Below are positions 1 through 64,000 of a DNA stretch of 64,000 nt, in pieces. The notes under the pieces are model-generated. The model made no database searches. It was not told where the DNA came from and worked only from the letters and a program-made list of their open reading frames with translations. Numbering within the stretch: position 1 is the first letter of the stretch; the number at the start of each line of letters is the position of its first letter. Position numbers and translations under genes: made by a program. The stretch comes from Roridomyces roridus. Its lineage: Eukaryota > Basidiomycota > Agaricomycetes > Agaricales > Mycenaceae. The stretch spans positions 62,001 to 126,000 of the forward strand of contig JARKIF010000011.1 in assembly GCA_029378245.1 (NCBI GenBank). Reading direction: 5' to 3'.

Positions 1-741
1 AGGCTGGCGCGCAGTCTTGCGTGCGCACGGACCTGGGATTCTCAGCATCCCTAACGCCCTGCCTCCTGCCGCCGGGCGCGTTACCATCCTGCAACCCGCG
101 GGCCACGCTGCGAGAGGCGAGCGCAAGGCGGGGTTTGCTTGGCCTGCACCTCACCTTCCGACTCCTTCGTCCCTCACTGCCTCACTTCGACCCATGTGAC
201 GATGTCTTTTGTGCAGTGGCCGGTGGCGTCGTCCTTTCAGGGTTCCTGCTCAGCGCTTGTGAGAGCCCAACGCTGCAGGGATTGCGGGAGTGGACTTGCA
301 GGGGAGTAGTCGGGGACGCGAGGGCGGCCGATCTTTGCACGATAATTCCACTGTAGATGACTCTTTCATACGCATTGAATCTACTCTATATAACTCATAT
401 TCACTTGAAATGACCTCCTTTTGAGTACCGCGAGCCTTGCGAGGGCAGGAGACACGAGACAAAGGGGAGTTACACAAAATTTCCATTTTGGGAAGACGCG
501 AAAAAAAAAGGTGATTGACATTATTTACAGGAACTGCTGTAACGCAGCTTGTTGTCGGCTTCTTCCTTAACCCAGGCCTCACTTATTCATAATTCGACGC
601 TCGTGGCTAAGACGCTGTCTGAGGTTCCGTCTACAACCGAGGGAAGCTGTTGGCCGGAGGATGATACTCAGATCTGTGAGGCTCACACAGCTGTCAGACC
701 GTGGAGGCGCCGTTGCACCGCCGTTGAGAGGCCAGGTGAAG
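1..741. other. Left edge, no supported gene
   Basis: I see no gene model here. Open frames on both strands are short, overlap one another and show no conserved motif. The stretch is GC-rich up to about 350 and more AT-rich from 350 to 600. A gene cut by the window edge cannot be excluded. Confidence 0.4.
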
Positions 742-743
742 AG

Positions 744-905
744 GCCCAGCGGTAGGCACAGCTACCCGCTGGGGGTAGGCAGAGGGTAGGCAGAGGGTCG
801 GCACAGCGAGGCACAGTTTGCATTTTTCTGACCTAGGCACAGCAAAAATGGTGTGCCTAAGGCGGTAGGCAGATGTCGGCACTGCAAGGCACAGCCTTGC
901 CTACA
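744..905. repeat. Cluster of GTAGGCA / GGCACAG motifs
   Basis: About ten short variants of GTAGGCA and GGCACAG occur in both orientations in 160 bp, including two adjacent copies of GTAGGCAGAGG near 775-796. The outer motifs face each other (GTAGGCACAG on the left, CCTTGCCTAC on the right), as in the subterminal regions of small DNA transposons. I could not find a matching target-site duplication, so I do not call it a MITE. Confidence 0.5.
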
Positions 906-956
906 CGGTCGCGGAATGCAGTGAACCTCGACAGCCCTGGCTTATTCCGAACACTA

Positions 957-1215
957 GGCCCCCCAATCGAAGGCGCTCTCCTCACAAGTCATTTCATTTG
1001 GTAGCGGCCGACGCTCTTCAGTGGGGTGCGCTCCTTTACCTGTCCAATGATTCGCCAATTGAAACTCGACGATTTCTTCGTAGATCCTGATGCTGGCTAC
1101 GTTCTCGTTCCTCATCAGTACATCGGTGGTTTTGCGCCGGAGGGAAGCAGAGTCGAGGACTGCTGAGGAATCAAATGTCATTGACATGGACGAGAAGATA
1201 ATTTGAAGTTGACCT
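957..1215 (+). pseudogene. Broken 3' fragment of an MFS transporter gene
   Basis: This is a diverged, opposite-strand copy of the last exons of the MFS transporter at 9412-11373. It keeps the intron acceptor and the reading PPIEGALLTS, but the Trp codon that follows FIW in the intact gene has become TAG. The remainder follows the intact gene through the last membrane helix, where the GTSVALRRR region is still readable. The upstream 11 or so helices are absent. It is therefore a relic of a duplicated transporter gene and not functional. The alignment was made by eye between the two regions of this window. Confidence 0.75.
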
Positions 1216-1419
1216 GCCCCAGTGTTCATCTTGTCATACGGTTCCTCATGTATTCTTTCTTGGACGACTCGAACTTTTGAAGGCTTCCTCTGCCTCGTTT
1301 CAGCCCGATGCCGATGGGGAGAGAGTACTTAGCGGTTCGATCATGCAGATGAGAACGAAACAGTGTCCGCAGACGCAGGCGCGAGCAAGTGCGCTCCCAC
1401 ATAAGTACTGCATAGCCTC

Positions 1420-1610
1420 CCGAGTCCGGGGGGCGCATCATAGATCCGATCAGCCCGACACGCAGCGTAACCGCGTGACCACTGACGTAAGTGGCACCCC
1501 ACTCTCGTCCTCCTCGCTCAAACGGTCTCGTCTTCGGATACATCTGCTGCCTTGGAGAGCAACCAACCGGTGGATGATTTTCTGATGGATTCAAGTCTAT
1601 TCAACGTCGA
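1420..1610 (+). repeat. Degenerate copy of the region upstream of the MFS gene
   Basis: The block shares CGCGTGACCACTGACGTAAG and flanking sequence with the reverse complement of about 11750-11960, which lies 400-590 bp upstream of the MFS start codon. Here it lies just downstream of the broken MFS 3' end. That order would arise if MFS copies once stood in tandem and the coding part of one was lost. Confidence 0.55.
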
Positions 1611-4369
1611 TCACAATCCGCGGGAGGATTCAAGCAAGATTCAAGGCAGTGGCCCTGGGCAGCGGCTCAAGAACTGCGCCGCAGCAAGATCGACAGAAGA
1701 TCCGCGCGACGCGACGCGGTCAAGAAAGCGACTAGAAGACTCATCCACGGACGTTTCAACTCATCTTCATTCGTTGGTAGACTCACCGGCACACCATGCC
1801 ATTGGCGTGTGTATTTCTGCGGATAGGCATGCGGAAAGGGCTCGCCGCTCGGTGAATGCCATTGTTCTGGCCGTGGACTTGAAACACCGCGTGGTTCACC
1901 ACATCCAAAAACGATATCCCGATGTGCTTTGTCTCCTTGTCTCCCGGAAATGCCCGGCTGATTCTCGAGATCATGGATCAGAAACCGAAGATAGTGAAGC
2001 TCCTCAAGATGGACGCTGGCACAAAAGAGGCGTCAATATCCTGGATCACATCCCGGTGAAACGCATGGTCATCCAAGCATGGGACTCCAACGTACCGAGA
2101 CCACTCGCTCCGACAGATGGAAACCCCGCTTCACGATGAAGGGAAGATCACCTCCGACGGGGCTCCTTACACCTCAGGCATGAATACTGTCGAATGGGAA
2201 TGGCATAGTGATCAATTGATTCCCTCAGACCAACTGGATACTGGGTCGCTATAGTACCTGCGCTACAACCGCATCGAGTCAGTGATGCCCCGGATGGCTA
2301 AACAACAAGAGAGATCTACTCACGCGCGGCGAGAACTTCGTCGGTGGGAGATCTATCTCCTGTAATCTACTCAAGAAAGGCGTATCAGGGCTGTGCGCGG
2401 GGGAGGGGGGAATAGCGCACTGGGTGGTGCCGCCGTCGTCAATACTGGCGTTGCGTCATGGTCATCGTCACCATCCTACATCTGTGAGCAAGGCATCCCA
2501 GCCCTCACAAGCGTACTACTCACGTCCTTGAGCAGTCCCTCACAGCAGCGGTCCCGGTGTTTCGTCCACAGTCCCGGATAGAATCGTGAGCGCCTGTCGA
2601 GCTTTATCCTCCGCGCACAATTGCGGCAGACAACTGCGTGCGGCTCTACGGTGCCAGGAACGATCCATATATCAGCCTCGAGGGAGAGTCGGCGCTCTGC
2701 CTCCGAGCGTGCTGATTTCTTCGATGGGCCGCCGCGGCGGGCGTTGGGTGGCGGAGGGGAGGCCCATGGAAGACCTGCGTAAGCGTTTGGCGGGGGCGAC
2801 GGTGTACTGAGCCCTGTGATGGAGCTTGATGCAGATACGGGGCTGAAGAGAGTCCGGGCGCTGGTGCTGCTAGAGGAGGAGGAGGGCGAGGGCGATGACC
2901 ACGACCTCTGAGTGGGTTCGTCGTCGAAAGGCGTCGAGTCGTGGATCAGGCCAGAGATGGGGAGTCTGCCTCGCGTTACGACAGCGGAATTGGCACGCGG
3001 TAGCCTGGAATTCAGCCCGCGTCAGCCCAATAAGTCGCTGGTTCCTGCGCCACGGTGCGTACCGCCTGGGACATTCGTACCAGTGCTCGTTGACTTGTTT
3101 TGAAATTTTGGTGAGAACGTCGTCAGGGCCGACGACCTCGAAGATGTGCCCACATCCGCGCCCGCACTTGTTCCGAAACCAATGCTCTGTGGGCAGTAGG
3201 TGGGCAACGTCGGGATGAGAGGAGGAGGTGAGCATCCTTGGCTTGCTTTACGAGAAATTTGCCGATTTCTTTTGGAGATATGTAGTGCGTGGAGGGGAGG
3301 AAGAAGTAAAACACGTGAGATCCTCACTGTCGGCGCAGATAAATGTGCCAATGCCATCTCGTGTCACTGAGATGTGATTGACTGATACTTTTATCCTCCT
3401 TTGTGGCAGCTGCGACCTGTCCGTCTCGCCCGCGAGGCGCGACCGCGACTCGAGCTCGCCATCCCCTCCAACGGGCCTCCGCTTTAACTCCCTTCCCGAG
3501 TCCGCCGACAGTTATTCTCTTCGGGTAGGGAGGAAGGTGTAACCTCATCAAGGGGTTCTGACACGGCGCTTGAATCAAGGGTGCTTCTCGGAAGTCTCTT
3601 CCCATCCACCCTCAACGAAAAAATTTAAAGTTATGCTAGGCCATCATTCAGCGGACTGTTCACATTCTGACAAGTTGCGCGCGCTCGGGTATAAATATTG
3701 CACATCGACTGTGCATCCTCCCCGTCCTCACTCTCCCTGCACCGCGCCCGGTTCTCGCTTATCCCGTGCTTCCCCAACTTCTTCCATTTAATTAATAACC
3801 ACGAATTTTACCCACACACACACGGCGCAGACTCGCGGCAGAAGACCAGGGGCCAGCTGGTCCCGATCTATCTCAGTTGGAGGCCTAGCAAAATCTTTCG
3901 CTATCAGTGACCAGTCAGGATGGATACTGCGATAGCTGTCGGCTTCCAAGGCCTCCGACACCTGTGCTGCGTGCGTGCTGCGATGGAGTGTGAACTGGGC
4001 GCCCATGCAGGTCTGGCATTGGTGCTACTGGGACGACGTGCACATCTGCATATGATCTTCGAGGGCTGTGGGATCCCCAGGACCGGTGCATAGTGTTCCG
4101 GCTCGTATATCACTGGAATGCTCGCTCATCCTTGTTCGCAGTACGATCATTCATCTTTGTTCAGCTGCTACAACGCGCTTTTCTACGACTCCGACTCCGA
4201 AAGTCCGATTTCGAACTCCGCTACTGCACCTCGCCGCCTCGTTTTTCGCGCCGATGGAAACTGACATGCGGAATGTCTGTGCGAAATGCTGGGAAAGAAG
4301 CAGCTCCACCGGCGGTGACAATACAATCATCTACACATATATCTTCTCAGCGCCCCGGGGCGTGTCTGG
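1611..4369. other. Long stretch without a supported gene
   Basis: Open frames are present on both strands (for example 1552-2139 on + and 2870-3235 on -) but none carries a recognisable motif or a convincing exon-intron pattern. A TATAAA-like box with pyrimidine-rich sequence behind it lies near 3690-3780 and could belong to an unrecognised small gene. Confidence 0.35.
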
Positions 4370-4374
4370 AATTC

Positions 4375-5035
4375 ATATCGGCTTCGCTTCGCTTGTCAGG
4401 GATTAAGGTTTGTCACTTTTTAAATTTATCCACGACGGCACGCAACAATGCCCTAGAATCATTTGTGCCCAAAACGCAGATCAAACTCAGGCAGCGGAGC
4501 TCAAAGTCGGAGTCGAATATTACGCTGAGAGACGCTCGCATTTCCGAAATTCGATTGTTCAAACAAAAACGAATGAGCAGTCGGACTAGTCGTCACATCT
4601 CATGTACTGGACCACTGGTCCAACCGTGTCCGCCACTGCCTTGACGGCAGAAGCCGAGCACAAGATGTCGAATTTAGTTCAACTCCAATCCAAGTCAATG
4701 GTAACTGTTGCGGGCAACCATATCGGCTTCGCTTGTCAGGGATTAAGGTTTGCCTCTTTGTGAACTCAAGTTTATATACGGCGGCATGCACCATGCGCTA
4801 TGTAAATTGTGTACAATCAGCAACGCACGACGCATATCAAACTCAGACAGCGGAATTCCAAGTCGGAGTTGAATCCTTGGCTGAGAGACGCTTGCATTTC
4901 CGATATTCGATTGTTCAAATGAGAACGAATGAACAGTCGAACTCACCGGTCCTACCGTGTCTGCCGTCCGCCACTGGCTTGACGGCACCAAACGGATCAG
5001 CGCGGAGTCGAATTTAGTTCAACTCCAATCCAAGT
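4375..5035. repeat. Direct tandem duplication, 340-bp period
   Basis: Two adjacent diverged copies share GCTTGTCAGGGATTAAGG at 4391 and 4731 and GAATTTAGTTCAACTCCAAT near 4670 and 5010, both offset by exactly 340 bp. The middle is also alignable: the CAAACTCAG and GAGAGACGC blocks appear in each unit. Copies differ by many substitutions and small indels. No coding function was recognised. Confidence 0.8.
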
Positions 5036-5372
5036 GAATGCATCAACATGAAAGATACTTACGATGGGAATTGCTGCGGGCAACCCATATATACGAGTCC
5101 AGACTCCGCAACGGTCTGTCGAGACTCGCGGTACGCCGTAAGTAGGTACACACTTGTTACCTTGGTCTTCGACTCCAACTTCGCACAACAATGATCATCC
5201 ATCCGTTCAAAATATTCATTGCAATCGAGTGTAAATACAACTAACTACTTGTCGGAACCACGAGTAAGATATTCACAGAAACATAGTAAGGAGATACGGC
5301 TCGAAAAGAGTGCCATTCAAACGATCAATTCCATAGTCCAATAATAACCCCCAGAATCCCAAAAAGACGGAA
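5036..5372. other. Intergenic, nothing recognised
   Basis: AT-richer spacer between the tandem duplication and the 3' end of the minus-strand hypothetical gene. It should contain that gene's 3' untranslated region. I see no motif. Confidence 0.4.
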
Positions 5373-6154
5373 TCAAAACAACGTATTGAAGGAGATCCCA
5401 TTGGCAGCGAGAGCGAGGTGGGTGAGAGCAGCATCAGCAGCGCGCTGCGCTGCATCGGAGGAAGGCATCGAAGTGGGCGTGCCAGGGACAAAAGTGCTAG
5501 TCGGCGAACGAATCTGCATCGAAACACACCGCGACCGCGACTCCGGGTGTTCGGGTATAGAGGAGAGTTCCCGCCTGGGGACACGCGCGGTCCGGGGCCT
5601 GATGGTGGAAGAGTTGATGCGGGCCTGGGGGTTGGGCACTACGCATGAACTCTGGGTATCGGCGTGGGGGTTGGCACGCTTCGGCGAGGAAGAGGGGTGG
5701 CCAAGGCCAATGGGGTGATGAGGGCGAGAGGAGGGGGAGGGGGACGCGGCGCTGCCGGCCTGAGTTGATGCGGTGGATGGAGGATGACCGAGGCCAATGG
5801 GATAACGGGCGATGGTGGCGGTGGAGGATGATGGTGAAAATGCGGCACGGCCGACTTGATAGGGCTGGGGAGCTGGGAGATGCTCGTGGGATGCTGCTAC
5901 GCTCGCTGTGATACGTTGCCCCGGTGTGGGCACAACTATCACTCTGCGCTGGACGCTAGGGGCCTGTGAGACGCAAGGTCTGGTAGAGGATTTCTACACG
6001 GCGAGTTGACCGGCGTGAGTAAGATGTGAAGCAAAGCGAGGTATAGTACACGTACCAAGGTCCAAAGGTCGCTGTTCGGCATTGAGGGCGCCCAGGGATC
6101 ATTTGTAGGGGCGGAGAGAAGAGGAGAAGAAGAGGGTGCGGAGATGACAGACAT
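5373..6154 (-). CDS. Ser/Pro-rich hypothetical protein, two exons
   Basis: I do not recognise a family. The model starts at the ATG at 6154 (MSVISAPSSS), reads to a GTACGTG donor near 6056, skips an intron of about 60 bp ending in GTGTAG near 5995, and continues in frame to a stop at 5373. The product would be about 220 residues. It is rich in Ser, Pro, Ala and Arg, contains the short repeat HPIGLGHP/YPIGLGHP, and has an Ala-rich, helix-prone C-terminus (AAQRAADAALTHLALAANG). There is no signal peptide or membrane segment. The clean intron and the open frame argue for a real gene. The opposing plus-strand frames in the same GC-rich DNA are taken as shadows. Confidence 0.5.
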
Positions 6155-6624
6155 TGCAGAGTGAAGATTTGAGAGAGGTAAGGGATGAAGCTTTGAGTTG
6201 AATACGAAGAAGTTTTTAAGAGCAAAAGTAGGGCAAGTGGTGGGAGAAGAGAAAGGATTTGTTTATTTGTCCCCGCGGAATGGAAAACAAGAACAGTCAG
6301 GGGGTGTCGCAGATACCGATCGGAAATTGCGATCAGCCCAAAGCAGGTTTCTCGCAGGGGAAGCGAGAAAAGCGAGGAGAGCGTCGCAGATCTAGAAGAG
6401 AAGGTGAGAGTCAGGAACAAAGAGCTAATAGCACCCGAGCTAATGACCGCACGGTGACGTTGACTGAACTCGGCAAGAACCTTTGATTCAGCGCAATTCT
6501 AGGGAGAGGAGAAAGGGGGTCTGAGCTTGAGAGATGGCCGAAAACAGAAGGGCGAGGGAGGTCCAAGAAAGAGAGGGACGTAAGAGTGTGAGACATGAGA
6601 GTGTGGGGGTGATCCGTGCAGATT
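6155..6624. other. Purine-rich spacer between a gene and tRNA-Cys
   Basis: Contains the presumed promoter and 5' untranslated region of the minus-strand hypothetical gene. The plus strand is strongly purine-rich (GAGAG and GAAG runs), so the coding strand of that gene carries a CT-rich leader, common in fungal promoters. No gene seen. Confidence 0.35.
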
Positions 6625-6628
6625 AAAA
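6625..6628 (-). terminator. RNA polymerase III terminator of tRNA-Cys
   Basis: On the minus strand a run of T follows the discriminator base of the tRNA directly (TTTTT including U73). This is a standard pol III stop signal. Confidence 0.7.
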
Positions 6629-6723
6629 AGCAGCTGCTGGGGGTCGAACCCAGGACCTCGCGATGATCATGTTGTACATGGATTCATTGCAATCGCACGC
6701 TCATACCACTGAGCTACAGCTGC
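6629..6723 (-). tRNA. tRNA-Cys(GCA) with a 22-nt intron
   Basis: The minus strand folds into a full cloverleaf. The acceptor stem is GCAGCTG/CAGCTGC, the D stem GCTC/GAGC, the anticodon stem TGCGA/TCGCG (one G-U pair), the variable loop has 5 nt, and the T stem is CTGGG/CCCAG with loop TTCGACC. The loop TTGCAA places GCA at positions 34-36, so it decodes Cys. The discriminator is U, as expected for tRNA-Cys. A 22-nt intron at 6665-6686 follows position 37, the canonical nuclear site. Mature length without the intron is 73 nt before CCA addition. Internal A and B boxes are intact, so it should be transcribed by pol III. Confidence 0.95.
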
Positions 6724-7330
6724 TTATGGGGCTGACTTCTCTGTGAATACTGTGCGCCGGGTACAGTGGTGGGCTATCGTTCCGAACCATACTTAGTCGC
6801 CGTTCTGATTGGAATCGGAAGCCCAACACACAACACACTTGTTCGATTTTTTGATCTCCCATTCCTCGACGACGTCAGCATCAGACCAGCGCCTGTGTCC
6901 AGGTTACTGCTCGCATCTGCGATTAGTCTGATAAATGGGCTGCTCCGTGCCAAGGCCAGGGTCAGATTTGCGGTGATCCGGGACGAGGCAAGACGGCATT
7001 CAGCAGATACCGCCTTGATGAAATCATTCTCCTGCCATTTCGGACGACGTGTGGCATGTGGAAACACACGCACGTTCTTGTTATCGCAACCGCATTGACA
7101 GCTGAGCGCCGTTCCATTGGCGTCAACCTACAACTCTCCCAGTCCTCCGCAAACTCATACGGTCGGGAAGAGAGCAGAAAAACAAGTGAGCCGTGCACTT
7201 TGGATACTTACTCGACCCGGTTCCAGCGGGTTTACGAAATCTCTGCGCCCGATAAAAAAACGCCGGCACGGGCGCCCAGGCACGCCACTGCCATTTTCAT
7301 ATTGACATTCTAAATAGTAAGCAACTCATT
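6724..7330. other. Shared upstream region of tRNA-Cys and the DUF6533 gene
   Basis: Divergent intergenic region of about 600 bp. An open frame on each strand crosses it (6766-7098 on +, 6774-7073 on -) but neither has a recognisable motif. A GATAAAAAAA stretch near 7250 lies about 80 bp before the DUF6533 start and could serve as a TATA-like element. Confidence 0.35.
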
Positions 7331-9111
7331 ATGTCCGCCCCACTCCCACCCTCCGAGCTCTTCACTTCCTTTCACCATGTCATCCAAGGCAATCAACACC
7401 GCGACGACTCAGTGCGCCACTGTCCTCCTCCAAGCTGCGACCTGTCTCTAACACTTAACACGCACAGTTTCCTACGATTTCGGCTCCAATATTCCAGCCT
7501 GGGTAAGCATCTCTCCTTTGCCATGCCGACTCTTGACTTTCTTTCTCGCAGCGCTGCTGTACTACGACTACGTCTTGACCTTCCCGAGGGAGGTACAATA
7601 CATCTGGAGGCAAAAATTTCGGCTATCTACGTTGCTGTACATTGGATGTCGATATGCGCTGGTCGCAAATGTCCTGTACCTCCTGGCGATAGCGAACAAA
7701 CTGGGACAATCGGTAGGTCTCGCCACACACACTTGGCTGCGTTCCTGAAATGTTTTTGTAGTAAGTCCATAGTCTGACTTGACATCCGGGTCATTGACCA
7801 CCTCTCTAGGTGCGACCTATGGTATAAAGTCTCGGGCGCTTTGAGCGTCGTCGGGCGTCTCGCAATAATAAGTGCGTTCTATTCATAATCCACTTTCCCG
7901 CGTGCCCGTCCTCACGCATGGCGCAGTCGTCTTCACACTAAGGAGTTCAGCCGTCTTTGGGAAGAACAAATGGGTATTTGCCTACATGAGTCTCGTTGGG
8001 CTGGCTTGTTTTGCACTGGACATTGTCGGTCTTCTTCCCGCTCTTTCGTTCCTTGGCTGATGAATGCAGACGCACGTTCCCGGTCTTCAATGTTCTGGGA
8101 CTGCAGCTATTCCCGTGTAAGTCGGTTTCTTTCAATCCCTCTCTTCTCACTCTCCTCAGCGGTGAGTGTCCACTCTCTCCGCACAAATCATCGCATCTGA
8201 ATCAATATCTGCCAAGCTCCCGAGATGCTTTCAATCCTGACCATCATCTTCGAAACTTCCTCGACCTTCTTCACCGCGATCCGCTGTCGACAGGCTCTAC
8301 GTGTCATGAATAGCGCAGAGCGCAGGAAGTACAGTGTCGTGTCCATACTTCTCCAGCAAGGTAATTGCATCCATCGAGATTGCCCAAATTTACTGAAAGA
8401 CAATCCGCCCGGTCTGCAGGAGTCTTATTCTTCTGTTCCATATCAATCTTCACCGTCGCAGGCGTGATCCTCCAATACGTACGTGCGGCTATCTGAATGT
8501 TCTTCGTGTCCTGTTGATCATTCATCCTATCCGATTCAGCGAGCACCAGTCAGTTTAATTTTACTCCGAAAGCCGCACAAACAGACAGGTTCTAATTTCT
8601 CGCCCCCTCCGTAGCCCGGATTCTTCCAACGTCTACCAAACGCATTCACACTCCCGTGCGTCCCATCTCATTTGAACTCACTCGCCGTGGAATGTTGAAC
8701 CCTGACAGTCTCTCATGCATGCTCACCGCCCGCTTCATCCTGCACCTCCGCAAATGGTACGCAACGCAACTCGACTCGACACACATCGACGTCAACTCCA
8801 AGAGCGCAACCTTCGCGTTCCAAGTGTCCGACGCCACCACAACAACAAATGGAGAATTGACGACAATGTTCCCCGCACTCGCCATGGCCATGGTGGATGA
8901 ATTTGGTCCAGATCCGACTGTTGTGGATTGTTTGTTGACGACAGAGAATGCGGCGGAGATGCTGGTGAGGAGGAATTATATGAGTGACCAGGATGCATAT
9001 GGAGGGGATGTGCGTGGGGCAGGGCAGGAGAGAGATGAGGAGGAGGAAGAGGGACGGGTTGATGTGAAGTCTAGTGTATCACCATCAATGCGGGAAACGG
9101 AAATCGTGTAA
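7331..9111 (+). CDS. DUF6533-family integral membrane protein, multi-exon
   Basis: A hydrophobic protein of the kind common in Agaricomycetes, with about seven membrane helices and unknown function. The N-terminal DUF6533 hallmark is clear: YYDYVLTFPREVQYIW followed by a helix with LLYIGCRYALVANVLYLL. The next exon gives CDLWYKVSGALSVVGR. Further exons give FTLRSSAVFGKNKWV and the helix LVGLACFALDIVGLLPAL, then ETSSTFFTAIRCRQAL, then SCMLTARFILHLRKWYA, and a long hydrophilic acidic tail to the stop at 9111. The start at 7331 (MSAPLPPSEL) is the likeliest ATG, but exon 1 boundaries are uncertain and a second intron may lie at about 7380-7467. Introns are short GT-AG. The gene converges on the MFS transporter about 300 bp away. 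The family is sure; exact splice sites are not. Confidence 0.8.
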
Positions 9112-9411
9112 CATGTATACCTTGTATTAGTTTGTATCATCGGGATCGAGTGGTCATATGTTGTTTGTATCCGTCTAAAAAAGTTCGAAATAAACTTACA
9201 AGCGAGTTTCAAAATCGGAAAGGTTAGCAAGCCGTTCTTCTGGGGATCAGAGATGAGGCAAGGAATTAGTTGATGGAGGGAGGGTGAATTGGAGAGCGAG
9301 GAGAACTTCGTAGCAAGTATCATGGCCTCTGTCGACAACGTCAAAAGTTTTCCGACAAGAAATAAGTGTACATGATACTTGAACAACATGACAAGAAACC
9401 TACGAACGCTC

Positions 9412-11373
9412 TCAATTTGAATTTGTCTTCTCGACCACGTCAATGACATTCGAATCGTCAACAGCCCTGGACGCTGCCTCCCTCCGGCGCAAAGCAACCG
9501 ATGTACCGATGAAGAACAAGAACGTCGCCAACATTAGAATCTCGCAACAAATTGTCGGGGTAAATGCCAGTAAGTAAGTGAAGGAACGTCACCGAACGCA
9601 CCCCACTGAAGAGCGTCGGCCGCCACCAGATGAAACGACTTGTGAGGAGAGCGCCTTCGATTGGTGGTCCTAGCATCGCCAATTGATACGTTGTTAATTA
9701 TAGCTGCCAGTGCTATTGTGAACTTACCAACGAGCCCACCGAGTCCGACGATGGCGAAGCCAATACCTATACGTAGTCTGATGTAGAGTTCAGCATGCGC
9801 CAACGGCCGAACCTTGGTACGTACCCCAGCCCCTCGATATTGGGCGTCAAAACCGCTATGATGGGCGGCATCGTTGTAAAAACTTCCACGAGTGTAATAT
9901 GAGCACAAACCCGAAGCTCAAGAGGGAGACGGAGGCACTCACACATCCCCCCGAAAAACCCACACAGCACAGAAAAAACCAAAACGCCTACCATCGTCTT
10001 TGACAGAGCAAGCAGGCATAGGATGAAAACCGCCACTACAGCGCTGGATAGAGTCGCGATGTCGATGACACCCAGTCTATTGGGTAGGAAGCCCGGTAAG
10101 AGACGACCAAAGAATCCAGACGCGTTCAGGATGACCAGCTGTCAGCGAGCATTTGATTGGATTGAAGTCGTGGCAAGGGATTGGTATGTACGCACGGTGT
10201 AGAAGGCGACATGCTCGTCGATACCGTGCTTGACGGCTTCTAGCTGGAGATAGAAGAGCGGAAAATAGTAGCTGTGCGGGGATGAAGCAATGAGATACTT
10301 GGCCATGCAACTTTCTCACCTTGCGAGAAAGGTCGTCCATCTGCGAAGCCTCAGGTGATTGGCAGTTGTGCGGAAGGTTAGTACACGTACGCGCCCACGG
10401 TTAACATACAAGGCACATCCCTCACAAAGCGACTGATTGACTTGCGTAGCGGCAAATGCGTCTGCGGCGGGGGAAGCCTCGGGTGCATCAAGAGACACGC
10501 GATGAGGAGTAAGCCGCCAACTAACCCCGCACTCATTCGGACGGCAGACCCGAATCCCAGGTGGTCGTCGTGCAGGGTGTTGTTGAGCATGATCGCGTGC
10601 ACGACGGCGCCGAGGCAGGAGCCCGACGTGGGGATGCACATTGCGAGAGTGCGTCGCCTCTGGAAGTAGTGAGAGATAACGGCGATGCTGGGGACATACA
10701 TGATGCCGGCGCCGAGGCCGACACCAAGGGCTTGGGCCAGGAAGATCTGGTAGTACTGGTCCGGCTTGCAGAGGGAGAGCATGAACAAGCTTAGAGTGCA
10801 CAAAAAGCTGCCGCCCCAGATGAGAGGGTAGCTGGGTTGAGTACACTCAGTCCCTTCACGGGATATATTCGGATTGAATAGACGCACAAATATCCACGAT
10901 CATAAAGGCGCCCAGAGAGAAGACCACCAGCAAAAATTAGGAAGGCGCTGACGCTTCCGATCCATCTGGAATGCGCGTCATTGATGACCGAGGTGGAGGG
11001 TTCAGGACTGACGAGATCGCGGAGGACGTCGACGTCGTCAAGTAATGCCGCACGTAGAAGTCTGGGATAGTGAGAGTTGACCGTCGAAAGGCGCCGGAAA
11101 GTACCTTGATATACGCCGAATGCGTTCGTGTATCTGGAATATAACGTCAGGAAGGTTTGAATAGCTCGAACCCAAAAGGCTCGCCCAAATCCACAGAATT
11201 GCACTAGAAATCTAGGGGAAAGGTCAGTCTGGCTGTTTGGTGAGGGAAAGGAAGACATACGATCCAGCGACAGCTGCCCACGCGCGGAGTCCACCTTCGG
11301 GGAAAGATGTCTCGAGGTTCTCCTCATCCTGGGCGGCGGTGCCTCTCTCCAATTCGTCTTTCGTCGGCGCCAT
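9412..11373 (-). CDS. MFS transporter, monocarboxylate-transporter-like
   Basis: A plasma or organelle membrane permease of the major facilitator superfamily, closest in motif style to fungal MCT-like (Mch) transporters. Substrate unknown. It starts at the ATG at 11373 with a short cytosolic head (MAPTKDELER) and the motif FPEGGLRAWAAVAGS that opens helix 1 in this family. Later exons give GLGAGIMYVPSIAVISHYFQ, a helix 4 region followed by RRRTLAMCI, and then MLNNTL. The last exons encode GIGFAIVGLGGLVG, PPIEGALLTSRFIWWRPTLF and a final helix before RRREAASRAV; the stop is at 9412. Many introns of about 50 bp interrupt it, one of them splitting the LGGLVG exon from the PPIEGA exon at about 9671-9728. 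No disabling change was seen. A broken copy of its 3' end lies at 957-1215. Confidence 0.85.
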
Positions 11374-12115
11374 GAAGTCGTCTACGGATGAGACAGAGGC
11401 GAAGAGCGACGACGCATGACGTGTGGTTTCCTTTGATTTGTATTAATTTAAATGAGCAAGAAGTGGGTCGCCTCCGGTTCCAGCCATCCGACAGCTTTAT
11501 CGAGTCCGTCGCGAAGTCCGTCTTGACTAATCGGCAAAGAGTGAGCTTGTCACCAAGATTCCGTGCGCCATCATAACGGCGATTCGCAAGCTGCGTGTCC
11601 AGGCCTCGGTCCAGCCTTGCATGTGGAGTTCGAGGCCAGGGATTCCCAGGACCCAAGGCCCAAGGGATTCCTAAGGGATTCCTGCATTAATTGACTTCCG
11701 AGGAACCCGAGGCCCATTGCTAAGTATAGAATTTGGCTCACTCCATGATTCATCGCTTCTCAAAGGCAGCCAGATGGTTGCCACGGGCAGCAGATGTACC
11801 CAGAGGTGATAGCGCCTGAGTGAGGAAGAGCCGAAGAGGAAGGAAGAGGAGGAGCTGGGGAGGCGTCTTACGTCAGTGGTCACGCGGTCACGACTCACAC
11901 TGGCGGCTTGATCGGATCTTACGTCCGACGTGCCGATGCGCCCCCAACAGACTGAAATCATCAACGGAATTGCAATTGCAGCTGATCCGGAGAAAAACGC
12001 TCTCTCATCCAGCCTATCATCTTTCCGGATAATTCTAGCAAAGAGACCAATGACTGAAAGTCTGAACTATCTGGGCAACTGTATTTCAAAACCTACTTTC
12101 TACGGCTTCTCTACT
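11374..12115. other. Upstream region of the MFS gene, shared spacer
   Basis: No supported gene. It holds a short direct repeat around AAGGGATTCCTAAGGGATTCC near 11660, and at about 11750-11960 the block that is duplicated at 1420-1610. The GACGTAAG/CACTGACGTAAG motifs in that block resemble fungal bZIP (CRE-like) sites, but this is only a sequence resemblance. Confidence 0.4.
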
Positions 12116-12974
12116 CTACCACGGAACCTCATCGGTTGGGATATCAAAAGGCCCTGTCCCAGCCTTGAAATTCCAGAATCTGCCGCTGCTCTTCTCTTTC
12201 GTCGCCCCATCGACCCTCGACAAAATACCCGAAACCGCATCTTCAACCGTCACTGGCGCCTCCGCCAACCCACTCGCAGCCGCACCCGAGTTGCCCATGT
12301 CGGTCTGCACCCATCCAGGACTGAGTGCAAACACAATGAGCTTGGGGTTCTCCGCGTCGAGCGCCTTGATGAGGAAGTTGGCCGCAGTTTTTGAGGACGT
12401 GTATGGCGCGGCGGAGAGGTTGAAGAAGCGTGCCATGGAGGCGCCGGCAGTCGAGATGTACGCAAAGATGGGCGCGCCCGTGGGCGAGGCGAGCAGCAGC
12501 TCCTGTGCGGCTTGGAAAAGGACGACGGTGCCAAGAGTATTGACCTCCCAGTGATCCTTGAACTCGGAGAGCGGCGTCGTGGCTATCGGACCAGCGTACT
12601 TTGCTACACCTTGATAGGATGTGAGAAGATGATGCATCGGCGGGACAGTATCACGCACCAGCATTGGCGATAATCACGTCCAGCTGGCCAGTACTGCTCT
12701 TGATCTCGGCGATGGCTGCCTCGTTGTTGACCTGGTCGTTTGCAACGAACTTGATCGGGTGGACGTTAGGGTGCTTGGCGACGAGGTCGGCGAGGGATTG
12801 GGCGGCGGGGTCACGCGCGCCAGCAAAGACGATCGCGTCAGGGCGTGCTGCTAGCGTGCCGGCGAGTCCATAACCGATTCCTCGGTTGGCTCCAGTAACT
12901 TGCAAGGAGTCAGACGAAGAACTTGCTGAGACAAAAGACTCACCAAGGTAGACGATTTTTCCTGCTGCGGACAT
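12116..12974 (-). CDS. Short-chain dehydrogenase/reductase (SDR), three exons
   Basis: An NAD(P)H-dependent oxidoreductase of the classical SDR fold, likely soluble and cytosolic. Exon 1 starts at the ATG at 12974 (MSAAGKIVYL) and is spliced across a 45-bp intron to VTGANRGIGYGL, giving the nucleotide-binding TGxxxGxG motif. Exon 2 runs to DVIIANAG, the conserved NAG. A second intron of about 50 bp leads to exon 3 with the structural Asn in EVNTLGTVVLFQ, the catalytic Ser in YISTAGAS and the YTSSK active-site Tyr-x-x-x-Lys. The length of about 250 residues is normal. The sequence resembles the carbonyl reductase and norsolorinic acid ketoreductase-like branch, but the substrate cannot be told. 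The gene is intact and lies on the same strand as the MFS transporter, 740 bp away. Confidence 0.9.
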
Positions 12975-13289
12975 TGTGGAAGAGGTGAAGATTTCTGGCG
13001 CAGGCGCCAAGCATTTAGACCCCCCTAATCGAAACAGTCAGCCGCAGATGACCAATGTTGGAGAATCTCGTAAAAGGGGATTACATCCCGCTTACTGATT
13101 ACTTCGACTGTTCTCTGACCATGCTCGGGTCGTCGTTGTGTCAACATTTTCGTCAAATCTACCGGATATACGGATACATCGCTGACCGTTGGGCTCCGGG
13201 TTTTGATTCTCCGACGCCTCACTTCAGGTGGAACCCCAGGCCGGACTCTGCAATGTGTTCCTCCGCATCGCTTTTGACCAGAGCTGCAT
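12975..13289. other. Upstream region of the SDR gene
   Basis: Presumed promoter of the minus-strand SDR. No gene recognised. Confidence 0.35.
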
Positions 13290-13520
13290 CTCTTGACTGG
13301 GTCCTCGCTTCCAGTGTCCCGAACATCAACTCCCTCCGTTGTATCTGGGTCTTCTGTGCCCTCTGTGCCTTCCTGATCACGATGGCTCCGATGTTGTCTG
13401 GTCTCTCGTGTGTCAATCTCCCTGCGTTTGTCTCTGACGATCACCCCTACGTCCGATTCAACCTCGTGAATATCCTTCTCATGGAGCCAAGGCTCGAGTT
13501 GGAAAGGGATTTTAACGGCG
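13290..13520 (+). pseudogene. Degenerate copy of the small secreted protein exon
   Basis: The block from the CTCGCTTCCAG acceptor through TGTCCCGAACATCAAC to GGCTCGAGTTGGAAAGGG aligns with 22375-22500 downstream of the secreted-protein start at 22127. Indels shift the frame relative to that gene and no signal peptide is present here. It is best read as a partial, decayed duplicate. An open plus-strand frame crosses it (13055-13660) but looks like chance. Confidence 0.5.
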
Positions 13521-13591
13521 ACTCACAGTTAATTGGGTGTTCCGTCCGACCGGTGGCTTACGCGACAGTGAACAATGACTCCTTGCAACTC

Positions 13592-14868
13592 CTACGCTTG
13601 AGAACAATCTCCCAGAGTACGAGAGGAGATATCGAGCTCGGCCATTTCCTGCGTCGATGATGGATCGTGGCGCCCTCCGACAGTCACAGCACGCGCATTT
13701 AACAAGGCCTGTAAAGATACCTCGTTGAGAAACAACCCGTTGCCATCGACCGTCTGATCACACACCAAGAGGCTATTCGCATACAGCTTCTCACCAACCC
13801 AGTTGTTGGTCTGGAAAAATCCGCGGCCAGGGAAAGCCATGATGAGAAAGAGTTGAGACAGAGAGGCAAATGCAGTGAGTGCGCCTGTTCGGATGGTGTA
13901 ACGAACCAAGCGGGAGACGACGCCATGCATGACGGTGGAGATCACATACCCCCGCATGAGCTAGATTAACCAAGAGGTCGGCGTTAAATGGTAAAAGAAA
14001 AGTCACATACGTACGTAGTGGGTTATGGAAATGCTGATGAGCAAGTCGCAGGCGGCAGAGCAGGACAGTCCGATCTGCAAAAATTTAACCCAGAATTTGA
14101 ACAAGGGAGATGACACTGACGATCAGCGCAGTATTCTGACTCGCAAGGTGGGTCAAATTCCCGTGGATCCTGAAGTAGACTTCCTGGAAGAGAAGGGCGA
14201 TGAGCTGCGTCATAGATAACTAGGGATTGGTGTCACTAAACGCCTAGGCTTCGCTAGGCATGGTCAACAAACCAAGATTACAGTCCCGCTAACAACCCAA
14301 GATCCCGAGAACAAGTATAACCGATACGCGTAGAAGAATTGGACTATCGTTGTGATCATCGTGGGCAGGATAGCCTCCGCGAGCCAGGTAGTAGTAGCTT
14401 GAGCCAAGATCGGTGTCGTTCCGTACCCCGAGCCAAACATAGTGTCCCTGGTTCACATGTCAGCCCCCGGGTACATGGAGGGGAGAGAACTAAACGCACC
14501 CAGCACACGACATTATCCCCGTCTCCAACAGTTCAGCCGCAAATACACTGAAAACCAGGACCTGGACCCCGGTGCGGTCCTTGGGAAACGAGCAGTAATA
14601 CCTGTCTGTCCTTTTGTCTTTGTTGCACAGGATGCTCTCGCAAAGCTAACTCACATACTTGAACGGTCAGCGCGCCCATCAGCGCGTAATTGAAGAACAT
14701 CCCAAACAACTGGGTTGTAGAGTTATAATGGCATTCACATGGGACTCGCAAGGGGGCGTATGCTTACCGCTGATGTGGTCCTACACGAGTGCGGATTATT
14801 GATATGGGGCTATCACCAAGAAAAACAAACATACCAATCGACCTCGATACCCGGTGGCAGCAAAGACA
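13592..14868 (-). CDS. DUF6534-family membrane protein, multi-exon
   Basis: A polytopic membrane protein of a family expanded in Agaricomycetes; function unknown. The model starts at the ATG at 14868 (MSLLPPGIEVDW), passes a very small exon (GACCACATCAGCG), then LFGMFFNYALMGALTVQV, then YYCSFPKDRTGVQVLVF with AAELLETGIM. A further exon reads GSGYGTTPILAQATTTW, then TMITTIVQFFYAYRLYLF, the family's YAYR signature. The C-terminal DUF6534 domain follows: RLVRYTIRTGALTAFASLSQ and VGEKLYANSLL, spliced over a 57-bp intron to ALLNAR. The tail after ALLNAR is hydrophilic and ends at 13592. About seven membrane helices are expected. The 13-nt micro-exon is inferred from frame and splice sites and needs RNA evidence. 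Confidence 0.75.
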
Positions 14869-15229
14869 TCCGGAAGAGAGGAAACGGAGAGGCAAAAGAA
14901 GATGACTGATGGGTTGTTAAATACCTCCACCCGGGTGCAGTTATAACGTGGCACACAGGGCAAAGCAGCGGCGTATGAAACCTGGAAAGGAGATCCCCGG
15001 CGAGTGAGGGAAGGGACAGTAACTACTTCACGTACTTGTGTGGCGCTCAACAAGGGTCGCGGATACCCAGATATACCTACAACGCCCGCTTGGGGAGTCC
15101 TTCTTGCAGGAGCATTCAGCCTGTCGGGGGAAGACTATGGAGAAACGTTCATCAGCGGGGACTTCCATTTTACGAAACGTATTTATCCATTCCCGGCTCA
15201 TCCCGTAGATCTCCTGAAAATGTATACTG
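14869..15229. other. Spacer between the DUF6534 gene and its broken paralogue
   Basis: Presumed promoter of the intact DUF6534 gene and 3' flank of the paralogue. Open frames on both strands are without motifs. Confidence 0.35.
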
Positions 15230-16690
15230 TCAGTCCTGTTGGGACGCGCCTGGGAACTGCCGGGAACTTGAAGCGCCAGTTTTTTTAGGAACTGTGCCAC
15301 GCGCATTCAATAAAGCCTGCATTTCAGAGACAATCACACTTCTGCCGCAATAAATATCAAATGGAACTGAGAACGCACCACGAGACTGTTCAAATACACC
15401 TTCCCGATGATCCCGCCGCCAGTCTCGAAATACCCGTGCTCAGATAAGGCATATAGTAATGCGAGGATGATTTTGAGGATCGCAACAAAGGCGGTGCTGG
15501 TGCCCGTCTCGATGGTGCATCACAAGCCGTGAGAGCGCTTCCGCATCATGAACGACGCAGCGAAGCCGCTTCTGAGCTGAATGTGAGTCGGAAAGATAGT
15601 CAGAATTGACGAAAGCATCCGTGGTACTTGATAATATGACATGTAGCGCCGGTTGAGAGTCAGATCTCTGGATGGACCCGGTGAATGGACTCCGCGGCGG
15701 GCAAGTAAACGCACGATCACAACAGGCGGACTCGGGGGTGAGACATATTTCCATGTCAACCCCTTTGCCAAAACGGCGGTCATACGATAGGCGAACTACA
15801 ACAGCGATGAGTGGAGCCAGAATGCCGACGGGGATCCACGTCGGGCCACTCCTGAGATCCGCGCTAGGGCTCCGACCCGACCGTCAAAATGACGGGTCAA
15901 CGAGCCGTCACGACGGGTGCCGGCCCGGCCGTACAGCCCTCTGAAGCCAGAATTTTGACGGCCGGGTCCGGGTCCGGTTCCTTGGCTGACGGGGTACCCG
16001 TTCCCGGCCGTCGACGGGCCATGACGGGTGGTGACGGGTCTTCGGCTAACTAGCCATGCCGAGCTGCCATCATCACTTGATGGTCCGGGGGTAGCGCACC
16101 TGGGTCATCGGCAATCTTGCTGATGGCCCACTACTGCGGTTCTGCAGGCTTCCTGAGTACCAATCGGTCCAATCCATAATTTTGACTTGCCGGCATCACG
16201 TTGACATCAATCTGATGGTCGATTTAGCTGGAGGCACGGGCTGTCAGGGGCTGGAGGCACGGGCTGTCAGGGGCTGTCACTGCTTCGACCCGTCATGACG
16301 GCCGTGACGGGTCTGACGGGTACCACCCGGCCGTTTTGAGGCCTCGCAACATGGTCTGACGGCCGGGTGGGGCCCGTCCGACCTCCCATGACAGCCGTCA
16401 GAGCGACGGCCGTCGCCGTCAACGGCCGGGTCGGAGCCCTAAGCCGCGCTATTCCCATGGCCGTAGCCGAATACAGCAAGAGGGCAATGGGATGGAGAGC
16501 TTGTGGACACGCACTCAGCGTAGGTCGTCATCGAGCTCCAGCAGCAAACGGGATAAACGAGCATCTTGAAGCAGTTGCTCGGGCAGACGCAGTAACACCG
16601 GTCTGCGTCGATGCGTTAGAGCGAGAGTAAGAGAGCACTCGCAGACTTGCGTCGCCAGAAGTTCCTATCCAGCCTTGGTTGAAGAACATT
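15230..16690 (-). pseudogene. Decayed DUF6534 paralogue, interrupted by a MITE
   Basis: This copy stands head-to-tail behind the intact DUF6534 gene on the same strand. Its C-terminal domain is readable: TIETGTSTAFVAILKIILAL, HGYFETGGG, GKVYLNSLV, then ALLNARGTVPKKTG to a stop at 15230. Upstream, GPTWIPVGILAPLIAVVVRL matches the WLAEAILPTMITTIVQ helix of the paralogue. The reading then stops at the MITE at 15865-16441 and resumes beyond it as VFGYGHGNSA. Ignoring the MITE and one target duplication, the frame is continuous across the site. The first exons further upstream (about 16450-16690) are only weakly recognisable and contain stops. The right-hand limit is approximate. I judge it non-functional. 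Confidence 0.6.
15865..16441. mobile_element. hAT-type MITE, 577 bp, TAGGGCTCC termini
   Basis: Terminal inverted repeats begin TAGGGCTCCGACCCG on both sides and match at about 20 of the first 22 positions. The flanks are ATCCGCGC (15857-15864) and AGCCGCGC (16442-16449), an 8-bp target duplication with one mismatch, the length made by hAT transposases. The interior is GC-rich, full of GACGGGT and GACGGCC motifs in both orientations, and includes an exact 23-bp direct repeat at about 16231-16276. It has no coding capacity. It lies inside an exon of the DUF6534 paralogue. Confidence 0.85.
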
Positions 16691-18887
16691 CACAGTTAGC
16701 GAGGCGTAGTTGAGTCTCGGATTGCTCAATGGGAAATCACGCCTACTTACTTCGGGAGCAGTCCTGGTGCCCGGGTTACAGCAAGTCCCGTGAAACGCTT
16801 GCTGAGCAACGGCGTACGAACCACTCTCTAATGTGAGGCGGAGTTGAGCTGGGCATTCGAAGACAGAGAAAGCGCAAAAGAGTGGGATTGAGATTCGACT
16901 GGGGAGAAGAGGCAAAGGCCGGTTGAAGGTGCCAAGACAGATATAACCAAGTCCATTTAGCATTATCCATTTGGCGGGGAGTGAATAGGATCGTAGAAGT
17001 GCCAGTTCAGCCCTGCAAGAGCGGCCGCAACTGCCTAAGCGTGGAGATTTGCGGGACAGAATGCTGGCCTCCGATCAAAGAAGACGCCGATATGGCGCGA
17101 GACATTCGGAGATAGGATACGCGGCAGTGTTCTGTACCAAAAAGAGTCGGCAAGAGCCGGGCCCGGGAAACTCGCAACTCACCTGGTCAAGATCGCAAAA
17201 GAGCGCCAGCTGCGCCATTATCTACGATAATCTGCGTCGTCCTTCTCCATCGTCTTGAGCCCGTCTTGAGCCCGGGCTGAAGTGTAGATTCGTAGCATAG
17301 CCCCGTTCGGCGCCTTTCCAGGGGCAGAGAAAGAAGGATCATGCCCAGTGGAAACGTGCAGAGAACAAACAAGATTCATTGAGATCAAACGAGAAAGTGT
17401 CAGCCTCTCTCGTTGTTTCACGTTCGATCCCGGTTGTTCACAAAAATGTCCATAGCCGAGAGGGTCTTTGCAGTCAAAAGAGAATAAATGCGAACTAGCG
17501 CGAACTCTTGACAGCGGTTGACAACCGACATCATTCGAGCTCGACTGAAAGCAATAAAACGAGAATGAATGGGCCACGTTGTGCAGTCAGATACACGGTC
17601 GTGGGGGAACAAATGAGATTAAAAGCGAATGAAACAAGCTACAATACGGCAATTCCCTAACCATTGCGCTCCCCATTCCCTCGCTCTCGCACCCCGCGGC
17701 ACACAAACCGACGCGTTCACGCGTCACTCCGAGTCCCCACTCCACTCGAAGCCTCCACTTCCCCTTCCACCCCACGCCATCCGCACACACGGAGCCGGTA
17801 CCGCTGGAGAGCATCATAGATGGCGGACCCACGATGTGGTATTAACTATACGAGAATGTCAGTAGAGGCACGACCAAGGAATTGAGTTGTACCTACTTCC
17901 GTGTATGCGTATACGCGGCAGATGCCGGTCGACTGATAGCAGGTATACATCGATGGACGGCGACGGTTAGTAGACATCAAGACACTGTTGCTGGAGCAAT
18001 TGAGTTGTGTGTAAAATCAACGAAGAAAAGCGCAACCTACTGGACAGTGACATGCGTCTGATTGAGTGCCCGGCATGCACAGCGATGAGACGTACTGAAG
18101 ACCGCCCTCAGTAGGATGTACGGAACAGAAAAGGACGTACATACGGGTGTGTGGAATGACTGTGCACATTTGCGGAGGGCCCGGGCGGTCGCCTTGTGAA
18201 CCATGCTAGCGATGACAGCGACAATAGAGTCGCAATACAACAGCGCAGGGATCTGGCGCGAGGTGGGCTGCATGCGAACGAGCCGTCAGCCAGCGGCCAG
18301 GAGCAGCGGAAAAATACACACTACGGACCCTTGGCTAACGACCACTCGACGGATGCCGCAAGGTGTCAATGGCCTGCCCACTACGGCGTAATGGAGAGCG
18401 GCGGCAAGGGAAGGGGACGGGCAAGGGAGGGGAGACAGACAGTTGCATGTGCAAGAGAGGGTTGGCAGGCCACGACACCGGGCAGACTAGGGCGAGGCGG
18501 GCAGCCCGAGAGAGGACTTGGAAGAAGAAAAGAAGAGAGGACGAGTCACGGCGTGACGAGGATGCTACGTGGCACAGTTGTCCAGCCGTCCACGCGCGGT
18601 ACGTCGTATGAGTATGTCGATCGTAGCCAAGCAGCCTCAGAGAGGCGCGAATGAATGAGAAAGGATGGTGCAACTGGCTGAGCTTACTCGTTTGTTCCCG
18701 TCTGTTCGTCCTGGGGCTAGGCTAAAGTGACATTTCCCGTTTAATTCTCATTTGATCTCACCTGTTCTCTGCGCGTTTCCACTGGGGATCATGGTGGTCA
18801 AGCAGAAAGGCAGCGGATCAATGCCAAACATTGACCAACGGTCCCGCGGCACTGCCACTGATCCTAGACTTTCTTTTGACTACCACC
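16691..18887. other. Long stretch without a supported gene, with an inverted repeat pair
   Basis: No gene could be modelled. A degenerate inverted repeat joins about 17330-17400 (minus sense) with 18750-18830 (plus sense): both read GTTCTCTGC(A/G)CGTTTCCACTGGG followed by CATGAT or GATCATG. The second copy sits directly upstream of the F-box-like start at 18888, so it may be promoter sequence of a duplicated gene family. Other frames on both strands have no motifs. Confidence 0.4.
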
Positions 18888-19189
18888 ATGTCTCCCATGC
18901 GCGTACCTCCCGAGGTCTTGGGGGGAATTCTCGGGCTTCTCCACGCTCAAACGATGCCCGGGTGTCGATAACCGTCTTGCTGGTTTTCGACGACATTCTT
19001 TCCAAGATCTGTAGTACATACGTGGCGCGAGCGATTCGCAGCTCTCCCAACTTGCAATACGCTATTGAGCTCCGGAAGGATGGTTCTACTCTAACAGAAC
19101 GACGGCTCTTCGACAGTTGGCCAAATGCGCCTCAAGAGGCTATCAGAAACCTACGGCTCCGCTACACTCCACTCCGAGTCCTTTGGTGA
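18888..19189 (+). pseudogene. Truncated F-box-like gene fragment
   Basis: The ATG at 18888 opens MSPMRVPPEVLGGILGLL, a match to the LPPEVLxxIL start of basidiomycete F-box proteins. The frame closes after about 28 codons. A neighbouring frame then reads CSTYVARAIRSSPNLQYAIE followed by LRKDGSTLTERR, which resembles the segment after the F-box in the same proteins (xxVRSSxxLQYxIEL). The reading ends at TAG at 19187-19189, far short of the usual 400-600 residues. Either an intron or a frameshift joins the two parts. The family call rests on these two short segments only. Confidence 0.4.
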
Positions 19190-19537
19190 TTCCTGAAGTC
19201 CGCGCGAAGCCCGGATCGGACATTGCCAATTCGACAATGTGCTGCAGTCCCGTCAGCTTAAGGCCAGTACTCACCGCAACTGGTACCACCGGAGATACTA
19301 GTTAGTTACTTGGTCGGTTACCGTAGCTCTGGAAAGCTGCTTCTATAGGATCTTCCTCTGCTGCAATAATGGTGTTCATACTCCTCGTCAAAGCTATGAA
19401 ATCAAGCCAAGGCCATGTGGGTTCGCAGCGAAAACAACTTGAATACGCACAACAGGGGATGATTATGCGTTGGAGGAACAACGCAGGAGGAACGCGAGTC
19501 GGAGGGTATTCTATGATGATCATTCTAATCCATACCC
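19190..19537. other. Spacer, nothing recognised
   Basis: Lies between the F-box-like fragment and the 3' end of the metallo-beta-lactamase-like gene. It presumably holds the latter's 3' untranslated region. Confidence 0.35.
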
Positions 19538-20893
19538 TCAAGCCGCGGCACTAACATTGAAAAGAAACGCCGCATTCTCCGGATCAATAAAACTCCAGAC
19601 CATGCTCTGCTTCAATCCCTGATCCTTCCACCCATTCAAGGACTTTGGGAAGAACGGCAACGATCCCACCACGCTGGCATCATGCGCCACGAGCACGAGC
19701 ACGTCCTCGTCCGCATCGAAGTTCACTACTTTCTGCAACGACACAGCCGCGGCTGCCGGGTCCGCGTAAAAGGAATCAGGCAAGTCGGAGATCGCGAGCA
19801 TTTGCTGGGGGCGGGATGCGAGATCAAAGGCCTCCGGCTTGGTTTCCGGGGACCAGAAGAAGGAGGTGGACACATGGGTCCGGGCGGCTTCGAGAAGGTG
19901 GTGAGGGCAGGGGAAGGCTTTTTGGAGGTTGGGCTGAGGGCGGGCTTGGCCTGCGTGGTGGAAGGTGTCGCCGCCGAGAGAGATGAAGGAGGTCGGGGTG
20001 ACACGAGCCAGGGCGCTGATGTGTCCTGCTAGGTGCTGGATAATTCGGTCAGCGGGTGGATCTTTTGGGTCGGGTAAATGGACGAACACCAGGTGTGTTG
20101 AGGAGGTAGAAGCTCCCATCTCCGAAGTAGTCGATAGCGGGCAAGCCACTGAAAACGAGTTTGCTTTTAGAATAATCCAGCTCTGTGGTGTTGTGCCCGC
20201 TGTGTTATAAATCAGAAACGGAGAGGACGTAAATGAGGGTTCCACGGACGCAAAGTCGCTCTCAAGCAAAGTAGAGTTTGGATCAGACGGGAAGGTCGCC
20301 GTGTTCGTCCCGGGCCCGTATACAATACCCGTGCTATTGGGAAACTTGGACATGTCGCCAATATGGTCCGTGTGAGCGTCTAGGAAGCGTAACGTTAGCC
20401 TCGGTCACTGTCAACTATTCCAGAACATACGGCTGCAAACAGTCCAGTCAGGCTCCGAGTCAGCCTTGGACGTTGATCATACGCACCTCCAAATGACAGC
20501 ATCAATACTCGACAGAGGGATCCCACCATCTTCAAGCTGCTCCGTAATGTCCTTGTCCTCGCCCGTCACAAACGCCAGTCCCGAGGCGTAAAACGCCCCG
20601 ATTCCTGGCGCGAGGTTCTCCGGATCCTTCCGGATGCCGAGGTCGAACATCAGACGCGTGGTCTCACCCGACCTGGCGGCCTTGTGCTCGATGAGGAATG
20701 AGTACATGGGGAAGACCACCGATTCATGGCCCGGGACGACTGGTGTGGCGAAGGTATGCGTTGCGTTGGTGAGGTGGTTGAAACCGACGTTGAATACCCT
20801 GACGTCGACGGTTGCGCTGGAAGTTGGGATGCCCAAGTCGTGGTAGGAGGCGTGGGTTTGAGCTGCGAGGAGGAGAAGGGAGACAAGGAGCAT
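19538..20893 (-). CDS. Secreted metallo-beta-lactamase-fold protein
   Basis: A fungal MBL-fold hydrolase with an N-terminal signal peptide (MLLVSLLLLAAQTHA), starting at the ATG at 20893. Exon 1 gives TFATPVVPGHESVVFPMYSF and a FDLGIRKD motif, then SIDAVIW. The metal site continues in exon 2 as AHTDHIGDMSKFP. Spliced exons then read KLVFSGLPAIDYFGDGSFYL and LNTP joined to GHISALARVTPTSF, with SLGGDTFHHAGQARP, FFWSPETKPEAFDL and LVAHDASVV; the stop is at 19538. These later motifs match the family well. The oddity is the exon 1-2 join. The obvious donor (TGGAG|GTGCGT near 20489) and the obvious acceptor (CCTAG near 20383) leave exon 2 out of frame, and the first His of HxHxDH is not encoded. 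A weaker acceptor restores the frame but reads Asp there. Possible loss of activity. Confidence 0.75.
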
Positions 20894-22003
20894 CGTGGGT
20901 GATGAAGCCGCCCGAGTTTGCTGCGTTTTAATTCAAGGGGTGCGGCCGTGCATCAAAGGTCCAGTCGGAATGCACTCGGAATGTTCGGAATGTACTCGGG
21001 AAACTACGCGACGCGGCGCGCCCTTCCCTGGGACGTCACGGACATGACACACCACTATTCGGTGGGAACGTCTGTGGATCGGAGGGCATTTGGATTGGAG
21101 TATGATCGAAAAGAGATAAATTTGGGGAACAATAGACCATCCAACTGGACTCATCATTGAAAAAAGAAACCCGCCCGGGTTGGGCTAGAAGCCAATCTCC
21201 CCGGACACAAGTTCAAACGGAAAACCTCCGTGTAACTGACACGCAACTGACACTCCTGGATCAATAAATGAATACATGAATCGCTGGATGAGTAGGGCCG
21301 CCAGGGATGTATTAGCATTTTGAATGATACGGATGGGAGAGAACGCCGTGGATAACGCACTGGCTATTGACTGGCTGCCTTCCCGGCGGCCACCTAGTCC
21401 AAAGTTGAGCCCGCACAGCTCATGAATGAGACACAAGTGAGCGGACATGCGAGTAGTCCTTGGCCGGCATGCCGTTCACCGCCGAATGATCGAGATGAAT
21501 GCCGTGGAAGTTTGACTCTGGCCGTCGGTGATGCTTTCATGACGAGATCTGATCGATATGATGGAATTGCTATCGATGATGTCCGGCACCTGCGGGCCGT
21601 GCTCCTATATCAGTGATTTTTATGGTTGCATGATATGTGACGTCGGCAAAGCTCGGCATCATCAAGAGACTGACTGGATGCCAGATGGATGGAGTGTGGA
21701 TCTCAATCGAGAAGTATTCATCCATTGAAGGCCCGATTCTCAATCACTTGCTTCGAGACTCAAGTCGAATGCGGCTACATTCGGCCATGTAAATAGCCTG
21801 GGCGCGCACGACTGCACAAAGAGTCAAATAGAGTTTGAACAATCACTCATTGTAGCCCGACGAGTACCCGGACACACGATTTCCGAAGACTGGTTGCATC
21901 CAAAGAAGCGTTACCGGCGATGTGCGGTGACAGTTCTTTGATTGTTGAATGTTGAACCTAATACACACTTATAGTGCACCCCAAACTTATCCCACCAATA
22001 ATG
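20894..22003. other. Intergenic region, no supported gene
   Basis: Divergent region between the MBL-like gene and the secreted-protein gene. A minus-strand frame at 21185-21448 is hydrophobic in part but has no recognised motif. Nothing else seen. Confidence 0.4.
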
Positions 22004-22009
22004 TATAAA
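22004..22009 (+). promoter_or_regulatory. TATA box of the small secreted protein gene
   Basis: TATAAA within ATGTATAAAGGC lies 118 bp upstream of the ATG at 22127 and is followed by a pyrimidine-rich tract, a usual fungal core promoter layout. Confidence 0.5.
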
Positions 22010-22126
22010 GGCAATTCCTTGCCTTCCTTGCAATCCAATTCCACACATTTATTCGACCCGCGGTCGATCCCTTACCCCTGACGTCCTTTCTCACACCGTG
22101 CAGCGCACCTTGAATCTTCTTTCGCC

Positions 22127-22456
22127 ATGCTCTTCTCCCTCACTGCCCTGTCCATCCTCGTATCTCTCAATGGATTCGCGGTGGGCGCTCCTCTTCGAAG
22201 CGTCGCCAATTCCGACATTGTGGTCAGTGTCACTCCCCCTGACGTGAGCACTTGTGGCCCCGGTTTTCGACCCCCCGTCCTGGCACAGTCGGCACCGCTC
22301 GCTCGTGCCGCCGTCCCCGCGGTGAGTAGCTGCATCAATATTACGCAGGCTCTGGTGTTGACTTTCTGGACTGGGGTTCTCGCTTCCAGTGTCCCAACAT
22401 CAACCCCGTTGTATCTCATTGTCTGTGCCTTCGCTACGACCGATTCAACCTCGTGA
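22127..22456 (+). CDS. Putative small secreted protein, incomplete model
   Basis: The ATG at 22127 opens a clear signal peptide (MLFSLTALSILVSLNGFAVG) with probable cleavage after VGA. The mature part is short and includes CGPGFRPPVLAQSAPLARAA. The unspliced frame ends at 22456. A better model removes a GTGAGT...TTCCAG intron of about 67 bp at about 22322-22388, after which the reading is CPNINPVVSHCLCLRYDRFN, up to another GTGAGT donor near 22455. This would give a Cys-containing secreted protein whose last exon I cannot place. No family recognised. A TATA box lies upstream and a decayed copy of the second exon lies at 13290-13520. Confidence 0.45.
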   Translation: MLFSLTALSILVSLNGFAVGAPLRSVANSDIVVSVTPPDVSTCGPGFRPPVLAQSAPLARAAVPAVSSCINITQALVLTFWTGVLASSVPTSTPLYLIVCAFATTDSTS

Positions 22457-22689
22457 GTAATGTTCTCATAGCGAAGGCTCGAGTTGAACGAGATCCCTTC
22501 AAGAAACCGTGACCGATAGTTTAGTCGGGGAGAGTCAGAACGCTGAGACAAGGATTCAGTGGGGGTTCACGCACCGTCGTCGGGATTCCTCACCGTACCT
22601 CAATTCGAGAGACATGCCGATCCTGAAGCTGCAGGTCCACAGTTGCAGGTGAGAGTCGAAGACGTTGCCAGCGGGATAGACACAGGGAA

Positions 22690-23270
22690 ACTTTGTTCGA
22701 TCGAGTCCAACAGACATTCACCGGCAAGCTCGATTCGTATTGGTTGCGTCTTTCTAACCAACGGATTGAGCCTGGATTCGAGCTGAATGTGTTGTACCTT
22801 GCAGCTTCTGTCGCCTTGAAAAAAAGGCAGGGCAAAGCATACGGCGGGTACTCGAATCGAACGAGTTGGCTTGCAGGTCTTGGGGCTTCGAGGACAACCC
22901 CAAGGACCCTCCTGAGAATCACGCCTGGAAAGCGAAGCCGTTGAAGTAGCCCGAGCAGTTCATAAGATTGGACAGATGGAGACCATGTGAGTGGCTAGGG
23001 CTTGAGTCGAGCACGCATTTTCGCCGGCAAGCTCCATCTGCACGCAGTACTTTCGAATCGGCCATGTAATTGAGCCTGAATTTGAGCTGAATATGTTGTG
23101 ACTTTACCGAGAAGCAGTGGCAGCATGAACGACATTCTCCTGTTACCGCATACTTACAGGGCGAGGAGCTTGCAGACCAAAGCAAAAAATAAGCACAGAG
23201 ATGAAAACGCACGGGGGAGCTTCGAATCGAACGAGCTGGCCTGCAGGTCAACGGTTTCGGGGAGAAACCC
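22690..23270. repeat. Tandem, diverged direct repeat of about 320 bp
   Basis: Two adjacent units share CGAGTC(C/G)A, CACCGGCAAGCTC / CGCCGGCAAGCTC, GAGCCTG(G/A)ATTYGAGCTGAA and TCGAATCGAACGAG, at about 22704-22880 and 23005-23240. They are well diverged. The sequence may be a duplicated exon of an unknown gene, but no consistent frame spans both. Confidence 0.55.
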
Positions 23271-23380
23271 AAGTATCCCGCTGACGTGCGGCTCCCGCAG
23301 ACAATGACGAATGAAAACCGAAGGAGTCGAGATGCCTAAGCAGTCCATGGCAGACGATGATAGTGAGAATTGATCGTATT

Positions 23381-23535
23381 CACCGTGTAAAGTAAAGTCA
23401 CTTCAAAGAAGTGATCGATCACTCCCTTGTCGATTTCAGGCACTCCCAATGAGGTCACCAGTTGGGAGTGCCTGTCAGTCACTTCCATGGAGTGCTTCCA
23501 CGGCACTCCTTGCTCGGGCACTCCACAAAACGACT
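23381..23535 (+). repeat. Left terminal/subterminal repeats of the Tnp2 element
   Basis: CACCGTGTAAAGTAAAGTCA at the edge, then six or more CACTCC/GGAGTG hexamers in alternating orientation within about 150 bp. These are presumed transposase binding sites. Confidence 0.75.
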
Positions 23536-24243
23536 TTCAGCAAACTTTCGGCCAGTCAACTGCAACCGAGTCGGGAGTCGGACATCAAACATTCGGGGAT
23601 CACTTTCCGCGTTTCCTCTTGCTTCCCACCACCATCTCGACTCACTCCAGACACCTTTCAAGCCACTTAAGTACTCGCCGTCGTCCTCCCCGTCGATCAA
23701 AGCCGCCGTCCTCCCTTCCAACTCTGTCATGGCCCTTTCCATCGCTCTCGAGCCCGCCGCAATGTCTGTGCGACGGCCATGATCCAGAGTTCGTACCTCT
23801 GCTGCACACAATATGACTGCGCGGGGTTCCGCGCAGCGTCTTCTGTGCTGCTACCGGTTATGGAATCTTGGACGTGGTCCGTGCGCCCATCCGGCGATAT
23901 TACTCAATTTGACTTCTTCGTCCCCTACGCCTACGATGCCAAACGACAGCGACGAAGAAAAGGACGATGTGAAGATCTGTAATTGCTCCCAGAGCTGCGG
24001 CAAGGCGCTAACCGAACGGGCTCGACGACGCCATTACTCAAAGGGCGATCCACTGGAGCGTCGACCATCGGTCACTATACCACGCAAGGGTCGATCGAAA
24101 CGAGCCACGGGGACCACGGCTGGCTCCAGCGACGACGTGGACGACTTGCATGACCGTGACAACTCCGGTGACGACGCGCGCACATCGGACGACAACGGTT
24201 ACAGTGTGGATGCCATGGCTGTCGACTTGGACCCACGTTCACC

Positions 24244-24765
24244 CACCTGTAAAGACCGCATAAGTAGGCTAGTTAGCCCTGTACCTAGGGGGGGTAGTAC
24301 AGGGCTAATTAGCCCTGGCTCGTGCTTCTACACCAGGCTTCTACACATGCTTCTACAACTCTAGAAATGCCTGCAAGTCTTATGCTCCTACTGCCTTGGA
24401 GAAAATAAGACAAGTCCCTGTCGGCAAACTCGGCATCTAGCTGGGTATCATCAATTTTCGATGGAGGGGTAAATTAGTGATATCTCTGCCAAATTTGAAG
24501 CACAATAATGACGGAAATCATGATTGGGCTTCAGCCACTGATCAGATCTCATCAAAATGATTGATGGCATCAAAACACAGAAGCTGTAGAGGATGGCATA
24601 GGTGGCCACATATCAGCACATTTATGGCTGTTGATCACATTACATCAATGATTGATCCCATCAGCCAAAATGCAAAGTTGCAGTCTCAAGAGCTACAGGG
24701 GTTGCCGGTAGACTTGTACCTAGAAGTGCTCCCATCACCCATAGAATGGACAACATTTAATAATC
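24244..24765 (+). repeat. Left long TIR of the nested element
   Basis: Arm of the inverted repeat. It includes a palindrome-like segment at about 24268-24320, where TAGTTAGCCCTGTACC and its reverse-type partner TAGTACAGGGCTAATTAGCC surround a run of seven G. Confidence 0.85.
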
Positions 24766-26954
24766 AGTGGCATCTGGAGTCTGGACTGGATTCACAGATA
24801 TGCCCAGGCCAGTGGGACGCAGCTACCCAGCCAGGCGTTGTCTCCATAGTCATTTGGCTCAATGGTATCTTGCTCTTTTGTTATCAACCATATTTTTGGA
24901 GTGGTCAGCAGTTCAAGTCCCATCCCTGCTTTTTTTTTTTCACTTCACAACTTGTTACACACCTCAACCCATTCCATCTATCACCCTGGCCCCATTTGAG
25001 TGCAAAAATAAGTCTAGTTGTTCATCTGGATCCACCTATGCAGCTGATCAGACCCTTTTGATGCCGAGTCCTATTTGGGACCACTACTCCACGTGGCCCA
25101 AAAAGGAAGTTTTGCCCAATGCACCTACTCCATGCAACCCTGTACAGCAGCCAATGTCAGGAGAGGCTCTATGGGTGTATTAATGTCATTTACAAGCCCC
25201 AAATGCCCATAGGTCAGCAATGCCAGGCTGATACATCAGTGTTTGTTGGGCAGGGGAAGTCCCCGGTATTTCATGGCTATTTGCGATCCATTCTGGCTGG
25301 GAATCATGTGGGCCTGCTCGTGCTTTGTCCTTGGTCTCCTTGAAAGCTTGTTACTGGGGTCTATGCCACAATATGGTTGAGAGACACCAGGGTTGATTGG
25401 AGATCAATTGCTGGTTTGAGGCCCTTTCTCCTTGAGAGGATAATCTGTAAAGGACTTCTAAATTTTGTTTCAGACTTTATAAGCCCGAAATGGTGCAAAT
25501 CCGGAGTAGCCTGGGATCAAAACTACTGATTAGAGTGAGTTTTCCTCTGACAGTGATACAGTCCCATTCCTCAGACTCAGGATGTCCCTGGGTTGTCAGC
25601 TTGTCTTATATTGCTCAGGTATCCCAGACAGCCATTCCTACCATACAAGATCACACTTTGAGTCCTGTACATTCCTTGAATAAAGGAGATCAACCTGAGA
25701 GTGATCAATGAATTACAGGTCAAGGGGTTGGTCAAACGGGCTGATGGTGGGCTCTAATGAACTCTCCGATCTCAGAGGATTCAGAATATATATAGTTTCA
25801 CATGGGTTGCCTCATTGGTTGTTGAGTTATGAGCATTTGTATGATGAACACTCCACTTTGAGTGGTGTGCATATATGCTACTCAACTTGCTCTCGGGCCC
25901 AACCAGTGCACCTGCAAATCTCAACCAGCCTGGGACAATGAATACATATTCTGGACCATTTTTTCAAGGGGAATCCATTTTTCATATCCCCAGAAGCTGA
26001 AACTCCACCTGGGAGCCAGTATCAAGGGAATGATCCAAATTTGATCACATACATATCTCAGCTTCCTGCTGTATTCTTAGTAGGTATCCTGGCCTCTAAC
26101 TGAACTTTGAGTTCCAGGATGCTCTCTTACCCTGTTTGTATCATCACCCTGCCTAGAGATAATGTAGTATACCACAAACATGAAAATGGAGGATGTTCAG
26201 GTTAAACATGCTCTTGGTCTTGTAGGTAACATTCTTAACCTATTCAGAAGTATTGAGATGGTTCTAATATAACTTCTGGACAAAGAGATCAAGGCCTGTC
26301 CCCTACTACTGGCCTCATACACCAGCATCAGCCTGAAGATCATGGCCTCTGAAATGGCCTCAGTATCACTCTCAGGCAAGAACTAGTGTATCAATAAGCA
26401 GTGTCTATACTCCCCCTACTCATTTGAAGTGACAAGGGGCATTTGGGAAATCAAATTCAACATGATATCATCCTCTCCAAAAAAATCAGTTTGTGTGGCT
26501 GTTATAGGCAGGGTAAGGTATCCCTCTGGCTCCAAAAGCATCCTATATCATGAGTAACATCTCAAGGCAGATGCCCAGCACTTTAGTTCATACACAATCC
26601 CACCAGTGTACAAGATACCAGTGAAAAACCACAAAATTTCCTTTCTGGGACTTGGGAGTAGTGGCCAAATTGGGAATGTCACTGAAATCAGACTGTATTC
26701 TGGAGGTTTCTGGGCAAGGGTACCAACCAGAAGTGTTGTATCTCATAAAAGCACATTCACAACAAGGGTTGAAGCATCATTTGGGTGTGGATTGGGTGAG
26801 GGACAAAAGAAATTGCCTAGAGGGAGGATTGATCTTGAGACCTTGAGCAAAAGGAACAATAGAAGAAGCAACAGAGTAACAAGTAGACTATGCAGGGAAT
26901 GATGGTGGTGGGTTAGGAGCATTGATCACCGATGAGCACTCACACCTTGCTTAT

Positions 26955-27480
26955 CAGTGATTCTTCAATGTTCTCCATTCTGTGGGTGATGGGAGCACTT
27001 CTAGGTACAAGTCTACCGGCAACCCCTGTAGCTCTTGAGACTGCAACTTTGCATTTTGGCTGATGGGATCAATCATTGATGTAATGTGATCAACAGCCAT
27101 AAATGTGCTGATATGTGGCCACCTATGCCATCCTCTACAGCTTCTGTGTTTTGATGCCATCAATCATTTTGATGAGATCTGATCAGTGGCTGAAGCCCAA
27201 TCATGATTTCCGCCATTATTGTGCTTCAAATTTGGCAGAGATATCACTAATTTACCCCTCCATCAAAAATTGATGATACCCAGCTAGATGCCGAGTTTGC
27301 CGACAGGGACTTGTCTTATTTTCTCCAAGGCAGTAGGAGCATAAGACTTGCAGGCATTTCTAGAGTTGTAGAAGCATGTGTAGAAGCCTGGTGTAGAAGC
27401 ACGAGCCAGGGCTAATTAGCCCTGTACTACCCCCCCTAGGTACAGGGCTAACTAGCCTACTTATGTGGTCTTTACAGGTG
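26955..27480 (-). repeat. Right long TIR of the nested element
   Basis: Reverse complement of the left arm. Differences seen include GACCGCAT versus GACCACAT near the tip and TTTTCGATGG versus TTTTTGATGG inside, both of the form expected from C-to-T change at CpG. Confidence 0.85.
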
Positions 27481-30400
27481 CGTTCACCCTCTCCCTTCCT
27501 CGAGGATGTCGGCATGGATGTAGATGACGAAGACCTGCTTCTGTCGGATGTAGAGCTGCTGGATCTGGGCGAGGAGGACGAGTGGCTGCAATTTGACCCA
27601 GAGCAAGAGGTGGAGGAGATTCAGACTCGCGAGGAAATGGAACGCGAGCTAGAGGAGATGTTAACTCCGGAGGAGGAAGCAGCCTTGTGGGAGACTCGTG
27701 CGTTTCCCAACTGCAGCATTTTCACTCATCTCATCTGTGGGCCAAGGGAACGACATTCTCACAGAACAAGATCGCGATAACATACGTGCATTTCAGCTCA
27801 AGATGATTTGCTCTATGCCGATGTTAGCGTTTGCTCAGATGCGGTATGCCTTCCGTCAGAAACTCGACATTAGCTCTCATTGGGTCATGATTCACCGCGT
27901 CGCGATCCTTTCTGGGGTGGAGCCCGTATGGTACGACTGCTGTCGTAACTCGTGCATGGCTTTCACCGGACGCTATGCCGACTCGCCGAATTGCCACTAC
28001 TGCGATGAGAGTCGATTCGCGCCGAACGGAAAGGCACAGCGACTTTTTTGCTACTTGCCGATCATCCCTCGCCTCCAAGGGTTCTTTGCCGATCCAGAAA
28101 AGGTCAAGCAGCTCCTGTATCGACACAATTACGTTCATGAACCGGAAACAATACGTGATGTCTTTGACTCCGAGCACTACCGGGATTTGCGCACCAGGAA
28201 GGTCGTCGTAGATGGCAAGGAGCTTGCCCATTGCTATTTTTCTGGAAAACATGATATCGCGTTGTCGGTTTGCACCGACTCGTATCTCATTTTCGAACGC
28301 CGACGCAAGGGTCCTTCGGCCACACCAATCCTCGCAAAAATCTACAACATCCATCCCAAATACCGCACACACCTTCACGATTTGAAGTGCTGCGGCGTCA
28401 TTCCTGGTCCAAAACCCGCCAAGGACATGTACACGTTCCTATACCCCTTCGACGAGGAGCTCGTCAAGCTTGCTCACGGTGTCCCCACATTCGATTCCTC
28501 GACCCAGACTGTGTTCCAATTGCGAGGATACGACTTGTTCGGGCACGGCGATATCATCGCGATTGAGAAGATGATGAATATTAAAGGCCATAACAGCCTT
28601 AGCCCGTGTCGTACCTGTCAAATCAAAGGTCACCGCAATGCTACTGGCGGCGAGACCATTTATTATTGTCCTCTCGCTGCCCCATGTGACGAATACAGTG
28701 CGCCGAGCTCCTGGGACCTGCGCAACCTACCCCTCCGAACACACGAGCATTACCTGCAGGTCATTGACGCCGTTGACGACGCCAAATCTGAGACGCTCGG
28801 GCCTGACGGCGAGAAGAAAAATACTACAGCCGCCGAAAAATTGGCAAAGTACCACGGAATCAAGGGCTTGCCGGCCTTGCGACGCGTCGGATCTCTCGAT
28901 CTCGCTTGTTCGTACCCTTGGGATTGCATGCACCTATTCTGTGAAAACAACATACCCAACCTTGTCGCACTTTGGAGTGGAAAGTACAAGGGTCTGGACA
29001 CGGGCAGGGAAGCGTATGAGATTTTGCCAGAGGTTTGGGATGATATTTGGAAGGAGACGGCTGACGCGATGGAGACTATCCCATCCGCTTTCTGCCGCTC
29101 ACTTGCACAGGGCCCGAGCAAGTTCACCGCCGAAGCCTGGTGCTTTTGGTTCGTTTACATGGCTCCTACCCTCCTTGAAGGAAGGTTCTCCCATCCCAAG
29201 TACCACAAGCATGCTTGCGAGCTGTCCGATATATTCAAGGTCGTTCTTCAATTCTCATATACCACCACCGAGCTGGATACTTTGGACGCGAAGATTATCG
29301 AATGGGTCAAGACTTACGAACGGTATTGATTTCGCAGCTTGAATGTGACTACTTGACTGACAATTGCCAGATACTACTATCAGTACCGCGAAGATCGACT
29401 CTGCACCTGCACGCTCACAGTTCATGGACTTTTACATGTTGTCCGCGACATTCGTATGTGCGGTCCGTCGTGGACAACTTGGACATTTTACATGGAGCGT
29501 TATTGTGGGTTCCTCAAGGCGGGCCTGCGCTCACGGAGATATCCCTGGGCAAATCTCAACAATCGCATCTTGAACTACGCATACCTCGAGCAGATCGGTG
29601 TTCGGTACGATCTTACGGAGGAGCTCCAACTTTACGGTCAACGCACCCGCGGACCTTCTAAATCAGAGAAGGTGTATGAAAATTGTGCGTATCATATCCC
29701 AACCTTTATACACCATTATGCTCACCGTTGACAAGACCCTTACACCATTCTCCATGTACCATATCGAAAAACCTACACCCCAGACGGCACTTTGCGGCGC
29801 AAGGTGGCAAAGTATTTCGCCTCGGTGCTTGGCCAACCAGTGCAGACATATTTGAGCAAGTTACCAAACACCATGCCAAGCTGGGGTAAGCTCCGCATAT
29901 TGGACGGGGATTCAATTCGAACTGGATCCGCCACTGGACGAGCTACCGAGTCAGAACGAGATTCATCATATGTTCGAGTGAGTGAGATTTTGAGTTTGAT
30001 CAAGCAGTTTTTGATATTCTTACAGTACACTGTGCACGTTCAAGCGGATCAGCACCTCGGGGAACAAGAGATAATCAAATTTGAAACATTGGTTTGTTAT
30101 GGATGCCTTGAACAAGTTCTCGTCTGTGCATTGTCGGATGAAGAGCTCTGGGGTGATTTTGCAGGAACAACTCGCTTGCTGGCCGTAATTACTCCCTGCG
30201 TGACAGAAGGGAAAGATGCCACAGAGGGTATTCTCACCTATGACAGGACCCTCTCAACCATGGTTACGGATGTGGACTGGGTGAGCGCGGTGGTGGGGCG
30301 TATCCGTTCTCGAGGGAAGTGGTCCATCATTGACCGCAGTGGGGGGTTGATTAAGCCTGAATTTACTCCGTCTTCCGAGTCAGAAGAGCAGGTGTTGGTG

Positions 30401-30510
30401 GAGGAAGAGGATTAAGTAGCTTGTGATTAGCGAGTTGCGCGACGCGATGTTTAATTAACGCGTGATGTCACAGTCACGTGTCAATACACTTCTTCTCTTC
30501 TCCCTCCATC

Positions 30511-33091
30511 ATGCCTACCAAGGCTGCGCCCAGTCCTGAAGAGGAGGTTATCCAACTGAGAAAACAACTCGCAGAGGCCAAGAAGAAGATTGGTAGGCAC
30601 AGCTCGGACACATTGGACCCTGGCTGACGCGACTTTAGCGGAAATCGCCAAGCAGCAGAGCAAGCCCAAGAAGCTCATCCCTCGTCCAAAGGGCCAAGCT
30701 GGAAAGGGAAAGGGCTATCGGTTGCAGACAGCTATGAGGTTGGGCAAGAATAAAACGCGCTACAATCATCTTTCAGTGCGTGCCAGTGCTTCAGCATCAT
30801 ACCCCGAATCCTCTGACCTGCATCCACAGAAAATTGTTCGGCATTATGCGAGTCGCTTCCTAATGACGGGCAAAACGATACAAAAGCAGAATCCGACCAC
30901 CCTGGCAACGGTCATCGCACGCGTGAGTATCCTTTTGTCGTGCAAACAACTGGACACTCACCTCAGTCAGATTAAGAGAGATTTTACATACTTCCAGCGC
31001 TTTGACGGCGGCTGGCCCATTCGCGACTTGATCAAGCAGTTTCTCACAAATCACAACTACAAGTTCAAGCGGGCGGCGAAGGAGGAGAAGGAGGCGGAGA
31101 AGCACGATCCTGCAGAATGGGATGACGATGTAGAGGCGGAGGCAGAAGAGAACGATGGCGAGTCGGTCGGAGGCTCCGACTCGGAGATGGAGGATGTCGT
31201 CGTCGATGGAGAGGACGGGGAAGCGGGTGAGGACGGCTTGGAGCTCGATACGGGTGACTGTGATGAGATGGACGGGGTGGAGGAAATGGAGGATGCTCCT
31301 TTGGATCTCGACTTGGAAGAGATCAAGGTATTGCTCCTCGTTGTCTCTCTTTTAACTGTCTTCTGATTCCCGTCCAGGAGAATGTCGAGTCATCGAAGAC
31401 GCCAAACGCGGTCAAGACGAACAAGACCAAGGCTGAGACTCCGGTCAAAAAGGTCTGCGCTCATATATTCTTTCCTTTCGCATGCTCACCTTTACCTCAG
31501 TCAAAACTCAAATCCAAATCGTCCCCTCGGCCACCGTCACCGTCTCCGGTGAGTTGGAGCGTTATCGTTGTACGCCTCGCTGACGCCTGGCGCTCAGTTA
31601 CGGACACGCAAGCTGAACGACCCTGAACCCCTCTCATTGCGTCCGGCAAAAAAGGTATGAATGTCCAATCGCGTGTGTGCAGCAACCTCATTCTGCTCAG
31701 CTCAAACCGCTTGTCTGTCCCGGAAAGAAGTGCAACGACATCCTCCCTGAGGTTACTCCACCAGCACTGACCGCCCTCCTTGCCCAGAAGAAACACTTGG
31801 ATGCCAAAGACACATCACTGGATGCCAAGATCTGTGAAGTGCTCAAGAAGCACAACGCCCTCTTGGCTGAAGCTACGCACTACGGCTGGCCCCAGCCAGT
31901 CAATTTTGATAAATTATCCAGCCGCGTCGAGTCCATCCTGCCGGACCTGAACCCCCTTCGTTCCGACATCCCTACCCTTCAAACATCGCCTGTCTGGCTC
32001 AAATTCTTGCAGAAGATTAATTACTCTGTTTATGATTTTTCTCGGAACCCCAGCGCGTATTACCCCGACGCTGACCTTGGTGCAGGATAGTATGTGTGCC
32101 AAGCCTTTTACGGAGCATGCTTCTCATTCTTTCTGTGGCAGTTACGGTCCCAAGGGGCTCTATATCATGAAGAAACTAATGTCCGAATACTTCAAAGAAG
32201 AGTCGGAAAATGACGATGACGAACCCCATAACTCCCTGTACCATACTCTCTCTGAGCTGACGGACTTGCCGCAGCCTTGGGACCAGTACGACGAGACCTC
32301 CAATCTCATCCCGCTTTCACGCTTCCACGATGTGGTCCTGATTCCCCATATCGTCGCCTCGCTGATATCCGAAGATCTGAATATCCCGTTGGACGAAGCA
32401 GTCGAGATGCTTGGCAAGAGTCGGAAGTACGGCTTGGTTTTCCATTCCACTCGACCAGTCAAGGTCGACGTGATCGTTCCTGCAAGTTCATCGCAGCCTC
32501 CCCGACACCGGAAACCGCAGTTGACCCAATCTCGCGGTGTAAAGCTCATAGTAAGCTTTGCCAGTCCTTCGCATCTGTCTTGCTGAACCGTGTTCCAGAT
32601 CCCCGAAGCACAGACTCTTTCATTGGATGATTTCCCGGCGGTATGGTCGGCTCCCGTCGTTCTTCAAGCCACTGACGATGCTCCCAAGCCCGGCGCGCCA
32701 AAGGCCCCGAAACCTGCCGTGCGTTTCCTAGTCACTGCTTTCATGTCGCGCTGTATCATTTCAAGAAGGTCAAGGCCGCGGCGCCCGTGAGCTCCTCGAA
32801 AACGAATGTACGTACCTCTCGTCGCCGGGCTGCAGCAGATGACTGAATTATTTCAAGAGTGTGGCAGCGCCGAAACGCAAGCGTGTGCGTGCTCCTCAAT
32901 CTCGCATTGAACGACAACTGATGATTATGTAGAAGACGGAGCCGAAGGAGGAGGTCGAGGCAGAGGAGCAGCCGAGGCGTACCAAGAAAGCCAAGCCGGA
33001 GTTGATTGAATCTAAGAAGAAGGAGCAGCCGAAGTCTCCCAAGAAGAGTTCAACCGCCGGACGACAGACGCGCAGCAGAGGGTCTTGGTAG
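30511..33091 (+). CDS. Second protein of the Tnp2 element, Lys/Glu-rich, multi-exon
   Basis: Unknown function. I recall similar proteins only beside Agaricomycete Tnp2/Plavaka transposases, so it is probably an accessory transposition or DNA-binding protein. It starts at the ATG at 30511 (MPTKAAPSPEEEVIQLRKQL), a short coiled-coil-like start. Conserved-looking blocks are GKGKGYRLQTAMRLGKNKTR, IKRDFTYFQRFDGGWPIRDL, a long acidic tract at 31080-31325, then CPGKKCNDILPE, HYGWPQPVNFDKL, YYGPKGLYIMKKLM, PLSRFHDVVLIPHIVASLIS, and a basic tail with PRRTKKAKPE and SPKKSSTAGRQTRSRG; the stop is at 33091. Numerous short GT-AG introns separate these. It lies 95 bp downstream of the transposase stop on the same strand and appears intact, with no obvious lesion. 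Confidence 0.6.
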
Positions 33092-35440
33092 GAGATCCCA
33101 GCGCGACCGCGACTTGTCTGCTCACAAACTCTTCCTATTAGATACTTATTCTATGCTAATACTAATGGATTCTTTCTGGGATTAGAAAACTGTAGCCACG
33201 TCAACCTGTTGTAACCACTTGCTGTATCGATTTCTTGGAGGCCAAATGAACGAGAATTGCATTAGAGTCGCGTTTGATCAAGAACGCGTCGGTGAGTTTA
33301 CATTTGTTTGTCCTCTCCTTCTTCTGCACCACCACCATCCCCAACGCCCCGTCCGCCGCTCTCCGTCTCGCACCAGGTAGGCCCCGTGCGCTAAACTACC
33401 TGAGCTACCTGAGAGCCTCTTTCAGTCCGTCTCCGCCAACGATGCGTCCAGCAGAACGCGCCGTTCTCGCAAGCATCTGCCGTCTCAGCGCCGGGCACGT
33501 ACGGGTTCTCTGGGCAGAACGGTGCGTCATATGAGTTTCGCAACGTCTATTTGGACCAAACCTACCGTTTCAGACGCATACATTCACGTTGCACGGATGG
33601 GAGTGCCGTGCCAAAGAACCCGATGAAGGCGAGTCTTTTTTCTTCCGTCGGCGCCCTTGCTCGTCAAACCGGGTGTCTGGCAGGCCCGCCCCATGGGTCT
33701 AGTGGACTTTCCGTTGTCGAGAAGGGTCGCGCGAATGTACTTTAAAGCTCGACTGCTCGTACTGACATCCATATACAGCTAATAACGCCAGCTCGATGCA
33801 TCGACAACGCGTCTCATCAACGAATCGCGCTCAGCCGACCTCTCTGTCCGCGGAATCGCCTCTCAGTCTACTCCACGGTGCGTGCCCGTTGCCCCAACTC
33901 GTCTGCCCCACTCTCTCCCTTTCAAGGGCACCCTTTCCAATCGCCTTTTCCTCTCACCTGGGGGGCTGCCACCACACTCACCGACGCAGTCGTCCACACC
34001 GCTTTGTCGGCGACAAGGACCTCTTCTCGACGGCAGCAGTCAAGCAGCAGTCGCTCCTTGAGGGTTCCTCCACCCTCGCATGTCATCCCTTCATCCCTCC
34101 ATATACCCGTGCGCGACGCTGCTCGACCTTCTGGTCCTCATCATCCACCCTCACCGACACCGCGCAGCCCAGAATCCACAAGCTCACATGCTCCAGTTAC
34201 ACCTATGCCCCAGCCTTGCTCGTTGTGGTTGCTCCGGCCCTCCCTTCCCTCTCCTTCCGACTCTCCTCACCATTGTCGATGGCTTACCCCGTAACTTCCC
34301 ATGGCAAGCAATTCGACGAAGGGGTAGCCTCCAGTACACAGTACGCGACCGACATCCATCGGGCGGCTTCATCGGCAACCTGGCCGCGACGCGGTCATCC
34401 TCCTCGACATCCCCGCTGCCCTCAACTCCACTCGTGCTGCTCTCAACGGCCTCACCCCACCTCAATACAACGAGCTGCAATTACGATGACCATGCTCGGG
34501 GTAAGCGTGTCCCGTGCTCTTCCGGCGTCCCCTCAAGTCTCTTCGCGATGCTGACCTATTATGCAGGAAGAAAAAAAAGATTGCCGCGAACGCTGAGTGC
34601 CGCCTGACGACAACTACACGGTCTGCAGAAACGTCACCAAGAGAAGCGGTGATCTGGCCAGGCACATCGAGCCCGGTGTGTATCTTCCTCTCCTCGTTCT
34701 GATAATTACTTGATTTTAGCTAACTGCGCCATCAGGCTGCCTCGCGATGTTGTTCTTTGGTCGCGTTTAGGTGTGTGCGCTTCTCATTTCCCTTCCTCGT
34801 TCCTAATGAGTGTTTGCAAGCGGAATGAAGAAAACCATGAAAATTTGTTCCAAATGTGATGTGCGTATTTATCCAATCGTTCTTTCTCTTGCTTCTTTCT
34901 CACCGATTTCCAAGTTCAGACGAAAACTCAGATTCAAGATTCTGGTTACCATTGTGGGGTTCGTATCACCACCCTCTGCCTACTTGGTTGCCGCCTAACG
35001 ACAATTCCAGGAACATCACGAAGGACTGTCGCTTCGACTACCAACCAGGTATGTCTTTTATCCCGCATTCTAGTCGCCAGCCTGACAATGTCTGTACCTA
35101 AGCAGTCTTCTTATCTTGCCTTGGTACACTCGTGTATCTGTATCAGTCCCTCCGGTTCGTTCACTCTACAGCTGGATTCTGCGAGCTGATTCTTTCCTCA
35201 GGTTTATTGACCGCGGCTCGTAAACGTCGACTTCCTCGCTGCGACCGTCACCCTTCCGCTATAGCCCCACGCCACCGCCACCGCCGACTTTTTTCGCCGC
35301 GCGCGCCTCGCTCCACGCCAGTCGTCCATTTCGAGCCCATGGCGGTATTGCAAGCTACGCGGTTTTCTTTTCACTTCCTTTGCATCGGCTAACTGACACC
35401 GTCTTGCAGAACATTGATTTTGTGACTCGAACTCGTATGT
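33092..35440 (+). other. Right part of the Tnp2 element, possible third gene
   Basis: The region has many small exon-like pieces separated by short GT-AG spans but no continuous model. One piece reads CRNVTKRSGDLARHIEPG, resembling the second half of a C2H2 zinc finger, and a nearby piece reads KICSKCD, a possible first half. Others are too short to classify. It might be a degenerate third element gene or captured host sequence. The large plus-strand open frame at 33796-34554 is low-complexity (Ser/Pro/His) and was not accepted. Confidence 0.25.
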
Positions 35441-35494
35441 ATCCATGTAGTCGATAGTTTGCGGTCAATAAAATTGGTTTTTATTCGAATGGAA

Positions 35495-35746
35495 TCGCGG
35501 GAACCAGAAAGGCGCCGAAAAGCCTCCCATGAAGTGCCTAGGTACTCCAAAGAAGTGTCCGAAGGCACTCCCATAAGATAGCCTGAATCACTGCTATGGA
35601 GTGCTCGAGGACACTCCCAGCGTCTATGGTTTTTGGCCAAAAATCACTTCAAGGGAGTGGCCGAGAGCACTCCATGGCAGTGACTCGCCATCTCCCTTGG
35701 AGTGATTTGCGGTCACTCCTAGGAAGTGACTCTGCTTTACACAGTG
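35495..35746 (-). repeat. Right terminal/subterminal repeats of the Tnp2 element
   Basis: The reverse complement begins CACTGTGTAAAGCAGAGTCA, matching the left edge, and about ten CACTCC/GGAGTG hexamers follow within 250 bp. Confidence 0.75.
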
Positions 35747-35847
35747 TATTGATACAGTGTACAGCGTACAGACAGCGTTATAGGTAGGGATACAGTAGCC
35801 CGTTGGCATTCATAGTATTTGGATCGTCGATCGGGTGGGTAAGAGAT

Positions 35848-36681
35848 TTACGAGCGCTTGGAAGGAGCGCTGGAGCCGAGCATGACACCGCCAGTCATGA
35901 CGCGGGTAACGCCGCCTTGGTAAAGGTAAGTCGTCGCCGAGGCGGGTGCGGATGCGGTTTTGGTCGTGGGACGGAGAGCAGGAGCGCGATAGGGCCCAGG
36001 GCGCGTGGAAGCGAAGAGATGTTTCTTGGTGCGGTCGACGACGACAGCTGCACGACGCTGGGGAGCGCGGTAGAGCAACGACGGTGCCGCGGGGAGGACG
36101 GACGAGGCCTTCAGCGCTGCAGACGAAGAGCACTGGGAGTCAGCGCTGGTGGTGGCGGACTCGGAGGAGTACGAGCTGAAGGTGCTGCTATGCTCCGAGT
36201 CGGCGTCAGACTCGTAGTCAGAGGACGAGTCGTCGTCTGCGAGGAGGGTGGGAATGCGAATAGTGTTGGTGTGCTCCTGCTGGACACGATGCACACTGCG
36301 CAGACGAGCGGAGAGTAACGTGGCACGTAGACGGGCGTGGGAGATGGGGACGACGCTGCCCTGCGTCTCCTCGCTCCATACATCTGCGACAGAGCCGTCG
36401 CCGATGCGCACCTTGACGTAGCCAGGACCGTAGAACAGCAGGACGTCACGCCCGCCGCCCAAGGCCTGGAGCCACACGGTCCACGGAATGGTGGATCCGA
36501 TGGAGGCAGCGAGGAGAGCGGGTGGTGGAGCTGAGGTGGATGACAGGCTCAAAGTCGCAGCGGGCGTGGGGAGCGAGGCGTTGAGGATGAGCTGGGCAGT
36601 GGCGATAGCCTGAAGAGGGGTCCCAGCGACCAGAGGCTTGGTGAGGAAGGCGATGACGTGGCGGATGGCAGAGGAGGACAT
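35848..36681 (-). CDS. BTG/TOB-like anti-proliferative family protein, intronless
   Basis: A host gene of 277 residues in one exon, starting at the ATG at 36681 (MSSSAIRHVIAFLTKPLV). The N-terminal 110 residues fit the fungal form of the BTG/TOB anti-proliferative domain: a helical IATAQLILNASL segment, IPWTVWLQALGGGRDVLLFY and GYVKVRIGDGSVADVWSEE, which corresponds to the domain's end (VSYRIGEDGS-type strand). In animals this domain binds the CCR4-NOT deadenylase and slows growth; that role is inferred only. The C-terminal half is a Ser-rich disordered region (DDDSSSDYESDADS) and ends in TTYLYQGGVTRVMTGGVMLG, a short motif that seems conserved in fungal members. A large transposon ends about 100 bp downstream, inside the likely 3' untranslated region. 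Confidence 0.6.
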   Translation of the reverse strand: MSSSAIRHVIAFLTKPLVAGTPLQAIATAQLILNASLPTPAATLSLSSTSAPPPALLAASIGSTIPWTVWLQALGGGRDVLLFYGPGYVKVRIGDGSVADVWSEETQGSVVPISHARLRATLLSARLRSVHRVQQEHTNTIRIPTLLADDDSSSDYESDADSEHSSTFSSYSSESATTSADSQCSSSAALKASSVLPAAPSLLYRAPQRRAAVVVDRTKKHLFASTRPGPYRAPALRPTTKTASAPASATTYLYQGGVTRVMTGGVMLGSSAPSKRS

Positions 36682-37549
36682 CGTGGAATCGCACAGCGAC
36701 GGGAGTTAATTCAGATAAAAACTGGAGGAACGGTTAGATTGTGGCGGAATTGGGAGCCCAGCAGACGCACCAAGCGTCAAAAAGGTCGTAGAGGAGTCTC
36801 AAAAAGAACAGATCGTGAAGACAGACGTGGAAAAGCTGGCGGAGAGCGGATGTCTGAAGACAGCGCTGGGGCGCAGCATTTATATGGAAGCACAATGGGG
36901 AGAGGCCGCCCATTCTTCGCTCAAGAAGGACACAATGAGCAGGGCGGTATTTGGCTTCGTGATGGAGACCAAACAAAGGCAATATTGTTCTCCCCAAACG
37001 GCCACCTTGTAATCTTGTCTTGCTGGCACGGGCTTGTACGAAATCTGGCGGCCTTTGAAACAACCTCGTGGGGATGCAGGAAACGCACTCACAAAGGCCT
37101 TTTGGTCTCCGCGGCGTTCGGGTCTCGCATTGCATGTTGCTCACCAATCGGTTGTGGCAATCGCTTCCGTGTCTTGTCCTGGATCTTCCTGGTTTCGTTC
37201 TTTGTGGCTTTTCGCGAGGCACATCGACATCCATTAGCTGGAAACTACGGATGAGACACCCCCAAGAGACTGACAGGCCCATCCCGGATTTCCCGCTGTC
37301 CTTCTGTTTTCCGACCAGCTTGACGGAAGAAGACGCAGGATCCCTGGTATCTCAGCTTCGGAATGAACGAGGGCGGGCGTGTGTGGCCTCAGCCATGACA
37401 CTGACGGGTCAGGGACATGTGTCTCCAGTCCCAATTGAATCGCCTTCAAAAGCTTCAACTCTGACAGAATGAATGCAAGACAAAGTTGGACAACTGATTT
37501 CAAAGGTTTTTATAGGATGCTTTGCCTTTCGTGCTCGCTGTCAACTCCA
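36682..37549. other. Divergent promoter region, BTG-like gene and CYP505
   Basis: It serves two divergent genes. Its right part (about 37320-37545) is duplicated upstream of the truncated CYP505 copy: the GTGTCTCCAGTCCC, AATTGAATCGCCTTCAAAAG and TTTTGATAGGA/TTTTTATAGGA blocks all recur at 56465-56545. The last, just before the start codon, is a plausible TATA element. No other gene seen. Confidence 0.5.
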
Positions 37550-40500
37550 ATGAGCGTACCCATCCCCCAACCTCCGACCCTCCCATTCCTCGGTAATGTC
37601 ACGGCACTCGACCCGGAGCTTCCGCTGCACTCGTTTATGCTCCTCGCCAAGACCTATGGTGAAATCTATCAACTTGATCTACTGGGTTCGTAGCCAATTG
37701 TATGATATGATTCGCGGAACCTCATTCATATACTTGAATGCAGGACGCACGATCTGTGTGGTCAACAGCTACGCACTGGTAAACGAAGTGTCGGACGAGA
37801 CGCGCTTTCAGAAGCGTGCCGTCGGACCAATCAAGCAAGTGAGGAATTTGGTGGGAGACGGCTTGTTTACTGTACGTAAGTCTTCCTCTTTTATCACAGC
37901 GTGGATGACTAGAGGATTGTCTCTAGGCACAACCGGAGGAGCCGAACTGGGGCATTGCGCGTGAGTGGTTCAGATTGACCCCGCATACGTGGGATGGAGT
38001 TGACGATGTCGCAGACCGCCTGCTGATGCCTGCCTTTGGGACTCTCGCGGTGAAGGGAATGATGGAGGAAATGCGCGACATAACTAGCCAATTGATCCTC
38101 AAAGTGCGTCATCCGCATTTCCTCGCAGAGGAAGTTTCTCACTGAGATTCGACCAGTGGGCGAGGTGACTTTCCACTAATGTCGCAACCCACACCCATCT
38201 CACCAACGGTAGATTCGGCCCCGACACCATCATCGACCCTTCCAAAGACTTTACGCGCGTAGCCCTCGACACGATCGCCTCTTGCTCCATGTCCCATAGA
38301 TTGAATTCGTTCTACGAAGCACAGCAGCCCGAATTCACTGTCGCCATGGCTGATTTCCTCACAGAGTCCGGCTTCCGCGCGAATAGACCTGCGATCGTAC
38401 AGGCCATTATGAGCAAGACGAATGCCAAGTACGAAGCAGATATGAAGAAGATGAGGGATTTGGCGAAGCGTAGTGCGTTATCTTCGTCTTCCTTCGTACG
38501 GTGTGTTTACTTGCGGTATAAAGTCGTGGCTACCAGAAAGGCGCATCCTATCCCGAAACACGATCTGTTGGATACGATGCTCAATTCACGAGATCCAAAG
38601 ACGGGGAAGACGATGTCCGCAGAGTCAATAGCGCAAAATGTGGGTCGACTTCAGCCCTTCGTCAACGCTCACTCACTCACTCGCATGAATAGCTTCTTAC
38701 TTTCCTCATCGCCGGTACACCCTCTTCGTTCCTCTTCATAATTAGCCCGAGCTGACGTTAACTTTCGTTCCCTGTAGGACACGAGACGTCCTCGGGTATG
38801 ATGACCTTCATGGTCTACTACCTGCTCAAAAACCCCGACGAGATGCGCAAACTCCAGGCTGAGATCGACGACGTCCTCGGTGGGCGGGCAGTGCAGTACG
38901 AGGACTTTGGAAAGCTCGCGTATTTGACTGGTGCGGCGCTCCCCTCCTCATCCCTGTTGTGTAGAGACGCTGAATTGAATCCAGCGACCATGCGCGAGAC
39001 GTTGCGCCTAGCTCCGACTGCCCCTATCCGGGTCACGACTCCGCTGGAGGATACGACTCTCGGGAATGGGAGATACGCGATTAAGAAGGGAGCAATCATT
39101 TCGGTGCAGGCGTGGCCCATGCATCGGGATCCAGCAGTTTGGGGTGATGATGTGCGTGTGTTTCATTCTTTGCCTTGATGAGGTTGAATTTGAGCTGGCC
39201 GGTCGTAGGCAGAGGAATTTCGCCCCCAGAGGATGATGGATGGAAAATTTGAGGCACTTCCGGTGCGTGCTTTGTTAGTACCGTACTTTCAATTCTCAAT
39301 CCTCGAATATCCAGCCCAACGCATGGCAACCCGTGCGTGTTCCCTCTGCTACATATTATATTGATACTGAAACTAACTGCAGTTCGGTTTTGGCGTACGC
39401 GCCTGCATTGGGCGGGCTTTTGCGTGGCAAGAAGTGACACTCGTGATGGCGACGATTATACAGAATTTCGACCTCACCCTCGTCGATCCGGGGTATACGC
39501 TACAGATCAAGCAGACGCTTACAGTCAAACCCAAAGGACTGAAGATTAGGGCTACGCCGCGGTCTGGGGTCAATTTGTATGCATCGTATGGAGTTGGGAG
39601 TGGGCTGAGAACAAGGCAGCTTCCCTCCATCGTGGAGGACGTGTCTGGGCCTCCGATGTATGTGTTTTATGGCTCGAACACGGGGACTTCCGAGGCGTTT
39701 GCGCAGAGGATAGCCGGTGAGGCGGCTTCGTATGGTATGCACGCTGCCCACGTTTATGCTGTGCAAATTTTCATGAGAGAGTCTTCCAGGCTTCCGGGCA
39801 TCAATTGGGACCCTGGACTCGGCTATGGGGAAGCTGGTGCCGGACGGGCCTTTAGTCATCATCACGGCATCGTTCGAAGGTACGCAACCAACTGAGACTG
39901 ATATCGAGTCTGACTATGGGTATGAAGGCCAACCAGCAGACAACGCAACAGCGTTCATGGACTGGCTTCGCACCATGATCAAGCCCGGGCAATTCAACGG
40001 CGTGCGCTACGCCGTGTTTGGCTGCGGCAACTCTGATTGGGTGGCGTCGTTTCAGCGAATTCCCACTCTGTACGACCAACTACTCGAGCAGGGCGGTGCC
40101 ACAAGACTCGTTGCCCGCGGGGTGGGCGATGCGGGTGGGAGTACGCTCTTCCAGGCGTTTGAGAAGTGGAACGTGGGGCTTTGGGAGACGTTGGTTGAGG
40201 TGAGTGCTGGCAGCCGGCGTTTAACGATTTTTTTTTTGTTTTTTTTTTGTTTTTTTTTTTTTTTTTTGGTGGAGCGAACAGCAAGTGAGCAACTGATCAA
40301 ATCAGCCCTCCCTCGCGCACTTTTTTCTCGGGGTGTAATTACCCACAAAGAGAAAAATTTGGAGACCCTAGGAAAATATGTTTACATACGCCGGTGTACG
40401 GCAGTGTGGGACTCAACGCCTCCCCGAAAGCCGAAGCTAACGGTTCCGCCCCGGGGGGCGGAGAGGAGCAATACCCACTAATAACCTAGACTCCCTCAGA

Positions 40501-43500
40501 GATACTGCCAGGAGATTTGTGTCGCCGTCGAGGACGTTCTTCCAAGTATTTAGGACCATTTTGAAATTGAGTGCTCTGTTCTCGAATTTGAGTTTGTCAG
40601 TCAGAATAAAATCCGAGCGAAGGCGTTCGTTGATGCATGCCAGCCACTTGTTGTGGATTTCGGCTTCTGAAGGATACTTTTCGGGGTTGCTCCCGTTGGC
40701 AATCACCCGTGTGCATCGGGTTTTCCAAATTTGGTGAGCCGTTTCGGAGATCAGAATCCGGTATAGCCGGTCCGCACTGCTATCTTTCTTCCCACTCGCA
40801 TCGTGGACTCTAGCAAAGCCGCAGGCTAGAATACCGCCCAGGGAGACCTCGGGCCAGGCATACCCTTTCATCTCCCAAAGTCGTTGGGCCAGGTTCCACA
40901 TTTTTTCTCGCCCTGGGGCATCACACTCGAGCAGGATATGCTCGAGCGTGTCGTCGACATGGCAATGTCGACATTCCGCGTAGTGCTCATACGTCGGTAT
41001 GTTGAGCCAGTACGTCCCAACCTTGTATGCCTGATGCATACATCTCCACAGGAAGTCCCTGGTTTTTCGGGTGATATCGGGGTGATAGAGCGACTTCCAA
41101 ATTTCTGCGTCGGAGTTTTCCCTCCCAGCATCGTTGCCGCGTCTCTGGCTCTTGATAGCATTTGATTCGTTTTTGCGCGATCTGGCCTCTTTCGGCGTGC
41201 TTTAAGCGCTCGGTAGAAGGTGCGTTGTGTGCCTTTACTTAGTTTCATCCCTGTGACCTTGTAGCCTTGCGGAATGTCGACATTTAAGACGGCGCCGGAC
41301 TCGCTGTCGAGCCCTTGTGTAGCTAGGGTATGTGCTTTCTGCATCCCAGTGCTATGCTCCATACACATTTTTTGGAAGGTGCATTTGGTTCCGCGACCAC
41401 GGATGGCGGCAACGATGGCTCTGAGGAGCTTGTCGTCTTCTACATTTGCCCAGTCGGTATCTTCCTTTTTCTCTAGGTCTGTTGTGAGGAGTCTGATTGT
41501 ATTCTTGCAGCCCACTTTGAAATGGAGCTCTGTCAAAAGCGGATGGCTCTGCAGCGCGCACAAGATGGCTGCCAGGTGTCCGCTTCCTTTCGATGCGAGT
41601 TCTTTAGGGACTGGGACGCCGGTATTCTTTTCATCGTCTTCTGATATCCACATACTTCCCGAGGATTTGTAGTTACCTTCCTCGTCAATCTCATATGCGT
41701 TGCCGATATATACTGTGGCCTCGGAGACGGGTTCCTCATCCTCTTGTGGTTGCAGCTGGTGTGCCGGTGTCGGTTCTGGGTCTTCCCCAAAGATTCTGAA
41801 GCCGTCCACCTTCTTTATGAGGTGTATCTTGGGGTCAAAGGTTACTGGTTTATCGTCCGCCAGCGCCGCGATATTGTCTTCCCTCTTCTGGGGTGTAAAC
41901 TCGGGATTGCGTTGGTTTACCTGCTTGCGCGGGTCCCACTTCTCTAGTAGGCAGTTGAGCATCTTCACAGCTTCCTCTTGACACTTGTACGGTGCGTTAC
42001 AACCTTTTGCTCTGTTCGCTCTGCAAGATTGACAGGCGCAGTTTCTCCGACGGGAGTGACGAGCGAAATTCCTTTCGACAATGGCTAGTATATCCCCCAC
42101 CAGGCGAGCTTCATGATTGTCTCGCAGGCAGTCTGCACAGGTGGAGTTGTTTTTTAGGCCTTCGGCACCGTAGTGGAAGAACATCGGGAGCTCCTCCTTG
42201 AGCTCTTTGGACAGGGCAAGTGCGTCGAAAGTGAGTTTGTTCCTGCGAATGGTACCGAGCATCCTTTTGATTGCCCGGGGTAGGTTCTTCTGTAGGGGTT
42301 TCCATGATTGTGTGAACGGGTTGTCCCGTACTTTTGGATCCACTGTAGTGTTCCCTTGAACCTCTTTCCGAAGCCGGCCGTTAGCAAGTGCGCTCCATTT
42401 TGCTCTCTCCCTCCCTTCTCTCGTGAGGAAGTCCCTGAGGTTTTTCAGCTCGATCGCTTCGTTACGATCCTTGATTGACAGCAAGTCTCGACCGCCTTCG
42501 TCCTTAGGCAGGAACATAATTTCGTGGTTGACTGGCGCCACTGCTTTGCCATTCCAAACGAACGTTTTGATCTTTTTATCCAGGTATTCTTCAACGTCTT
42601 TCGGCATGCCTTGTACTGCTGTTAGGTATTGGGTGATTCCTCCCACCGTGAATTGGACCACTAGTACTCGGCCACCGATAGTCGGGTTTGCTCTCCCCCA
42701 TGCTTCCAGGGATTTATTGACTTTTTCGATCGTCGGCGTCCAGATTGCCGCTTGGTCTGTGTCGTTCCCTTGCCAGCTGCCGAGAATTCTGATTGCCTCT
42801 TTGTCTTTAGCTATATGGATATGTGCATCGATGGTAGGTTGGCCGGCGTTGAGCTTGCGATCTCTGATGAATCTCGCCCGATAGGCTTTCGATCCTACCG
42901 GTATGATTTGGGTCTTGCCCTGGTTGAACTTTGCACCCGACGCCTTGCACCAGGTTGTAAGCAGGCCCATAAGGTCCTCGAAATTGTCTTGCTCAGATAG
43001 GCACACTGTCGTGTCGTCTGCGAAGAGTGCGGTAAGAATTCTCTCATTTCCGTCTGGGCATTTGAAGCCTTTTAGTCTAGACGCCCGCAGCATTTGAGCT
43101 AGTGGCTCAATGGCTAAGTTGAAGAGGAGGCATGAGACCGGGTCCCCTTGGCGTACTCCCCGGGTAACTTTGAAGCGTGAGCTTTTTTCTCCGTTGATGC
43201 AGACTGATGTATATGCGTGCTCGTAAAGTGTTTTTATCGTCTTAATGAAGTGGTTTGGTAAGTTTGCCTTCTCCATCGCTTTCCATAGATAATCATGTAA
43301 GATTTTATCGTAGGCCTTTTCCTGGTCTAGTGCTACCACTGCCCCTCCCGCCGACTCGTATTCAGCGTGGTCAATTATCGCTTCAATCAGCTTGACTTGG
43401 TCGAAGATGCTTCTGCCTGGCATGAATCCGGCTTGGTCTGGATGTATAATCTCGGGAATGGTTTCTGCCAGTTTGATCGCCAGCGCTTTGGTGAAAATTT

Positions 43501-46500
43501 TGTAATCCGCGTTGAGTAGGGTTATCGGTCTATAGTTTGACACATTTCGCTTATCATTCTTCTTGAAGAACAGGCACATCCAGCCCTCCGCAAAGTCGGT
43601 GTCAGGGTGCACCCCATACCTCTCAATGTCGTTATACACTATGGTAAGTATTTTGACGATGTTCATCGTTTCGTTCTCTTTCCCTTGAGATTTTTCGAAC
43701 CTCTGATCTAGGGTTTTCCATAGTTCGTGTACAAGCCCGTCAATACCAGGAGCTTTGCCATTTGGAAGGCGTTTGATCACCCTTCGCACTTGAGCCTCGG
43801 TTATAAACTGTGAGAGTTTAGCTTTGTTCGGTTGCGAGAGCCTGACTGAGTTCTTGAAGACTTCGTTTTCGGCTGTAGCCCTGGCCTCTGGCGAGGCTAT
43901 ATCTTGTGATTGTAGGTCATCGTGGAATTTCCTTGCTACTTCTGCCATCTTGTCTGATCGTTTCTCGTACACAGGAGGGTCTGTGCCCGGGATCTGCAGG
44001 CTGTACATAGTGTCGCGGGGCTTTTTGGCTTTATTCAAGGACGTCCAGTATTTGGTGGCGGTGGTCTCTCCGTCCAGCCGATTTTTCGCCGTGGTGTTGT
44101 CCAGAATCTTCTGGAATCTTATCCTTTCCTTAGAGTCAATTTTCTCTTGCAGGATTGCGCTTTCATTTTTTCTTTCTTCTTCCCCCATTAGGGGGTCATT
44201 CAGAGTATCGACTAATTCATCTTTCAGATCCCTGATTTCCTTGTCCATTTTTGGGACCAATCTCTTCTCCTCGTTTCGGAAGGTGGTTCTGTAGGACTCC
44301 TTCATTGCCTTGAATATCAGCTGGGGGTTATGGTCAACCGTACGTCGTTCCTCATGCTTGCTTTCCTCGCATCGTTCTGCGAACTCCAGCCCTATCGTAT
44401 CAATATTTTTCATAACTGATTCGATTTTCAGTAGCATTTGTTTCTGGGCCCATCTACCCTTGCCGACAAAAGGCATTTTCGGGTCCGAGTAGCGGAAGGA
44501 GACTAGCTGGTGATCGGTGTGTAAGCCCGAAGTTTCTATATTCCAGTCCGTCGAGTGTTCATAAATCTCTTCCTTGACCAAGATTCTGTCAATTCTCGAT
44601 TGGGACTCGGTCGCCGTTTGCAGGAAAGTGTAGCCCTTAGAGTCTGGGTGCGACTGGCGCCAACCATCAATAAGCCCGAATGTGCGTTTAAATTCTCTCA
44701 TGGCGTCTGTTACTGCAGCTGGGTCTCGGTGGTGGGGAAGCCTGTCTATGGGATCTTCGACCATGTTCCAGTCTCCGAGGCTGATGTCTGGTTTGGCAAG
44801 GCCTCGAGTTTTCTCTTCCATCCCGTCCAGGAAGGCGGCATTCTCCGCTGGATCGTTTGGTGCATACGCTGCTAGAATTGACAGCTTGCTTTCGCCGTGC
44901 CACGGTATAGTCATGTGCAGTGCTCTGCCAGGTACGACACTCTTCGTTTTGATTTGTTCGATGGGTAGTAATTCTTTATTCACAATTAGAGCCACCCCTT
45001 TTGATTGTGGGGAAGCGGGATCGATCGTCGCGTAGACCTGGAGTCGTTTTCCAAAAAGCTTGTGGATGTCCTCCACGTCGTCAGGAGAAAGGTGCGTCTC
45101 TTGTATGGCAGCAATGCCGATTCTTTTCTCTCGAACCAGCTGGTTAATCCTCATCCATTTGTCTTCACCTTTATGGTATCGTCCTCGCATGTTGAGGGTG
45201 GAGATTGTTACATAGGCCTTGGTGCGCCGCCTGTTCCTGGATTGCAGACCTTGAGGTCTGACTCGAGATTTCAAGGATTGACCTAACAAGATCCTCCTCT
45301 GGCGCTGCGATATGTTCTGTCTGTCCTGAGCGACTCGGGGTCTCGCGTTATTTAGCGCATTTTGAGCCTGGATCGGCAGCCTCTGCGGTGGATTCGCAAT
45401 TCGTCTATTTGACTGTTGTGTCTGGCGCGTTAGTCCTGACTGCGCGTTGCGCGCTACGACTGGTGCGTCGTTCCCGTGGTTTCCGGGGTTTTGCGAGAGA
45501 GAGCCCGCAGGTGTGCGTTGCACGCCGCTTCTACGCCCGTGGCTATCATCGGGAGGAGTTGTCGCGGCTCGTCCACTCCCCCCTCCAGCCCGAGTTGCTG
45601 GGTCTCTACCTGTTCCCTGTGGAGACGAAAAGGGGTGAAGTGAAGAATTTGTAGCGGTCGAGAAATCGTAACCCGGGAGCCTAACCATACTCTTGCGGGT
45701 GCCGCTGGCATATCCGTGCCAACGTCAGGGGATTTGTCGTAGGAGCTCTCGAATCACATCTGCGGGGATACCCTGGCGGGCGCAGCTTGCGTCGCTCCGA
45801 ATACGACTTAAGCCTCTCGGCCCGGCATACCCAACTCCGTCTCTCTGTCATCCCGCCCGAGGCCTTTCCTGTCCCCTGCCGAAACAAGGTCAGTAAATTT
45901 GGGGCCTCCGTTGACGGGTTGTCCTCGGGTCGTTAGACCCAAGGTGCTACCAGTCCCCACCGGCAGTGTTTAATGGAAAGGGATCGTTCCGCCCGGGCTA
46001 TGCACAAAATGTAACTAAAGACAGGGATTTAGAAAGAATTTCTAAGGCTGAGATACGTTGACAATGCAGATGAGGAATGCAGATAAATTGATAGAGGTAC
46101 ATAAAAAACAGACGAGATACCACTAGCGACGCTTGTTCCCGCGTTTCCCGGTATTCTTCCCGACGCGGCCCTCGTTGACCTTGGAGTTCCCTCGTTTGGC
46201 GTTCGAGCCTCCCTTTCCGGCTCGCTTTTCCGACCTCTGAATGGTCTCGTGCTCGTCGTGAGCCTTCGGCGCCTCGCCGAACCATCCCGGAATGCGGGGT
46301 AGGGGACAAAGCCCCACCGGATGATCGTACGACTTGCAGCCGACGCAGAAGAACTGTTCCGTCCCCTGTCGCACGATGCCGGTGCCCCAGTGGGCAGTGG
46401 GATACTCTTCGACGTCTCGTGCTGCTTTGATCCAGATCACGACGTCCTCGAAAGACATGGAAGGAGGAGGGGTGAAAAAAACGTTGAAGACGACGTCCTG

Positions 46501-49500
46501 GGCACCGCCAGGAAGAGCGATCTCGAGGTATGTGACCTCGATGGTCTCGAGACAGTTGGAGGCCGCCTCTTTATCCTCTGAAGAGGAATGGTTGACGATG
46601 AAGTCGATGGCCTTCGGCAACGACTTGATCTTGGCGATGACTGTGTCGCGAACGAACTTGACGCCCTCTTCGTAGTCGAAGATCAATAGGTTCTTGAGCG
46701 TCATGATGTACCGTGGGAGGGCAGGTGCATATGGGAAGACCATGAAAGTGATTGTCGGCGTCGACCAAACGGTTTGCTTCGTAAGTGCCACGGGGGCGGG
46801 AGGCGTTCCCTGAGCTCTTCAGCCGCCGTGGGCGGGCTGACCATGAGGGTGGGCGCGTCGACGAGGCGTGGTATGACATGCTTGAGACGTTGAACGGTCT
46901 CGCGAGGGTTCGGGTCGTAGGATGCGCGGTAGACGCGGACCCATCCCTTGTTGCCCTCCGTGGCCTCGAAGTCGAGTATGTTCTTGTCGGTCATGTTGCG
47001 CGTGAACTTCTCCATCATCTCGGGGAAGCGGGAGCCCGCAGCAGGGGGGGTCGTATACTGTTGGCCATTGGTCTTGGTCGTTACCCCCTGGAGGGCTTGG
47101 TCTAGCCAGTCACACGTAAGTTGTGCTTGTCCGAGGGATCGACGAGGCACACTCACATTTGTTGGCTGTGTTGGGCGTGTCCATCTTTTTGAAGCGGAGG
47201 GTGGTTGGTAGATCTTTGGTGATCACGGAGGTGGTGGTGGAGGTGTTCGTCGGTGTTGGGACAATGGGGGAGGTGGGGGGTGTTACGCTGCGTCGCTCCT
47301 CTTCGGGCTCGGACTCGTAGTCCTGCAGATCGTTTCCGGTGTCGTCGTCCGATGGTGGAAAGTCGGTGGGGTGGGATTGGGGTGGGAGGCGTGGCCGCTT
47401 GCGATCGTGAGATGGGGAGGACTCGCGGCGTTTCCTCTTGGCCTTTTGGGCTTGGTGGTTTTCGGAGATAATCAGCGTGAAGTGAGTTGGGGGGATGCAG
47501 TGGCTAGCGTTTTCGTCTTAAGTATGTGTTGCACGGAGGACAAAGGTCCTATCTTTATTGCGCACCAAAGGGGCCATTGAAACTCAAGCACTCATAGTCC
47601 ATCCTTTATCGCCTTTGTTTGTCACGGGAATGCGCACGTGTTTGTCGGTGTGGTGGCATTGGTGTCGCGGGGCCGCGACGGCTTTGGGCGTGTCTGGTGT
47701 GCTAGGATGTCTCTCTCCGTGGTGGACAGAACCGCCCGTCGTGGTGGGGAAGGAAGGCATTTGTCATTGGCAGAAGAAGTTTGATCCGCGCGGATATGCC
47801 GGAATTTCACGTTGCCTCAGGCCCGTCGGCGGTGGCATGGTGGGTCGGGCCGCATTCGAGTGTACATTTTACTTGGTTTGTGTCCGTACGACTTCTCTAT
47901 GCGAGAAAAAACACTCCAGGTCTCGAGGAGTGCCGGGTGCCTCTGAGTATCAGTGGCACCCTACCTCACTGTGAGACCCGGGGCACATGAAAATCATGTC
48001 CCTCGGTACCCCCCAATTCATGTCTGGATTGCATGAATATCAAAGCAACGCGCATTAAAATCACCTCCCTTTCGGTGAAGTACGCAATTTCGATTCATGT
48101 CCGTTTTCGACGTTTTCATGTGCCTTTTTCATGTCCTCTTGACATGAAAATGACTGGGAAGCCAGTGAGTCCAATTTGAGTCAGGCCGTATGATAATGAA
48201 TACTATTCCCTGGGACCCCGAATTTCAGATGAAAGGAATGTGAATTTCAAACTAAATGTACGTGATACAACGATGTGCTACTTGCACCCGCCCACTCTCA
48301 CCTCCGCCATCCGCATCATTGGAGTCGATAACTTCACTGTCGGCTGAGATTCATCATGATTAGAAGGTGTCCGGCCCGAGGAGATCAACAGTACATACCT
48401 CGAGTTGCGTGAAGCGGAGCGGGAAGGTCTCGTAGCATCAAGAGCAATGGATGGGGTACGCACTGGAGATCGGAGCGAGAGTCGCCGCCGCCGGCGTTCC
48501 AATTCTGACCGCCGCTGACTTGAGGACTTCTTGAGTTCGTGTTGGGTCAGAACAGAGTGAATAAAGCGGAATCAGCGACGCACCGGATACCCTTTGGCCT
48601 CAGCGGTGAGTCAGAATCGAGTTCTACACCTAATTGTGACTGCCACGGCGGCTTGGGTACGCCGCCAGACGTGTGGTCGCTGGGAGGTCCCACAAGCGCC
48701 GTGAGGGTATGAGAAGGTGTATATTGGCATGTAGTTGAGTCGATGGGGGGCTTCTGTGGCGAACGAGTGGAAGAGGAGGACGGGGGCAGAAGGGAGGTGA
48801 CGGTTGGGAGGAAGGAGTGGAGCGCCGTGACAGGCGTGACACCACTGACCTCATCCGCAGCAGCCGCTCCACACAACGAATTTCCGCCCTTCTCAAGTCC
48901 GTCTCCGTTCAAATATCCCACCGTGGAACAGCGTGGTCGTCGAGGGATGTCTGGATGGGGTACAGATCGATCGAAGAACATCCTAGCTTGATCAATATTC
49001 ATTTCCATCTTTCTCGTTGATTTTCATGCATTTCTCCCATGATTTCGGCTTCGCAAATTCAGTGGAACTGTTCCTGAAATTCACCAAAGAGACCATGATT
49101 TTGTACTTGGCGCGGAGTGAGTCAAAATCACTCAATAATGCCTGAATGACCCCAGGTGCATGATATGTTCATTTCAGCCCATGGCCCCTGATTCTGCTTG
49201 TTCATGGCACGGCGACATGAAATTCATGCACCGATGTTTTCACAGTGCCTTTATGGTGGTAAAGGTCCAAGAGCCCCCGTTTAACGATTGTTCAACCGAT
49301 TGGGATGAAGACCTATTCGACCAAGCGGACGGAGAATGTGATGCCCACGATTCAAGTGAAGACGGTGGATATGGGCAAGGAGCGTGCGATTGCGCTGGGG
49401 CAGACGGATTTGCGTCTTGGACGGGTCGTTGAGAATCGGATTCTCACGAAAGATGGACCTGTGAAGAGACATATCGGTGTGTCCTATTTGTCAAAATGCC

Positions 49501-50766
49501 ACAATGTCGCTCATGTTCTTCATGTAGAATTCGAGCTTCCCGAAGGGAGTACTTTCTCAGCCGGGGATTATATCGCAATGTACGTCCAATCACGCCATCC
49601 CCGCTCTTTCTGACTCTACCATAGCTTGCCTCAGAATCCTATCCGCGATGTGAAACGCGTGCTCGCGAGGTTCAGTGTCTCCAACGAGGAGGAGGTCATT
49701 CTCTCCTCAATCGGTCCCACATTCCTTCCCGTGGGCAAAGCCATCAAATTGTCCGAGCTTCTCAGCGGGTATCTCGAGCTAACTCAACCAGCGACCACGA
49801 AAGATCTCGGAGTACTTCTGCACGCAGCCTCAATCGCATCGACTCGGGCCTATCTAGAGCAATTGAAGAGCTCATACAACGAGTCGCGGCTCAGCGTCTT
49901 GACCATCCTGGAGTCCCAGCCCGACGTCGACCTCCCCATCGGCGTTTTTCTGGGAATGCTCCCTCCCATGCGCGTACGCCAATATTCGATATCCTCGTCG
50001 CCATTGTGGAACTCGCGTCATGTTAGCCTAACGTTCAGCGTGTTCGAGAGACCGTCTCTCTCGATTTACGATTCTCCACCGCCGCTCCTCGGCGTGGGCT
50101 CCAACTACCTCGCAAACCTACTCCCGGGTGACCGCGTGCTGATGGCCGTGCGGCATTGCAAGTCAAACCCCTCAACGTACGCGTTCCGTCTACCGGAGGA
50201 TGCCAGCACGCCCGTGGTGATGTTTTGCGCCGGTTCGGGTATCGCGCCGATGCGGGGATTTATCCAGGAGCGGGCAGCGCAGAGGGCGTCGGGGTGTGAA
50301 GTCGGCAAGATGATCTTGTTCTTTGGGTGTCGGGCGCCCGAATTGGATTTCCTGTACGCCGAGACGGACATCAGGGAGTGGGTGCGGCTTGGGCTGCTTG
50401 ATGTTCGGTCGGCATTTTCGAGGAAACCGCAGGAGTCTGAGGGCTGCGTGTATGTTCAGCAGTGAGTGTTTTGAGGATAAGTATCGTTCAGCACGCCTGG
50501 CTGAGCTTGCATTCATTCAGCCGGGTTTGGCATGATCGAGCGGATGTTGTGGCGGCTTATAAAAACGGAGCATCGGTAAGTTCTTGCCTGTTGCTTGCCT
50601 ATTTTTATTCCAATCGTGATAGTTTTTCACTTGTGGGTCCTCCGCTGTGGCGAAAGGTGTCAAAGCAACGTTGTTGGAGATCATCAAGGAGGCGGAGAAC
50701 TGTGATGACACCGAGGCTGCGACGAGGCTCAAAACGATTAAATACGCTACCGAGATTTTCGAGTGA
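37550..50766 (+). CDS. CYP505-type self-sufficient cytochrome P450 (P450-reductase fusion) with a LINE in one intron
   Basis: A fused monooxygenase like P450foxy and bacterial BM3. NADPH electrons pass through FAD and FMN to the heme, and known members hydroxylate fatty acids near the omega end. It starts at the ATG at 37550 (MSVPIPQPPTLPFLGNV). Heme domain: GHETSSGMMTFMVYYLL (I helix), TMRETLRLAP (ExxR) and FGFGVRACIGRAFAW with the heme Cys. FMN domain: YVFYGSNTGTSEAFAQRI, PLVIITASFEG, QPADNATAFMDWL. After LWETLVE the frame enters an intron (40200-49310) that holds a 9-kb LINE. Coding resumes as TYSTKRTENVMPTIQV. The reductase part follows: LPQNPIRDVKR, RQYSISSSPLW, GSGIAPMRGFIQERA, FFGCRAPELDFLYAE, ending ATEIFE at 50766. 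All catalytic motifs are present and many short introns are clean. The 9.1-kb intron probably reduces or abolishes full-length mRNA. No gene symbol is assigned because orthology is unproven. Confidence 0.88.
40218..40229 (+). repeat. Target-site duplication, left copy
   Basis: CGTTTAACGATT directly before the poly(T) tract (poly(A) on the LINE's own strand). It is identical to 49278-49289. The first C may be coincidental, giving 11 or 12 bp. Confidence 0.85.
40437..45688 (-). CDS. LINE ORF2: endonuclease / reverse transcriptase / RNase H-like, one frameshift
   Basis: The main frame covers 45688-40868 (1606 codons). After a disordered Arg/Gln-rich head comes an APE-type endonuclease (TISTLNMRGRY, IAAIQETHLS, SLGDWNMVEDP, TDHQLVSF). 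The reverse transcriptase follows, with GIDGLVHELW, NYRPITLLNADYKIFTKALA, DQAGFMPGRS, VVALDQEKAYDKI, TRGVRQGDPVSCLLFNLAIE and the catalytic FADD in ALFADDTTVC. An RNase H-like region starts near ATVYIGNAYEIDEEG. It lacks the usual acidic residue before AAI (GHLAAILCAL) and looks degenerate. Near 41175, in a run of five A, the frame shifts. The conserved end, FLWRCMHQAYKVGTYW, then ECRHCHVDDTLEHILLEC, lies in the other frame and stops at 40437. Polyprotein activity needs all parts in one frame, so this copy is likely inactive unless the shift is tolerated. Confidence 0.88.
46123..47530 (-). CDS. LINE ORF1 (gag-like), frameshifted
   Basis: The nucleic-acid-binding chaperone ORF of the LINE. The upstream part is basic and acidic low complexity (KRKRRESSPSHDRKRPRLPP, DYESEPEEERRS), then EMMEKFTRNMTDKNILDF, GWVRVYRASYDPNPRETVQR and VDAPTLMVSPPTAAEELRER. 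Near 46785 the frame shifts and the reading continues as ALTKQTVWSTPTITFMVFPY and GTEQFFCVGCKSYDHPVGLC, a CxxC-x4-H-x4-C knuckle, then a Lys/Gly/Arg-rich tail to the stop at 46123. The start is not certain: a GTGAGT...CTAG span at about 47100-47155 may be an intron or a second lesion. The C-terminal zinc knuckle and context make the ORF1 assignment good. Confidence 0.7.
47531..49277 (-). other. 5' region of the LINE
   Basis: Long presumed 5' untranslated region. A minus-strand open frame at 48547-49008 (MEMNIDQARMFFDRSVPHPD) has no recognised domain. The motif CATGAAA/TTTCATG recurs at about 47987, 48107, 48126, 48144, 49020 and 49216 in both orientations, so a small inserted element or regulatory repeat may be included. 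I could not define its ends. Confidence 0.4.
49278..49289 (+). repeat. Target-site duplication, right copy
   Basis: CGTTTAACGATT, identical to 40218-40229. It is followed by the remaining 21 bp of the original CYP505 intron, up to the acceptor GATGAAG at 49310. Confidence 0.85.
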
Positions 50767-51417
50767 AAGGGTGACTGTTCAGTAAGTAGTTGCCTCAGAA
50801 TCCTATCCGCCTAACCCTAACCCAAAGTCTGTGCCTACACCCCGGCGGAATGCAGTGCCTTCAGTCTGCTTGGCAGGATTTCACCCACTGTTACTTACTC
50901 AATTTTCTGCTCCCGCGATCCCGGCCACTGCTGCTGTTCATTTTCCATCCTGATCTCGGCCGTCCTCATATTGCTGTTCTCGCTACCCCAGTTCTCAGTT
51001 TCTTCCGTCAACCTCCTTCGGGCCCATCTTTGATTTCTCTATGCTATCTCTATGCTATCCTGTGCTTGAAGTTCTGGTTTGAGATGGCTGGCTTGCGCCA
51101 ACCTGTTGACAGCAACAGTTGACGTGGGAACAGAGCCAACACGCCGACAAGACCTCTGAACGCAGTGCTTGTAGCCTCAGCAGTATTAATGCATATTTTG
51201 CTTCGTACTATTTACGGTTTGAGAATCTCAACGAACTGTCAAATACCGATGCAAAAGGATCTGGTGGCGGAGCGCAGCAGAGGTTTGTTCTACTCTCTCT
51301 CACGCAATTCACGCTGTCGATCTCACTTTTGCAATCCGGGATTCTCTGTTGTTCATCCATTCATTTAAATGCTGTCTTTGAACTTCTCAGGCTCTTACAA
51401 GTCACCCTCTTCCCCTG
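50767..51417. other. Spacer between CYP505 and the ARM gene
   Basis: No supported gene. An exact 21-bp copy of part of a CYP505 exon (TTGCCTCAGAATCCTATCCGC in the gene at about 49624) recurs at about 50789, immediately downstream of the CYP505 stop. Confidence 0.45.
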
Positions 51418-53199
51418 ATGCCGTCCTTGCCACGCACCGAGACTCTTCGCAGTGTAGTTCGCTGGTGGTCCGACAGCAACCCGCTGGTCCGGGCTGGTGC
51501 CTCAATCAACCTTCATGCAGCGGCAAAGCCCCTAATGAAGCTACTGTATCACCGGCAGGCTAGACGATTTATAGAGGAGAATCGCTATGCACCGCTTTCT
51601 GAGGAGCTTGTGGAAATCTATGCGAGCTATTTGTCGTGAGTCCATACCCATATAATCTCCTCAGTCAGCCAAGTTCTCAACTGTGAACCATCTTAACCTA
51701 GGTCCAAGTATGTGTCCCCGCGAACCGAAGCCGTAGTTTTGGAGCATCTCCGCAAGCGACTGGAAGCAACCGAGGGAACAAATACGCAGCAGATTTTGTC
51801 TTCCTCTTTGCTAGATCGAATGTCGCAGATGCATATGGGACCTGACACGGACCGCCGGACCTCTTGGGCCTACTATTCGCTATTGGGAACGTTGGTGGCA
51901 CAGCGGTATGGCCTGTGGCTAACGTTAGTCATGGATATTTCACCCATTCTGCGGTAAGTTCCTGGTGTCGTTGTCGAGCATGCTCAGGCAACATTCTCAG
52001 AAGCGCCGCGGAAACAGATACAGACGTTTTTATTGCGGTCATATCCACCCTGACTGTCCGTGGGGAGCGCACGGGGGATCTAGGCTCACTTTTAGCGACT
52101 CTACTTGATTCAAAAAGCAGTCAAGTCAGGAGCCAAACTTGCCCCCTGATTCGCCAGGTGACAGTGGTTGCACGGGACGTGGCTTCCATTCTGGGTGTCA
52201 GTACAATTGTAAGACTGGTGGGCTTGTTACAGTGAGTACCCTCGTACATCGGAAATATCCTGACATCCCGGCAGAGATCCGGACGACTCGGTGGTTGAGA
52301 GCGCGGTTCTTGCCTTGGCCGGAGTCTCTAATAAAGGTCCCGGTGGCGCGGCAGCGGTACTCTCGACGAATATCCTGGAGTACCTCCCATTTTTAATCGA
52401 CTTGAATAATCCACAACCCGTGTGCTTGCTCATGTCAAACTTGAGCCGAAACAAGTCAGATTTCATTCTGGCCGCCCAGCATAAAATATCAGTGGAAGAG
52501 CTGTGGAACCTGACGGAGCGCGTCGTCCGGTGTGTAGTACAGAAGTTTCCTACTTTGAAAAACCTGACTGCGGCATACACAGCGACGGACCTACGGATTA
52601 CGTGGACTCGTGCGTCCACCTGTGGAATGCCATCGCCATCAGCCCGGAAGGCGCAGCGACTTTGATGTCAACTGCGATTTGGGACTACTTGGAATGGATA
52701 TTCCACTACTCGAACCATCACGAAGCTTGTCATCTCATCGCAAACCTGGCGCAACACGAATCATGTATCTCAAAAATCCTGCAGAAAAAATTTATTGAAC
52801 GTGCACTGATGCTTCTACCGCAAGTGCACGATTTTCTTTGGGTCCAGATATCACTAACAGACGCCCAGCGTTGAAGGATCTTCTGAGGCAGCGGCATCTG
52901 CCCTGGTTGCAATTTCCAGAAACTCTAATTCATCCGGTGTAGACGCAGTCCTGGCAACTATCCAAGACAATGATTGGATGGTGCTGCCTCTCGCTGCGGA
53001 TTCTGATATGAAACGAGATGTTTGCTACCTACTGATCGTCAGGCGGCTAATGCGAATCTACAAAGACGAAGACTTCAAGCTGCATGTGAAGTGGAGGGTG
53101 AGGAATCACGAAGCTCGGGCAACCGGCGTTTTCGATTCATTTGGAGCCGTGGAGACCTTGACTGCCTATTATCTGAGACTGCCTAACCGGCCAGCCTAG
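51418..53199 (+). CDS. Armadillo-type repeat protein, six exons
   Basis: A member of a large Agaricomycete family of ARM/HEAT-like helical repeat proteins, probably scaffolds; the function of the family is not known. It starts at the ATG at 51418 (MPSLPRTETLRSVVRWWSDS) and has the typical INLHAAAKPLMKLLYHRQ and RRFIEENRYAPLSEELVEIY openings. Repeats follow through exons joined by GT-AG introns of 43-70 bp: DRRTSWAYYSLLGTLVA, IAVISTLTV, LGSLLATLLDSKSSQVRSQT, DSVVESAVLALAGVSNKG, SCVHLWNAIAISPEGAATLM, EACHLIANLAQHESCISKIL and SSEAAASALVAISRNS. The C-terminal end is ETLTAYYLRLPNRPA at 53199. All junctions I checked keep the frame, so it appears intact. It follows CYP505 on the same strand with 650 bp between. 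Confidence 0.75.
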
Positions 53200-55152
53200 C
53201 CATCCGGCCACTTGCCTCATACAAGCCCCCAAGTTAGTATTCTTACCTAGTTGTTGTGGCACATTGGAAAGGATGTACATGCGTCCTCGGAGACCAAATT
53301 TGGGGTTGATTGATTGAGTTGCCGTGATGTGTGGTCCTTGGCGACCGGGAGGTAGGTCCGAAAAACGTGACTTCTTATTTTGGATGTGGCATCGCTTGCA
53401 CTCCATTGCCTCTTTCTCGACGACCACCCGGCCAATTCACGACTTCTTGGGCTCGTACTGCTCTGCGGACCTTGGGATATCCCTCGCTCCATGCACCACC
53501 TGCGGATCATCCCCTAAGTGCCGCTATGCGACCCAAGATTCTCCCCCAAGCAGCAAAATCTTGCACAAAAGACGTCGGATTGACCCCTTTGTAGCGGACG
53601 CACTCTGCCCGGTACCACGTCCGAACTTTGTAGGGTCAATGAGCATAGTCTATGTATCCCATTGATGGTACTAACTTGTATTTAGCCATTTTGCTCGTCG
53701 TCTTTGAGGCCAACCTTTGTGCACCGCCTGTTTCTGGAAGCCAAACATTTTGAAATTTTTCGCGGGGATGGAGGGTGGCAGTGGTGGAAATGGCTCATGT
53801 GGTGCGTACACATACACCTCATCTTTACTTACCCCGCTCACCGTGGTTCTACACTCCGCCTTCGCCTTGAACGAGGGCTCGCCGTCACATGGGTTTCGGC
53901 AACTTTTTCAGCCCATCCATTATTGCTCCCCCTACATACCTCAATGAGTCTATACCCTTCCAAATACATTTTTGACACCCCCCGAACTATTTCCCTCTCA
54001 TTCGGTGCCCGTTGTCTGCCATTGGCGGCTGGCAAGCGGAGTCCATACATGACAGCACTCCACCTGTCTCGGGCCATTTCAACGGGATTCTTAACATCCA
54101 ACGCCACGTAACGCCCGCAGAAATGCCCTTTCGACTCCAACTGGTCATCTCCGACCTCTGGAATTCATCCTGAGCCTCGACATGTACCGCCGCCCAGCCT
54201 CCTCCACCGCACGGGTGAGGCTGGACGTACACCCCATTTTGCGCGAGTGTCTTCAGGCCCCGTGTACTGTGACGGACAGCCAGCATTTGTATCTGCAGTT
54301 CTACGTGGCTTCCGTGCCTCACCACGCCCCGCCGCACATTTCAAGTCACTCAAGTCGGCGCATCTTCATTTGGAACCAATCTGCCGCTCTTGTACACGAA
54401 TATTTGCCATTAAGAAGCTACTGATGAATGTCCCAGCGTCTATTTGCATGCCCCCGGGGCCTCTTGGGAAACATATCCCTCTGGCATGTCGCCTGGAACT
54501 GATAGCGACGAGGTTTCGTGGCTTACGGGTGTGTTTCCCACGAGTGGCCAGCTCAGCAGTTTTGGCCATTTTTAGACCTGCCTCGCCAAAATATTTCCCA
54601 TGCCACGAAAGATTGACACAATCAGGCGGTTTCGGTCTCGTTCGACTCGTCTGAACCTAGGACACCTCCCAGACCCTTCAAGCCCTCGGAAAATGGATGT
54701 ATCATCGGTGCAAGTACACTAAACCCTTAAGGTGGTCGGAAGGTCAGTCACAGATAATACATGGCTCGTGGGTAAGTCATCTGTGTCCTCGTCGAAAACA
54801 GCTTTTGAAAATAAATGTCAGAGAAAACTCGAAAGAGCACGACAACGACGAACTAATTTTCAAAGAGGCCGCACGACTGTTGATTGAATTCCACGCTGAG
54901 TGGCCAGATCTTGCACCCTCTATCGACATCGATCTCGTCCACGAGCGTATCGCCAAACGACCGGAAACCTCATCCACGGCCAGAGAATTTTTGGAAACCT
55001 TGCGGAGCTCCCAGGAACTCCCACAGTAACATATATATATAGTTGTGTCTTTGCTGCAGAAGGAAAACTATCATTGTTTTTGATCTTGGCAGTTGGCACG
55101 GTGAGTTGAGGGTGAGCGATTCCAATTTCCCAGTGTCCCCTGTATCACTAGC
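53200..55152. other. Stretch without a recognised gene
   Basis: Several open frames on both strands (53704-54111 and 54697-55029 on +, 53137-53427 and 53838-54140 on -). None has a motif I recognise and stops interrupt any longer reading. The plus-strand frame at 54697-55029 encodes a hydrophilic, helix-rich end (EAARLLIEFHAEWPDLAPSI) and could be part of a small gene. A decayed gene is the likeliest content. Confidence 0.3.
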
Positions 55153-55161
55153 ATGACCAGC

Positions 55162-56315
55162 TAGACTCGAGGACCAGTCTGTCTATGAGATGTCGATAGA
55201 CAGACTGGTCGATCTGGGAAATGATCAAAGGGAGGCGCGGCTTGCCTTTTTGGGCGATTTCGGCATTGTCTCGTGACTGCTGCCAGCACACCACCTCCTT
55301 TTCCTCTTGCTCTCCCCTTACCTCCCCAGGCTCGTCCGACTCAGCCCAACGACTACAGCCGTCACAGACCTCCCCAAACTCGCTGGAGACCATCAGAAAT
55401 CCACGGGACCCACCAAGACCCCGACGAGCACGACCAGCCACCTCATCCGCATTCGACCCACACCATAGTCTGCACCTCTTGGCGACCCCACGCCTGACTA
55501 GCCGCCGGTGGAAACACGACGAGTCTCAACGCGAGGGCGGAACGTGCTCGAGAGAGACGATCTGGGGTAGCCAGGGCGAGGTGAAGGTGCGTTCTCATTC
55601 TCTTTCTCTATCCGAGGTCGCTAAACACAAGATGCCTCCTTCGCGAAGGCCCGCTTTCCAGAGACTGCGTTAACATCGCTCTCGCCGTGACCTTCCATGC
55701 ATGGGATTCCCCACACTTCCCGCCACCTGGCCTCACCCTGCTCGCGCCTACCGCCTCGAATGCGCGCAGGCGGCCTGCAGCGCACGTTACGCCCCAATTT
55801 CCTCCCCTTCCAACTTCCTACCGACACCGGCGCCCTGGCTGTCACACAACTCGGAGCCAAGATCGCGAGTCCAGACCGGACGGCGCGATTTTGTCCGTCG
55901 TTACCGCGGCTTACTACGCTACTCCCTCCGAACGCGACGCCCGTCGAATGTGGACATCGTGCGTGGGCGCCTAGCCAGACAGGCAGGTTGTCTGGCTAGG
56001 CCCCGACCGAATTGGATCCCTTTCCCTTCTTCCCCAAATTCTTCCTGTATTGTTACTATTGTATCATTAAATCCTATGTACCAGCAATTTGAATCTTCCC
56101 ACCCTACTCCTAGTGTATTTAAGAGTACCTTGGAGGCAATACAACATGAATTTCAGCCTACAGAGGTCGTAAAGACCGGAAACGACCGTTTCGATGCTAA
56201 AATCACGTGACAATGCCGAAATCGCCCAAAAAGGCAAGCCGCGCCTCCCTTTGATCATTTCCCAGATCGACTGGTCTGTCTATCGACAACTCATAGACAG
56301 ACCAGCTCTGGTCTA
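55162..56315. mobile_element. Mutator-like (MULE) non-autonomous element, 1.15 kb
   Basis: Long inverted repeats of about 115-125 bp (55162-55277 and 56206-56315) share CCAGTCTGTCTATGAG / CTGGTCTGTCTATGAG, TGTCGATAGACAGAC and an almost identical stretch ending in AATGATCAAAGGGAGGCGCG. The flanks are an exact 9-bp duplication, ATGACCAGC (55153-55161 and 56316-56324). Long TIRs with a 9-bp target duplication are the signature of Mutator-like elements. The 930-bp interior differs in composition (C-rich on the plus strand, with 55280-55990 GC-rich) and has no recognised transposase. It could be filler or captured host sequence. Confidence 0.85.
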
Positions 56316-56339
56316 ATGACCAGCTTGAACTTATGCTAG

Positions 56340-57062
56340 GACAACAGACGGAGGATCCTAAATATCTCAGCCTCGAATCGAACGATTCAACGAATGCCAT
56401 GTTGGGCGGGCGTTTCGCGTCAGTGATGACGAACCGCATGCTTGGACGCCGGCGCCGCTCGGAGCATGTGTGTCCAGTCCCGACTCTCAATTGAATCGCC
56501 TTCAAAAGTTCCAACTGCACTGCCAGGGTTTTGATAGGACGCCCTCGCCTTTTGTGCTCGCTTTCAATTGCAAGTTTCAACTCGATTGAGCGTACCCATC
56601 CCCCGGCCATCCCATTCCTCGGTAATGTCACGGTACTCGACCCGGAACTCGTTCATGTTCTTCGCCCAGACCTATAGTGAAATCTATCAACTACCCTGCC
56701 GGCCTTCTTTCATGATTTGCAGAATTCGCGGATTGTCACGACAAAAGTCTTCCAGATTTCCACCCCAGTGGACTCTGCGGTGTGGAGATTGTCGACGGAG
56801 GGGCCTGTAGTCATAATCACAGCGTCGTTCAAAGGTACGCAACCAACCAACCAGTCGTCTCCGCAGATTCCGACGAACTACTCGATCAGGGCGGTGCGAT
56901 GAGGCTTGTTGTCATGAGCCGGGGTTCTCCAGTGGGAGGCGGGGCTTTGGTACTAATCGTTGGTTGAGGTGAATGCTGGCAGCCGGGTCTTGGAGGGGTG
57001 GTTGGGAATCGGATTCTGACGAAAGATGGCCCTGTAAAGAGGCATGTCGGTGCAATGGTATC
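56340..57062 (+). pseudogene. Truncated, internally deleted CYP505 copy
   Basis: This is a shrunken duplicate of the CYP505 gene at 37550-50766. It keeps the promoter blocks (from about 56340), the N-terminus without its first codons (SVPIPRPS, then FLGNVTVLDPEL, TYSEIYQL), then jumps to the FMN domain (GPVVIITASFKGTQPT), then to DELLDQGGAMRLV, then across the intron region that in the intact gene holds the LINE (GGTGAATGCTGGCAGCCGGG), and finally to VVGNRILTKDGPVKRHVGAM of the linker. All the rest of heme, FAD and NADPH domains is gone. It starts 15 bp beyond the MULE's target duplication. Confidence 0.8.
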
Positions 57063-58486
57063 AGGTATGTGGCTTAGTCTCTCGTAGACAGACGCAATAA
57101 CATGTTGATCTCGTACTTCGATCATGTTAGAGTCTGTTGCTAAGCGCGGAGGTCCGATCGCACGTCAAAGTTATTACAAATCTTCGGACTTTGAATATTG
57201 CCAGCTCAGTGCCGTCACTTCCCTCCCTCGCCGGCAACGCGCTCTGGATACCTCAGCACTTCCTCTCCACCTCCAAACTCCCCAGCCCGAGCCATTCAAT
57301 GCCCAGAATCGACTCTGACCCACTTCATGAATCATCCGATCCATCACCAAATCCTGAAGGTGATGACAAGGCAATACAACGCCTTATATACCCTGCCAGG
57401 CACAAAAGCGGTATCAGCCTGATATTCTTTTCGCCAACCCTTATGGGAGATCTTTTCCCTTGGCAAGGCCCATAAGTTTGTGAATGTATACAAGGCTGAC
57501 CTTGCCTACCGGGCAGAGTGACGTTTGTGATGCATTACCATGCTCGATACAGACGATATTAGCACATCGCAAGTCAGTTTGTACTCTTATTTATTGCAGT
57601 TCACGTCGCACACGAAATAGATGGTACCTGCTTTTAAGGGCCATTGCTTGCGCATGGCAATCCGAGTCCAGTAGCCTTTGAGTGGGTCCTTTTGGGGTCC
57701 TTCAATTCTGTGCACGCATGAGGGGTATGGAGAGAGGTCGAGAAGACCTGCCAGTGCAGCCCGGTACTAGCAGCAAGGACAATGGATGAGATGAGGGCAA
57801 TGATTTGATTTCGAGCGACGAGGACAGAGAAAACTTGAAAACATGAGCCTCTCAAAGCAGACATTGTCACATACTGGCCATGGGGATATTGAGAGGAGGG
57901 AGGATATGATGTATCGGAGAAGACATTCATGCAGATTCACCCGGCTGGGGAGTGCTTGTCAACTTAATGTCGATACAGAGGACGCCTTCGGATGATTTGA
58001 GGCGGATTTGGACAGGATGACCTTATTAAAGGTAAAGAACTTAGTCTGTTAGTTACCACGCTCTGACAAGTGGTAGCCACCCTTATTATGTAAGCTATCA
58101 CGTGCACGATCCGAGCAGACTTCACTTTCACTAACCCAGTATATTTTTCGCATCAGAAGCGTGTCCGAGCACCCAGTTGTCTCGAGTCTATGTCCCATGA
58201 CACAGTTTGTGCCGAATGCTACGCTTCTGAACGAGTACAAGGAAGTGCGAAAGGCACGTGATGACCGCATCAATCGGGCCTTTTGCTCCGTGCTCACCAA
58301 CAGCGACCTCAAAAAATAAAAACAAATTCGCAGCATGCATCGTGGAAGTCATCGAAAGGGTCTCACCTGCTTTGGCAACGCAAATACACATCTGAACAGA
58401 GGGAAGAGGTACGATGCTTACATAATAAGGACGGCTACCGCTAATCAGACCGCGGTAACCAACAGACTTTATCACGCGAGGAACGA
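57063..58486. other. Gene-poor stretch
   Basis: Frames on both strands without motifs. A plus-strand piece near 58200-58318 reads FVPNATLLNEYKEVRKARDD then NRAFCSVLTNSDLKK and a stop, which looks exon-like but belongs to no family I can name. Nothing else supported. Confidence 0.3.
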
Positions 58487-58494
58487 GCGGCAAT

Positions 58495-59118
58495 TAGTGA
58501 TGGGTCGGTTCGGTTCGGTTCGCGTTCGGGGCTGTTTTCGCCGAACGCCGAACCTGAACCTAACGTTCGGTTCAAGAAAAAGCTGAACGCCGAACTTGAA
58601 CGCGTGTTCACGTTCAGTTCAGCGTTCGAACGCGTTCGAACCGGAAGCATCGACACGTGATAATGTAGATGAAAATCTGCACAGAAGCTGGTAGAAAATT
58701 ACGCAGGGAAGCCGCATGCAACATCTCCGGTTGCCAGTGTGTGCCAAGTCGAACATTAAGGATGATACCGCCCTTGAAGCTGGTTTCGGGCGGTTGATGC
58801 CCCATCAGCAGCGATCAAACAGCCGGGAGTTGCAATGCCTGGGCAGAGGTACACCTGTAAGTGAGTATTCCAATTCCCCTAGTGTTAGTTAACTCTTCAA
58901 AGCACTAAATCACACACCAGTGAGGGCAAAATCACCCAAAATCTGCGTTTCGGGTTCAATTTCGCGTTCACGTTCGAACGCATGTACTCCCCTCCGAACG
59001 CTGAACCGAACTTCCCGTTCAGGTTCAGCGAATTGGTGAACGTGAACGCCGAACGCGCGTCCGGTTCAGTTCGGTTCAGGTTCGAACCGATTCTGCGAAC
59101 CGGACCCACCCAACACTA
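58495..59118. mobile_element. hAT-type MITE, 624 bp, TAGTG termini
   Basis: The ends read TAGTGATGGGTCGGTTCGG (left) and, inverted, TAGTGTTGGGTGGGTCCGG (right). The flanks are an exact 8-bp duplication, GCGGCAAT (58487-58494 and 59119-59126), the hAT length. The interior is rich in GTTCG/CGAAC motifs in both orientations, e.g. GTTCGGTTC and GAACGCCGAAC, and has no gene. It differs in sequence from the TAGGG-ended MITE at 15865. Confidence 0.9.
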
Positions 59119-59778
59119 GCGGCAATTGATAAAGCGTCTGTCAAGAGAGACTATAAAGAACTGCAGTCTGCCAGTGAGCAGAGAGGTCAAATCAGCCAGA
59201 GTATCAAAGTTTGTTGCCTGGAGGGCCAGCGGAAATGGATATCGAGCGGGCGTGGTCAAGGCGTGGTGGTCTGAAGCAAGATGAAGCCCGGGCCGTCAAC
59301 GGAACTGTCAACTACTGTCAACGGCTGTCAAACTAAGCTCCGTTTCCGTTCCGCTACCATTGACCGTCGGAAGAGAGATCCATGCGCAGAGAGTAAGAGC
59401 AAATGACTGAGAGGCTCCCAAAAAGAGCCAAAAGATCCCTATAATTACCTTAAATAGAAATCAAACTCCCGCACGACATTGACGTCATCGAAAAAAATGG
59501 ACCCCATTCTCGCGGGAAACGGGCCGATAAGACCGAGCTTAAAAATAAAATTTTAAGACTCGGAATGAACGATGCTATGGCGCATATAATGTACAATAAT
59601 TCAAAGAAAAAAACACGCACCTCGTGCAAAAAAACACGCACCTCAAACACACCTTGTGGGGGAAAAAAACACACAAGTTGCACCACTCCAGGAAAACACA
59701 CACCACACTATACCCACAGATTGACCGGGTAAGCCGTGTGGCCGGCCTGATTTTGAACAATCTCATCAGCAATCATTA
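59119..59778. other. AT-rich spacer
   Basis: Contains two near-exact copies of AAAAAAACACGCACCTC at about 59607 and 59629, and a third AAAAAACACAC at about 59665. No gene recognised. Confidence 0.4.
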
Positions 59779-59780
59779 TA

Positions 59781-60445
59781 CAGTGGTGGCCAAAAAGAAT
59801 TTGCGCGCTCGTGTGGGGTATTGGGTGGGTCAAATCACTTCAAATAACTTGTGAGGATCATTTCTGGACATTTTTGGAGTTCTGAGACTGATTGGATCAT
59901 ACATTGCGGATCAAATTCTATCACAAAACGGCCTCGAAAAAACCGACCTTTTCTGTGATGTGATTAGGTAAGATCTGATGCTATCATGTGAAAGTACTCC
60001 TTAATGCGGTCAAAATGGTATATTGGTTTGCCCACTTTGATGGAGGTTTGAGCTCACAATGCTTGACGCAAAACAGCCATTTTGACCATTTTTGCACCTG
60101 AAATGCGTGAAACTGGTTGAAAAATGGCCAACCTAACGATTTTGTGCCAGCCATTGTGAGCTCAAAACTGAATGAAAGTGGGCGAACCTTTATATCATTC
60201 TGATCAGATTAACGAGTACTTTCACATGATAGCATCAGATCTTACATAATCAAATCACACAAAAAAATCAGTTTTTGGGGGCCTCTTATTTGCTGTTTTG
60301 TGAAAGACTTTGATGGGCAATGTATGATGCAATCATTTTCAGAACTTCTAAAAAGGTTCAAAAATGATCCCCACATGTTATTTGGAGTGATTCGACCCAG
60401 CCAATATAGCGCAATGGCCGCGCAAATTCTTTTTGGCCACCACTG
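59781..60445. mobile_element. Tc1/mariner-like fold-back element, 665 bp
   Basis: Both ends read CAGTGGTGGCCAAAAAGAAT and sit between TA dinucleotides (59779-59780 and 60446-60447), the Tc1/mariner target. The inverted homology is not limited to the ends: TCTGATGCTATCATGTGAAA at about 59973-59992 pairs with its reverse complement near 60219-60240, and GTTCTGAGACTG pairs with the right arm too. Almost the whole element is therefore one imperfect palindrome of two arms of about 330 bp. No coding capacity. Confidence 0.88.
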
Positions 60446-60901
60446 TACCTGATGTGCATTGATGGCATTGCTAAGCCATGGTTCAATTTTTGTTCAATTT
60501 TCCACATCCAACTTGAAAAGGATTGATTTGGCTGACATGGAATGCAAGACAACTTGATCCGCTTGGCCCTTGGGCAGTCTGGTACTGCTTACCATAGCTA
60601 TTAGCTTGCAAACTGCAGACTGCCTAAATAACCTTGAGCTTGAACACTGAGTTGACACTGAGGTGGTTCAACCTCGAAGACTAGCCTATGTTTACAACCT
60701 TCCAGGCCTCCAGCCAATGTCAGGGATGGCATTGCAGCCCCATGTAGCCAGTGAGCTAGCAGGCTGCATGCAGGCACGGACTGCAAAGCCATATTGAATT
60801 GTTCAAATTGCACGGCCGAACATTATGATCAGATCAGGGCTTGCCGGACAATCATCACGGCAACTGGCAGCATGGTCAGCTGGCTTCGTTTCTGAGCTAT
60901 A
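60446..60901. other. Spacer, nothing recognised
   Basis: CpG-poor, AT-rich DNA with no supported gene; short frames only. Confidence 0.35.
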
Positions 60902-61387
60902 TTGAATTCAACTTTTGACTCCGAGTCCAATGTGTGCAATTTTTTCGAAGCTGAGGGTGTGTCACTTTCTACGGAGTTGGACTCCACGTGCGTGTTTTTT
61001 TTGGTGATTCCACTGAAGTTGCGTCTTTTCTCAAGATTTTCCCTTGTTGTGCAATTTTTTATTTTTTGTACAGTATATGTGCCATACGATGCCGACTGGA
61101 GGTACTATTATGTCAATATGTGAGTTGCTCATTAGTTTTTTGCAGAGAGCCTCGCCTGACTTATCTGCAGCTTTGTAGACCGAGATATGTACATGCGGTA
61201 CCGAGGAGGTGGGGTGGGCCACTGTCAGGTGCCGGTGGAGGAGAGGGACAGCGCAAGCGCCGATGCTGATGAGGGAGATGAAGAAGATTTGGAGGTAGAT
61301 GACCCGGAACCTGGGTCTGACGAGGGTGAGGGGGACGATGAAGACGGTGAGGGTGAGGAGAAACTTAGGTGGAGATTCAATTTTTGA
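60902..61387 (+). pseudogene. Fragment of a transposon-associated protein, C-terminal part
   Basis: Two exon-like pieces, VYVPYDADWRYYYVNM and, after a GTGAGT...CTGCAG intron of about 50 bp, FVDRDMYMRYRGGGVGH followed by a Glu/Asp-rich tail to a stop at 61387. The xMxxRYRGGGVGH motif with an acidic tail is one I associate with C-termini of proteins from Agaricomycete DNA transposons. The upstream coding part is missing. The assignment is from recall only. Confidence 0.35.
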
Positions 61388-61435
61388 TATACTATTGTAG
61401 CTCTGGCGTCGAGATATAAGCCTGATATGCTCCTT

Positions 61436-61565
61436 ATATACCCCATCCCAGCCTGATAAACCACTGACAAGCCTTACATGCCGGGTGCCAGCCTGACGAA
61501 GGGCTTGCCAGCCTGGTGATCGCCTTGTATTGCCTGGTGATCGGCATCGTGCCTGATCAAGATCA
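61436..61565. repeat. Imperfect GCCTGxT repeats
   Basis: CAGCCTGATAAAC, GCCAGCCTGACGAAG, GCCAGCCTGGTGATC, TTGCCTGGTGATCGGC and GTGCCTGATCAAG follow one another at about 20-30-bp spacing directly behind the fragment above. Confidence 0.5.
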
Positions 61566-62499
61566 TCAGGTCATGCCAGAATTTGACGGTTTTGGTGATG
61601 TCCCACCACCGTCCACGTGGCACCCCGCTTGGTGCCCGGAGTTACGACTCTGCCAGTCGCGCAGAGGCTGAGCGGAGTGCGTGTGCTCCTGACGACCCTG
61701 GATCTAGATTGCTACGCAGGAGGTGGGATGGGTTTCGGGAGCGCTCAGTGCCTCTGCGCGGCTCCCAAAGAGGTGCGTCGCGTAACGTTGTTGGCTTTCT
61801 TCCTCGTGTTCTTGACTTTCATCCTCAATCTTCCCTGCCTCTCGACCTCCAACTTCTTCGAGAGCCATGGCTCCGTGTCGGTGAACCCACGCCGATCCAA
61901 ATCAAGGCCCAGCCCTCGTCCTCGGCGCCGACAAGCACCACTAGATACAGTAAAACTTTTGCAAAAAACATGTTACTAATCATCCGTAGGTATTGCAAAA
62001 GAACACGTTAAATATTATCTATACCCAAAAGGCACTGAATCTCTTATCTCTGACCGTATCCATCACAGGGATCAGGGCGGCATCCTGGGGCAGTATTGGG
62101 TATACTGAACAACCAGATTAACTCTCAGTTAAGCTCTATTTAATGGGTAATTGATATTAATATCTTAAATTGCCATCAATGGCTCCGGAGATGACTGATA
62201 CCACTGCATCAATTGACTACACATGCTCGGCATGGATCAGAAATGATCGGGGATCAAAAGATCAAAGTTGTAGAGCTGATTTGCAGCTACAGAATCACCC
62301 TATACAATACTGGCTCAAAATGCCTGGCTGGCTCACAAAATGCAAAATACTTTCCAAACCCCGGCTTCAGAAAAATGAAATGCCTGTATTACATTGTTCA
62401 AAATGTATGGTCTATTGCTCAGGGTGTTTTGATGGTGATGTTTTAGGGCACAGCGGCATGGTAGGTCTGGTGGGTTAGCAAAGGAGGTGTACCTGGTAG
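61566..62499. other. CpG-rich patch followed by CpG-poor DNA, no gene
   Basis: 61575-61930 is GC-rich with normal CpG and open in two plus-strand frames, without motifs. From about 61950 the sequence turns AT-rich and CpG becomes rare. No gene supported. Confidence 0.35.
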
Positions 62500-62509
62500 C
62501 TGAGAGGAC

Positions 62510-62690
62510 TCCCCACTGCCTCAAGGTCTTGGTTGTCTAGTCTATTGGTTACTTGTCTTTCTAATAATTCTCCCCTTAATATGTGTTTTTGCCAAGGTTG
62601 CAAGTTCAAATCCCAGTACCCCCATCCCATTTTTGTTGCCTTTATACCTTTAGCACCATTCCCTCAATTCTTTTGAATCTTCATGGAACT
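62510..62690 (+). repeat. tRNA-Arg-like sequence, possible SINE head
   Basis: The stretch runs as a degenerate tRNA: a box A-like GTCTAGTCTATTGGTTA, a putative anticodon loop TTTCTAA (UCU, Arg), and a box B-like AGTTCAAATCCCA, followed by T-rich sequence. The T stem does not pair properly and the acceptor ends do not match, so it is not a working tRNA. A tRNA-derived SINE or relic is possible. Confidence 0.35.
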
Positions 62691-64000
62691 ATTGCAGCAC
62701 TCCCTCCCATGCACTCCATGTATTTACAACCCCCATTTACACTCACTGAGACACAATTGCTGTATGATTGAAAACACTGATTTCCTGGTGCTGAATGATT
62801 CTGGTGCCCAGATGTGTGATCTGTAGCCTGTAAGTCTGATCCTGGATCATATTAACTCTAATCTGAAGAAGGTTCAACCAAGGCCCTTGATTCCAGAGAG
62901 ATTTCAACTCAATTCTTCAAATGTAAGTGTGCACCAGTTCTCAATACCTGTGGCTAATGCATTGGTTCCAACACCACAGTGAACATTTCCCTTGCCAGTA
63001 GACCCCATTAGAGCAAAGAAACTGGCCAGAACATGAGGAGAAACCTGAGTTATGAGTGTGATCATTTTGAGCTGATCCCCCTTGTTGTGCACCTACAGGG
63101 CCATGTACATGTATTGGGAGTCTAAAAACTAGATGGAACATCTTAGAATTGCTCCACCCATCCATATTTGCAAGAGCATTTGCAAGATTCCACTGGTTGT
63201 GTTTGGGTCTGGCAGGATTGTAGGGTAAGAATTCGGTCAAATGTCCAGTAGAGCTCTTGAACAGAACTCCATGGATTCTCCACCAACCTTCATGATCAAG
63301 GACACTTTCTGGACCCCCTGTGCTGCCTTTCCTCCTTGGTGACTTCAAATATCCCAGATTCCACTCCCTTTGTCTTCTATCAACAGAATGATCCAAAATG
63401 ATCACAAAATCTCTATGCATATAACTTTACTTTCTGTGCAGGTATTCAGCTGATCTTGGTTGTGCTGGCCTCCTATACTCTAGGGTACTTGTCCCATGTT
63501 CTTCAACCACAGAGGAAAAATCAAGAGCATGAGCAATACAGTGAAAATGGGATTTGATGACTTTTCCCACTTTCACCTGGCCTATTGTGCACCTTATGGT
63601 AAGGGACTTCAAAAGTCATTGATAATACTCATTGAAGTATTGGGGTGCTAAGGATCAGGTTATCAACTGCCAATATCAATAGCTGCACCTAAATCTACCT
63701 TTTATCTCATTCACTTATAACACTCTCCCATGGCTCAGATCTGGACTGATATTTGAGATCTAGCATCCTAAGTGGTACATGAACATGCTAAGCTCACAGA
63801 TCACAAAAGCATGAAACTACATGGAAATGATATCAAAGGTGCAAAAATGCACAGACCATTTCCACTCTTACAACTGGTATATACACAAAGTGATAACACA
63901 CTTGTTGCCAAAACATGTGGAAGGATTGAAAGAATTGTTGTCAGTAAAGTTTGTTAAGGATCCCAGAGGCAGATCCAATGGGAGTGCAAAAGCTGAAAAT
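62691..64000. other. CpG-depleted repeat-like DNA to the window edge
   Basis: Only one CpG could be seen between about 62500 and 63500. Minus-strand frames at 62941-63420 and 63427-63612 are open but not recognised. The style is the same as the interior of the nested element at 24244-27480. Probably part of a further old or methylated repeat that runs past the window. Confidence 0.4.

What the first reader, a model, noticed from the sequence alone, without database searches (positions are those of the whole stretch)
40200..49310. 9-kb LINE in a CYP505 intron turns a 51-bp intron into 9.1 kb
The target duplication CGTTTAACGATT flanks the LINE. The remaining flanks (40200-40229 and 49290-49310) add up to a normal 51-bp intron with GTGAGT donor and AAG acceptor, joining LWETLVE to TYSTKRT in frame. 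All P450 and reductase motifs are still present. Fungal spliceosomes rarely handle such lengths, so this is either a very recent knock-out or a test case of long-intron splicing.
Basis: partly seen in the sequence, partly recalled or inferred. Interest (0 to 1): 0.75.

Follow-up and report, generated by a model that had tools for sequence, protein, structure and literature searches.

The report
Transposons split a mushroom P450 gene
In a bonnet mushroom, two nested jumping genes have stretched one tiny intron of a fatty-acid-oxidising enzyme gene from 51 to 9,111 bases, which probably cuts the enzyme short; this is an ordinary kind of event, but a clean case for testing how fungi splice very long introns.

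Summary
The window lies on a 2.07-Mb contig of Roridomyces roridus (Mycenaceae). A 20-exon CYP505-type P450-reductase gene (37550-50766, 1050 aa, no stop) has 18 introns of 45-63 bp and one of 9,111 bp (40200-49310). A 12-bp target duplication flanks the insert; without it the intron is 51 bp and in frame. The insert is not one 9-kb LINE. It is a 7.76-kb full-length antisense LINE, itself interrupted near its 5' end by a 1,281-bp high-copy CACTG-ended DNA transposon with a 3-bp duplication. Intact exons downstream say little about function: scaled from the LINE's own two frame-breaking deletions, about 0.4 such lesions would be expected there. The LINE's poly(A), read as 36 T of 38 bases, lies directly behind the duplicated branch-point-like TTTAAC and is followed by usable AGs. 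The four nearby acceptors translated, and retention, end the protein at 633-726 aa, before the FAD/NADPH domains. The public annotation also splits the gene (654 and 230 aa). Most likely: a recent disruption by cryptic splicing. Splicing of the full 9.1 kb is not excluded; no RNA was available. A new example of a known kind.

The parts
37550..40199 (+). CYP505-type gene, exons 1-15 (P450 and FMN domains), 14 introns of 48-63 bp
   Evidence: its 633 residues are identical to residues 12-644 of public protein P0184
40200..49310 (+). Intron 15, 9111 bp, GTGAGT...AAG
40218..40229 (+). Target-site duplication, left copy CGTTTAACGATT, holding branch-point-like TTTAAC
40230..40267 (-). Poly(A) tail of the LINE, 36 T of 38 bases on the gene strand, with two G
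40278..40281 (+). Predicted cryptic acceptor ACAG, 14 bp past the poly(T) run; intron of 82 bp; score 4.5 against 3.0 for the native acceptor
40302..40305 (+). Acceptor TCAG implied by public protein P0184 (tail PSLAHFFLGV); score 2.9
40230..47966 (-). LINE body (with 49251-49277 about 7.76 kb), antisense to the gene
40868..45724 (-). LINE ORF2 open frame: AP-endonuclease and reverse transcriptase; a frame-breaking deletion near 41111 relative to the C240 copy
40437..41201 (-). LINE ORF2 C-terminal part in another frame, zf-RVT match below its curated cut-off
46123..47517 (-). LINE ORF1 region, open in pieces; 40 bp missing near 46776-46780 relative to the C240 copy
47967..49247 (.). Nested 1281-bp DNA transposon without a long ORF, ends CACTGTGA/TCACAGTG, 3-bp duplication CCT
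49251..49277 (-). 5' end of the LINE beyond the nested element; same 5' end in the C240 and C2 copies
49278..49289 (+). Target-site duplication, right copy, also carrying TTTAAC
49311..50766 (+). Exons 16-20 (FAD and NADPH domains), introns 45-59 bp
   Evidence: public fragment P0003 equals the model from residue 821

Best explanation
A full-length LINE was inserted by target-primed reverse transcription, antisense, into the 51-bp intron 15 of a CYP505-type gene of Roridomyces roridus. Later a 1.28-kb CACTG-ended DNA transposon inserted about 30 bp inside the LINE's 5' end (both read from the sequence; the insertion mechanism follows from tail and duplication). The target duplication copied the branch-point-like TTTAAC, and the LINE's poly(A) reads as a T tract (36 of 38) just behind the first copy. 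The intact donor at 40200 therefore has, within about 110 bp, a branch-point-like sequence, a pyrimidine tract and an AG (40281, or 40305 as in the public model). Because fungi define introns over short distances, splicing or read-through should stop here rather than bridge 9.1 kb (inferred). The product would be P450 plus FMN domain of 633-726 aa without the FAD/NADPH domains, so no self-sufficient enzyme is made (inferred).
For: Perfect 12-bp duplication and 51-bp in-frame empty intron. LINE 5' end shared with two other copies. Nested element differs from its nearest sibling at 3 of 1281 sites. Acceptor scores: 40281 4.5 against native 3.0; the other 18 introns are 45-63 bp. The unspliced product and those of four cryptic acceptors all stop before the FAD domain. 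Public gene models split the gene, the first using the 40305 acceptor. Fungi are concluded to splice mainly by intron definition (PMC2397502, passages). Antisense Alu poly(A) acts as a polypyrimidine tract for cryptic splice sites (PMC3629564, passages). Intronic human L1 causes exonization, intron retention and premature ends (PMC3192792, abstract and passages).
Against: No RNA evidence. The public models may be mere predictions with an intron-length limit. All 3' exons are open. TTTAAC is 57 nt from the 40281 acceptor, while in the other 18 introns the best-scoring branch-point-like motif lies 11-36 nt from the acceptor (the scan was limited to 8-44 nt); the 40305 acceptor has a CTGAT at 9 nt but scores only 2.9. 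The acceptor scores come from 18 introns of one gene, and the branch-point weights were set by hand. In human cells long U-tracts also attract a repressor of such sites (PMC3629564, passages).
Confidence: 0.65

Rival explanations
1. The 9.1-kb intron is removed accurately, at least in part, and the gene still makes a full-length self-sufficient P450.
For: Native donor (score 9.2, within the range 4.8-11.1 of the other 18), branch-point-like TTTAAC 26 nt from the acceptor, and an AAG acceptor also used by introns 6 and 14, are all kept. All exons are open; at the upper age limit and an assumed indel rate the chance of that without selection would be only 0.12.
Against: The intron is more than 140 times longer than the longest other intron of the gene; nearer acceptors exist; scaled from the LINE's own lesions, open 3' exons have a chance of 0.67 without selection; public models do not join the halves.
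Confidence: 0.2
2. The gene is dead or silenced as a whole, for example by heterochromatin spreading from the elements, so splicing choice hardly matters.
For: The reductase half evolves unusually fast, including the FMN part upstream of the LINE; a full-length paralogue P0180 exists.
Against: The P450 half evolves at an ordinary rate (ranks 29-33 of 51 in three segments), and no broken exon is found.
Confidence: 0.12
3. Assembly artefact: the element was wrongly joined into the gene.
For: The LINE and the 1.28-kb element are repeats, a usual cause of misjoins.
Against: Exact 12-bp duplication, correct orientation of the tail, and an exact 3-bp duplication of the nested element. The 3' exon stretch matches once at this locus and otherwise only the C458 paralogue at 67%; no second allele appears among the P0180 matches.
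Confidence: 0.03

Closest known systems
Antisense Alu exonization in primates
   Same: Antisense poly(A) becomes a pyrimidine tract that helps a cryptic acceptor (PMC3629564, passages)
   Different: Here the branch-point-like sequence comes from the host target duplication, the element is a 7.8-kb LINE, and the host gene has introns near 50 bp; no RNA shown
Intronic human L1 interference (retention, exonization, premature polyadenylation)
   Same: Predicted outcome classes (PMC3192792, abstract and passages)
   Different: The 50 L1s counted there lie in the same direction as the host gene; here the LINE is antisense
Tad-clade fungal LINEs
   Same: Two ORFs, endonuclease and reverse transcriptase in ORF2, poly(A) tail (compare PMC4427930, passages)
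   Different: RNase H not detected here; clade not tested by a tree
CMC (CACTA/CACTG) DNA transposons
   Same: CACTG ends and 3-bp duplications; the superfamily signature is recalled
   Different: Only 8 perfect terminal bases; no transposase looked for
CYP505 / P450foxy / PC-foxy
   Same: P450-FMN-FAD-NADPH fusion; up to 71% identity to Mycena 'fatty acid hydroxylase'
   Different: Its reductase half has the longest terminal branch of the 69 proteins compared

Membership tests
CYP505-type P450-reductase fusion | P450, flavodoxin, FAD and NADPH domains in one frame-consistent gene | tested here: met
   Domains found in separate exon stretches and in the two public halves; frame consistent
CYP505-type P450-reductase fusion | At least 40% identity to a named CYP505 (rule recalled) | not tested
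   Hits carry names such as fatty acid hydroxylase or PC-foxy1, not CYP numbers
Non-LTR retrotransposon (LINE) | Reverse transcriptase and AP-endonuclease | tested here: met
   PF00078 E 9.4e-36, PF03372 E 9.7e-7
Non-LTR retrotransposon (LINE) | Poly(A) tail and target-site duplication of variable length | tested here: met
   36 T of 38, 12-bp duplication; the duplications of other copies were not measured
Tad-clade LINE | RNase H domain in ORF2 | tested here: inconclusive
   No Pfam match at E up to 10
Tad-clade LINE | RT phylogeny within the Tad clade | not tested
   No tree with named clades was made
CMC (CACTA/CACTG) DNA transposon, non-autonomous | Inverted ends beginning CACTR (recalled) | tested here: met
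   CACTGTGA/TCACAGTG
CMC (CACTA/CACTG) DNA transposon, non-autonomous | 3-bp target duplication (recalled; 2-3 bp) | tested here: met
   By eye: window copy CCT, and 7 of the 8 copies with both ends shown (9 printed of 19 compared); L026 shows none and L040 lacks one end
CMC (CACTA/CACTG) DNA transposon, non-autonomous | Related autonomous transposase in the genome | not tested
   No search made
Antisense poly(A) exonization | Antisense orientation, poly(T), downstream AG | tested here: met
Antisense poly(A) exonization | RNA spliced to the cryptic acceptor | not testable with these tools
   No RNA data; P0184 is a gene model of unknown basis

The most novel reading that the evidence does not exclude
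The gene is in the act of domain fission: the reductase was already under relaxed constraint, the P450 domain was not, and the antisense LINE supplies a ready-made acceptor and stop that turns a self-sufficient P450-reductase into a P450-FMN stump that may draw electrons from a separate reductase. Two places in the genome match the reductase part alone at 30-39% (C223, C128), as a separate reductase would; they were not examined. Support is suggestive only: normalised reductase/P450 terminal-branch ratio 2.18, rank 1 of 49 tips but with two others at 2.16 and 2.12 and z only 1.27; z about 2 among the 26 and 18 longer-branch tips; thresholds chosen after seeing the data; the same-species paralogue is raised too, at 1.52.
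Probability: 0.1. Interest if true: 0.6.

Novelty: new member of a known kind. Interest (0 to 1): 0.35.

Why it matters
Fungal introns are short and thought to be recognised as units. This locus offers an intron grown from 51 to 9,111 bp with its native splice signals and all exons intact, and defined competing acceptors 82-106 bp from the donor. It therefore allows a direct test of length limits and cryptic-site competition in a mushroom. It also shows how a transposon in an intron can split a gene in public annotation, and that intact exons alone cannot tell a working gene from a recently broken one.

Tried and rejected
A single 9-kb LINE: rejected. Exon integrity as evidence of function: weak. 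No stop in 1537 ORF2 codons puts divergence since insertion at 1.7% or less. At that limit 0.68 nonsense changes and, at an assumed 0.1 indel per substitution, 1.41 frame-breaking indels are expected in the 1254 bp of 3' exons, chance of none 0.12; at 0.5% the chance is 0.54; scaled from the two frame-breaking deletions of the LINE it is 0.67. LINE-to-LINE divergence as an age: rejected, since dN/dS 0.092 shows the difference built up in active source elements. Deviation at invariant positions as a sign of decay: 6 of 220 such columns (3 of 128 before and 3 of 92 after the intron), tied third of 64 proteins with P0182, none in a motif that I recognise; not decisive. Greater divergence after than before the insertion: ratio 1.17, rank 4 of 64, not distinctive. 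Paralogue intron check: no intron there, so it does not corroborate the intron. Second allele: none found. My first model had intron 6 off by three bases (1049 aa); corrected to 1050 aa. Searches use the 1049-aa version, so their residue numbers after intron 6, and the product lengths (632-725), are one lower than (633-726). Paper searches: the species name with genome and transposable element gave 0 papers, and the name alone 4, seen as a listing; a Mycena genome search was seen as a listing only; searches for similar fungal cases showed no such case among the listed titles and abstract starts, of which I opened passages of PMC11649378, PMC2397502 and PMC5034255. That is no proof of absence.
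Full report
Where it is. The window is G000:C13:62001-126000 of a 90.8-Mb assembly in 501 contigs. Two public proteins of Roridomyces roridus, on a contig of 2,068,246 bases, match: P0003 lies wholly within the gene model, and residues 12-644 of P0184 equal model residues 1-633. C13 has the same length as that contig. The organism is therefore taken to be R. roridus (Mycenaceae).

The gene. Exons 1-20 (37550-50766) read as 1050 aa without a stop. The 18 ordinary introns are 45-63 bp; intron 15 is 9,111 bp. P450, flavodoxin, FAD-binding and NADPH-binding domains are found in the exons. The closest full-length proteins are 'fatty acid hydroxylase' models of Mycena species at up to 71% identity. 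Among the genome matches scored with P0180 (44 of 251 candidates) there is one other full CYP505-type gene, on C458, which encodes P0180.

Is the intron real? At the junction 116 of 119 homologues have no inserted residue, P0156 has one, and P0179 and P0224 have 22 each. Of 22 internal inserts of 16 or more residues among these homologues, 14 lie within 1.5 residues of an intron of this gene, two of them being those at the junction, so they look like introns kept in gene models; 8 do not. Against this, the C458 paralogue runs on without an intron at the site, so the intron is not shared by both genes. The empty intron is 51 bp, has no stop in frame, and would add 17 residues if kept.

The insert. 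A DNA search of the genome with the insert gave 42 matches, a lower bound and including the insert itself. They show two units. Window 47967-49247 is an independent repeat: 17 other places match all or nearly all of it at 95-100%, 8 more at 74-85%, and 4 match it in part (counted from the rows). The nearest sibling differs at 3 of 1281 sites. It ends in CACTGTGA/TCACAGTG and carries a 3-bp duplication CCT; 7 of the 8 other copies with both ends shown have 3-bp duplications too, read by eye. The rest is a LINE of about 7.76 kb. In the copies on C240 and C2 the 30 bp on the far side of the nested element run directly on into the LINE body, which shows the nesting and that this LINE is full length.

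Age. Compared with the C240 copy, the window LINE lacks 40 bp in ORF1 (aligned as 19 plus 21) and has a 4-bp frame-breaking deletion late in ORF2; other gaps inside the ORFs are multiples of three or cancel locally. Over 1537 ORF2 codons dS is 0.563 and dN 0.052, ratio 0.092, with no stop, so nearly all difference arose while the lineages were active. The lack of a stop puts post-insertion divergence at or below 1.7% (rule of three, assuming neutral change after insertion; stops were not counted this way in ORF1 or after the ORF2 deletion). C240 and C2 ORF2 differ at 1 base of 5289, so this LINE family has moved recently. Open 3' exons are then weak evidence: the chance of no lesion without selection is 0.12 at the 1.7% limit with an assumed indel rate, 0.54 at 0.5%, and 0.67 when scaled from the LINE's own two frame-breaking deletions.

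Mechanism. The left target copy holds TTTAAC, followed by 36 T of 38 bases and then AGs, among them those ending at 40274, 40281, 40285 and 40305. With a small matrix from the other 18 introns, the native acceptor scores 3.0, ACAG at 40281 4.5 and the 40305 site 2.9; two further AGs, at 40371 and 40404, score 5.1 and 5.2; the donor scores 9.2, in the normal range. Retention gives 726 aa, and the four acceptors give 701, 637, 633 and 643 aa. All lack the FAD and NADPH domains. The public model P0184 is 11 residues, then model residues 1-633, then PSLAHFFLGV, the tail expected from the 40305 acceptor. P0003 starts at an internal methionine of exon 18. Whether RNA supported these models is not known to me.

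Knowledge. Splicing in fungi is concluded to proceed mainly by intron definition, with mostly short introns (PMC2397502, passages). In the mushroom Schizophyllum commune intron retention is the commonest event and exon skipping is rare in coding regions (PMC5034255, passages). Antisense poly(A) acting as polypyrimidine tract is described for Alu, together with a repressor that binds long U-tracts (PMC3629564, passages). Intronic L1 causing exonization, retention and cryptic polyadenylation is described for human genes, in same-direction cases (PMC3192792, abstract and passages). That the same happens in this mushroom is inference.

Domain rates. On a fixed topology of 69 proteins the terminal branch of this gene is 0.209 for the P450 part (rank 7), 0.563 for FMN (rank 1) and 0.545 for FAD/NADPH (rank 3). 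The normalised ratio of reductase to P450 is 2.18, first of 49 tips with a P450 branch above 0.05, but two others reach 2.16 and 2.12, FAD/NADPH alone ranks third, and z is 1.27. Among the 26 and 18 longer tips it stands out more (z 2.02 and 2.01), with P0180 of the same species second at 1.52. The FMN part lies upstream of the insertion, so if the acceleration is real the insertion did not simply cause it. This was looked for after the fact and is only suggestive.

Judgement. Anatomy: firm. Consequence: probably truncation (0.65), possibly full splicing (0.2). It is a new example of a known kind of event, tidy enough to be worth one RNA experiment.

Noticed in passing
49626-49646 and 50790-50810: A 21-bp exact repeat: the start of exon 18 recurs 23 bp after the stop codon, followed by telomere-like CCTAACCCTAACCC; these are the only two exact places of the 21-mer in the genome searched. 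It looks like a repair scar with copied filler.
   Followed up: partly
L022 (C240) and L023/L047 (C2): Two other LINE copies differ at 1 base of 5289 in ORF2, a sign of very recent activity; the C2 copy is itself interrupted by about 2 kb of other sequence.
   Followed up: partly
47967-49247 and L024-L040: A high-copy, very uniform CACTG-ended element family of about 1.28 kb in R. roridus, apparently recently amplified.
   Followed up: partly
38473-38523, 39880-39927 and 40200-49310: Three of 19 introns of the gene end in AAG rather than CAG or TAG.
   Followed up: no
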